Made by a program: the position numbers and the translations under genes | Shown here: positions 1 to 36,753 of the stretch, piece by piece | Layout: each line of letters begins with the position of its first letter | Numbering within the stretch: position 1 is the stretch's first letter | Notes under the pieces: model-generated | The model's database searches: none | Told to the model about the DNA's origin: nothing | What the model saw: the letters and a program-made list of their open reading frames with translations, nothing else | NCBI GenBank assembly: GCA_030655775.1 | Contig: JAUSPI010000096.1 | Coordinates: 1 to 36,753 of the forward strand | Origin: Syntrophales bacterium | GTDB taxonomy: Bacteria; Desulfobacterota; Syntrophia; Syntrophales; JADFWA01 | Length of the DNA stretch: 36,753 bases | Direction: 5' to 3'

Positions 1-4
1 AGGC

Positions 5-25
5 TGCGCTGAAAGCGCATTTTTT
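5..25 (+). terminator. Rho-independent terminator of an upstream gene
   Basis: A perfect 6-bp stem (TGCGCT / AGCGCA) with a GAA loop is followed directly by six T residues. It would end a plus-strand transcript entering from outside the window. It lies beyond the 3' end of the minus-strand gene that stops at 138 and has its T-run in the wrong direction for that gene. Confidence 0.6.
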
Positions 26-32
26 AACTTTA

Positions 33-62
33 GGCACTTTAGCTCACTTTAGTTCACTTTAC
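33..62. repeat. Short tandem repeat, period 10, core CACTTTA
   Basis: Three consecutive copies of CACTTTA spaced exactly 10 bases apart lie just after the terminator. The period is close to one helical turn, so a protein-binding array is conceivable, but nothing else supports that and it may be simple slippage. Confidence 0.5.
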
Positions 63-137
63 ACTCTTAACTAAATCTTGCTGTTTGAACTGGTACCAAC
101 ATCTGCGCAAAAAACGCAGTTGTTGTGAATAAAGACT

Positions 138-1127
138 CTAACGGCGGTGTGCAAGTACGTCCGGATTAACCAGGTGATCCGGTACCTGCCCTCTTATGCC
201 TGCCAAAAGATTTTCAGCCGCCATGACGGCCATCCTGCTTCGTGTCGCTATAGTTGCGCTTCCGACATGCGGAATAACCAGACAGTTTGGAAGAGTCATG
301 AGCTTGTGATCGGACGGCAGCGGTTCCGGATCGGTAACATCCAGGGCAGCATAAGCGATTTTTTTTGAGCTTAGTGCTTCATAGAGGGCATCGGAATTAA
401 CAACGGGACCGCGGGACGTGTTAATGAGGATCGCCGTATCTTTCATCTTGGCGAGAGCAGCGCTATCAATTAAGGGATGTGTTTCCGGAGTAAGGGGAAC
501 GTGGAGGCTTATAAAATCCGCCTGTTCAAACAATTCATCGAGTGTACGGCACATCCTCGCACCGACCGTTTCTCCCTTTTCGGTCCTGCGGTGATCGTAA
601 TAGATGACGTCCATGTCAAATCCTCTTGCCCGCCGTGCCACTTCAAATCCGATTCGTCCCATACCAACGATTCCCAGAGTAGCGTGATGAATATCCCTCC
701 CCAAAAGCTCCATCGGTTTGAACGTTTTCCACTTGTCAGTTCGAATGTAATCGATTCCTTCACCGAGACGTCTGGCAGCGGCCATCAGTAATGCAAAAGC
801 GAGATCGGCAGTTGTTTCCGTCAGGACACCGGGTGTATTTCCCACGAGAATGCCCCGATCAGTTGCTGCCTGAATGTCGATGTTGTCAAACCCGACAGCA
901 TAATTACTGATGATTTTAAGCTGGTTTCCCGCCGCGTCCATGACTTCTCCGTCAATTCTGTCCGTTAGGAGCGGTAAAATTCCCACCGTACCACGAACCT
1001 TTTCTAACAGAATATTACGAGGCGGAGGCATATCCCCAGGCCATATTTCGGCGTCACAGGCATTTCTTACCATAGTTAAGCCTGCTTCCGGTATTAGCCG
1101 GGTTACGAATACCCTTGGCTTGTTCAT
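138..1127 (-). CDS. D-isomer-specific 2-hydroxyacid dehydrogenase (glyoxylate/hydroxypyruvate reductase type)
   Basis: A 329-residue NAD(P)-dependent oxidoreductase interconverting 2-oxoacids and D-2-hydroxyacids in the cytoplasm. The Rossmann motif GMGRIG is at residues 155-160. The catalytic triad of the family is complete: Arg239 in TSRGPV, Glu268 in DPEPLP and His287 in PHVGS. The open frame begins earlier (1172), but the ATG at 1127 is preferred because AAGGGATG precedes it at normal distance and the protein then starts with the usual first beta strand (PRVFVTR). It starts 4 nt after the stop of the ketopantoate reductase-like gene, so the two are probably co-transcribed. The substrate cannot be read from sequence; glyoxylate, hydroxypyruvate or 2-ketogluconate are the family options. 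The basic DHRR after beta-2 is compatible with NADPH preference, which is inference. Confidence 0.9.
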   Translation of the reverse strand: MNKPRVFVTRLIPEAGLTMVRNACDAEIWPGDMPPPRNILLEKVRGTVGILPLLTDRIDGEVMDAAGNQLKIISNYAVGFDNIDIQAATDRGILVGNTPGVLTETTADLAFALLMAAARRLGEGIDYIRTDKWKTFKPMELLGRDIHHATLGIVGMGRIGFEVARRARGFDMDVIYYDHRRTEKGETVGARMCRTLDELFEQADFISLHVPLTPETHPLIDSAALAKMKDTAILINTSRGPVVNSDALYEALSSKKIAYAALDVTDPEPLPSDHKLMTLPNCLVIPHVGSATIATRSRMAVMAAENLLAGIRGQVPDHLVNPDVLAHRR

Positions 1128-1131
1128 GGCG

Positions 1132-2061
1132 TCATCCCTTCTGTTTGTGTTGTAGAACGGCATATGCTTCATCGTGAAACGGCGTTTTGATGTTCAATCG
1201 GGTACCGCTTTTGACAACATATCCCGTGAATGTTTCGATCTCTGATTGTTTCCTCTTTTCAAAGTCGAGTTGCAGCGAGGATTTCGTTTCGTAGGGGAAA
1301 TTACGAGCCAGGGCAAGTGATTTCCGGACAACGTCATCGGGGAGAAAGACGTTGTGTGCCTTCGCCAGTGATTCTACTTCCCGCATCAATCCTTCAACCA
1401 TCTTCACATTGTCTGGATCTTCCATTATTCCGCCGAAGGGTTTTCCTGTCATCGAAGTTATTCCCGCAAGAGAATCCATGAACACAAATTTTGTCCAGAC
1501 GTCTGTTTTGATATTTGATGAGAGCGTGGCCTTTATCCCGGCATTTTTCAGGACTGACTCAATCTTTTTATACGGTTCGATTGAACCGTTTTCGGGACCG
1601 AAAATCAGTGTGCGGGGGCCGGCTACCTGTTGAATCTTGCCCGGTGAAACGATGCGTGAACTTATATAAACGCATCCGTTTAAAACACTTCCTTTATTGA
1701 AAATCGCTTTCAATCGTTCCGCATTATCCACACCATTTAGGAGAGTGATGATGACAGTATCATCATGGATATTGTTTGCCATGATTCGAGCAGCAGCGTC
1801 AAGACCGTAGCCCTTGACGCAAAGGATAATCACATCCACGGGACCCAGTTCTTCGGGATTGTCTGTGGTATATGCGGGTCTGGCAACAAACGTGCCTTCT
1901 TCCTGTGTCGTAACCTCAAGCCCGCTTTCCTTGATTTTTTCTAAATGCGGTCCCCGGACGACGAAGAAGATTTGATGATCATCTTTTGAGTCGTATTGCC
2001 GGGCCAGCTTGCCGCCGAAATAACCGCCAACGCCGCCGATTCCTACGATTGCAATTTTCAT
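1132..2061 (-). CDS. 2-dehydropantoate 2-reductase (ketopantoate reductase) family protein
   Basis: A 309-residue protein of the PanE/ApbA family, which reduces ketopantoate to pantoate with NADPH in pantothenate synthesis. The N-terminus MKIAIVGIGGVGGYFGGKLA carries the GxGxxG dinucleotide motif at residues 7-12. NGVDN near residue 110 is the usual site of the family. The ATG at 2061 is chosen because GAGGAGGTC lies 5 nt upstream. That ribosome binding site coincides with the Glu-Glu codons of a restriction-enzyme tail remnant (see 2069-2122). Paralogues acting on other 2-oxoacids are common, and pairing with a D-2-hydroxyacid dehydrogenase suggests a 2-oxoacid metabolism operon, so I do not assign panE firmly. 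Confidence 0.87.
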   Translation of the reverse strand: MKIAIVGIGGVGGYFGGKLARQYDSKDDHQIFFVVRGPHLEKIKESGLEVTTQEEGTFVARPAYTTDNPEELGPVDVIILCVKGYGLDAAARIMANNIHDDTVIITLLNGVDNAERLKAIFNKGSVLNGCVYISSRIVSPGKIQQVAGPRTLIFGPENGSIEPYKKIESVLKNAGIKATLSSNIKTDVWTKFVFMDSLAGITSMTGKPFGGIMEDPDNVKMVEGLMREVESLAKAHNVFLPDDVVRKSLALARNFPYETKSSLQLDFEKRKQSEIETFTGYVVKSGTRLNIKTPFHDEAYAVLQHKQKG

Positions 2062-2068
2062 TTTTGAC

Positions 2069-2122
2069 CTCCTCAACAACCTTGATTTCTTCTTCCGTCA
2101 GTTTATAGAGTTCATACACCAA
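2069..2122 (-). pseudogene. Remnant of a restriction-modification C-terminal tail
   Basis: An 18-codon stretch on the minus strand reads LVYELYKLTEEEIKVVEE. It matches the extreme C-terminus of the Type IIG protein at 7990-10872 (LVYELYELTEDEIRIVEAS) and the 49-residue protein at 3548-3697. It sits between the ATPase stop (2127) and the start of the ketopantoate reductase-like gene (2061), in a different frame from both. No start codon or upstream methylase sequence accompanies it, so I read it as a scar of a lost or swapped restriction-modification gene. Confidence 0.6.
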
Positions 2123-2126
2123 CCAG

Positions 2127-3443
2127 CTACTTCTCTTCGAATAATTCCGGGAACAGGGTAATGGCATACAGGGGGTAATTACAAATTCTACCGTCATGAC
2201 GAAGGTTTAAAAGAGTTGTTCGTGACAATACAGTGGGATTAAATTGTTTGTCGAACGAGATGAGGCTTTTACTTTTCGGATTAATACCTGCTTTAGCTTC
2301 AAGTGGATAAATCTGAGAAGCAGATTCGCAAAGAAAATCTATTTCAGCTTTTTTCCCCTCACTTGTCCAATAATATAAATCCACCATTTTTTCTGAGCGC
2401 AATTGCTGGGCCACATAATTTTCCACGAAGGCGCCTTTGAATTCGTTGAACAAACGATCCTTGCCGGCAAGTAATTGGGGGGATAAATTGACCATCGCAC
2501 CCAAAATGCCGACATCAAGGACAAAGACCTTGAAATTAGTTCTATTCATATATTCTTTTAACGGATTCTTCGCCGTTGTAACTTGATATGACTTGTATAT
2601 TAAACCGGCATTTTCCAGCCACTCAAGAGCGCTTTCATACTCTCTGCCCCGGGCGCTTTTTCGGATTGCCGTAAAAACAAATTTTTTGTTTTCCTTTGCC
2701 AGGTGAGTTGGTATAGAATCCCATATCATTCCCAGTTTTGGAATGTCCGATGTGATTGCATGCTTGGAGAAATCAAGCAAATATGAAGCAATAATATCTT
2801 TCTGAATTTTCCGTACGTCATTCCAATTACCTGATTCAACAAAAAGCCTGACTGCTTCCGGCATCCCGCCGACAAAAAAATACCTGCCCAGCAAATCAAG
2901 TAATTCGTTATGGAATGGCAGAGGAAACGGAGAAAATTCAAATTTCATTTCTATTAACTGCCGGAGACCCGATTTCCCGACGGCATCCAGGAACTCAAGG
3001 AATGTCATCGGATACATATCAAGAAAACTAACTTTTCCAACCGGAAACGATCGAGGTTTGGACAGGGTTATGCCGATCAGTGAACCTGCAGCGGCAATGT
3101 GGTACTCCTGCGCCTGTTCACTGAAATACTTCAATGCATTTAAGGCGTTATTCGAGGCTTGAATTTCGTCAAAGATAATCAGGCACTTTCCCGGCTTTAT
3201 TTCCTGATTCAGATGAAGAGACAGGTTAGAGATTATCTGGTTTGAATCAAGTTTTTGTTGGAAGAAATCATTGATTGCGGGATCTTCTTCGAAGTTTAAG
3301 TAGGCAGTGCTATCATACTCTTTTTTTCCAAACTCTTGCAGGATGTACGTTTTTCCAACCTGACGAGCGCCTCTTAAAAGCAAAGGTTTTCGTCTTTGGG
3401 ATGTTTTCCACTCAAGCAATTTTTTGTAAATATCTCGCTTCAT
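2127..3443 (-). CDS. AAA-family ATPase with DUF4143 domain
   Basis: A 438-residue P-loop ATPase of the widespread AAA_14/DUF4143 type. Walker A GARQVGKT is at residues 25-32, Walker B CLIIFDE at 87-93. The C-terminal half carries the DUF4143 region, including EIDFL followed by PLEAKAG near residues 370-395, which looks like a PD-(D/E)xK nuclease-like core. The cellular role of the family is not established; members are often found in accessory or mobile regions. The first codon is an ATG with no Shine-Dalgarno sequence. A promoter-like pair lies so close upstream that the message is probably leaderless. The gene is bordered on both sides by fragments of a restriction-modification tail. Confidence 0.85.
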   Translation of the reverse strand: MKRDIYKKLLEWKTSQRRKPLLLRGARQVGKTYILQEFGKKEYDSTAYLNFEEDPAINDFFQQKLDSNQIISNLSLHLNQEIKPGKCLIIFDEIQASNNALNALKYFSEQAQEYHIAAAGSLIGITLSKPRSFPVGKVSFLDMYPMTFLEFLDAVGKSGLRQLIEMKFEFSPFPLPFHNELLDLLGRYFFVGGMPEAVRLFVESGNWNDVRKIQKDIIASYLLDFSKHAITSDIPKLGMIWDSIPTHLAKENKKFVFTAIRKSARGREYESALEWLENAGLIYKSYQVTTAKNPLKEYMNRTNFKVFVLDVGILGAMVNLSPQLLAGKDRLFNEFKGAFVENYVAQQLRSEKMVDLYYWTSEGKKAEIDFLCESASQIYPLEAKAGINPKSKSLISFDKQFNPTVLSRTTLLNLRHDGRICNYPLYAITLFPELFEEK

Positions 3444-3450
3444 GCAAATT

Positions 3451-3480
3451 TCTATAACATATGCTTGACAGACATGTCAA
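3451..3480 (-). promoter_or_regulatory. Promoter of the DUF4143 ATPase with overlapping palindromic operator
   Basis: On the minus strand TTGACA (3480-3475) and TATAGA (3456-3451) are separated by 18 nt. A start about 7 nt downstream would fall at the ATG (3443), implying a leaderless mRNA. The -35 element lies inside a perfect 7-bp inverted repeat CTTGACA-GACA-TGTCAAG (3464-3481), a plausible repressor site. Seen in sequence; function inferred. Confidence 0.5.
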
Positions 3481-3547
3481 GGCGATATGGAAAGTAATTG
3501 TGGATATAATCACACAATACGGACGAATAATGTGGTGATAATCACTT

Positions 3548-3697
3548 TTACCCCTCAATAATTTCTATTTCCTCTTTCGTTAAATCGTACAATTCATATA
3601 TCAGTCGATCAATTTGCCGGTCCGTGAATTCAATCCACGCCCCCGCTTCTGGTGAAACAACTTTATTTTCCCAATCAGGGGAAGAATTTTCAGACAT
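3548..3697 (-). CDS. 49-residue protein consisting of a restriction-modification C-terminal tail
   Basis: This small gene starts with ATG at 3697, preceded by AGAGG 6 nt upstream, and encodes 49 residues. The first 20 or so residues (MSENSSPDWENKVVSPEAG) are of unknown type. The rest, from about residue 27, reads TDRQIDRLIYELYDLT and ends EEIEIIEG. This is the same helical tail that closes the Type IIG restriction-modification protein at 7990-10872 (TDRQIDKLVYELYELT). Having its own start and ribosome site it may be a real small gene, or a gene remnant after deletion of the methylase body. It is transcribed divergently from the DUF2283 gene at 3730, with 32 nt between start codons. No function is known to me. 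Confidence 0.6.
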   Translation of the reverse strand: MSENSSPDWENKVVSPEAGAWIEFTDRQIDRLIYELYDLTKEEIEIIEG

Positions 3698-3729
3698 TAT
3701 AAACCTCTTGTGAAGAAAGGAAGAAGTTA

Positions 3730-3906
3730 ATGAAAGTATATTATGATGAAGAAGTAGATGCTCTGTACCTCCAGCTTGGTGATGAAAAACCAGATGGGGT
3801 TATTGAAATCGCAGAAGGTCTAAATATTGATACTACTACTGATGGAAAACTTGCCGGCATTGAAATACTCAAAGCATCAGAAAAACGGATATTCACTGAT
3901 GGATGA
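3730..3906 (+). CDS. DUF2283 family protein
   Basis: A 58-residue protein beginning MKVYYDEEVDALYLQL, the characteristic opening of DUF2283 (a short motif of the form YDxExDaLYi). The middle (GVIEIAEGLNIDTTTDGKL) and AGIEILKAS complete the small beta-rich fold. AGGA lies about 9 nt before the ATG. DUF2283 genes are usually tiny and often occur beside toxin-antitoxin or other accessory genes; the function is not established. No obvious partner toxin adjoins it here. It is divergent from the 49-residue tail protein. Confidence 0.75.
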   Translation: MKVYYDEEVDALYLQLGDEKPDGVIEIAEGLNIDTTTDGKLAGIEILKASEKRIFTDG

Positions 3907-3953
3907 ACAGAATCTTATAATATTATGGGCGTCCCTGAAGTCCCCCCTTTTTT

Positions 3954-4023
3954 CCCAGTGCGGTAGTTCCGCTCGCTGGGATCTGTGCGGGGGGTGCCGA
4001 GCAATCGGCATTCCTACTGTGAC
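3954..4023 (+). other. Fragment resembling the 3' end (domains V-VI) of a group II intron
   Basis: The stretch folds as a domain V-like hairpin, with CCCAGTG-CGG paired to CCG-CTCG-CTGGG including the asymmetric CTCG bulge side. It is followed by ATCTGTGCGGGGGG and a second hairpin (GTGCCGA-GCAA-TCGGCAT), ending CCTACTGTGAC. This layout recalls bacterial group II intron 3' ends. No reverse transcriptase or upstream intron domains are present, so at most it is a relic. The call is by pattern memory; a covariance-model search would decide it. Confidence 0.4.
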
Positions 4024-4409
4024 TCTCACGTTTTACCCAGTGCCTTATTACTTTTAGCAGGAATGAGCTTAGACACGCAATCAGCTATTTTATTGCAGTA
4101 GATGGGGTTCATAACCTGATTTTCCTCATTAAAAAACCTCTTAATGCAGACAGATAGATTACTGGTACTTTTGGAGAAAACACCTTAAGCTCAACATTTG
4201 GTTCAGTAAATACCACTATCGTGTTAACCCAAATCTTTTTAAAACCACTTTCCTCAAGATATTTGCTTAATGAGAACGAGTGCCCGTTTCCCTGCTTAAC
4301 AGGATTATAAAAAGGTGTTTTGTAATCATAGTTGATGACCTGACACCACTCTGACTTCTCTGCATTTCCATAGATAGTGCCCTGGTAGTTTTTTGTTTCT
4401 ATTGTATAT

Positions 4410-5734
4410 CACTGGTGTCCCAACGTTGTCATTTGAAAACGTTGTAACGCTTTAAAAACACATAAGATTAAGCGCAATATGTCCATTATCGATTTGAAAT
4501 TTTCTCTTCCTGAATGTCATACTCCTGCATCAATTAAGCAGGAGATGACATATGAACTCAGGAAAAACAATATTTTCGCAACTAATGGAATTCCTCCCCA
4601 TCCACGAATTTCGCAAATGCGTCGCACGATACAACGGCAATTACAAAGTAAAAAGCTTCTCTTGCTGGGACCAGTTTCTCTGCATGGCCTTTGCTCAACT
4701 CACTTACCGAGAAAGTCTGAGGGATATCCAGGCATGTCTCAGAGGAACGAGACACAAGCTCTACCATATGGGCATCCGTGGGAACGTCTCCCGCAATACC
4801 CTGGCCAATGCCAACAAGGTCAGAGACTGGCGAATCTACTCCGACTTCGCCCAGGTGCTCATCGGAAATGCCAGAAGACTGTACTCCAACGAAAGCTTCG
4901 GTTTGGAGCTGGATCAGACAGTCTACGCCCTGGATTCTACTACGATCGATCTGTGTCTTTCCCTGTTTCCGTGGGCAATATTCCGCAAGAGAAAGGGAGC
5001 AGTCAAGATGCATACTCTCCTGGATCTGCGGGGCAGTATTCCCACCGTGGTTATCATTACTCACGGACGCGTTCACGATGTCAATATCCTCGATCAGCTC
5101 ATAATCGAAGCCGGCGCCATGTATATTATGGATCGCGGCTATCTCGACTTCGCTCGTCTTTTTATGATCCATCAGACTTCGGGTTTCTTCGTGATACGAG
5201 CCAAGCGCAACTTCAACTTCAGGAGACTGTACTCTCACACCATCGACAAATCAACAGGGATTCAATGCGACCAGACCATTGTACCCCAGAACTTCTATGC
5301 TCAAAAGAACTATCCGGAAAAACTACGGAGAATCCGGTATCTCGATGTGAATACCAACAAAAGGCTGGTCTTTCTTACCAACAATTTTACGCTTCCGGCA
5401 AAAACCATTGCGGATCTCTACAAATGCCGGTGGCAAGTAGAACTCTTTTTCAAGTGGATCAAACAACATCTGAGAATCAAGGCCTTTTACGGCACCTCGG
5501 AAAATGCGATAAAAACACAAATCTGGATTGCAATTTCCATCTATGTTCTGGTAGCTATCATCAAGAAGGAGTTGAAGCTGGATCAAAGTCTCTACACAAT
5601 TTTACAGGTTTTGAGCGTCACGCTTTTTGAAAAAGAACCAATTTTACAAGTACTTATGAATAATGATTACATAAACCCAAACCCTGTCCCTTCTAACCAA
5701 CTGAATTTATTCGAGTAACGTTGGGACAGTAGTG
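4410..5734 (+). mobile_element. IS4-family insertion sequence, complete, with 9-bp target duplication
   Basis: A 1325-bp element has imperfect terminal inverted repeats: the left end CACTGGTGTCCCAACGTT (4410-4427) matches the complement of the right end (5717-5734) at 16 of 18 positions. It is flanked by the 9-bp direct repeat ATTGTATAT (4401-4409 and 5735-5743). It contains one intact transposase gene. The intact ends, intact transposase and perfect target duplication suggest a fairly recent insertion into the NERD gene. Confidence 0.92.
4552..5718 (+). CDS. IS4-family transposase (DDE type, DUF4372 N-terminus)
   Basis: A 388-residue DDE transposase that cuts and pastes its IS. The N-terminal 75 residues (GKTIFSQLMEFLPIHEFRKC and onward) are the DUF4372-type DNA-binding region common in IS4 relatives. 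Catalytic residues are visible: Asp128 in ALDSTTID, Asp194 in IMDRGYLD, and Glu297 inside the IS4 signature Y-(2)-R-(3)-E-(6)-K (Tyr290, Arg293, Glu297, Lys304). CAGGAG lies about 8 nt before the ATG. The stop codon lies inside the right terminal inverted repeat. A 383-codon open frame in the +1 register over the same DNA is a shadow without any transposase motif. Confidence 0.93.
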   Translation: MNSGKTIFSQLMEFLPIHEFRKCVARYNGNYKVKSFSCWDQFLCMAFAQLTYRESLRDIQACLRGTRHKLYHMGIRGNVSRNTLANANKVRDWRIYSDFAQVLIGNARRLYSNESFGLELDQTVYALDSTTIDLCLSLFPWAIFRKRKGAVKMHTLLDLRGSIPTVVIITHGRVHDVNILDQLIIEAGAMYIMDRGYLDFARLFMIHQTSGFFVIRAKRNFNFRRLYSHTIDKSTGIQCDQTIVPQNFYAQKNYPEKLRRIRYLDVNTNKRLVFLTNNFTLPAKTIADLYKCRWQVELFFKWIKQHLRIKAFYGTSENAIKTQIWIAISIYVLVAIIKKELKLDQSLYTILQVLSVTLFEKEPILQVLMNNDYINPNPVPSNQLNLFE

Positions 5735-6130
5735 ATTGTATATATGCCTTTAGGACAAATGACTATGTGGTCAATTTGGGAACGTCCAACAATCATGTCA
5801 TTAAATATATACCAATCGTCTGGGAAGTCGGACAGTACTTCAGCTACTAAACTTTCCCCAGCTGCTCCTACATGAAATTTATGCCCTCTACTTATCAATG
5901 CTATCCCAGAGATAATTAAAATTGCCCCAACTATCCCAACTTCCGTGAAAAATATTAGGATTACTACACCGGTAACAACAAATCCTAAGCCAAGTCCTGC
6001 TCTTTTCTTAAAAGCAGAGTTAAGGCTTTCCTGTTATTTCAGCACTTTTGCCATGGTGTTCCCGATTGTTTGTGCTCATATCTTTTTGTTAAATCAGGTG
6101 CAGTGGCTGGTTAAGCAAATGGTCACTCCT

Positions 6131-7009
6131 CTACTCTTTACCTACCACAACATAGGGGCGAATCTTTTCAAGTTTTTTTGAACCAAACCCCTTCACTTTG
6201 AGCAAATCATCTACAGTTTTATAGGGGCGTCCAGCTATAATTCTTTCAGCAAGCATTGGACCGATTCCATTGATAACCATAAGTTTCTCTTTGCTGGCAG
6301 TGTTTAGATCAATTAAGCCATCTGAAAAGCTGTCTTTTTTTATCTGACTCTGTAATTCCTTTAATTCTTGATCCTCACTTCGTTGTGTTGCGCGGAATTC
6401 TGCAATCCGTTCCGGATCACTTTCCGACCAAATCCCGATACGTTTCAACATGGCCGAAGTTTCTAAATCACGAAGTCTTTCAATCATTTCGTTGCGTGGT
6501 ATACCATTGGGCGTTTTCCTGCCCATACCGTAAGCACGAGCAAGACCGTTTTTAACAAGCAGACTCGCCAGGTCATCTCCATCAGCTGTAATGATGAACC
6601 CATATACACGGCCTTTGGCTGACCTTCCCATGGCGCTTGCAAAAGCTGTATGAACAGTGAAAGGTTTAGCAAGAATACGTTCAACAAAAGTTGTTGCTTC
6701 ATTGCCAAAATGAATGGTACGTGTAGCAGGGGTTAGTCCAAAATGTCGTGCTTGCTCGCGTACCCTTTGCGCATCACTCTTAAAACTGGTAGAAGTTTCA
6801 GGACAGTCAACAAAATAAAGCCTTACATGGAAAGATTTTCCACCTGCTTCCGCAAAGAAGCTGTCCCCATCATTTGCTGGATTATTCACCAATCTTGCAT
6901 TGGAGAACATCTGCAAATCAGCAGCATATGATGAAAAACTGCCCCCAAATATTAGCATTGCTGTCAGGAACAGAATTACGATCAGCAATTTTTTACTCAA
7001 TCTATTCAT
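6131..7009 (-). CDS. Secreted thermonuclease-like (SNase) protein with C-terminal helix-hairpin-helix
   Basis: A 292-residue exported protein. Residues 1-29 form a Sec signal peptide (LLIVILFLTAMLIFGG ... SSYAA). Residues 30 to about 200 are a staphylococcal-nuclease-like fold: NDGDSFFAE, HVRLYFVDCPET (the R-DCPE segment), then GRVYGFI and DLASLLVKNGLARAYG. Residues about 230-290 are a ComEA-like helix-hairpin-helix (LIDLNTASKEKLMVINGIGP and VDDLLKVKGFGSKKLEKIRP) that should bind DNA non-specifically. The likely role is digestion of extracellular or periplasmic DNA. GGAG lies 5 nt before the ATG. The start is 20 nt beyond the attC-like site that follows the DUF2971 gene. Substrate preference is inferred from domains only. 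Confidence 0.85.
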   Translation of the reverse strand: MNRLSKKLLIVILFLTAMLIFGGSFSSYAADLQMFSNARLVNNPANDGDSFFAEAGGKSFHVRLYFVDCPETSTSFKSDAQRVREQARHFGLTPATRTIHFGNEATTFVERILAKPFTVHTAFASAMGRSAKGRVYGFIITADGDDLASLLVKNGLARAYGMGRKTPNGIPRNEMIERLRDLETSAMLKRIGIWSESDPERIAEFRATQRSEDQELKELQSQIKKDSFSDGLIDLNTASKEKLMVINGIGPMLAERIIAGRPYKTVDDLLKVKGFGSKKLEKIRPYVVVGKE

Positions 7010-7028
7010 AATAACTCCATATTGATTG

Positions 7029-7090
7029 TGTGCACGTTGCTTTTCAGCGGGCGCGGCTTTTTGCGCTCCGCTGCAAAAGCCTTGTTATAC
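7029..7090 (-). repeat. attC-like recombination site after the DUF2971 gene
   Basis: Read on the minus strand the site begins GTATAACAAGG, with the TAA stop of the DUF2971 gene embedded. It then forms a long imperfect hairpin: GCTTTTGCAGCGGAGCGC pairs with GCGCCCGCTGAAAAGC, leaving single unpaired G and A bases on one arm, as in integron attC hairpins. The distal core (AACGTGC) departs from the GTTRRRY consensus, so the site may be degenerate. A matching GTTATAC lies upstream of the gene at 7916-7910. No integrase gene is in the window. Confidence 0.5.
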
Positions 7091-7894
7091 CAACCCTTTG
7101 AGTTTTGCTTCAACGTGCGAAATGTAGGTGCGGTTCTCGAATTCTACTTTGAATTCTGTTTCGCTACGTTTGCCTACGAAAAACCGGACATCCGGATTTT
7201 GACCTTGAATGATAAGGCACACGATTTCGAGTGCCTGCCTTTCAATGTCGGGGCCGAAGTAGATGGCCCTAAGTGCATCCGCTTCATACCCAAAAAGTGT
7301 GCCTGCATCCGAGTGTAGGGCACGCCATTCTTTTTCATATTTCCAAGTGCTTGATTTAGTGCAATACAGATCATCCAACAGCTTGTCGTGATTGCTGTTC
7401 ACGATGAAGTCTACAATGTCAATGCGTGGAATGGTGTCGACATATCGAACTTGGCGGAGTTTTGTGAATGGATCTTTGTCCGTCTTGAACGCGAGACAAA
7501 ACCCTTTGTATTGACCGCCATAGTGTGCCCACATGAGAAGGTCATCATTACGCTCGGAAAAACAAGTGACGCCTTTTGTATTCAAGAATGTTTCTCGTGC
7601 ATCAGTGACGAATTTGTTGGCACCGCTAACTAATAGCTGTCGCAGTTCGTTAGGCGGTAACGACTCAAGTTGCCGCCTCAACGGCGGAGAAAGCGACGGA
7701 TCACTCAGGTAGTGTTGCTTGACAAGTTCAAGTTGGTCAGGTGATGGATCCGCGACAGTTGCAGTGATTGCACAATCGAACGGATCATTGAATTTTCGCG
7801 GAGAGCCAAAGTAAAGCGATTGAGCTTTAAGGTTCATAAGGGAACTAACGTTGAAGCTCTCGTATTTGTAAACCGTCTCTGGACGATCGGCCAT
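7085..7894 (-). CDS. DUF2971 family protein, probable former integron gene cassette
   Basis: A 269-residue protein of the DUF2971 type, recognised from YKYESF near the start, LYFGSPRKFNDPFDC, CFSERNDDLLMWAHYG and WKYEKEWRAL. DUF2971 proteins are of unknown biochemical function and are frequent in integron cassettes and defence-rich regions. ATG codons at 7897 and 7894 are both possible; the second has the better spacing (6 nt) to AGGA. The open frame extends to 7933, but that upstream part includes a GTTATAC core-like sequence (7916-7910) and is unlikely to be coding. The stop codon is part of the attC-like site at 7029-7090, exactly as in integron cassettes. The gene stands between a nuclease and a Type IIG restriction enzyme. 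Confidence 0.78.
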   Translation of the reverse strand: MADRPETVYKYESFNVSSLMNLKAQSLYFGSPRKFNDPFDCAITATVADPSPDQLELVKQHYLSDPSLSPPLRRQLESLPPNELRQLLVSGANKFVTDARETFLNTKGVTCFSERNDDLLMWAHYGGQYKGFCLAFKTDKDPFTKLRQVRYVDTIPRIDIVDFIVNSNHDKLLDDLYCTKSSTWKYEKEWRALHSDAGTLFGYEADALRAIYFGPDIERQALEIVCLIIQGQNPDVRFFVGKRSETEFKVEFENRTYISHVEAKLKGLV

Positions 7895-7989
7895 CATATT
7901 TCCTTTTTGGTATAACCATTGATTGACAGGCAAATTTGCCTTGCTCTATTATTTTCATTTTTATGGACGTCCTTCGTTTCCCTTGTGAT

Positions 7990-10872
7990 TTACGACGCTT
8001 CAACGATCCTGATTTCGTCTTCTGTCAATTCGTATAATTCATAAACCAGTTTATCAATTTGACGGTCTGTGTTTTCAATCTGGCGCTGGAGAACGGTTTT
8101 TGTTTGAGGTACTTTGGCTTCGGCCAGTTGTTTTTTCAAATCAAGCATCTGCTCGACGAGATCGACCATCCGGTCGTGGCGGGCTATGTCGGTGGGGTCG
8201 GAGAAGTTGATGGTGCGGATGGGCAACTTCACCAAATTTACTTTTTTAATTTCAGCAAATAGTTTACCTTTTTCTGGAACAATTTTTTGATATATGTAAA
8301 CCATTAGCTTTGAATTAATTATGCCAAGAATGTAGTTATAATGGTAACTTGTATTTTTTAATTCGACATTATAAATATTGTTTAGGTTGTAATGCTTTTC
8401 TTGGTCTATGACGGCTCGAATTCTATCGGAAGTTTGCCTTAAAATAATTTTACTTTTTTCAAACGGGGCCGTAAATCTTGGTTCGGCAAGCCATTCACCA
8501 TATTTTATATATCTTTGTTCCAAAGGATATATCACATATCTGTCTATATCTTTCCCAATTAGATAATTTTTATATAGCTCGCCTTGTTTAGTATTGCTAT
8601 CATAAACCCTGTTCTTTACCGTTTGTTCTATTTGTTTAGGCTTACCTTTGCCCTTTTGATAAGGTTTTATTCCCATTATGCAATTAGCCAATTCGCCCAA
8701 AGAGATAGAAATATTTTCTATCTTGGAAAACAAGTTTTTATTTACTGATAAATAAATTTCATAACGAGGATTAGTTGAAAAATCGTTTTGTCCTCTTTCA
8801 TTAAGGAATATGTCGTCAAATTCACTTTCCTCTCTTAAGATTGCATATCTTATAATATTATTCTTCGATTGATTATTGTTGAAGACAAAGATGCAAGTGT
8901 CTCCTATGTCAGCGTCTTTAAAAACCTTATAATTAAGAATTAGAATATTTTCTATTGAATAATTTTCTAAAATAACTTTTCTAATATTTTTAAAATAATG
9001 CTGGGCAAGAAATACCGCTGGAGTGATATAGGATATTTTTCCGTTTCGTTTTAAGACACTGCTACCTCTTTCCATGAATATTACAAAGCTATTTAACTGG
9101 TATTCAAAAGAAGTATAATTTTTTAACAAATATTCTATCTCTTCATTTAGAAACAAAGCACCATACGGCGGATTCCCAATCACCGCATCGAAACCTCCAT
9201 CCTGCATGATCTCGGGAAATTCGGTTTCCCAGTCAAAGACATTGACGCGGTACATCTCTTCTTCATCCAGGAGGCTTAACTGCTGCTCTTCGTAAAAGTC
9301 AGGGCCGATGAGGGAGTTGCCGCATTTGATATTGCTTCCCAGATCGGGGAGGGCCCGTTCCTGAAACAGGGCAAGCTGTTTTCCGATGGTTTCGGCGTTT
9401 TCATCTTCCAGGACTTTCAAAAGGAGTGAGAGCTTGGTGACCTCCACCGCCTGGGTGTCGATGTCAACGCCGTAGATATTGTTGAGGAGGATTCGCTTTT
9501 TTTCCGCCGTGGTCAATTTCCATTCTCCACCGGGTGCCTGGTAGAGGGCGGGGTTGCGACCTTTCGCCCATTTTTCCGGGTCATCGGCTATGTATTGATC
9601 CCTGTGCCAGTCGAGGAGATACTGATACGCGCCGATCAGGAACGAGCCGGAACCGCAGGCAGGATCCAGAATTTTGAGTTTACTCACCGCGCCACGCGAA
9701 CCGGTCTTTTTACCTTCAACAAGCTTGCCGACGGTCTGCTTGACAATGTAGTCCACGATATATGTGGGGGTGTAATACACGCCGCCCGCCTTTTTGACCT
9801 CCGGCTTTTCTTCGACAATGGCACGGTGGCCCGGCGTTAAACGGATTACTTTTCCCAGAAATCGTTCATAGACCTGCCCCAGAATATCCGCCGGCAGTAC
9901 GGAAAATTCATACGGGCTGTCCGGGTAGTAAAGATTCGTAAAAATATCCTTGAGGGGTTTATCGTCAATCGCGATATCAAGAGTAAGGTCGTCAGGGGGA
10001 GAAACGCGATCTTTTTCCTTTTTGAAATGGAAGAGGCCGGAGTTATAACGATCATCCGCCTGTTGAAACATCTGGCATAGCCGCCCGTAAATATGGCTGC
10101 CGTTTCGCAGAGCCATAAGTTGACCATAAGGTTCAATGCCTCTGTCTTCACAGATACGCAGAAAAATTACGCGGTCAATGGTACGCTGTACTGCAAAATT
10201 CAACTCGCGTCTCGTCAGACCGGGGTTCCGCAGGGCGATATTTCGGGCAAGTACTTCGCGCCATCGCTCAATTTCTTCGAGGAAGGCAGTGTCAACTTCG
10301 GCGGTTCCCCGCTTTACCCTGCTGGATTCAACATATTTATCAAAAGAACCTTTAAGGACAGATTCACGAGAGAAGATCGAGGCGATTTCATCCCAACGTT
10401 CAATATATTCATTATAAGTAAAGTAAAGGGTACGTGCCCTGGAAGGTTTGTCGGTCTTGACCGGTTTAATCCGGCAGTCATAGACGGCGAGTTCTTCAAA
10501 ATCCGTAAGGATACTGAGCGGCAGCTTGGCCGACCAGGCGTAACGACGAAGCTGGTAAGCAGGAGGGGTTTCTTGCTTGATATCGACCGACGGCTTCTTT
10601 GCTTCCAGAAAGAATTTACGTGTTCCGCCAATGCGAAAGCAGTAATCGGGGGCCTTTGTGGCGCTGCCTATTTTAATGGCATCTTCATGTATTACGTCCT
10701 TATATGCCTCCGCATAGCCTTGTTTGTTGTAGACATCCCAACCGAGAGCATTGAAGAAGGGGTTGATAAATTCCTGTCGAACCTGTGCCTCATTGTACCG
10801 GCCTGACCGATAGGTATCAATATTACGATCAAAACGCTCAACAAGTTCATGTATTTCTTCAGGAGCTGACAT
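7990..10872 (-). CDS. Type IIG restriction-modification enzyme (nuclease plus N6-adenine methyltransferase)
   Basis: A 960-residue single-chain restriction-modification protein of the Eco57I-like class. The N-terminus has a PD-(D/E)xK nuclease core (Asp76, then Glu90 and Lys92 in FFLEAKKP). A helical connector follows. The methyltransferase has YYTPTYIVDYIV (residues 366-377), motif I DPACGSGSF (403-411) and motif IV NPPY (567-570). Residues about 575-880 are the target recognition region, and the C-terminus ends with the helical tail IDKLVYELYELTEDEIRIVE. It would cut and methylate the same DNA site, self-protecting the host. The DNA becomes markedly AT-rich exactly after NPPY (about 9165 down to 8230) and returns to normal for the tail, which suggests exchange of the specificity region. 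A GGTGGG-like site precedes the ATG. The recognition sequence cannot be predicted. Confidence 0.93.
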   Translation of the reverse strand: MSAPEEIHELVERFDRNIDTYRSGRYNEAQVRQEFINPFFNALGWDVYNKQGYAEAYKDVIHEDAIKIGSATKAPDYCFRIGGTRKFFLEAKKPSVDIKQETPPAYQLRRYAWSAKLPLSILTDFEELAVYDCRIKPVKTDKPSRARTLYFTYNEYIERWDEIASIFSRESVLKGSFDKYVESSRVKRGTAEVDTAFLEEIERWREVLARNIALRNPGLTRRELNFAVQRTIDRVIFLRICEDRGIEPYGQLMALRNGSHIYGRLCQMFQQADDRYNSGLFHFKKEKDRVSPPDDLTLDIAIDDKPLKDIFTNLYYPDSPYEFSVLPADILGQVYERFLGKVIRLTPGHRAIVEEKPEVKKAGGVYYTPTYIVDYIVKQTVGKLVEGKKTGSRGAVSKLKILDPACGSGSFLIGAYQYLLDWHRDQYIADDPEKWAKGRNPALYQAPGGEWKLTTAEKKRILLNNIYGVDIDTQAVEVTKLSLLLKVLEDENAETIGKQLALFQERALPDLGSNIKCGNSLIGPDFYEEQQLSLLDEEEMYRVNVFDWETEFPEIMQDGGFDAVIGNPPYGALFLNEEIEYLLKNYTSFEYQLNSFVIFMERGSSVLKRNGKISYITPAVFLAQHYFKNIRKVILENYSIENILILNYKVFKDADIGDTCIFVFNNNQSKNNIIRYAILREESEFDDIFLNERGQNDFSTNPRYEIYLSVNKNLFSKIENISISLGELANCIMGIKPYQKGKGKPKQIEQTVKNRVYDSNTKQGELYKNYLIGKDIDRYVIYPLEQRYIKYGEWLAEPRFTAPFEKSKIILRQTSDRIRAVIDQEKHYNLNNIYNVELKNTSYHYNYILGIINSKLMVYIYQKIVPEKGKLFAEIKKVNLVKLPIRTINFSDPTDIARHDRMVDLVEQMLDLKKQLAEAKVPQTKTVLQRQIENTDRQIDKLVYELYELTEDEIRIVEAS

Positions 10873-10950
10873 CTTTTACCCACCTTAATGAAAATCAATA
10901 TAGGGAATACAGCAGATTTGTCAATATATTTCAGCCCAAGAATAATGCAT

Positions 10951-11090
10951 TCGTAAAAAGTCATAAACTGCACCATTTGTCATGCTGAACTTGTTTCAGC
11001 ATCTAATTATTTCAGTAAGTTAGAGACCCTGAATGATCCTGAAACAAGTCCAGGACATGATTTTGGGTGACAAAAAAAGACTTTTTACGA
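10951..11090 (+). repeat. Repeat family A, copy 1 (MITE-like palindromic element)
   Basis: The element starts TCGTAAAAAGTC and ends GACTTTTTACGA, with inner inverted segments (CTGAACTTGTTTCAG, GAGACCCTGAA). It is the most diverged of five copies in the window (others at 16354, 17688, 22860 and 28216). No coding capacity. It occupies most of the 353-bp gap between the Type IIG gene and resB. Confidence 0.85.
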
Positions 11091-11148
11091 GTGCATCAAG
11101 AATGAAAAGGCAAAACCACGATTGGAATTCCCGGGGCTTGAAAACGGC

Positions 11149-11178
11149 TTGACAATGGTTTTGATCTTGTGGTATCCA
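11149..11178 (+). promoter_or_regulatory. Candidate sigma-70 promoter for resB-ccsA
   Basis: TTGACA (11149-11154) and TATCCA (11173-11178) are separated by 18 nt and lie 33 nt before an AGGAGG (11211-11216). The -10 match is weak. Placement ahead of the cytochrome maturation pair supports it; not verified. Confidence 0.4.
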
Positions 11179-11225
11179 GCCCGTTCACATTGTGGACAAG
11201 CATATAGTTCAGGAGGCCGGTTAAA

Positions 11226-12530
11226 ATATATAAGTTTTTTTCCTCAATCAAACTTACAATATCTCTATTTCTTGCTTTAGCCATAACATCTATTTTTGGC
11301 ACAGTAGTCCAGCAGGGACTACCCCTTGCAAGGTATGAGGCGCTGTATGGCCCCAAGGTATTCTCCCTTCTAAAATTCTTCGACATTTTCGACATGTACC
11401 ACTCCTGGTGGTTTACTCTGCTTCTAATATTGTTATCAGTAAATATAATTGCCTGTACAGCCAAACAGATTCCACGCATTATCAAATTAACCCTCCCTGA
11501 AAAGAATAAATTTGATGACGGGCCCTTTGGTTCATCACAGATTAATAAAAATGTTCAATGTCACAAGAGTTTGTCTGACCTCGAACAGGAAACAACATCC
11601 CTGCTGAAATCGCTTGTTTCTCTGCCGGTTCAAGTAAGAAAAGATGACAAAAGCTATTTCTTTTCCGAAAAGGGCAGATATTCCAGAATGGGGTTTATTT
11701 TTATCCATTTCAGTATTCTTCTGATTCTGGGAGGCGGATTGATCGGGGCTATCTGGGGCTTTGACGGTCAGATGAATATTGTCGAAGGAAAGACTGCGGA
11801 TACAATGTTCCTGTATGGTGGTAAGGGAGCAAAGAAACTCGGGTTTGAAGTCCGCTGCGACAAATTTAAAGTCGATTTTTACAAGACAGGCCAACCAAAA
11901 GAATATAGAAGTGATCTGACTATTTTAGAAGACGGAAAGAAAGTTCTTTCCAAAGCAATCATGGTAAATCATCCCCTGATCTATAAAGGGTTCAAGCTTT
12001 GCCAGGCGACTTATGGAATTGCGGAAACTGACAATTTTCAGATCGTTGTAAAAAATGAAAAGACAGGAAAAGAAACCGTATTAACACCTAACCTGATGGA
12101 AAAAATCTCTCTGCCGGACAGCAAGTTTTCATTTGCAATTGCCAAATTTATGCCCAATTATCAGAATCATGGCCCTGCTGTCCTGGGAGTCCTGATTGAA
12201 CCGGAGAAGACACATGAGATGCTCTGGCTCTTCAAGGGTCATAATCAGCAAATGAAGGATTTATCCTTTATGTTTAAAGACTTTGATAGTCGTTATTATA
12301 CCGGCATACAGGTGAGCAGGAGTTACGGTGTATACATTGTCTGGGCCGGCTGTATTCTTATCCTGGTCGGTTTTGTGCTGAGCCTCTTTTTCACACACAC
12401 AAAAGTATGGTTACGGATTTCAGAGCGGAAAGACGGCTGTGAGGTTAAAATCGCTGCCAGTGTAAACAGGAACAGGAAAGATTTTGAAGAAAAACTGGAA
12501 AAACTCGTCATGGAATTACAGGCGGAATAG
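11226..12530 (+). CDS. resB: ResB/Ccs1-type cytochrome c biogenesis protein
   Basis: ResB works with CcsA/ResC in system II to deliver heme and attach it to apocytochromes outside the membrane. The first canonical start is ATG 11394, but family sequence clearly continues upstream in frame: KIYKFFSSIKLTISLFLALA (TM1), SIFGTVVQQGLPLARY, then FDMYHSWWFTLLLILL (TM2). The frame is open from 11207. A strong AGGAGG (11211-11216) lies 9 nt before an ATA codon (11226), which I take as the likely start; no ATG, GTG or TTG is available in the extension. TM3 is FIHFSILLILGGGLIG, followed by the large periplasmic ResB domain and a final TM (VYIVWAGCILILVGFVLSLF). About 434 residues. The stop lies 6 nt before ccsA. 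An alternative is a mutated start codon. Confidence 0.82.
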   Translation: MYKFFSSIKLTISLFLALAITSIFGTVVQQGLPLARYEALYGPKVFSLLKFFDIFDMYHSWWFTLLLILLSVNIIACTAKQIPRIIKLTLPEKNKFDDGPFGSSQINKNVQCHKSLSDLEQETTSLLKSLVSLPVQVRKDDKSYFFSEKGRYSRMGFIFIHFSILLILGGGLIGAIWGFDGQMNIVEGKTADTMFLYGGKGAKKLGFEVRCDKFKVDFYKTGQPKEYRSDLTILEDGKKVLSKAIMVNHPLIYKGFKLCQATYGIAETDNFQIVVKNEKTGKETVLTPNLMEKISLPDSKFSFAIAKFMPNYQNHGPAVLGVLIEPEKTHEMLWLFKGHNQQMKDLSFMFKDFDSRYYTGIQVSRSYGVYIVWAGCILILVGFVLSLFFTHTKVWLRISERKDGCEVKIAASVNRNRKDFEEKLEKLVMELQAE

Positions 12531-12536
12531 AACATC

Positions 12537-13364
12537 ATGAGTGATACTTTTATTATCAGTATTGTAACATTTATTTATTTTGCTGCTGCGTTTAGCTACT
12601 TGATTTCCTTTGTTTTCAGTAAGAAACCAGTGGCTGTTGCGGCATTGGCGCTTACCGTTTTGGGAATAACAGCTCAAACAGCGGCATTTATCATCCGCTG
12701 GATTGATTCTTACCAATTGGGAATCGGTCACATCCCTCTCGCAAACTTTTATGAATCCATTGTGTTTTTTTCATGGTCTATCATTTTTATATATTTAGTT
12801 ATGGGGAGGCGTTATAAAAACAGTTTAATCGGCGCCCTGGCTAACTTATTTGCTTTTATCCTGCTGGCTTATGCCTCTTTATCCGGAGATATGGAATCCC
12901 AGATCCAGCCATTAGTTCCCGCCCTTCAAAGCAACTGGTTAACAAGCCACGTTATAAGCTGTTTTTTTGGCTATGCGTGTTTTGCCATCTCGTTCGGGAC
13001 CAGCATACTTTATCTGATAAGGCAGAGATTCAAGAAAAACCCTGTTAATTTCTTGCCTGAACCTGAATTTTTAGATGAAGTGACCTACAAGATGATATCA
13101 ATCGGATTTGTGCTTTTGACGCTGGGTATCATTACCGGTGCCGCCTGGGCCGATCATGCCTGGGGAAGATATTGGGGCTGGGATCCTAAGGAGACCTGGT
13201 CATTGATTACATGGCTGATTTATGCGGCCTTTCTTCATGCACGTCTTGTCAGGGGATGGAAAGGAACAAGAATGTCTTTGATTTCCATCTTCGGTTTCCT
13301 CGCCGTTATTTTCACCTACCTGGGAGTAAATTATGTCCTTTCAGGCCTTCACAGTTATCTTTAA
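12537..13364 (+). CDS. ccsA: CcsA/ResC-type cytochrome c biogenesis protein (heme handling)
   Basis: A 275-residue polytopic membrane protein with about eight hydrophobic segments. It contains the tryptophan-rich WWD heme-handling motif WGRYWGWDPKETWSLITWL near residues 210-230, the mark of system II cytochrome c synthetases. Conserved His candidates flank it (SHVISCFFGY before, LHARL after). It is co-transcribed with resB, the start being 6 nt after the resB stop. The protein should present heme to CxxCH apocytochromes such as the octaheme protein encoded at 19321-20937. Directly after the stop, in the same frame, comes a two-heme remnant (13365-13517). Confidence 0.92.
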   Translation: MSDTFIISIVTFIYFAAAFSYLISFVFSKKPVAVAALALTVLGITAQTAAFIIRWIDSYQLGIGHIPLANFYESIVFFSWSIIFIYLVMGRRYKNSLIGALANLFAFILLAYASLSGDMESQIQPLVPALQSNWLTSHVISCFFGYACFAISFGTSILYLIRQRFKKNPVNFLPEPEFLDEVTYKMISIGFVLLTLGIITGAAWADHAWGRYWGWDPKETWSLITWLIYAAFLHARLVRGWKGTRMSLISIFGFLAVIFTYLGVNYVLSGLHSYL

Positions 13365-13517
13365 TACAAAACAAAAAAAGGGGCGAGAATTTGTCCGTCT
13401 CACGAAGATATCCTGCCGTGCAGCAAATGCCATGGAGAACCTCACTCCAAAAGCATGCTGAAGGGCAGAAAAGAATGCGGTGAGTGTCATGGTATTGCAC
13501 ATGACCTGCTAATGTAG
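13365..13517 (+). pseudogene. Remnant of a multiheme c-type cytochrome (two CxxCH motifs)
   Basis: After the ccsA stop (TAA 13362-13364) the same frame stays open to TAG 13515-13517. It reads ARICPSHEDILPCSKCHGEP and later ECGECHGIAHDLLM. Two heme-binding motifs, CSKCH and CGECH, with spaced histidines look like the C-terminal end of a small multiheme cytochrome. There is no ATG, GTG or TTG before the first heme motif and no signal peptide, so it is probably a truncated gene end rather than a gene. Its frame identity with ccsA could be chance. Confidence 0.55.
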
Positions 13518-13555
13518 GCTGTCTTCACTTTTTGATTATTTTTATAATAACCGGC

Positions 13556-13594
13556 AAGGCGCTTTCTCCTTTTGAAGGGAAAGCGCCTTTTTTT
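13556..13594 (+). terminator. Rho-independent terminator after the resB-ccsA region
   Basis: A strong hairpin pairs AAGGCGCTTTC with GAAAGCGCCTT around a CCTTTT-containing loop and is followed by a run of T residues (13587-13594). It closes the cytochrome maturation transcript before purB. Confidence 0.85.
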
Positions 13595-13658
13595 CTACAC
13601 CCTTATAAATTGAGACAATATATTTTGATGCTGCCATAAATTCTTACGCTAAAAGTCC

Positions 13659-13685
13659 TTGACTCAAATCCCTAACCCATACTAA
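13659..13685 (+). promoter_or_regulatory. Weak candidate promoter for purB
   Basis: TTGACT (13659-13664) and TACTAA (13680-13685) are separated by 15 nt, about 80 nt before the purB start. Spacing is short and the -10 imperfect. The rest of the 13595-13765 gap contains a GGAGTC/CAGAAGCCAG-type low-complexity stretch (13702-13735), related to the one at the end of proS. Confidence 0.25.
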
Positions 13686-13765
13686 ATAAGAATGTAACTA
13701 CTCAGGAGTCAGAAGCCAGAATTCAGCAGACAGAAGAAAAAATAAAATACTTTCAGGAGAAAAGA

Positions 13766-15067
13766 TTGATTACCAGATACTCACGAGAAGAGATGGCTTC
13801 AATCTGGAGCCAGGAAAACAGGTTTCAAAAGTGGCTTGATATAGAGATTTTGGCATGCGAAGCCCTTGCCTTAAAAGGTGAAATACCGGAAAAGTCTTTG
13901 AAGAATATCAAAGAAAAAGCCGGCTTTGACATAGGGCGGATTGATGAAATAGAAAAGACAACCAGGCATGATGTGGTAGCTTTCCTGACCTGTGTTTCCG
14001 AAAGGGTAGGGGAGGATTCCCGTTATATACATATGGGGTTGACTTCTTCGGATATCCTCGATACATCTCTTGCCGTTTTATTGAAAGAGGCATCTGAAAT
14101 CCTCATCAAGGGCATTGATGAGCTGTTGACCGTTCTGAAAAAGAAAGCTTTCAAACATAAAGATACCCTGATGATAGGCAGATCTCACGGGATACATGCA
14201 GAGCCGATCACCTTTGGTTTAAAGATGGCCCTCTGGTATCAGGAGATGGAGCGTAACAGGGAAAGAATGATGAGAGCAAGGGATGTCATAAGCTATGGGA
14301 AAATATCAGGGGCCGTTGGTACTTTCCCCTTTGTTGATCCATCCGTTGAAGAATACATTTGTCTTAACCTTGGGCTCAGACCTGCTCCTATTTCAACACA
14401 GATTGTTCAGAGGGACAGGCATGCCGAATATTTTTCGACTCTGGCGATCATTGCATCTTCCATTGATAAGTTTGCCCAGGAGATAAGACTGCTTCAGAGA
14501 ACCGAGGTACGTGAGGCGGAGGAATTTTTTTCACCGGGGCAGAAGGGTTCGTCAGCAATGCCCCACAAGCGGAATCCTGTCCTCTCAGAAAATCTTTCCG
14601 GTCTTGCCCGTCTGGTGAGGTCCTATGCTGCCGCATCTCTTGATAATGTTGCCCTCTGGCATGAACGGGACATCAGCCACTCTTCGGTTGAGAGGGTCAT
14701 CGCTCCTGATGCAACGATACTTCTCGACTTTATGTTGAATCGATTCTCGGGGCTTCTGGATAAACTGCTTATTTATCCGGAAAGAATGGTTTCAAATCTC
14801 AATATGACCAGAGGGTTGATTTTTTCCCAGATGGTTCTTTTGAAACTAATTGAGAAGGAAATTTCACGGGAGGATGCTTACGCTATTGTGCAGAGAAATG
14901 CGATGAAGTCATGGGAAGAGGCACTTGAGTTTAAGCAGTTGTTGATAAAAGACAGGGAAGTTATGTCATGTTTGAGCACTGAAGAGATTGAAAGCGTCTT
15001 TAGTATGGATAATTTTTTAAAACATGTGAACTACATCTTTTCAAGGGTATTTGGAGATGAAAAATGA
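13766..15067 (+). CDS. purB: Adenylosuccinate lyase
   Basis: A 433-residue enzyme of the fumarase/aspartase superfamily. It catalyses two steps of purine synthesis: SAICAR to AICAR plus fumarate, and adenylosuccinate to AMP plus fumarate. The superfamily signature GSSAMPHKRNP is near residues 262-272, the catalytic-base loop. Other conserved pieces are TTRHDVVAF, HMGLTSSDILDT, and RSHGIHAEPITFG with the general-acid His. The start is TTG at 13766, with AGGAGA 5 nt upstream, giving the usual N-terminus MITRYSREEM. The stop overlaps the start of the downstream lipoprotein gene (ATGA, 15064-15067), indicating translational coupling. Confidence 0.96.
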   Translation: MITRYSREEMASIWSQENRFQKWLDIEILACEALALKGEIPEKSLKNIKEKAGFDIGRIDEIEKTTRHDVVAFLTCVSERVGEDSRYIHMGLTSSDILDTSLAVLLKEASEILIKGIDELLTVLKKKAFKHKDTLMIGRSHGIHAEPITFGLKMALWYQEMERNRERMMRARDVISYGKISGAVGTFPFVDPSVEEYICLNLGLRPAPISTQIVQRDRHAEYFSTLAIIASSIDKFAQEIRLLQRTEVREAEEFFSPGQKGSSAMPHKRNPVLSENLSGLARLVRSYAAASLDNVALWHERDISHSSVERVIAPDATILLDFMLNRFSGLLDKLLIYPERMVSNLNMTRGLIFSQMVLLKLIEKEISREDAYAIVQRNAMKSWEEALEFKQLLIKDREVMSCLSTEEIESVFSMDNFLKHVNYIFSRVFGDEK

Positions 15068-15681
15068 AGAAGTGTTCCTGGTTGGTTTTTGGGATTTTAC
15101 TAATATTCTGTATCGGTTGCACACAACTTAAAGGTTATGTTGAAATAGTTAAAGACGAGAGCATCTCGAAAGAATATCTGAACGTATTGGACAAGTGGAC
15201 AAGGGACAAGACGGTGTACTCTCAATTTGAAACAAAAGTCCGTATTGCAGCAACCTATAAAAACAGTGAATTCAACAAGGCCTATCTTTCAGAATATTCG
15301 AGGATATATTCCTTAACTGAACCGGAGAAAAAATCAAAAGAGGAGACGCTGACGGATATTTCTTCTGATTTTACCGAGTTTCTCTTTTATGCCTATACTC
15401 CCGATAAAGATTCAAATGACTTTGACAGGCGGGATTCTATCTGGACGATATTCCTCTTGGATGAAAAGGGAAACAGGGTATATCCTGTAGAGGTGAGAAA
15501 AATTAAGAAAATTACGCCGGTAATAAAAGAGTTTTATCCCTACATAAATAAATATTACGGGATGTTTTACAGTCTTAAATGTCTACCGCTCTCTTCTGCT
15601 GAAGGTGATTCCAAGCACCTGAAGTTGGTTTTTGCCAGTGTACTCGGGAGGGTTGAGCTTGAGTGGCCCCAATTACCCTGA
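15064..15681 (+). CDS. Predicted lipoprotein of unknown function
   Basis: A 205-residue protein with a lipoprotein signal: MKKCSWLVFGILLIFCIGC, so Cys19 would be lipidated after the lipobox CIGC. The mature part is hydrophilic and has no domain I recognise. Notable segments are VLDKWTRDKTVYSQFETKVR (residues 41-60) and FTEFLFYAYTPDKDSNDF. The reading frame starts inside the last codons of purB (4-nt overlap), so it is expressed with it. The gene ends 3 nt before the convergent methyltransferase stop. Similar lipoproteins downstream of purB are, as I recall, seen in other deltaproteobacteria, but no function is known to me. Confidence 0.8.
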   Translation: MKKCSWLVFGILLIFCIGCTQLKGYVEIVKDESISKEYLNVLDKWTRDKTVYSQFETKVRIAATYKNSEFNKAYLSEYSRIYSLTEPEKKSKEETLTDISSDFTEFLFYAYTPDKDSNDFDRRDSIWTIFLLDEKGNRVYPVEVRKIKKITPVIKEFYPYINKYYGMFYSLKCLPLSSAEGDSKHLKLVFASVLGRVELEWPQLP

Positions 15682-15684
15682 TTA

Positions 15685-16311
15685 CTAAAATCCATCCCCT
15701 TTTAATGACGTGGCAATCATCCTGTATTCGCCCCCGAACCATTCCTTTTTTATCAGCCTGTCTTCTGAGACGGACAGGTTTTTTTCATTTATAAGAGCAA
15801 AAAAATCTTTCTCATAGGTTACATTACCAAAATCGATAGTTGTAACATATTTGAGTTTCGGCTTGATAAACTCTATGAACCCTATCTTTTTTTTGAACAT
15901 GGTCTGAAAAAAGATAATCTCTCCGCCAGGTTTAAGCCAACCTTTAATTCGATCCAGAACAAGCTTCTGGTCATCGAAAAGCATGAAACTCATACTAAAT
16001 AGAATAAAATCAAAAAATTCTCTCCTCGGCGGTTCGTAGGCCTCTACAGGCTCGTGGTGAATTTTGATGTAATCTTCAAGCTGGTAGGTTTCAATGAGAC
16101 GGTAACAGTGATTTATATAGCTTTTATTAATATCAATTCCGGTTATTTTCAACTCCTTGGATTTAATCAATGGGTGGTAATTTTTTATCATCACCCCGTT
16201 GCCGATGCCCACGTCGAGAACATTGGAGTTATCCGAAAAATAATCGAGGCAATTATTGTAACAGTGGTCGGTCACGTCATTGATTATCAATTTGTATAGC
16301 AGATTTTTCAT
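15685..16311 (-). CDS. Class I SAM-dependent methyltransferase
   Basis: A 208-residue protein with a Rossmann-type methyltransferase core. Motif I is VLDVGIGNGVMIKNY, the acidic beta-2 end is ITGIDINKSYI, and the motif IV region is FDFILFSMSFMLF, followed by WLKPGGEIIFFQTMF. It transfers a methyl group from S-adenosylmethionine to an unknown small-molecule or other acceptor. The frame opens at a TTG (16341), but ATG 16311 (MKNLLYKLIIND) is the likelier start; neither has a strong Shine-Dalgarno sequence. The upstream region is taken up by repeat A copy 2. It is convergent with the lipoprotein gene, with 3 nt between stops. Confidence 0.82.
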   Translation of the reverse strand: MKNLLYKLIINDVTDHCYNNCLDYFSDNSNVLDVGIGNGVMIKNYHPLIKSKELKITGIDINKSYINHCYRLIETYQLEDYIKIHHEPVEAYEPPRREFFDFILFSMSFMLFDDQKLVLDRIKGWLKPGGEIIFFQTMFKKKIGFIEFIKPKLKYVTTIDFGNVTYEKDFFALINEKNLSVSEDRLIKKEWFGGEYRMIATSLKGDGF

Positions 16312-16353
16312 AATATAAAATCGAGTTTTTCTAAGAATCAATCTCTGATGTAT

Positions 16354-16498
16354 TCGTAAAAAGTCATAAACTGCATCATTTGTCGTCCTGAACTTGTTTC
16401 AGGATCTCACTTGTTTCAGCATCTAATAATTTCAGTAAGTTAGAGACCCTGAAATAAATTCAGGGTGACAAAAAATGGCTTTTTACGAGACTGTCAAT
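16354..16498 (+). repeat. Repeat family A, copy 2
   Basis: TCGTAAAAAGTCATAAACTG at the left end and CTTTTTACGA at the right end bound an inner palindrome built from CTGAACTTGTTTCAG and CCTGAAATAAATTCAGG. It has the same orientation as copy 3 (17688-17822), with which it brackets repeat B and the enoyl-CoA hydratase-like gene. Confidence 0.9.
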
Positions 16499-16552
16499 TT
16501 CTACATTCCAGGGATTTTCCGTGACCCGCTACGAAGAACGTCAACGTGAAAG

Positions 16553-16675
16553 CTTTGCATAATACAAACAAGGTCATTGCGAGCGATAGCGAAGCAATCT
16601 CTAATCCACTGTAATTATGAAAGATTGCCGCGTCGCTCTGCTCCTCGCAATGACTAAGGCCGCAATTATGCAAAG
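16553..16675 (+). repeat. Repeat family B, copy 1
   Basis: A palindromic element of about 123 bp with ends CTTTGCATAAT and ATTATGCAAAG. The inner arms are GTCATTGCGAGCGATAGCGA and its near complement GCTCCTCGCAATGAC, and AATCT / AGATT. The right end lies 3 nt from the stop of the enoyl-CoA hydratase-like gene. Same orientation as copy 2 at 17489-17609. Confidence 0.88.
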
Positions 16676-16678
16676 GTT

Positions 16679-17428
16679 TTAACGTATCGTTATCTCTTTA
16701 AGTTTATTCCATGTTTTCTCGGAGTACCAGATATCGACAAATTCACGGATAACATCTTTTTCTTTTTTTGCCATTTCTTCAGCTACCGGCTTTCGCAAAA
16801 TACCTTTGACGCTTCTGAAAGCGGCGCTGTCTTTCTTAGCTAAATCGTGGGCTACCTTTCCGGCATCCTCCATCAAAGTATCCTGGGAAGATACCCTGTC
16901 AACAAGCCCCATCTGGTTTGCTTCCTCCGCAGAATACATTGAGCCACCGTAGAGGATTGACTGGGCATTCTTTTGTCCGACACAATATTTAAGCATTTCA
17001 ACGCTTCCGGCAAGCACTGTTGAACCAAAGCCGATTTCATTTAACGCGATTTTTGCTTTACCGGAAACCATTATTCTATAGTCACATGTCGTGGCAAGCA
17101 TACAGCCCCCGGCCATCGTATGGCCGTTTAATGCGGCCACAACAGGTTTTGGAAAGAGGAACATGTACGTGTAGAGATCGGTGAATTTAGTCAAAAACTT
17201 TGTGAAAGAATCTTTTGAATAGCTTAAAAATTCGGGAATATCAAAACCAAAGGAAAAAAAGTTGCCCTGGCCCGTTAAAATTATAGCCTTGACAGTTTCA
17301 TCCTTTTCTAACTCTATTAAAGAGCTGTTGATTTGATCGATAGCCGATTCATTGAGTGCATTTACTTTCCCCCTGCTCAGGGTAAGCGTTGCAACGCTGT
17401 CATCTTTTGAAACAATAATAAAACTCAT
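16679..17428 (-). CDS. Enoyl-CoA hydratase/isomerase (crotonase) family protein
   Basis: A 249-residue crotonase-fold protein; members hydrate, isomerise or cleave acyl-CoA thioesters. Visible pieces are LTLSRGKVNAL, GNFFSFGFDIPEF (CoA/oxyanion region) and AALNGHTMAGGCMLATTCDY with the second oxyanion-hole glycine, then ALNEIGFGSTV. The usual catalytic Glu positions are not clearly matched, so the reaction is uncertain. ATG 17428 (MSFIIVSKDDSV) is the start: GAGAGGAAGAG lies just upstream and the longer frame up to 17512 is made of repeat B flank. The gene is enclosed by repeat B copies and, outside these, repeat A copies, all as direct repeats. It could act in fatty or aromatic acid degradation; the neighbourhood does not say. 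Confidence 0.88.
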   Translation of the reverse strand: MSFIIVSKDDSVATLTLSRGKVNALNESAIDQINSSLIELEKDETVKAIILTGQGNFFSFGFDIPEFLSYSKDSFTKFLTKFTDLYTYMFLFPKPVVAALNGHTMAGGCMLATTCDYRIMVSGKAKIALNEIGFGSTVLAGSVEMLKYCVGQKNAQSILYGGSMYSAEEANQMGLVDRVSSQDTLMEDAGKVAHDLAKKDSAAFRSVKGILRKPVAEEMAKKEKDVIREFVDIWYSEKTWNKLKEITIR

Positions 17429-17488
17429 GAAGAACTCTTCCTCTCTTACAGGTAGTGCAGGAAAGTTACCAAAAGGTTTTATGAAAGC

Positions 17489-17609
17489 CTTGCATAATAC
17501 CCACAATGTCATTGCGAACGCAGTGAAGCAATCTCAAATTATCTGTAATTACAAATAGATTGCCACGTCGCTTTGCTCCTCGCAATGACCAGAAAAGTAG
17601 TTATGCAAA
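17489..17609 (+). repeat. Repeat family B, copy 2
   Basis: CTTGCATAAT...TTATGCAAAC ends with inner arms GTCATTGCGAACGCAGTGAA and TTGCTCCTCGCAATGACC. It closely matches copy 1 (16553-16675) in the same orientation and sits upstream of the enoyl-CoA hydratase-like gene. Confidence 0.88.
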
Positions 17610-17687
17610 CGTCTCATTTCGTTTCTTGGATTTCCCGGATTCTCTTTTTAGGGGAAAACGTTTATTTAAACTCCAATATTGATGTTC

Positions 17688-17822
17688 TCGTAAAAAGTCA
17701 TAAACTGCACCATTTGTCGTCCTGAACTTGTTTCAGGATCTCACTTGTTTCAGCATCTAATTATTTCAGCAAGTTAGAGACCCTGAAATAAATTCAGGGT
17801 GACAAAAAAAGACTTTTTACGA
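17688..17822 (+). repeat. Repeat family A, copy 3
   Basis: A nearly perfect copy with flanks that extend the terminal inverted repeat: GATGTTCTCGTAAAAAGTC on the left and GACTTTTTACGAGACCATC on the right. Same orientation as copy 2. Confidence 0.9.
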
Positions 17823-17887
17823 GACCATCAATATTATATTATAGATAAAATGGTTGTGAAACATCTCTTTTGTACCTAATTTTAAAA

Positions 17888-17919
17888 GTGAAGCTCCCCG
17901 CCCACAGGGCGGGGAGCCC
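17888..17919. repeat. GC-rich hairpin, repeat family C; possible terminator of the sirtuin gene
   Basis: An 11-bp perfect stem GCTCCCCGCCC / GGGCGGGGAGC with an ACA loop. On the minus strand it is followed by TTCACTTTTAAAATT, so it may terminate the sirtuin transcript, whose stop is at 17925. A near-identical copy in inverse orientation is at 22823-22855. Confidence 0.75.
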
Positions 17920-17924
17920 AGCAA

Positions 17925-18767
17925 TTAGCCAGTCACTTTTTCAAAGATCTGTTTTATTCCTTCTGCACCGCCTAACGGTATTCCTATATGTTGAGGAGGA
18001 ACCGAGTAATCTCGAGGGTTTATCCGGATTAGAGTGCCGCCGTGCATCTGGACTATATATTCGGATTTCATCCGAACGGTTGGCACAGATTCTCCTGCTC
18101 CCATTTCAACCACCACTAATTTCATTTTTTCATCGTGCACTCTCTTTAACCATTTTCTCATTTGCTGGCTCTGTTCATCGGTTCTGTGGGGGAGCCAATT
18201 CCAGTCGCCAAACATCAGGATATTGGGTCTGGCAACCATGCCGCAGTCTGCACATTTGGGCAATGGTTCTTCTGCCTTGAACGTATCCTCGTCTACTTCA
18301 ACTTCTGTCCGGTTCGCATCCCATATTTTATGACTGCAAACGTTGCTGCATTGAAGATAATGAATTGAACCGTGGCACTCTTCTATGCGGTCTTTTCCAT
18401 AACCGGCTTTCTGGAATTGTCCATCGACATTAGAGGTGAAGACAAAATAACCTCCGATTTTCTGTTCAGCTATTTCCAGAAGCTGGGTAAAACCTTTATG
18501 CGGCTGTGTCTTTCTGTAAAGATTTAACCGGTGCCCATAGAATGCCCAGGCTAATTGGGGGTCGCTGTGAAACCACCGTGGATTTGCCATTTCACTAAAC
18601 GACAGTTCCAGTTTGGCAATCGGCGGGTAAGCTTTCCAAAATCCTTTATTTCCCCTGAAATCGGGCAGTCCTGAATCAACGCCTATGCCTGCTCCTGCAG
18701 TTATCAGAACCGTATCTGCATTTTTAAGCGCCAATGCGGCCTTTTTTATATCTTCTTTTATTTTCAT
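17925..18767 (-). CDS. Sir2-family NAD-dependent protein deacylase-like protein
   Basis: A sirtuin of about 280 residues. The NAD-binding signature reads ITAGAGIGVDSGLPDFRG, the second motif FTSNVDGQFQKAG, and the catalytic His lies in EECHGSIHYLQC. Zinc ligands are the pairs C-SNV-C and C-AD-C. Departures from classic sirtuins include TSNVDG in place of TQNIDG, Gln where His is usual after it, and VDSG in place of AESG. It may thus be a divergent subclass with unknown acyl specificity. An in-frame GTG at 18779 is an alternative start; no good Shine-Dalgarno sequence marks either. It lies 44 nt after the thioredoxin-like gene on the opposite side of that gene's start, reading the same way but not clearly co-transcribed. 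Sirtuins can also act in defence, but no partner is visible here. Confidence 0.88.
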   Translation of the reverse strand: MKIKEDIKKAALALKNADTVLITAGAGIGVDSGLPDFRGNKGFWKAYPPIAKLELSFSEMANPRWFHSDPQLAWAFYGHRLNLYRKTQPHKGFTQLLEIAEQKIGGYFVFTSNVDGQFQKAGYGKDRIEECHGSIHYLQCSNVCSHKIWDANRTEVEVDEDTFKAEEPLPKCADCGMVARPNILMFGDWNWLPHRTDEQSQQMRKWLKRVHDEKMKLVVVEMGAGESVPTVRMKSEYIVQMHGGTLIRINPRDYSVPPQHIGIPLGGAEGIKQIFEKVTG

Positions 18768-18810
18768 TGGAGTAAACACACCCGTCCATACAATCAGGCC
18801 AGTTATATAC

Positions 18811-19266
18811 TTACTTCATTTTGTGTTTGTTAATCGTCTCTTTGAGATGAGCCACGTATTTTTCAGCTCCTCCTCTTCGGTAACCGGTTGTCCCTAATAA
18901 CTCTCCATCGGGACTCAGTATGATGATGGTGGGAAAACCGCGAACTTTAAATTTTTCCATTAACTTTCCATTTTCTTCCTTGCGCTTTTTGCTCTGGTAT
19001 TTTTTACTGGGAAAGTCAATCAACACGCAAACTAAATTTTCTTTTGCGAATGTTTTGAAGGCCTCATGGCTCAATACTTCTTTCTCCAGTTTCATGCACC
19101 AGGAACACCAATCTGATCCGCTAAAGTCAAGCAGAAGATATTTGCCTGAAGTTTTTGCTTCTGATGAAGCTTTTTCAAAATCTTCATTCCAGTTTTCGGC
19201 TTGTGCTGCTATGCCAAAGGATAAAATAATTGTGATGAGAAAACCTATGATAAAAGCTTTTTTCAT
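18811..19266 (-). CDS. Exported thioredoxin-like thiol-disulfide protein
   Basis: A 151-residue protein with a Sec signal peptide (residues 1-23, AFIIGFLITIILSFGIAAQA) and a thioredoxin fold of the DsbD C-terminal/thioredoxin_7 type. The redox motif WCSWC has cysteines at 54 and 57, preceded by LLLDFSGSD. The cis-proline loop is RGFPTIIIL. It should reduce or exchange disulfides in the periplasm, plausibly keeping apocytochrome CxxCH cysteines reduced for heme attachment. AAGGAG lies 8 nt before ATG 19266; the frame extends to 19314 but without a ribosome site. It is 54 nt downstream of the octaheme cytochrome gene on the same strand, which supports that role. Confidence 0.87.
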   Translation of the reverse strand: MKKAFIIGFLITIILSFGIAAQAENWNEDFEKASSEAKTSGKYLLLDFSGSDWCSWCMKLEKEVLSHEAFKTFAKENLVCVLIDFPSKKYQSKKRKEENGKLMEKFKVRGFPTIIILSPDGELLGTTGYRRGGAEKYVAHLKETINKHKMK

Positions 19267-19320
19267 TGGGCACACTCCTTTGAGTCGTTTTACTGATTGA
19301 TCGTAAAATATCATTTTGCA

Positions 19321-20937
19321 TCATTTAGTTAAACCTTCAATTTCTTCCGAACTGTAACCAAGGGATTTAAAATCCAGTCGCCCGCCTGCTTTTATATGGC
19401 AATCCTTGCAGGTTAAGGCGTCTTTAGCGGGGGCGATACTATGGAACTGCTGGAAGTACATGGGTGACCTTCTTATTATGGCAGAATCATAGCGTCCATT
19501 TTGCCATTGATGCATCTGTTTTATCGTGGTGTCCTTTTTTCCTTTACCGCCGGCGCGTGCCACAAATGCTTTTGGGACAGGGTGCCCGTTCGAATATCCG
19601 TCAGGATCATCCAGGACTTCAGGGGTGGTCCCGTCATCAAAAAGTATCGTTTCAACTACTGAAAATGGCGTAATACGGCTGTTATCATCTTCGCGACTTC
19701 CTGTTGGGTGTGGAATCTCAGTGCACAGCGTATCAGGATTATACCAGGCATATACGGGCTTAAACCCGGCCTTTTTCATGGACTTGTAGCAGTCCACCAT
19801 ATCGTTTATTTGCTGGTTCATCTTTTCAGGTGTCGCCATTCCAAAAAGCTTGGCAATCGGCATCATCCACTGATATTGCTTCATCATTTTTTCCATATCC
19901 ATTCCCGGGAGCCAGTTGATTTGTTTTGCACCCGGGTATGTTTTCGGGATATGGCAGACCTCGCACGTAATTTTAGGTAAATGTTCATTCAAAGCATCTT
20001 TGTTTATACCTTCATGTGGTTCATCGCCATGACAGTCCATACAGGTTTTCATGGTTCCGCGTAATTCAGGTGTGCCTATTGCATCGAGTATTTTACCTTT
20101 TCCAATCTGATGATTTTTTGTAATGTGACACTCCTGACACCTCATTCCGGCGGCATAATGAACGTCAGTAGGGCTACCCTTGAACAGGCCGTATCGGGTG
20201 CCCCGCTTACCGTTTGTCCGCCAGTGGCAGAAATTACAATTGTCCGGGGCAGGCTTTCCGACACGAAGTTCCACCCCTTCCATAGCTTTTACTGCGATGT
20301 CGGACAGATCAAGCTTTTTCATGTTTCCACCCACCTTGGCCCCGGCCATCATCAACGAGGAAAGACGCGCGCCATTGCTCAATACTATTTTACCATACTT
20401 ATCCATACCCGCAGGTGACTTGCCTAAGCCCTGTCCGCCCTTGTAACCACTCTTTTGGTGGCATATAAGACAGTCAACGTCCATCCCGTACGGCTTTAAT
20501 ACTCCGCCTCCGGGATGGCACTGTGCGCAGAAGATAGCTTCCATCTGCTGCCAGTGTTTCTCAGGCTCAGCCGTCCGGTCCAGATTGGAGAGCGGGTACC
20601 ATCGAGTGTACATACCTGTATCTACAGCTTCTGAAGGATCGTAAGCAATTTTGCCGTCTTTCGTGATTCGTCCCTGATGCACATGGTAGCTGTTGGTTAT
20701 TTCCCTGTATTCTTTCTGGTGACAGGCGTAACAAGCCTCAGACCCCTTGTAACCACCGAGCTGTCTGAAAACTAGGCTGTGCATCTCTTCAATGCGAAGC
20801 TCTTCTTTATTTGATGGAAAGATGACAGGAGCGAGTCCTGGTGTAGCAATCTGTTTTTTGGAAACACAAGTGACAATCAGGAACAAGGAGGAAAGGCAGA
20901 AGAACAGAAAAAAACTTATTTTAATTTGTTTCTTCAT
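19321..20937 (-). CDS. Octaheme c-type cytochrome, possibly tetrathionate reductase/HAO-like
   Basis: A 538-residue exported multiheme cytochrome with exactly eight CxxCH motifs: CYACH (69), CAQCH (137), CLICH (156), CNFCH (234), CQECH (267), CMDCH (299), CEVCH (325) and CKDCH (510). The long gap before the last heme contains AWYNPD and TGSREDDNSRITPF. The N-terminus is a hydrophobic signal ending VTC, possibly a lipobox although Thr at -1 is unusual. Length, heme number and the isolated last heme recall the octaheme tetrathionate reductase/hydroxylamine oxidoreductase relatives. The true substrate (tetrathionate, nitrite, hydroxylamine or another) is not determinable here. GAGGA precedes ATG 20937. 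It starts 8 nt after the phytase-like stop, so the two genes are co-transcribed. Confidence 0.88.
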   Translation of the reverse strand: MKKQIKISFFLFFCLSSLFLIVTCVSKKQIATPGLAPVIFPSNKEELRIEEMHSLVFRQLGGYKGSEACYACHQKEYREITNSYHVHQGRITKDGKIAYDPSEAVDTGMYTRWYPLSNLDRTAEPEKHWQQMEAIFCAQCHPGGGVLKPYGMDVDCLICHQKSGYKGGQGLGKSPAGMDKYGKIVLSNGARLSSLMMAGAKVGGNMKKLDLSDIAVKAMEGVELRVGKPAPDNCNFCHWRTNGKRGTRYGLFKGSPTDVHYAAGMRCQECHITKNHQIGKGKILDAIGTPELRGTMKTCMDCHGDEPHEGINKDALNEHLPKITCEVCHIPKTYPGAKQINWLPGMDMEKMMKQYQWMMPIAKLFGMATPEKMNQQINDMVDCYKSMKKAGFKPVYAWYNPDTLCTEIPHPTGSREDDNSRITPFSVVETILFDDGTTPEVLDDPDGYSNGHPVPKAFVARAGGKGKKDTTIKQMHQWQNGRYDSAIIRRSPMYFQQFHSIAPAKDALTCKDCHIKAGGRLDFKSLGYSSEEIEGLTK

Positions 20938-20945
20938 AATTGTCC

Positions 20946-22061
20946 TCATTTAGAAATGTTTGATGTTTCGCTCCGGGGATTCCATGATACATCTGCTTTG
21001 AGGTTTAACACCCTGGCAATCGATTCCCAGGGTGTCACCAAAACGGGGCAACGGTTGCTGTCTTTCTGATCAGTATGACAAACAAATAAACCTTTGGGAA
21101 ACCGAGTACCAAGATAAACATTAGTCACATCGATTCCATCCGTATGTATTGCACCATCGATATGGAAGGTTCCAAGGAACTTATCTTCTCCTCCAAGTTG
21201 ATAGACTTTAACGGAATTTCGTGACTGATTTGAAACCATCAAATAACCTTCTCCGGCATGTGATTTATAAATAGTAAGACCTTCTACATCAAACATCAAA
21301 CCGTTCTTCCAGGTTTTTATTATAAGTTCTCCCGGTGTTGGATCACCCGGTTCAGCACCGACTTTCCAGACACCTGTATCTTCCTGAGCAATGTAAAGGG
21401 CACACGATTCATCGTCAGCAACGGTACCTTCACAGCCTGCCAGATCCCACTGGCGAACTTTTCTTCCGGATATCTTACCTTTACCATCGTCGAACAACTC
21501 AAACTGTTCAATCCCGCCGGTGCCTTTATTCTCCGTAGTTTTTATAAAATAAAATTTATCTGTTTTCTGACTGTGATACAACGTACCGCCGACTCCTTCA
21601 CCCGTGGCAATCGAGTTGTCATCGACCCTTCTTAATTGGCGAGTTTCCGGTTCGATGGCGAAAACAATGATCCTGTCCCCTTTTTTTCGCTGCAGATATG
21701 CCACTATATCTACTTTTTTACCTCCAAGCGGAAAACCATACCTCACATCAATGTTTCCGGGTTTCGGCATTGATAACACCTGAAGAACGCTACCCTCAAG
21801 ATCATACACAAAAATCTTTTCCGCTGCCTTGTCCGCAGTTATGATAGTACTCTTCGAAGATTCTGTGGGATGAATCCAGATACACATATCATCCTGGTCG
21901 ATGGAACCTTCCGCAAGCAGCTTCATCGTTGGTGTTATTGTATTGGTACTTTCAGGGTGAAAGAGATACCATGTGGTCGCAAAATAAACGGTTGCAACAA
22001 AGAATAATACAACTAATAGACCTTTAACGTTTCTGAAATTTAAGGTTTTTAGTGCCTTCAT
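20946..22061 (-). CDS. Beta-propeller phytase-like protein, membrane-anchored
   Basis: A 371-residue protein with an N-terminal hydrophobic anchor (residues 14-31, LLVVLFFVATVYFATTWY) and then a beta-propeller of the 3-phytase (BPP) type. Recognisable pieces are DQDDMCIWIHPTESSKSTII, IFVYDLEGSVLQ, CEGTVADDESCALYIAQED, TGVWKV, FDVEGLTIY and DGIDV. BPP enzymes hydrolyse phosphate from phytate with bound calcium; the acidic residues in DQDD, CEG and DVEG fit those metal sites. It would act outside the cytoplasmic membrane. Its stop is 8 nt before the octaheme cytochrome start. Pairing a phytase with a multiheme cytochrome is unexpected, so the protein might have another role, for instance a propeller scaffold. 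No clear Shine-Dalgarno sequence. Confidence 0.82.
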   Translation of the reverse strand: MKALKTLNFRNVKGLLVVLFFVATVYFATTWYLFHPESTNTITPTMKLLAEGSIDQDDMCIWIHPTESSKSTIITADKAAEKIFVYDLEGSVLQVLSMPKPGNIDVRYGFPLGGKKVDIVAYLQRKKGDRIIVFAIEPETRQLRRVDDNSIATGEGVGGTLYHSQKTDKFYFIKTTENKGTGGIEQFELFDDGKGKISGRKVRQWDLAGCEGTVADDESCALYIAQEDTGVWKVGAEPGDPTPGELIIKTWKNGLMFDVEGLTIYKSHAGEGYLMVSNQSRNSVKVYQLGGEDKFLGTFHIDGAIHTDGIDVTNVYLGTRFPKGLFVCHTDQKDSNRCPVLVTPWESIARVLNLKADVSWNPRSETSNISK

Positions 22062-22109
22062 TGAGTCTGTTAAACATTTGGAATTATGAAGTTTTTTCTG
22101 GTTACCCGG

Positions 22110-22724
22110 TTAGGTTAATGGTTTCCATTCTTCTGAGTGATAATCGTAGGCTATCAAATTACCTGCATGCAAGTCATACAGCCAACCGTGAATTATCAAC
22201 TTACCATTGCTTGCTGCCTCGCGTACGCAGCTGTATGTCTGGAGATTTTCTATCTGCAACAATACATTTGCCTTGATCATTTCCAGATGCCGTTCTTCCT
22301 CTGGTATTTCAGAAGTCTCCAGTCTGGCACGCGCCGGTCGTGCCAGTTCCAACCAGCGAGCAATGTGTGGTTCGCGCGCCATATCGATATCTTCATCCAG
22401 GGCCTTGATGCCTCCGCACTCGGTATGCCCGCATATCACGATGTGTGGAACGCCAAGGTGCAGAACTGCATATTCGATCACTGCGCCTACGGCATCGCCA
22501 GTCGTACCAAAAGGTGGCACCACGTTGGCTATGTTTCGCATCACAAACAACTCCCCCGCCTCAGCTCCGGTAATCTGTTCCGGAATAATCCGCGAGTCGG
22601 AGCAACCTATCCAGAGCACCTTGGGATTCTGGCCTTCTTCAGCTAACCGAACAAACACATCTTGCTCAGCTGCAAATTTCTCCTTGAATCGATGATAACC
22701 GGATAATACTTTGTCAATAGGCAT
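22110..22724 (-). CDS. Beta-class carbonic anhydrase
   Basis: A 204-residue zinc enzyme for reversible CO2 hydration. The zinc ligands are visible as Cys41 in CSDSR, His100 and Cys103 in GHTECGG; the Asp43-Arg45 dyad is present. MRNIANVVPP and GAVIEYAVLHLGVPHIVICG are standard. ATG 22724 gives the typical opening IDKVLSGYHRF; an in-frame ATG at 22736 is also possible. The enzyme supplies bicarbonate for carboxylations or balances CO2 in an anaerobe. It reads in the same direction as the phytase-like gene, 48 nt away, and may be first in that transcript. Confidence 0.94.
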   Translation of the reverse strand: MPIDKVLSGYHRFKEKFAAEQDVFVRLAEEGQNPKVLWIGCSDSRIIPEQITGAEAGELFVMRNIANVVPPFGTTGDAVGAVIEYAVLHLGVPHIVICGHTECGGIKALDEDIDMAREPHIARWLELARPARARLETSEIPEEERHLEMIKANVLLQIENLQTYSCVREAASNGKLIIHGWLYDLHAGNLIAYDYHSEEWKPLT

Positions 22725-22765
22725 AGTTTCCCCCATAATTTATTTTGACCGGGAGCGCATCCCGC

Positions 22766-22855
22766 AAGCCCCGCCTTGTAGGCGGGGTCAAGGGGCGCAA
22801 TATAATTAAATTATTCCTTGCCGGGAAGCCCCGCCCTGTGGGCGGGGAGCTTCAC
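22766..22855. repeat. Two GC-rich hairpins, repeat family C
   Basis: The first hairpin (22768-22787) pairs GCCCCGCC with GGCGGGG around TTGTA. The second (22823-22855) carries CCCCGCCCTGTGGGCGGGG and then AGCTTCAC, the near-exact reverse complement of the element at 17888-17919. Located upstream of the carbonic anhydrase gene. Confidence 0.75.
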
Positions 22856-22859
22856 AAGT

Positions 22860-22994
22860 TCGTAAAAAGTCTTTTTTTGTCACCCTGAATTTATTTCAGG
22901 GTCTCTAACTTACTGAAATGATTAGATGCTGAAACAAGTGAGATCCTGAAACAAGTTCAGGATGACAAATGGTGCAGTTTATGACTTTTCACGA
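22860..22994 (-). repeat. Repeat family A, copy 4 (inverted orientation)
   Basis: The left end TCGTAAAAAGTC and right end GACTTTTCACGA bound the same inner sequence as copies 1-3 but reverse complemented (AGATCCTGAAACAAGTTCAG). It begins 4 nt after the family C hairpin. Confidence 0.9.
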
Positions 22995-23016
22995 GACCAT
23001 CAAATCATATATTGCC

Positions 23017-23853
23017 CTAATTGCAATAGGCATCAATAGCATAAATTGCATTGATAATAACTTTTGAATTCGTTTTGATAACGAACTCGCTCAATCCTTG
23101 TTCTGAATCAGGGTTTCCCCAGTCATACGTGTAACCAAGCTGTGTCCATGGATATGCATCGTGCCTTGGGTTTTCACTTTGGAAATACTGTGCAGCCCGC
23201 AGTTCATTGAACCACTTGCGATACCATGACTCGGTGTTATCAGGGAGGATAAGGCCGGCAGTGGTATCATCAATTTCATTGTCAGCGGCTGGTCGAAAAA
23301 GGTGTTCGGGGTTGACCCAGAATTCTACAAATGCGACGACTTTAGCATTGGGAGCAAGCCCGATAAGCTGGCGCAATCGCATTGTCAGATCATTTCCGGC
23401 AAAATCATATTTCCTGCATAGTTTTTGTATCTCAGGAACAGCGGTAACCCAGATATAATAATCCATAGTGTTGTATCGTTTGCCGACGCTGTCCTTGTAA
23501 TAGGAAATATCCCCGACGAGAGAGATCATAAGGACATGAGGAATACCGTCAAAAACCTTCCATGCCAATTTCGGGTTGTCCTGGACTATAGGTGTTAGAT
23601 TGTCGACAATTTCACCGGGCTCCGGATTGATGGCATCTTTGATAGCATCATTATAAGCCTTTGGCCAAACTGTGACTGATTCGCGAGAACTTCGAATCTT
23701 TGCCTGGCCTGAAATGCTCACACAGGAGGTGAGCAGAAAGAGGAGAACTAAACAGAATGAAAGTACGCGGCACTTTTTTCTTATTAGTGAAGGATTGGAA
23801 TAACCGCAATGTGCCTTATTTTTTTGCCCATGGCAATTCTTTGCTCGGACCAT
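23017..23853 (-). CDS. Predicted lipoprotein of unknown function
   Basis: A protein of up to 278 residues. A hydrophobic stretch FCLVLLFLLTSC near residue 33-44 ends in a lipobox (LTSC), so the mature protein probably starts at that Cys. About 30 polar residues precede the stretch if ATG 23853 is used; a later non-ATG start would give a normal signal length, but I see no ribosome site to decide. The mature part contains DYYIWVTAVPEIQKLCRKYD and AKVVAFVEFWVNPEHLFRPA, with aromatic-rich blocks towards the end (YPWTQLGYTYDWGNP). I do not recognise a family. It lies 47 nt downstream of the DUF6790-like membrane protein gene on the same strand. Confidence 0.72.
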   Translation of the reverse strand: MVRAKNCHGQKNKAHCGYSNPSLIRKKCRVLSFCLVLLFLLTSCVSISGQAKIRSSRESVTVWPKAYNDAIKDAINPEPGEIVDNLTPIVQDNPKLAWKVFDGIPHVLMISLVGDISYYKDSVGKRYNTMDYYIWVTAVPEIQKLCRKYDFAGNDLTMRLRQLIGLAPNAKVVAFVEFWVNPEHLFRPAADNEIDDTTAGLILPDNTESWYRKWFNELRAAQYFQSENPRHDAYPWTQLGYTYDWGNPDSEQGLSEFVIKTNSKVIINAIYAIDAYCN

Positions 23854-23900
23854 AAGTATGTTCGTCTTCTACATGAAAGTTACGTTTTGAATGTTATAAG

Positions 23901-24422
23901 CTACGTGGCTGTTTCGGTTTTCTCTAATTTATACTGATGGTACAGCAGTATAAATCCTATTATAGGCAATAAAATGTCAGTCCAGAAGATGATACCCGCA
24001 TTTCCTGGAGAAAAGTTATGGGCTTTAACCATTTGGTAGACGTGTCCTCCGGCAGCACCCCAGAGGAAAAAGGCCGGTGCAGTTACCGCAGCGGCCCGGA
24101 AACCAAGTCCGGCTCGAAATGCGATTAACCCCACGACTCCAAATCCCAAACTAGCAAAACCAACTTCATACTGAAAAGGACTGTTTCCCCAGCCGATGAA
24201 CGCAGCCGACATTTCAGCAAAGAAGACATGGCAAACAAAATTATAGATATGACCAATCCCAATGCTAAAGAGAAGAAAATAAGAGAAAATGGCCTCAACG
24301 ATGATTTTTTTATGCAGTGGTTTTGTGTTTTTTACCAGTGAAACAAGGGAACAGAGCAGGCCAATTACCAGGAATGTGAGTGTGAAATTACGAAGAGCAA
24401 ACTCGACAAGACTATCAATCAT
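23901..24422 (-). CDS. DUF6790-like integral membrane protein
   Basis: A 173-residue membrane protein with about five hydrophobic segments: LTFLVIGLLCSLVSLV, IIVEAIFSYFLLFSIGIGHI, FGVVGLIAFRAGLGFRAAAV, APAFFLWGAAGGHVYQM and ILLPIIGFILLYH. The conserved stretch GWGNSPFQYEVGFASLGFG is, from memory, typical of the DUF6790 family of unknown function. Conserved His residues (GHIYN, FVCHV, GGHVYQ) could bind metal or heme; this is inference. AAGGAG lies 7 nt before the ATG. It follows the candidate selenoprotein gene by 126 nt on the same strand. Confidence 0.8.
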   Translation of the reverse strand: MIDSLVEFALRNFTLTFLVIGLLCSLVSLVKNTKPLHKKIIVEAIFSYFLLFSIGIGHIYNFVCHVFFAEMSAAFIGWGNSPFQYEVGFASLGFGVVGLIAFRAGLGFRAAAVTAPAFFLWGAAGGHVYQMVKAHNFSPGNAGIIFWTDILLPIIGFILLYHQYKLEKTETAT

Positions 24423-24548
24423 AGAAAGCTCCTTTAGTTTATATTAAAACTGAACATCTTCTGTAATCACCAGATGGCGAGGAATATCGTTCCGGTGGAG
24501 CACATTCCTGGACATTTCTGCGGTTCGTAGTTTGAGTAAGTAAGTTAC

Positions 24549-24725
24549 TTATCTGGAAATAGTAGAAGAGACAATTAAAGCCCCGATTACTGCGCCGATA
24601 ATAATCCCTGTCCAGGGATTCGAAGTCATGGCTCAGGTGCTTCCGGAGCACTTGCCGGCATATCCTATGATACCGCCAATCACGGCACCTGCAATTCCTC
24701 CGATGATGTATCTGGTTATCATCAT
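24549..24725 (-). CDS. Candidate selenoprotein: small DUF6132-like membrane protein with in-frame TGA
   Basis: Reading through one TGA gives 58 residues: MMITRYIIGGIAGAVIGGII, then GYAGKCSGST-U-AMTSNPWTG, then IIIGAVIGALIVSSTISR and TAA (24549-24551). The TGA is codon 31 (24635-24633). Family-like sequence continues after it: glycine-zipper membrane helices on both sides, and a C-x4-U followed by TSNPW, where DUF6132-type proteins (recalled from memory) have a Cys followed by PITSNP. Thus Sec replaces the second Cys of a redox-like pair. AGAGGG lies 6-7 nt before ATG 24725. A hairpin of bacterial SECIS form follows the TGA. No selA, selB, selC or selD is in this window, so decoding must rely on genes elsewhere. 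The alternative is a nonsense mutation; the conserved continuation with no other lesion argues against it. Confidence 0.72.
24603..24632 (-). promoter_or_regulatory. Candidate bacterial SECIS element
   Basis: On the minus strand, 18 nt separate the TGA (24635-24633) from a 6-nt apical loop TGGACA, closed by a perfect 6-bp stem AATCCC / GGGATT. A loop 16-37 nt after UGA with a G in its first two bases fits the known bacterial SECIS rules (bSECIS model). The fold was judged by eye. Confidence 0.55.
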
Positions 24726-24829
24726 AATTCCCTCTTGGCGATTAGTCGATTAGATAGTAGAATTCCAAAATCTTCGGAAGCAAATTTCTGTCATTCGGAA
24801 TCATTGTTACCATTTCATCTTTTACCCAT

Positions 24830-25180
24830 TTATAATTCCGGAACGCCCGATGGAATAAGACAGACAACGATTAGCAAATCCTTCCCTGAATTTCTTATTT
24901 GATGTTCTTCACCTTCCGGCATAAAGATGACAGTGCCACGTTGTACCTTTTTCCATTGGTCATTGGTGAGTATTTCGCCTTCCCCGGAGTGAACAAACAT
25001 TTCATGCTCCCATTCGTGGGAATGCGCTGGCGTATGTCCTCCAGGGGAGATCTCAAAAACACGCATACAGAAATTTTTCGCGCCATCATTCTTTCCGATG
25101 GCGACGCGCGCAGTGACACCTTTCATTTTATCGTTGTCAAAATAGGTTGATTCAACTTCGGTATATGGCATTACTTTCAT
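24830..25180 (-). CDS. Cupin-domain protein
   Basis: A 116-residue single-domain cupin. Motif 1 is visible as GGHTPAHSHEWEHEMFVHSG, with metal-binding His-x-His and a following Glu/His; motif 2 is near PEGEEHQIRNSG with the second His. It starts MKVMPYTEVESTYFDN. GGAGGATGTC lies directly before ATG 25180, whereas the frame extends to 25264 without support. Small cupins of this kind bind a metal and may be sensors, isomerases or dioxygenases; the substrate is unknown. It lies between the selenoprotein candidate and the cyclophilin on the same strand. Confidence 0.85.
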   Translation of the reverse strand: MKVMPYTEVESTYFDNDKMKGVTARVAIGKNDGAKNFCMRVFEISPGGHTPAHSHEWEHEMFVHSGEGEILTNDQWKKVQRGTVIFMPEGEEHQIRNSGKDLLIVVCLIPSGVPEL

Positions 25181-25288
25181 GACATCCTCCAAAAATAATT
25201 TTTCATCTGCCGTGAAGCTCGGTGCCGCTGACAAGCAGAAGAATAAAAATTCCATTGAGAGCACAATTACGAGGCGATTCGAGGAGGC

Positions 25289-25774
25289 CTATTCTTCGCT
25301 AATGATTACTTTCTCCATCTTATCGCCCTCCTGGATTGTATCTACAGCCTCTAAGCCCTGTATTACTTTCCCAAAGACTGTATGCCCCCCATTCAAATGT
25401 GGCTGAGGCGAATGTGTTATAAAAAATTGACTGCCATTCGTGTTCGGACCGGAATTTGCCATAGAGATCACACCTCGCTCATGGATAAGGGGATTGCCCT
25501 TTACCTCATCTCCAAATTGATAACCCGGGCCGCCACGGCCGGTTCCCGTCGGGTCACCTCCCTGGATAACAAAATTACTGATCACCCGATGGAAGGACAC
25601 TCCATTATAAAACCCCTCCCTGGATAAGAACACAAAATTATTTACTGTTTTGGGTGCATGTTCAGGATAGAGCTCCAGTTCGATAATCCCTTTGCTGGTC
25701 TCGATTTGTGCTTTGTATTTCTTCTCTTGATCTATTTACATCTCCGGCGGACTGCTCCATTTCATATCAGACAT
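25289..25774 (-). pseudogene. Cyclophilin-type peptidyl-prolyl isomerase interrupted by TAA at codon 13
   Basis: A complete cyclophilin follows from ATG 25774 (GGAGGA 7 nt upstream): MSDMKWSSPPEM, then TAA (25738-25736), then [20 protein letters not shown] and [20 protein letters not shown]. The catalytic region [19 protein letters not shown] and [20 protein letters not shown] are intact, ending ISEE. Homologues as I remember them have a run of the form PPxM-x-IDxxKKY at this place, so TAA replaces one residue and both sides are genuine. The first usable downstream start (GTG 25633) would remove the first beta strands. The gene is either inactivated by this single change, read through, or the base is a sequencing or assembly error. 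About 160 residues in all. Confidence 0.75.
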
Positions 25775-25916
25775 ATTCGATTCCTCCATTCCATTTGTAG
25801 TAGTTTTCATGATTCCGCTTAAGATAGCAAATCTTATTAGCAGTTGCAACCCCACGCAACGGCTCACAGGTCTCCAGAAATCAGCGATAACAGAAAGTCC
25901 GAAGTGCGCAGAAGCA

Positions 25917-26699
25917 TCATACTGTGGGTCTGTTAGTGGCCATGTGGCGGCCGCCGTCAACGTTTAGCAGTGTGCCGGTAATCCAGGAGCTCTGTTCGGA
26001 TGCAAAGAAAAGGGCGGCGTCTGCGATGTCGTCGGGTTTTCCATTTCTCCCCATCGGATGCAGAGAGCGGAACGTGTCCCAGAACTCCTGAACGTTCTCA
26101 TTGCCCACGGCAGGAGCGGCCAATTCTGTATCTTCGACAAGTGCCGGAAGAATACAGTTAACCCGGATGTTATCCAGCGCATTCTCCATCGCGGCTGTCT
26201 GCGATATTACCTGCAGTGCCGCCTTGGACGCACAGTAGATGCCCGCAGCCGGAAACGCCTTGATTCCGGCGATTGAGGAGATATTGATAATGGAGCCGCC
26301 TCCCGCCTTTTTCATGTAGGGCAAGACATGGACTATAAGCCGCCACGGCCCCCATGTGTTAGTTTTCATCATCAGGTCCCAGTCGGACATCGGTGTTTCA
26401 CCGAGCTTTCCGAACCGCATAACCCCGGCATTATTTACGAGAATATCGATCCTGCCCGTTTTTTCGGCGGCAACAGAAAGCAGGCGTTTGATATCCTCTT
26501 CAACCGTCATGTCGGCCGGGACGCTCAGAATGCGTTCGCCGTGGGGCGAGATCGCCTTCGAACTCTCAACTAATTTGTCGTTACGCCTGCCCGCAATCGC
26601 TACGAACGCACCCTCATCGTGGAAACGTTTTGCTATGGCGCGGCCGATTCCCGTGCCGCCCCCTGTAATAACCGCTGTTTTATTATCAAGTTGTCCCAT
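25917..26699 (-). CDS. Short-chain dehydrogenase/reductase (SDR)
   Basis: A 260-residue classical SDR. The cofactor motif TGGGTGIG is at residues 12-19; NNAG follows near residue 88. The catalytic Ser is in IINISSIAG and the Tyr-x3-Lys is YCASK. The C-terminus has the typical GxLLNVDGGRHM ending. It oxidises or reduces an alcohol/carbonyl pair using NAD(P); Arg residues after beta-2 (AGRRNDK) are consistent with NADPH. GAGGAGGGTAAA precedes ATG 26699, so the longer frame up to 26753 is unlikely. It stands alone between the cyclophilin and the ispG leader; the substrate is unknown. Confidence 0.92.
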   Translation of the reverse strand: MGQLDNKTAVITGGGTGIGRAIAKRFHDEGAFVAIAGRRNDKLVESSKAISPHGERILSVPADMTVEEDIKRLLSVAAEKTGRIDILVNNAGVMRFGKLGETPMSDWDLMMKTNTWGPWRLIVHVLPYMKKAGGGSIINISSIAGIKAFPAAGIYCASKAALQVISQTAAMENALDNIRVNCILPALVEDTELAAPAVGNENVQEFWDTFRSLHPMGRNGKPDDIADAALFFASEQSSWITGTLLNVDGGRHMATNRPTV

Positions 26700-26810
26700 T
26701 TTACCCTCCTCATCTAAGGTCGAGTGTGGCGAGTATTTCGAGCCACTTATCATATACCGTTATTAAATAGTCGAATCGGGTCCGCTCGGAGATTCGGAAG
26801 AGGCATTATT

Positions 26811-26886
26811 GAAGCTCCCCGACTGTTAAGGAAATTTGTTGATTTTATTCGCTCGCTAACCCCGCCGCAAGCAGCGGGGAACGAAG
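26811..26886. repeat. Degenerate family C element between the SDR gene and ispG
   Basis: GAAGCTCCCCG (26811-26821) and a hairpin CCCCGC-CGCAAGCA-GCGGGG (26860-26879), followed by AACGAAG, resemble the GC-rich hairpins at 17888 and 22823 but are split by about 40 bp of AT-rich sequence. The remainder of this 407-bp gap shows no gene; it holds the ispG promoter candidate. Confidence 0.45.
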
Positions 26887-27066
26887 TAATTCGAAGAATA
26901 ATGCACTCGCTGTTCAGCTCAATTCGTCGGGAAGAGACGTATATGAGCTGGATAAAGCGGTATATATTTTTATAAGAAACGACAGCCGCAGTATATGGAA
27001 CAAAAAGAAATTCCACAATATCTTTCTTACCTTGTTGGATTATCTATCCTTTCCTCAAATTATTCA

Positions 27067-27095
27067 TTGATTACATTTTAACCTTCATGTTATAT
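27067..27095 (+). promoter_or_regulatory. Candidate promoter for ispG
   Basis: TTGATT (27067-27072) and TTATAT (27090-27095) are separated by 17 nt. A start about 7 nt on would leave only a few bases before ATG 27107, so the message may be nearly leaderless, which fits the lack of a Shine-Dalgarno sequence. Confidence 0.35.
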
Positions 27096-27106
27096 TTTTG
27101 AGCATA

Positions 27107-28186
27107 ATGGCGCAGACTCCGATGATAAAGAGAAAGAAGACACGACCCATATACGTTGGCGATGTCCAGGTGGGCGGTGATGCACCCATTGTTGTTCAGT
27201 CAATGACGTGTACCGATACCAGGGATGTCAAGGCAACCGTTGACCAGATCAGAAGGCTTGAGGATGCTGGCTGTGAAATAATACGGGTGGCCGTCCCCGA
27301 CAGGGAGGCGGCCGAGGCTCTGGCGGATATCAGAAAAGCTATGAGTGTTCCCCTGATAGCGGACATTCATTTCAATCACCTGCTTGCTCTGGAAGCGATT
27401 AAAAACGGGGTTGACGGAATCAGGATAAATCCCGGTAATATCAGCAAGGATAAAATAAAAGAAGTCATCTCAGAAGCCGGTAAGAGAGATATAGTGATCC
27501 GCATAGGTATCAATGCGGGGTCTCTTGAGAAAGAAGTACTGTCAAAATATGGCGGTCCGACATCTGAAGCCCTGGTGGAAAGCGCCCTCAATAATATCGC
27601 TCTCTTTGAGGAGATAGGTTTTACTTCCATCAAGGTATCATTGAAGTCATCGGACGTTCCCACAATGGTGGAGTCCTATCGTTTGATATCGGAAAAGACA
27701 GATTATCCTCTACATCTCGGTGTGACTGAGGCGGGGAGTATCGTCAATTCCAGTGTCAAATCATCCATAGGTATCGGGCTCCTTTTATATGAAGGAATTG
27801 GAGATACCATCAGGGTTTCTATAACCGGTGATCCTGTAGCCGAGGTGGACGTTGCCTATAAGATACTCAGGGCATTGAATATCAGAAGGGTAGGGCCGGA
27901 CATTATATCCTGTCCGACCTGCGGGCGTTGCGAGATTGATCTTTTCAGGCTGGTTGAAGAGGTGGAAGAGAAACTGGCCGGCATGAAGGAGTATCTGAAG
28001 ATCGCCATCATGGGGTGTGTGGTTAATGGGCCCGGGGAGGCGGCTGAAGCCGACATAGGTATTGCCGGTGGTCGTGGTTTTGGCATGCTTTTTAAAAAGG
28101 GCGAGGCAGTAAGGAAGATAAGAGAAGAAGAATTTGTTGATGTATTACTCGATGAGATAAAGAGTGAAGTTTTAAAGCGGGGCTAA
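27107..28186 (+). CDS. ispG: 4-hydroxy-3-methylbut-2-en-1-yl diphosphate synthase
   Basis: A 359-residue iron-sulfur enzyme of the MEP isoprenoid pathway that converts ME-cPP to HMBPP. The N-terminal TIM barrel opens with YVGDVQVGGDAPIVVQSMT. The [4Fe-4S] ligands are Cys269 and Cys272 in CPTCGRC and Cys304 in GCVVNGPGEA, with Glu311 as the fourth ligand expected for the family. ATG 27107 is chosen over a TTG at 27098 in the same frame; neither has a clear ribosome site. It is the first gene of the plus-strand housekeeping block and is separated from proS by repeat A copy 5. Length is normal for the short bacterial form without the insert seen in plants. Confidence 0.96.
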   Translation: MAQTPMIKRKKTRPIYVGDVQVGGDAPIVVQSMTCTDTRDVKATVDQIRRLEDAGCEIIRVAVPDREAAEALADIRKAMSVPLIADIHFNHLLALEAIKNGVDGIRINPGNISKDKIKEVISEAGKRDIVIRIGINAGSLEKEVLSKYGGPTSEALVESALNNIALFEEIGFTSIKVSLKSSDVPTMVESYRLISEKTDYPLHLGVTEAGSIVNSSVKSSIGIGLLLYEGIGDTIRVSITGDPVAEVDVAYKILRALNIRRVGPDIISCPTCGRCEIDLFRLVEEVEEKLAGMKEYLKIAIMGCVVNGPGEAAEADIGIAGGRGFGMLFKKGEAVRKIREEEFVDVLLDEIKSEVLKRG

Positions 28187-28215
28187 AGCCCTGCACCACG
28201 TCTATTTTGACAGGT

Positions 28216-28343
28216 TCGTAAAAAGTTTTGTCACCCTGAATTCATTTCAGGGTCTCAATCATTGGAATAATTAGATCCTGAGACAAGTGAGATCCTGAAA
28301 CAAGTTCAGGATGACAAAGAATCGGTTTCATGACTTTTTACGA
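28216..28343 (-). repeat. Repeat family A, copy 5 (inverted orientation)
   Basis: TCGTAAAAAG...CTTTTTACGA ends with the inner AGATCCTGAAACAAGTTCAG segment in the same orientation as copy 4, slightly shortened. Its end lies 31 nt before the proS start, between ispG and proS, so any transcript linking the two genes carries the hairpin. Confidence 0.88.
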
Positions 28344-28374
28344 GACCATCTATTTTTCAGTTGAAGGAGAAGCG

Positions 28375-30126
28375 ATGCGTTATTCTGAGATGTTCTTGCC
28401 GACGGAAAGGGAAATACCTTCCGATGCAGAGGTTGTCAGTCATAGGCTCATGTTACGGTCTGGAATGATAAGAAAGTTGACCAGCGGAATTTATTCTTAT
28501 CTTCCTCTGGGGTACAGGGTAATCAGAAAGGTGGAGCAGATTGTACGGGAAGAGATGAACAGATTTGGCGCGCAGGAGGTGTTTCTTCCTGCCGTCCAGC
28601 CGGCTGAACTCTGGCAGGAATCCGGCCGCTGGCAGCAGTATGGCAAAGAACTTTTACGGTTCAAGGATCGCAATGACAGAGAATTCTGTATCGGTCCGAC
28701 CCATGAGGAGGTAATAACCGATCTTGTGCGCAATGAGCTAAAGACCTACCGCCAGCTTCCCAAAAATCTCTATCAGATACAGACAAAATTTCGTGATGAG
28801 ATAAGGCCGAGGTTCGGGGTCATGCGGTGCCGGGAATTTAGTATGAAGGATGCCTACAGCTTCGATGCGGATGAAGAAGGCGCCGAGATAAGTTATAATA
28901 AAATGTTTGAAGCCTACAGCAGAATTTTCAGCCGATGCGGTCTTGAATTCAGGGCGGTGGAAGCGGATACCGGAAACATAGGGGGCAGTTTTTCTCATGA
29001 ATTTATGGTGCTTGCCGATTCGGGAGAGGATGGCCTGGTTTTTTGCAGTTTCTGTACCTATGCGGCAAATATGGAGAAAGCTGAAGTCGCCATGCCGGAG
29101 AAAGCGGCAGTTGAAAAATCAGGGTTTTTACCTCTTGAAGAAGTGTATACCCCTGAGGTGAGAACGATCGAGGAAGTTTCTGCTTTTCTCGATGTTGTTC
29201 CGCGGGAAATTGTAAAGACATTGATATTTCTGGTTGATGGATCGCCGATTGCCGTTCTTATAAAGGGAGATGAGGATGTAAACGAGGCAAAGCTTAGAAA
29301 TTATCTAAAGTGTGATTCTCTTGAACTGGCGACTGACGATATTATTAAAGAAGTTACCGGTTCTCCCAGGGGGTTTGCCGGACCTATCAACATAAAATCG
29401 AAGATTATCGCCGACTATTCTTTTATAAATATGACTAATTGTGTCGTTGGAGCAAATAGAGAGAATTATCATGTAAAGAATGCCAATATCGGCAGGGATT
29501 TTGAGGTGAAGGAATTTGCCGATTTGAGGCTTGTCAAGGAGACGGACAGATGCCCCCGCTGTGAGAGTCCTCTCAAGTTTGTGAGGGGTATCGAGGTGGG
29601 TCATGTCTTCAAATTGGGGACAAAATACAGCGAAGCAATGAGGGCTACCTACCTCGATAAAGATGGTAAAGAGAAGTATATGATTATGGGGTGTTATGGA
29701 ATAGGTATTGGGAGGACGGCTGCGGCAAGCATCGAGCAGAATTACGATGATAACGGAATTATATGGCCTGTTTCGATAGCTCCCTTTCAAGTTATTATAA
29801 CGCCCGTAAATGTGAAAAATAATGACCTTTTAAAGACAGCCGAGAAACTATATGAAAATCTCATGGGGAAGGGAATTGAAGCTATTCTCGATGATAGAGA
29901 CGAAAGACCGGGAGTGAAATTCAACGACGCCGATCTGATAGGGATTCCACTCAGAATTACCATCGGTCCAAAGAAGCTTGCAGAGGGCAGGGTAGAGGTT
30001 AAGATCAGAAAGACCGGTGAGGTTAAAATATTTTTACTGGATGAAGTAGAAGAGTTTGTCGTAAATTGGGTGCAGGAAGAAATTGGAAAACAGGAGTCAG
30101 GAGTCGGGAGCCAGGAGTCAGAATAA
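28375..30126 (+). CDS. proS: Prolyl-tRNA synthetase
   Basis: A 583-residue class II synthetase charging tRNA-Pro. Motif 1 lies in LPLGYRVIRKVEQIVREEMN, motif 2 in the FRDEIRPRFGVMRCREFSMK segment, and the last motif near GIGIGRTAAASIEQ. Between motifs 2 and 3 sits the editing (INS) domain of the bacterial-type enzyme, residues about 220-400, including PREIVKTLIFLVDGSPIAVL. The C-terminal anticodon-binding domain follows. AAGGAGAAGCG precedes ATG 28375. The final residues (GKQESGVGSQESE) are encoded by a GGAGTC-rich low-complexity repeat and look like a late addition. A tRNA-Pro gene lies 4.5 kb downstream. Confidence 0.96.
   Translation: MRYSEMFLPTEREIPSDAEVVSHRLMLRSGMIRKLTSGIYSYLPLGYRVIRKVEQIVREEMNRFGAQEVFLPAVQPAELWQESGRWQQYGKELLRFKDRNDREFCIGPTHEEVITDLVRNELKTYRQLPKNLYQIQTKFRDEIRPRFGVMRCREFSMKDAYSFDADEEGAEISYNKMFEAYSRIFSRCGLEFRAVEADTGNIGGSFSHEFMVLADSGEDGLVFCSFCTYAANMEKAEVAMPEKAAVEKSGFLPLEEVYTPEVRTIEEVSAFLDVVPREIVKTLIFLVDGSPIAVLIKGDEDVNEAKLRNYLKCDSLELATDDIIKEVTGSPRGFAGPINIKSKIIADYSFINMTNCVVGANRENYHVKNANIGRDFEVKEFADLRLVKETDRCPRCESPLKFVRGIEVGHVFKLGTKYSEAMRATYLDKDGKEKYMIMGCYGIGIGRTAAASIEQNYDDNGIIWPVSIAPFQVIITPVNVKNNDLLKTAEKLYENLMGKGIEAILDDRDERPGVKFNDADLIGIPLRITIGPKKLAEGRVEVKIRKTGEVKIFLLDEVEEFVVNWVQEEIGKQESGVGSQESE
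30091..30123 (+). repeat. GGAGTC-type low-complexity repeat at the end of proS
   Basis: CAGGAGTCAGGAGTCGGGAG and CCAGGAGTCAG follow each other and encode the last residues of ProS. A related stretch (CAGGAGTCAGAAGCCAGAAT) lies upstream of purB at 13703. The last AGGAG (30113-30117) is also the only ribosome-site-like sequence before rel. Confidence 0.65.
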
Positions 30127-30128
30127 AA

Positions 30129-32309
30129 ATGATGGTACGTATAACCGACATCACAGATAAGGCTCAGAAATATCTCTTTCCGGCTGATCTGGAGATGATA
30201 GAGAAGGCGTATATTTTTTGCGCTTCTGTCCACAAGGGACAGGTTCGCCTGTCCGGAGAACCTTATCTCAGACATCCTCTGGAAGTGGCAGGAATCCTGG
30301 TCGATCTGAACCTGGATTCATCAGCCATAGTGACCGGTTTGCTCCATGACACGGTGGAGGATACCCTGGTGACCCTTAAGCAAGTAGAGGAGGCATTTGG
30401 AAAGGAAGTTGCCTTCCTCGTCGACGGCCTGACCAAGATAAGCAAAATAACTTTTGGAAGCAGAGAGGAACAGCAGGCAGAAAATTTCAGGAAGATGATT
30501 CTGGCGATGTCTTCCGATATCAGGGTACTTCTTATTAAATTGGCAGACAGGATTCACAATATGAGGACCCTCGAGTTTCAGACTCCGGAAAAGCAGCAGT
30601 TTATCGCCAGAGAGACTCTCGAGTTATATGCGCCGCTGGCTAATCGCCTTGGTATTAACTGGATGAAAACGGAGATGGAGGATCTTTCATTCAGATACCT
30701 CTATCCCGAAGAGTACCACGATCTGGCAAAGCTGGTCGTAAAAGGAAGAGACAAGAGGAAAAAGTATGCTGAAGAGGTAAAAACCATAATACAAAAGGAG
30801 ATGGCGAGTTTCGGGCTGAAATGTAAGGTCGAGGGCAGAGCAAAGCATTTTTACGGTATATTCAAAAAGATGGAGGAGCAGTATATAAGTTTTGATGAGG
30901 TCTATGATCTTACGGCCTTCAGGACAATACTTGATTCCAATAGGGAAAAGGAATGTTATGAGGTGCTGAGCGTTGTTCATTCCCTCTGGAAACCGGTCCC
31001 CGGGCGCTTTAAGGATTATATCGCTATGCCCAAGGCGAATAATTATCAATCTCTCCACACAACAGTTATAGGTCCGTACGGCGAAAGGGTGGAGGTCCAG
31101 ATCAGGACTATGGCGATGCACGAGTGGGCTGAAAAGGGCATAGCGGCTCACTGGAGATATAAGGAGGGGGTATTACCTAAAGAGGGTGAGGGAGATCAGA
31201 TCGGGAAGATACGAGAACTACTTGAGGTTCAGCAGGAGCTCAAGGATCCCCGGGAGTTTATGGCGAATCTGAAACTTGCCCTTTTCCCGGATGAGGTTTA
31301 TGTTTTTACTCCTCGTGGTGATGTAAAGTCTTTTCCCAAAGGAGCCACTCCTATAGATTTTGCTTACAGCATTCATACAGATGTTGGCAATCAGTGTACG
31401 GGAGCCAAGGTCAACAGAAGCATTGTCCCCCTGAGATATAAACTTCAAAATGGCGATACCGTAGAGATTATAACCCAGCAGGGACATCATCCAAGTAAGG
31501 ATTGGCTGAAATATGTTGCTACATCAAGAGCAATATCGAAGATAAAGGACTGGATAAAGATCGAAGAGCGCAAAAGGAGCATCGAGATCGGTAAAAATGT
31601 CCTTGAAAAAGAGCTTAAAAAACATAAGCTTAAGTTAAGCCAGGTTCTCAAATCTGATGAAATTAAGAAAATTTATAAGGAATATTCGATAAGTACAGTT
31701 GATGATCTGATGGCGAGCGTAGGTTACGGGAAAATGTCTGCCAAGTATATATCTCACCGTTTCTTGCCTGAGGAAGAAAGAAAAACTGTTGATGTCGACC
31801 TGGAAAAGGTAAGGAAAAAACCGAAACAGCCCTCTGCTGCAGGAGTTTCAATTACCGGGATCGATGATGTAATGGTGAGGTTTGCCAGGTGCTGTGATCC
31901 CTTGCCCGGTGATAATATTGTAGGTTACATTTCCAGGGGAAGGGGAATTTCCGTTCACATAGCAAATTGTCCCATGGTGCAGGAGATAGATTCTGAGAGA
32001 TTGATTGATGTTCAATGGAGCATCAAGGAGAAACATGCATACCCGGTTCATATTAGAGTCAACTGCGGTGACAAAAAGGGACTCCTGGCCGAAATCAGTT
32101 CCGTTATATCATCTAAAGATGTTAATATAAATAACGCCCAGATTGATACGACTCCGGAAAAGACCGCAACCTGCGATTTTGAAATAGAGGTGAATGATCT
32201 GAAACACTTCAAGGAATTGGTTTCAGAGCTCAAAAAACTGAAGAGTGTATTGTCTGTTGAGAGGGTGGGGGGGACGTTTATTAAGCCGGAAAAGAAAAGA
32301 ATTCATTAA
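30129..32309 (+). CDS. Bifunctional (p)ppGpp synthetase/hydrolase, Rel/SpoT family
   Basis: A 726-residue long RSH protein controlling the stringent response. The order is an HD hydrolase domain (YLRHPLEVAG, GLLHDTVEDT, VDGLTKI, IKLADRIHNMRTL), then the synthetase domain (RAKHFYGIFKKMEEQY, YDLTAFRTI, FKDYIAMPKANNYQSLHTTV, AEKGIAAHWRYKEG). The TGS domain is VYVFTPRGDVKSFPKGATPI and onward; a conserved zinc-finger-like region with CCDPLPGDNIVGY and a C-terminal ACT domain close the protein. The intact HD motif argues for both synthesis and hydrolysis, so 'rel' or 'spoT' fits better than a synthesis-only RelA. ATG 30129 or 30132 begins 2-5 nt after the proS stop. The only ribosome-site-like AGGAG lies within the proS-end repeat. 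Confidence 0.95.
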   Translation: MMVRITDITDKAQKYLFPADLEMIEKAYIFCASVHKGQVRLSGEPYLRHPLEVAGILVDLNLDSSAIVTGLLHDTVEDTLVTLKQVEEAFGKEVAFLVDGLTKISKITFGSREEQQAENFRKMILAMSSDIRVLLIKLADRIHNMRTLEFQTPEKQQFIARETLELYAPLANRLGINWMKTEMEDLSFRYLYPEEYHDLAKLVVKGRDKRKKYAEEVKTIIQKEMASFGLKCKVEGRAKHFYGIFKKMEEQYISFDEVYDLTAFRTILDSNREKECYEVLSVVHSLWKPVPGRFKDYIAMPKANNYQSLHTTVIGPYGERVEVQIRTMAMHEWAEKGIAAHWRYKEGVLPKEGEGDQIGKIRELLEVQQELKDPREFMANLKLALFPDEVYVFTPRGDVKSFPKGATPIDFAYSIHTDVGNQCTGAKVNRSIVPLRYKLQNGDTVEIITQQGHHPSKDWLKYVATSRAISKIKDWIKIEERKRSIEIGKNVLEKELKKHKLKLSQVLKSDEIKKIYKEYSISTVDDLMASVGYGKMSAKYISHRFLPEEERKTVDVDLEKVRKKPKQPSAAGVSITGIDDVMVRFARCCDPLPGDNIVGYISRGRGISVHIANCPMVQEIDSERLIDVQWSIKEKHAYPVHIRVNCGDKKGLLAEISSVISSKDVNINNAQIDTTPEKTATCDFEIEVNDLKHFKELVSELKKLKSVLSVERVGGTFIKPEKKRIH

Positions 32310-32367
32310 GCCCGAATCTCTCACCACGATACCTGCCTAAAAATTTGGCCTAAAATCAGTTTAATGA

Positions 32368-32395
32368 TTGACAGTTGCTCTTGACTTACTATATG
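32368..32395 (+). promoter_or_regulatory. Candidate promoter for the amidase gene
   Basis: TTGACA (32368-32373) and TATATG (32390-32395) are separated by 16 nt, in the 123-nt gap between rel and the amidase gene. A near-consensus -35 supports it; not verified. Confidence 0.4.
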
Positions 32396-32432
32396 AAGCA
32401 CAGACGCAAAAGGATGAAGAGTATAATATAAG

Positions 32433-33131
32433 ATGAATAAACTACTTTGCAGAATGACATTTTTTGTTTTATCGGTATTTTTAATCTTTCCGGTGACAGG
32501 CGCTTTAGCGAAGAGCAGTCATATCGTTGTTGTGGATCCGGCGCACGGAGGTCGAGATAAAGGTGTAAGTTTATCTGAAAATGTGTCTGAAAAAGATGTA
32601 ACCCTTGCAATTGCCAGGTTGCTGAAAAAGGATCTGGATAGATCAAAAAACATAAAAGTTTTGCTTACAAGAACAACCAATGAGAATGTTTCTATTTCAG
32701 ATAGGGTTAAAATTGCAAAAAAAGCGGGTACTGATGTATTTATCAGTTTGCATATAAATGCAGGTTTCGGAAGGAAATCAAGCGGGTTTGAGGTGTATTT
32801 CCCCGGTTTTGATTCCGCTACAGGCAAAAACACTTCTAATGAAATTCTGAAAGATATGGTTACAACGGAATATCTTAATGAAGGCGTTAAATTTGCTCAG
32901 ATTATTCAGAAAAATATGGGTAAAATATTTTCACGGAAGGATAGAGGGCTTCGAAGTGCACCTATTCTTGTTCTTGAGGGTTTGACTGTTCCGGCGGTTG
33001 TTCTGGAGATTGGTTTTGCCACAAATACCAAAGATAAAAAGAAATTACTGGATAAAGCTACACAAAAATCTATTGCAAGGGCACTTGCTAAGAGCGTAGA
33101 GGAATTCTTTAAATATACAGGCGCAAAGTGA
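32433..33131 (+). CDS. N-acetylmuramoyl-L-alanine amidase (Amidase_3)
   Basis: A 232-residue exported zinc amidase cleaving the lactyl-L-alanine bond of peptidoglycan, for cell separation or recycling. Signal peptide residues 1-26 (FVLSVFLIFPVTGALA). The zinc site is His38 in DPAHGG, Glu53 in VSEKDV and His107 in SLHINA; the catalytic Glu192 is in LEIGFATN. There is no AMIN or LysM targeting domain, so the protein is a minimal catalytic form. AAGGATGAAGAG lies rather far upstream of ATG 32433. The stop enters a CAAAGGCACAAAG repeat. Confidence 0.92.
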   Translation: MNKLLCRMTFFVLSVFLIFPVTGALAKSSHIVVVDPAHGGRDKGVSLSENVSEKDVTLAIARLLKKDLDRSKNIKVLLTRTTNENVSISDRVKIAKKAGTDVFISLHINAGFGRKSSGFEVYFPGFDSATGKNTSNEILKDMVTTEYLNEGVKFAQIIQKNMGKIFSRKDRGLRSAPILVLEGLTVPAVVLEIGFATNTKDKKKLLDKATQKSIARALAKSVEEFFKYTGAK

Positions 33132-33203
33132 CAAAGGCACAAAGGCACAAAGAAAGAAGAGAAATCACTTTGTGCCTTTGCAACTATGTGCCTTTGTGCC
33201 TCA
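33131..33203. repeat. Inverted repeat built from CAAAGGCACAAAG units
   Basis: Direct AAAGGCAC units on the left and TGTGCCTTTG units on the right form a 12-bp stem (33141-33152 with 33168-33179) plus a further copy (33188-33200). It begins at the amidase stop and may act as a transcript-end or processing hairpin, though it lacks a T-run. Confidence 0.7.
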
Positions 33204-33247
33204 GACTATCCGGCTTTAGCCGATAGCGTTTTAATTTAGGAGAGATA

Positions 33248-33973
33248 ATGCTAAGGGCCGACGGACGCAAGTGGAATGAGATTCGGGATGTAAGGATCAC
33301 GAGAGATTTCCTGAAGTATCCGGAAGGATCCGTACTCATTGAGATGGGGGATACCATTGTTCTGTGCACTGCAACGATGGAAGACAGGGTGCCCCCATTT
33401 TTGAAGAATTCAGGAAAAGGCTGGTTGACTGCCGAGTATTCTATGTTTCCCACATCCACACAGACAAGAAACACCAGAGAATCTACCAGAGGCAGAATAG
33501 GCGGAAGGACTCATGAGATTCAGAGATTGATTGGACGATCTCTTCGAGCGGTTACCGATTTGAATTCTTTTGGTGAGAAAACGATATACATCGACTGTGA
33601 TGTCATCCAGGCAGACGGCGGGACAAGAACAATATCAATTACCGGCGCCTTTGTTGCCCTGATAGACGCATTTCGCAGATGGAAAGAGGAAGGAATAGTT
33701 GATAGAATTCCTGTCAGGGATTTTGTTTCTGCTGTCAGTGTCGGGATCGTGGATGGTGAGCTCCTCCTCGATTTAGAATATGAAGAAGATTCAGCAGCCC
33801 AGGTAGATATGAATTTTGTTATGACAAAAGGCGGCCTTATTATAGAGGTTCAGGGGACTGCCGAGGAGTTTCCCTTTGCCCGGAATTTATTGGATGAGAT
33901 GACAGACCTTGCCACCAAGGGCATTGCTGATCTTACTAAAAAACAGATGGAGCTACTGGGAGATTTAGACTAA
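33248..33973 (+). CDS. rph: Ribonuclease PH
   Basis: A 241-residue phosphorolytic exoribonuclease that trims tRNA 3' ends. [20 protein letters not shown] opens the protein. [19 protein letters not shown] and [20 protein letters not shown] carry the basic substrate-binding patch. Asp residues near [15 protein letters not shown] and [15 protein letters not shown] provide the metal/phosphate site. The length is standard. AGGAGAG lies 6 nt before ATG 33248. It is followed at 43 nt by rdgB, a common pairing, and by a tRNA gene. Confidence 0.96.
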
Positions 33974-34016
33974 AAACCTAACCCCCGAACCTGAAATTAG
34001 AATTAGAGGAATCAAA

Positions 34017-34616
34017 CTGACAAGAATTGTTTTTGCCACAAAAAACAAGGGAAAAATAAGAGAACTTAAAGCAATGCTTGAAGGGTTCAATGTCAAATTT
34101 ATTTCCCTTGATGAGTATCCGGATCTGCCTGAAATTGTAGAGGATGGGAAGACATTCTTTGAAAATGCGCTAAAGAAGGCGAAAGCGGTTTCTGAATATA
34201 CCGGTGAAATTGTTCTTGCAGATGATTCCGGTCTTGAGGTCGATTTTCTCGGAGGGAGACCGGGTGTTTGTTCTTCGAGGTATGCCGGTCCCGATGCGAC
34301 GGATGAGAACAATATTGAAAAGCTTCTCGAAGAATTGAAGGGTGTCCCGATAAACAAGAGAGATGCTTCTTTTGTGTGTGCACTTGTTCTCTATCGGCCG
34401 GACGGAACTTTTGAGTCGTTTGAGGGGAAATGGAGCGGAAAGATCGGCCATGAACCGGCAGGAACAGCCGGATTCGGCTATGATCCGGTATTTGTAGTAG
34501 CTGAATGTGGTATGACCGTCGCTCAGCTTTCCCCGGAAATGAAAAATACAATGAGCCACAGGGCGAAGGCCCTGAATGAGCTTAAAAAAAGTTTGGAAAA
34601 ATGGGTTAAGGCCTGA
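34017..34616 (+). CDS. rdgB: XTP/dITP diphosphatase (Ham1/RdgB family), apparent CTG start
   Basis: A 199-residue house-cleaning pyrophosphatase hydrolysing dITP, XTP and ITP to monophosphates. The family N-terminus TRIVFATKNKGKIRELKAML is present but lies upstream of the first ATG (34074). The only start that keeps it is CTG at 34017, with AGAGGA 6 nt upstream; the frame has no ATG, GTG or TTG there. Further motifs are FFENALKKAKAV, LADDSGLEVDFLGGRPGVCS, SRYAG, GTAGFGYDPVF and MSHRAKAL at the end. Starting at 34074 would delete the substrate-binding TKNKGK loop. It lies 43 nt after rph and 30 nt before tRNA-Pro. Confidence 0.92.
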   Translation: MTRIVFATKNKGKIRELKAMLEGFNVKFISLDEYPDLPEIVEDGKTFFENALKKAKAVSEYTGEIVLADDSGLEVDFLGGRPGVCSSRYAGPDATDENNIEKLLEELKGVPINKRDASFVCALVLYRPDGTFESFEGKWSGKIGHEPAGTAGFGYDPVFVVAECGMTVAQLSPEMKNTMSHRAKALNELKKSLEKWVKA

Positions 34617-34646
34617 ATGTCTTGGTTAGTAGACTCTCAACTTCGT

Positions 34647-34723
34647 CGGGGTGTGGCGCAGCCTGGCAGCGCGCATGCTTTGGGAGCATGATGTCGCAGG
34701 TTCAAATCCTGCCACCCCGACCA
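34647..34723 (+). tRNA. tRNA-Pro (anticodon TGG), CCA encoded
   Basis: A 77-nt cloverleaf. The acceptor stem pairs CGGGGTG (34647-34653) with CACCCCG (34713-34719), followed by A and encoded CCA. The D arm contains GCGCAGCCTGGCAGCGC, the anticodon arm CATGC-TTTGGGA-GCATG with TGG at 34681-34683, and the T arm GCAGGTTCAAATCCTGC. C at position 1 and anticodon TGG identify proline. Confidence 0.97.
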
Positions 34724-34740
34724 TTTATATCAACCGATCA

Positions 34741-34768
34741 GGTGCTGTTATTTACAGCACCTTTTTTT
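34741..34768 (+). terminator. Rho-independent terminator after tRNA-Pro
   Basis: GGTGCTG and CAGCACC pair around TTATTTA and are followed by seven T residues. It ends the tRNA transcript, and possibly the rph-rdgB one, 8 nt before the convergent gene stop at 34776. Confidence 0.9.
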
Positions 34769-34775
34769 GTCTGCT

Positions 34776-35825
34776 TTAGCCTTCGAGGTATCCCTTTCCC
34801 GGCATCAGACGGCATTGGACGAGAATGTCCCCCGTTGCCCCTATAATATCGGCGGGGAGCCGAACCTTTCCGTGCAGCATCGGCCCGTAGGCCGCTATCG
34901 CGTCAGGTCCGAAGGCAAAGAAATGATCGATGGCCTTGTTGGCATTGGTGAATGGATTACCGTAGGTCAGTGGCTCTACAAGGGCAAAGACCGCGTTGAC
35001 GGCGGTGGTGAGCCGGTCGGAAATTTCTCCCGCCGCCTCCCTGTCACCGCTTTCGAGCCTTTCGATCAGCGTATTGAGTTCCCGTGCAAAACAGTTGGCT
35101 GTACTTAGCAGAAAGCCGTCGTACGGGCCGGTGACGTCTTTTAGCCATTTCGCATAGTCGCCCTCGGCGCCTCGAACCATGAAGATCCCTTCCTTGTCTA
35201 AATCGGATAGAGCAATGCGATCCTGGCCGCTCGAGTCCTTGAAGAGGATTACATTGGCATAGCGCTGCCCGAGCCCCGCAAACGTCGCCGGCTCCATTTC
35301 GTTTTCCGTCACCTGGGGTAGTTGATACAGGGCCGTCGGGAGTCCAAGATCGAGAATCGCGGAAAGCCCGGCCGTGATTTCAGACTGCGTCAGCGTCTTG
35401 CCCGCTGGAGGGCAAACGGTGAAACCGCAGATATGTTTATCCTTGAGAATACGGGTCACTTCATCGGGGCTTTGCTTACGCACATCCACTCCAAGTATGT
35501 CCGAAATTGTTCGGATCATGATTTCGGTCTCGCTCTTCAAAACACCGAGCAGGAGATGGATGCCATATTTTTGAGCCTGCCGGACGGCGAAATCCGAAAC
35601 ATCAAGCGTCTGCTTATCATCCAGCACCCACCCATCACCGGTTGATCCGGGGACAAGATAGCCTTTTACCGCAGGGGCTATATGGCTGAAATGGCTGGAC
35701 ATGCGGTCAAAATCGATGCTGCCGTCATCGCGATAGTGCGTCAGCAGCGGGCACCACAAACGGGGGACGCCGGCGGGAAAGAGCCCCGCAATGATTTTTT
35801 TCCGCATCTCTGAAATGCTATCCAT
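34776..35825 (-). CDS. Dihydrodipicolinate synthase/N-acetylneuraminate lyase (DapA) family protein
   Basis: A 349-residue class I aldolase with a TIM barrel. The N-terminus has GVPRLWCPLLTHYRDDGSID; GSTGDGW replaces the usual GTTGE phosphate/carboxylate loop. The Schiff-base Lys is in NVILFKDSSGQD and the partner Tyr in TALYQLPQV. It is longer than DapA itself (about 290), with an insertion between the TIM strands (VDVRKQSPDEVTRIL), and deviates in the pyruvate-binding loop. A role in lysine synthesis is therefore doubtful; a catabolic sugar-acid or hydroxyproline-type aldolase is more likely (inference). AAGGAGATTTTC precedes ATG 35825. It stands alone, convergent with the tRNA, and is GC-richer than the neighbouring accessory DNA. 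Confidence 0.85.
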   Translation of the reverse strand: MDSISEMRKKIIAGLFPAGVPRLWCPLLTHYRDDGSIDFDRMSSHFSHIAPAVKGYLVPGSTGDGWVLDDKQTLDVSDFAVRQAQKYGIHLLLGVLKSETEIMIRTISDILGVDVRKQSPDEVTRILKDKHICGFTVCPPAGKTLTQSEITAGLSAILDLGLPTALYQLPQVTENEMEPATFAGLGQRYANVILFKDSSGQDRIALSDLDKEGIFMVRGAEGDYAKWLKDVTGPYDGFLLSTANCFARELNTLIERLESGDREAAGEISDRLTTAVNAVFALVEPLTYGNPFTNANKAIDHFFAFGPDAIAAYGPMLHGKVRLPADIIGATGDILVQCRLMPGKGYLEG

Positions 35826-35963
35826 GAAAATCTCCTTTCAGGATCGGTGACAATTATCAAGGTGGTTATTCAGGCATGTTTGCCTGTACCCCATTATCAT
35901 CAGTATTTAAGATTTAAGATGTGTCCCTCTCAGACACTTTTCTTCAATGGGTCAAACGTAGAC

Positions 35964-36233
35964 TTAACTCCTCACTCTTTGGAGTCCTTTTTCCGTCAAA
36001 GCATATGTTCCTCGTTTAACGCGCCGAAGGTCACCTGCTTGTCGCATATTAGATAGATGGCTTCTCACCTGATGTTGGTATGCCGGTCGGCCTCCGTAGA
36101 CCGTTTCTCTCAAGTCATTTTCATTCAAGGTGATGAATTTGCCGCTCTCTAACTCTGCGTATATCTCCTTTGTATTGCCGGATCCACCTCTCGCTTCAAT
36201 ACTTCTCAATATGGCGATCTCCCATACATTCAT
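35964..36233 (-). CDS. Small winged-helix-like DNA-binding protein
   Basis: An 89-residue protein that reads as one winged helix: VWEIAILRSIEARGG (helix 1), TKEIYAELES (helix 2), a recognition helix around YQHQVRSHLSNMRQAGDL, then the wing VKRGTYALTEKGLQRV. The pattern resembles the Mrr-type N-terminal restriction-system domain or a small transcription regulator. No nuclease domain is attached. AGGAAAGTGAA precedes ATG 36233. It lies 138 nt upstream of the DapA-like gene start on the same strand and could regulate it; this is inference. The stretch between them contains only a weak hairpin (GTGTC / GGACAC). Confidence 0.65.
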   Translation of the reverse strand: MNVWEIAILRSIEARGGSGNTKEIYAELESGKFITLNENDLRETVYGGRPAYQHQVRSHLSNMRQAGDLRRVKRGTYALTEKGLQRVRS

Positions 36234-36386
36234 TTCACTTTCCTACTTTTTAATAAAGTTAAGCTGCTTGCGGGCGACTCTGCAAGACAATCTTTAGAGC
36301 CTTGTTGGGTTCCTTTTTTGTCGTTGTTTTCTGGCAATCAATAAATTGCAGCAAATGAGTCAAGGGCAGGCTTGACCCCTTGTACT

Positions 36387-36623
36387 TTATAGTATATCGA
36401 AATCTAAGTTTTCCCAAATATCGGGAGATGTGACTCTAAACTTCTTTTTGTCGCTTTTTCCGTTTTCGCATCCCACTCTTATCTCAACTTCGTAATCCCC
36501 CGGTAATAGATATGCTTGATTTCTTCTTAAAGAACCCGATAAGGCAAGCGGCATTGCAATCCAACAACCGTTTATTTGCTGGTCTTGCTGAGTAAATGCA
36601 ACATCTAATCTTCTAGCGTGAGT
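36387..36623 (-). pseudogene. ORF remnant of unknown family
   Basis: The minus frame is open from after a TAA (36626-36624) to TAA at 36389-36387: VAFTQQDQQINGCWIAMPLA, then GSLRRNQAYLLPGDYEVEIR and VGCENGKSDKKKFRVTSPDI. The YEVEIRVGCENGK stretch looks like an edge of a beta-sandwich. The only ATG is internal (36554, giving 55 residues) without a ribosome site. I do not recognise a family; it is more likely the end of a decayed gene. The rest of 36234-36753 shows no gene; it contains a small hairpin (GTCAAG / CTTGAC, 36359-36376). Confidence 0.35.
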
Positions 36624-36753
36624 TTATTAAGCACATGGGCATAAACGTGTATAACATAACGAAAATATAAGCATAAATAGGCAGATTATTTGTATACACT
36701 GAAAGGTATTTTGGTTCTCAATTTCATTTCCGTTAAATTCATGCCCCTGGCAA

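Follow-up and report, generated by a model that had tools for sequence, protein, structure and literature searches.

The gene at positions 24725-24549 (minus strand) of the window, by which we mean the whole 36,753-nucleotide stretch of Syntrophales DNA analyzed here, very probably encodes a selenoprotein and represents the selenocysteine (Sec) form of DUF6132, a family of small membrane proteins. Comparison of the TGA-containing members of this family with one another and with their Cys-containing homologues makes a strong case for Sec in the TGA forms. These look like an uncatalogued selenoprotein; the family itself is known, though uncharacterised, and its Sec variant would be new.

Gene organization and predicted structure

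The gene comprises 58 codons from an ATG at 24725 to a TAA at 24551-24549, and the TGA at codon 31 is the sole in-frame stop before this terminal TAA in a frame that is otherwise open. Its features are as follows.

24549-24725, minus strand: DUF6132 gene read through the TGA, MMITRYIIGGIAGAVIGGIIGYAGKCSGST-U-AMTSNPWTGIIIGAVIGALIVSSTISR (translation; Pfam PF19628 match)
24633-24635, minus strand: in-frame TGA, codon 31, the proposed Sec codon (TGA in 24 other genes, Cys in Omnitrophota and Riemerella homologues)
24648-24650, minus strand: TGC codon of C26, the Cys that pairs with U31 in C-x4-U (without variation in alignments of 26 and 27 sequences)
24603-24620, minus strand: hairpin AATCCCT-GGAC-AGGGATT, which resembles a SECIS element and has its apical loop 18-19 nt beyond the TGA (fold, recoding, covariation)
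24730-24736, minus strand: ribosome-binding-site-like AAGAGGG, 4 nt before the first ATG and 7 nt before the second

The readthrough protein scores 38.7 bits against Pfam PF19628 (DUF6132; cut-off 23.2), and its position 31 aligns with the Cys of the Omnitrophota and Riemerella forms. A preliminary description of the locus, which gave no strand, had proposed a 58-codon gene of DUF6132 type with a good ribosome site and an in-frame TGA at codon 31, all of which is confirmed here. It had also expected gene callers to miss or split the gene, and the TGA indeed divides it into separate ORFs of 30 and 26 aa.

The gene is flanked by a cupin gene upstream and, as the next gene downstream, by a DUF6790 membrane protein (23901-24422, minus strand, 212 bits), which belongs to a family of unknown function. 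A cyclophilin-type PPIase gene (PF00160; 25774-25289, minus strand) lies nearby and is listed as an ORF of 114 aa only; it has an in-frame TAA at 25738-25736, which may reflect a nonsense mutation or an assembly error, unless translation begins internally.

The AlphaFold2 model of the protein, built on an alignment of 26 sequences without the Riemerella plasmid row, contains two helices (residues 3-28 and 37-57), and residue 31 falls in the turn that joins them. With a mean pLDDT of 66 and a pTM of 0.35, only the hairpin outline of this model is usable; the hydropathy agrees with the two predicted helices. C26 and position 31 are invariant in the 26-sequence alignment, the exceptions L055 and L057 lying outside it. 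We predict, with only moderate confidence, two membrane helices with the C/U pair at the turn. The earlier proposal that the second Cys of a C-x4-C pair is replaced by Sec is supported by the occurrence of TGA or Cys at this position, by the Sec machinery and by the hairpin.

TGA and Cys forms among homologues

The search for DUF6132 in 395 genomes drawn from the window's phylum gave 14 matches in 12 genomes, every one of them (14/14, window gene counted) with exactly one TGA. The class Dehalococcoidia (393 genomes) gave 10 matches, and all 10 have exactly one TGA at the same place; L040, L043 and L044 are named loci of this group. In the phylum of an Omnitrophota locus (384 genomes), a TGA is found in 0 of 36 matches; the single TAA and the single TAG counted in two of these both lie at match ends. 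All 30 Omnitrophota matches that were read have Cys at the Sec position, typically within GKCxxGxCPLTSNP. Cys is also present at this position in a Riemerella plasmid gene annotated as DUF6132, which was found with a probe based on known family features; tblastn against plasmids with P0001 or with an Omnitrophota form gave no match. The TGA-form proteins of the window's phylum align at the TGA as C-x4-U (C-x5-U in three of them), followed by five residues and then P-W. In both TGA and Cys forms, conservation is as high downstream of the TGA position as upstream of it. The homologues checked show TGA or Cys at this position, in agreement with the earlier statement that the family carries Cys there, and a check for further lesions in relatives found none, as the TGA genes have one TGA each and frames otherwise open.

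These data bear directly on whether the TGA could mark a pseudogene, or a sequencing or assembly error in one MAG. The contig may indeed hold errors, given the in-frame stop in the neighbouring PPIase gene, but the TGA stands at the identical codon in 24 other genes from many genomes and two separate groups, and both the conserved frame after it and the selection on synonymous sites described below argue against decay. This explanation is vanishingly improbable, and the conservation of the TGA leads us to reject it for the family.

Sec and Cys forms fall on two sides of one branch (support 75/94) in the Sec/Cys tree, whose columns are too few to establish that the Sec form arose only once. Genomes G264 and G234 have two TGA-type genes each (L025, L027, L036, and L037), drawn from two different clades of the tree. 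Within the window's order and class, DUF6132 occurs in 1 of 155 genomes, namely the window's own, which suggests horizontal transfer or frequent loss. In two Dehalococcoidia loci Sec is retained although the usual C/U pair is lost: in L055 (1501-1635) the partner Cys is altered and a Cys immediately precedes U (PCU), and L057 (1501-1650) has no Cys shortly before U.

A conserved hairpin downstream of the TGA

The sequence following the TGA in the window gene folds into AATCCC-TGGACA-GGGATT, a stem of 6 bp with a 6-nt loop that starts 18 nt after the TGA and has G at loop position 2; it can also close to 7 bp with a GGAC tetraloop. The stem given in the preliminary description (6 bp, 6-nt loop, 18 nt away, G at loop position 2) is therefore exact, and it proves to be conserved and covarying as well. 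Both closures (6-7 bp, loop TGGACA or GGAC, 18-19 nt) lie within the geometry of bacterial SECIS elements, namely a loop of 3-9 nt, a stem of 4-16 bp, a G at loop position 1 or 2 and a distance of 16-37 nt from the UGA (PMC13188914). The minimum free energy (MFE) is -7.3 kcal/mol for the bare hairpin and -8.4 kcal/mol for a 30-nt window, against a published limit of -7.5.

Recoding with synonymous codons, which is a fair null within a coding region, was used to assess the hairpin. For the window gene alone, the p-values are 0.01 for stem length and 0.024 for the 30-nt MFE. For the 25 distinct TGA genes the mean stem is 5.76 bp as compared with 3.42 +/- 0.22 after recoding (0/1000), and the MFE is -10.0 as compared with -6.2 +/- 0.5 (0/1000), whereas the Cys forms show no excess (stem 1.59 vs 1.70, MFE -3.2 vs -2.8). 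The 25 TGA genes share a CCN-TGG at constant distance from the TGA, and most of them form a hairpin whose apical loop (GGTC, GGAC or, in a single gene, GGTT) begins 18-19 nt past the TGA. Their codons are those that the hairpin RNA needs: Pro is CCC in 22/25, Gly GGG in 20/20, and Ser TCA in 18/21. Both sides have changed in four of the seven pairs, including CCC/GGG to CCA/TGG (synonymous for Pro, Gly to Trp), and the covariation score of 0.219 compares with 0.125 +/- 0.021 for shuffled data (0/500) and falls whenever the register is shifted. Most Cys forms lack the W-(S/T)-(G/W) residues found in the TGA forms, which would therefore owe their presence in part to the RNA. In one clade (L028, L032, L034, L036, and L037) the hairpin is not better than the null, and one of its pairs is broken in L028 and L032; this clade may have a variant loop.

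A further alternative is that the UGA normally terminates translation, so that the product would be a 30-residue first helix and the rest would rarely be made. Each half is an open frame in itself (30 and 26 aa), as such termination would have it; however, in both forms conservation continues past the TGA position at the level seen ahead of it, and the hairpin is under selection at synonymous sites. On these two grounds we reject plain termination, which we consider extremely unlikely. By eye, no other convincing candidate for TGA readthrough was seen in the window.

Selenocysteine machinery and decoding of the UGA

The window's own genome (3.04 Mb, 276 contigs, 99% complete) contains selA (605 bits), selB (367 bits), selD (383 bits, with an in-frame TGA in THGAGUACKIG) and a tRNA-Sec (76.2 bits vs a cut-off of 47) with a TCA anticodon in the anticodon loop CUUCAAA. 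The machinery that the preliminary description had named as a check is accordingly complete, and with selA, selB, selD, and tRNA-Sec all in place, the organism qualifies as Sec-decoding by the standard usually applied in comparative work. Its SelD (L010, 1501-2430) is itself a selenoprotein (GAGUACK), with a hairpin AGGTCC-GGG-GGACCTT after the TGA that has a G-rich loop and lies at about the same distance as the DUF6132 hairpin.

Across genomes, selA exceeds the cut-off in 12/12 holders of the TGA form in the window's phylum and in 7/9 in Dehalococcoidia, and it does not in one further genome, G537, the holder of L044. The totals are 19/22 genomes with the TGA form vs 2/33 Omnitrophota genomes with the Cys form, a difference in the direction that a selenoprotein would predict, in counts that are not independent because the groups differ in ancestry. 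The three TGA-form genomes without selA over the cut-off are MAGs of 0.9-2.0 Mb, for which missing contigs would be an explanation.

The UGA might instead specify a different amino acid, such as Cys or Trp, through a reassigned code or an unusual tRNA. Decoding of UGA as Cys by altered tRNAs reportedly occurs in nature (Mukai et al. are said to have described it in 2016), and a Cys at position 31 would suit DUF6132. Nevertheless, TGA is the ordinary stop of several long ORFs in the window, which makes a general reassignment of the codon unlikely, and the genome contains the full Sec machinery. TGA use in DUF6132 tracks selA, and the hairpin, which a change of code would not need, is kept in the TGA forms only. 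We regard decoding as another amino acid as very unlikely, and we reject a reassigned code because of the ordinary TGA stops, the tracking of selA and the restriction of the hairpin to TGA forms.

Relation to known selenoproteins

DUF6132 is not among the 119 prokaryotic selenoprotein families or subfamilies in Table 1 of a May 2026 review (PMC13188914), in line with the preliminary description, which knew of no described selenoprotein in this family. It is also not among the nine new families, as named, of the 2025 deep-Sep paper (PMC12013277), and the NCBIfam selenoprotein models, including those for the three hypothetical proteins of that paper, do not match the window protein. In a limited literature collection we found no paper on DUF6132, nor one on selenoproteins and glycine zippers.

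The PF19628 Cys forms of Omnitrophota and Bacteroidota resemble the window protein in length, in the two glycine-rich helices, in the C-x4-C/U at the turn and in the (L/I)TSNP-like residues that follow. The TGA forms differ from them in having the proposed Sec for the second Cys, in the W-(S/T)-(G/W) after Pro that is encoded to form the hairpin, and in standing outside the ArsR/thioredoxin/CoA-disulfide-reductase neighbourhood. UGA-coded Sec, a bacterial SECIS, Cys homologues, and a redox-type motif are shared with catalogued prokaryotic selenoproteins, among which the mercuric transport protein-like (PF02411) and YeeE/YedE (PF04143) proteins are likewise membrane proteins with Sec (PMC13188914). 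These two, however, are other Pfam families with other Sec motifs (C/SxxU and GUxSG), and the window protein matches neither.

The TGA forms would add a selenoprotein family in two deep lineages whose genes ordinary callers would split or miss, and would give the uncharacterised DUF6132 a testable chemistry, as a residue kept throughout as Sec or Cys is very likely its reactive residue. At 58 residues and two helices, the protein would be very small for a membrane selenoprotein and would offer a simple setting in which to ask why Sec replaces Cys at the membrane.

Proposed mechanism and possible function

In the proposed mechanism, ribosomes would reach the UGA at codon 31 of the DUF6132 mRNA, where SelB with Sec-tRNA(Sec) would bind the hairpin just downstream and Sec would be inserted. 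This would yield a 58-residue product with two glycine-rich membrane helices and a short turn containing C26-x4-U31. The Cys/Sec pair may cycle between reduced thiol/selenol and selenenylsulfide, and may exchange electrons or sulfane sulfur with a soluble partner at the surface of the membrane. A broader picture, offered tentatively and as somewhat doubtful, is that these are new minimal integral-membrane selenoproteins of anaerobes, probably oligomeric, in which a Sec at the tip of a glycine-zipper hairpin of two helices relays electrons or sulfane sulfur across the membrane or along it.

We infer a membrane redox role from the C-x4-U motif together with the operons of the Cys forms. A search for neighbours conserved around the TGA forms gave none beyond close relatives, so that the proposed redox role rests on the Cys forms; the scattered neighbours include CGGC-domain, GDSL lipase, OMP barrel, TPR, and NfeD genes. 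Among 17 Omnitrophota Cys-form regions, whose neighbour families were identified on representatives, an ArsR-type regulator occurs in about seven, a thioredoxin in about six and a pyridine nucleotide-disulfide oxidoreductase with a rhodanese domain in about eight. Persulfides are substrates for reduction by CoA-disulfide-reductase/rhodanese-type enzymes (PMC7969121), and in Bacteroides fragilis a similar gene influences resistance to diamide (PMC6158253). This neighbourhood is the best clue to a partner of DUF6132 and points to persulfide or polysulfide and thiol balance in anaerobes. Taking it together with the lack of a conserved partner of the TGA forms, we consider a persulfide/thiol role quite possible, if short of probable.

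The same considerations make it rather unlikely that the C/U pair binds metal ions such as those of copper or mercury, whether in place of redox work or alongside it, a proposal that concerns function only and is compatible with Sec. ArsR-type regulators, which often sense metals, occur near the Cys forms, the Riemerella Cys form lies directly after a heavy-metal-associated domain gene, and two TGA loci adjoin CGGC-domain genes. Yet the commonest Omnitrophota neighbours are thioredoxin and CoA-disulfide reductase/rhodanese, and the absence of the partner Cys from the TGA form L057 weakens the metal-pair and the redox-pair models alike. Omnitrophota loci L111-L121 show a recurring arrangement of ArsR, thioredoxin, DUF6132 (Cys), and CoA-disulfide reductase/rhodanese, which looks like a persulfide or thiol-balance module.
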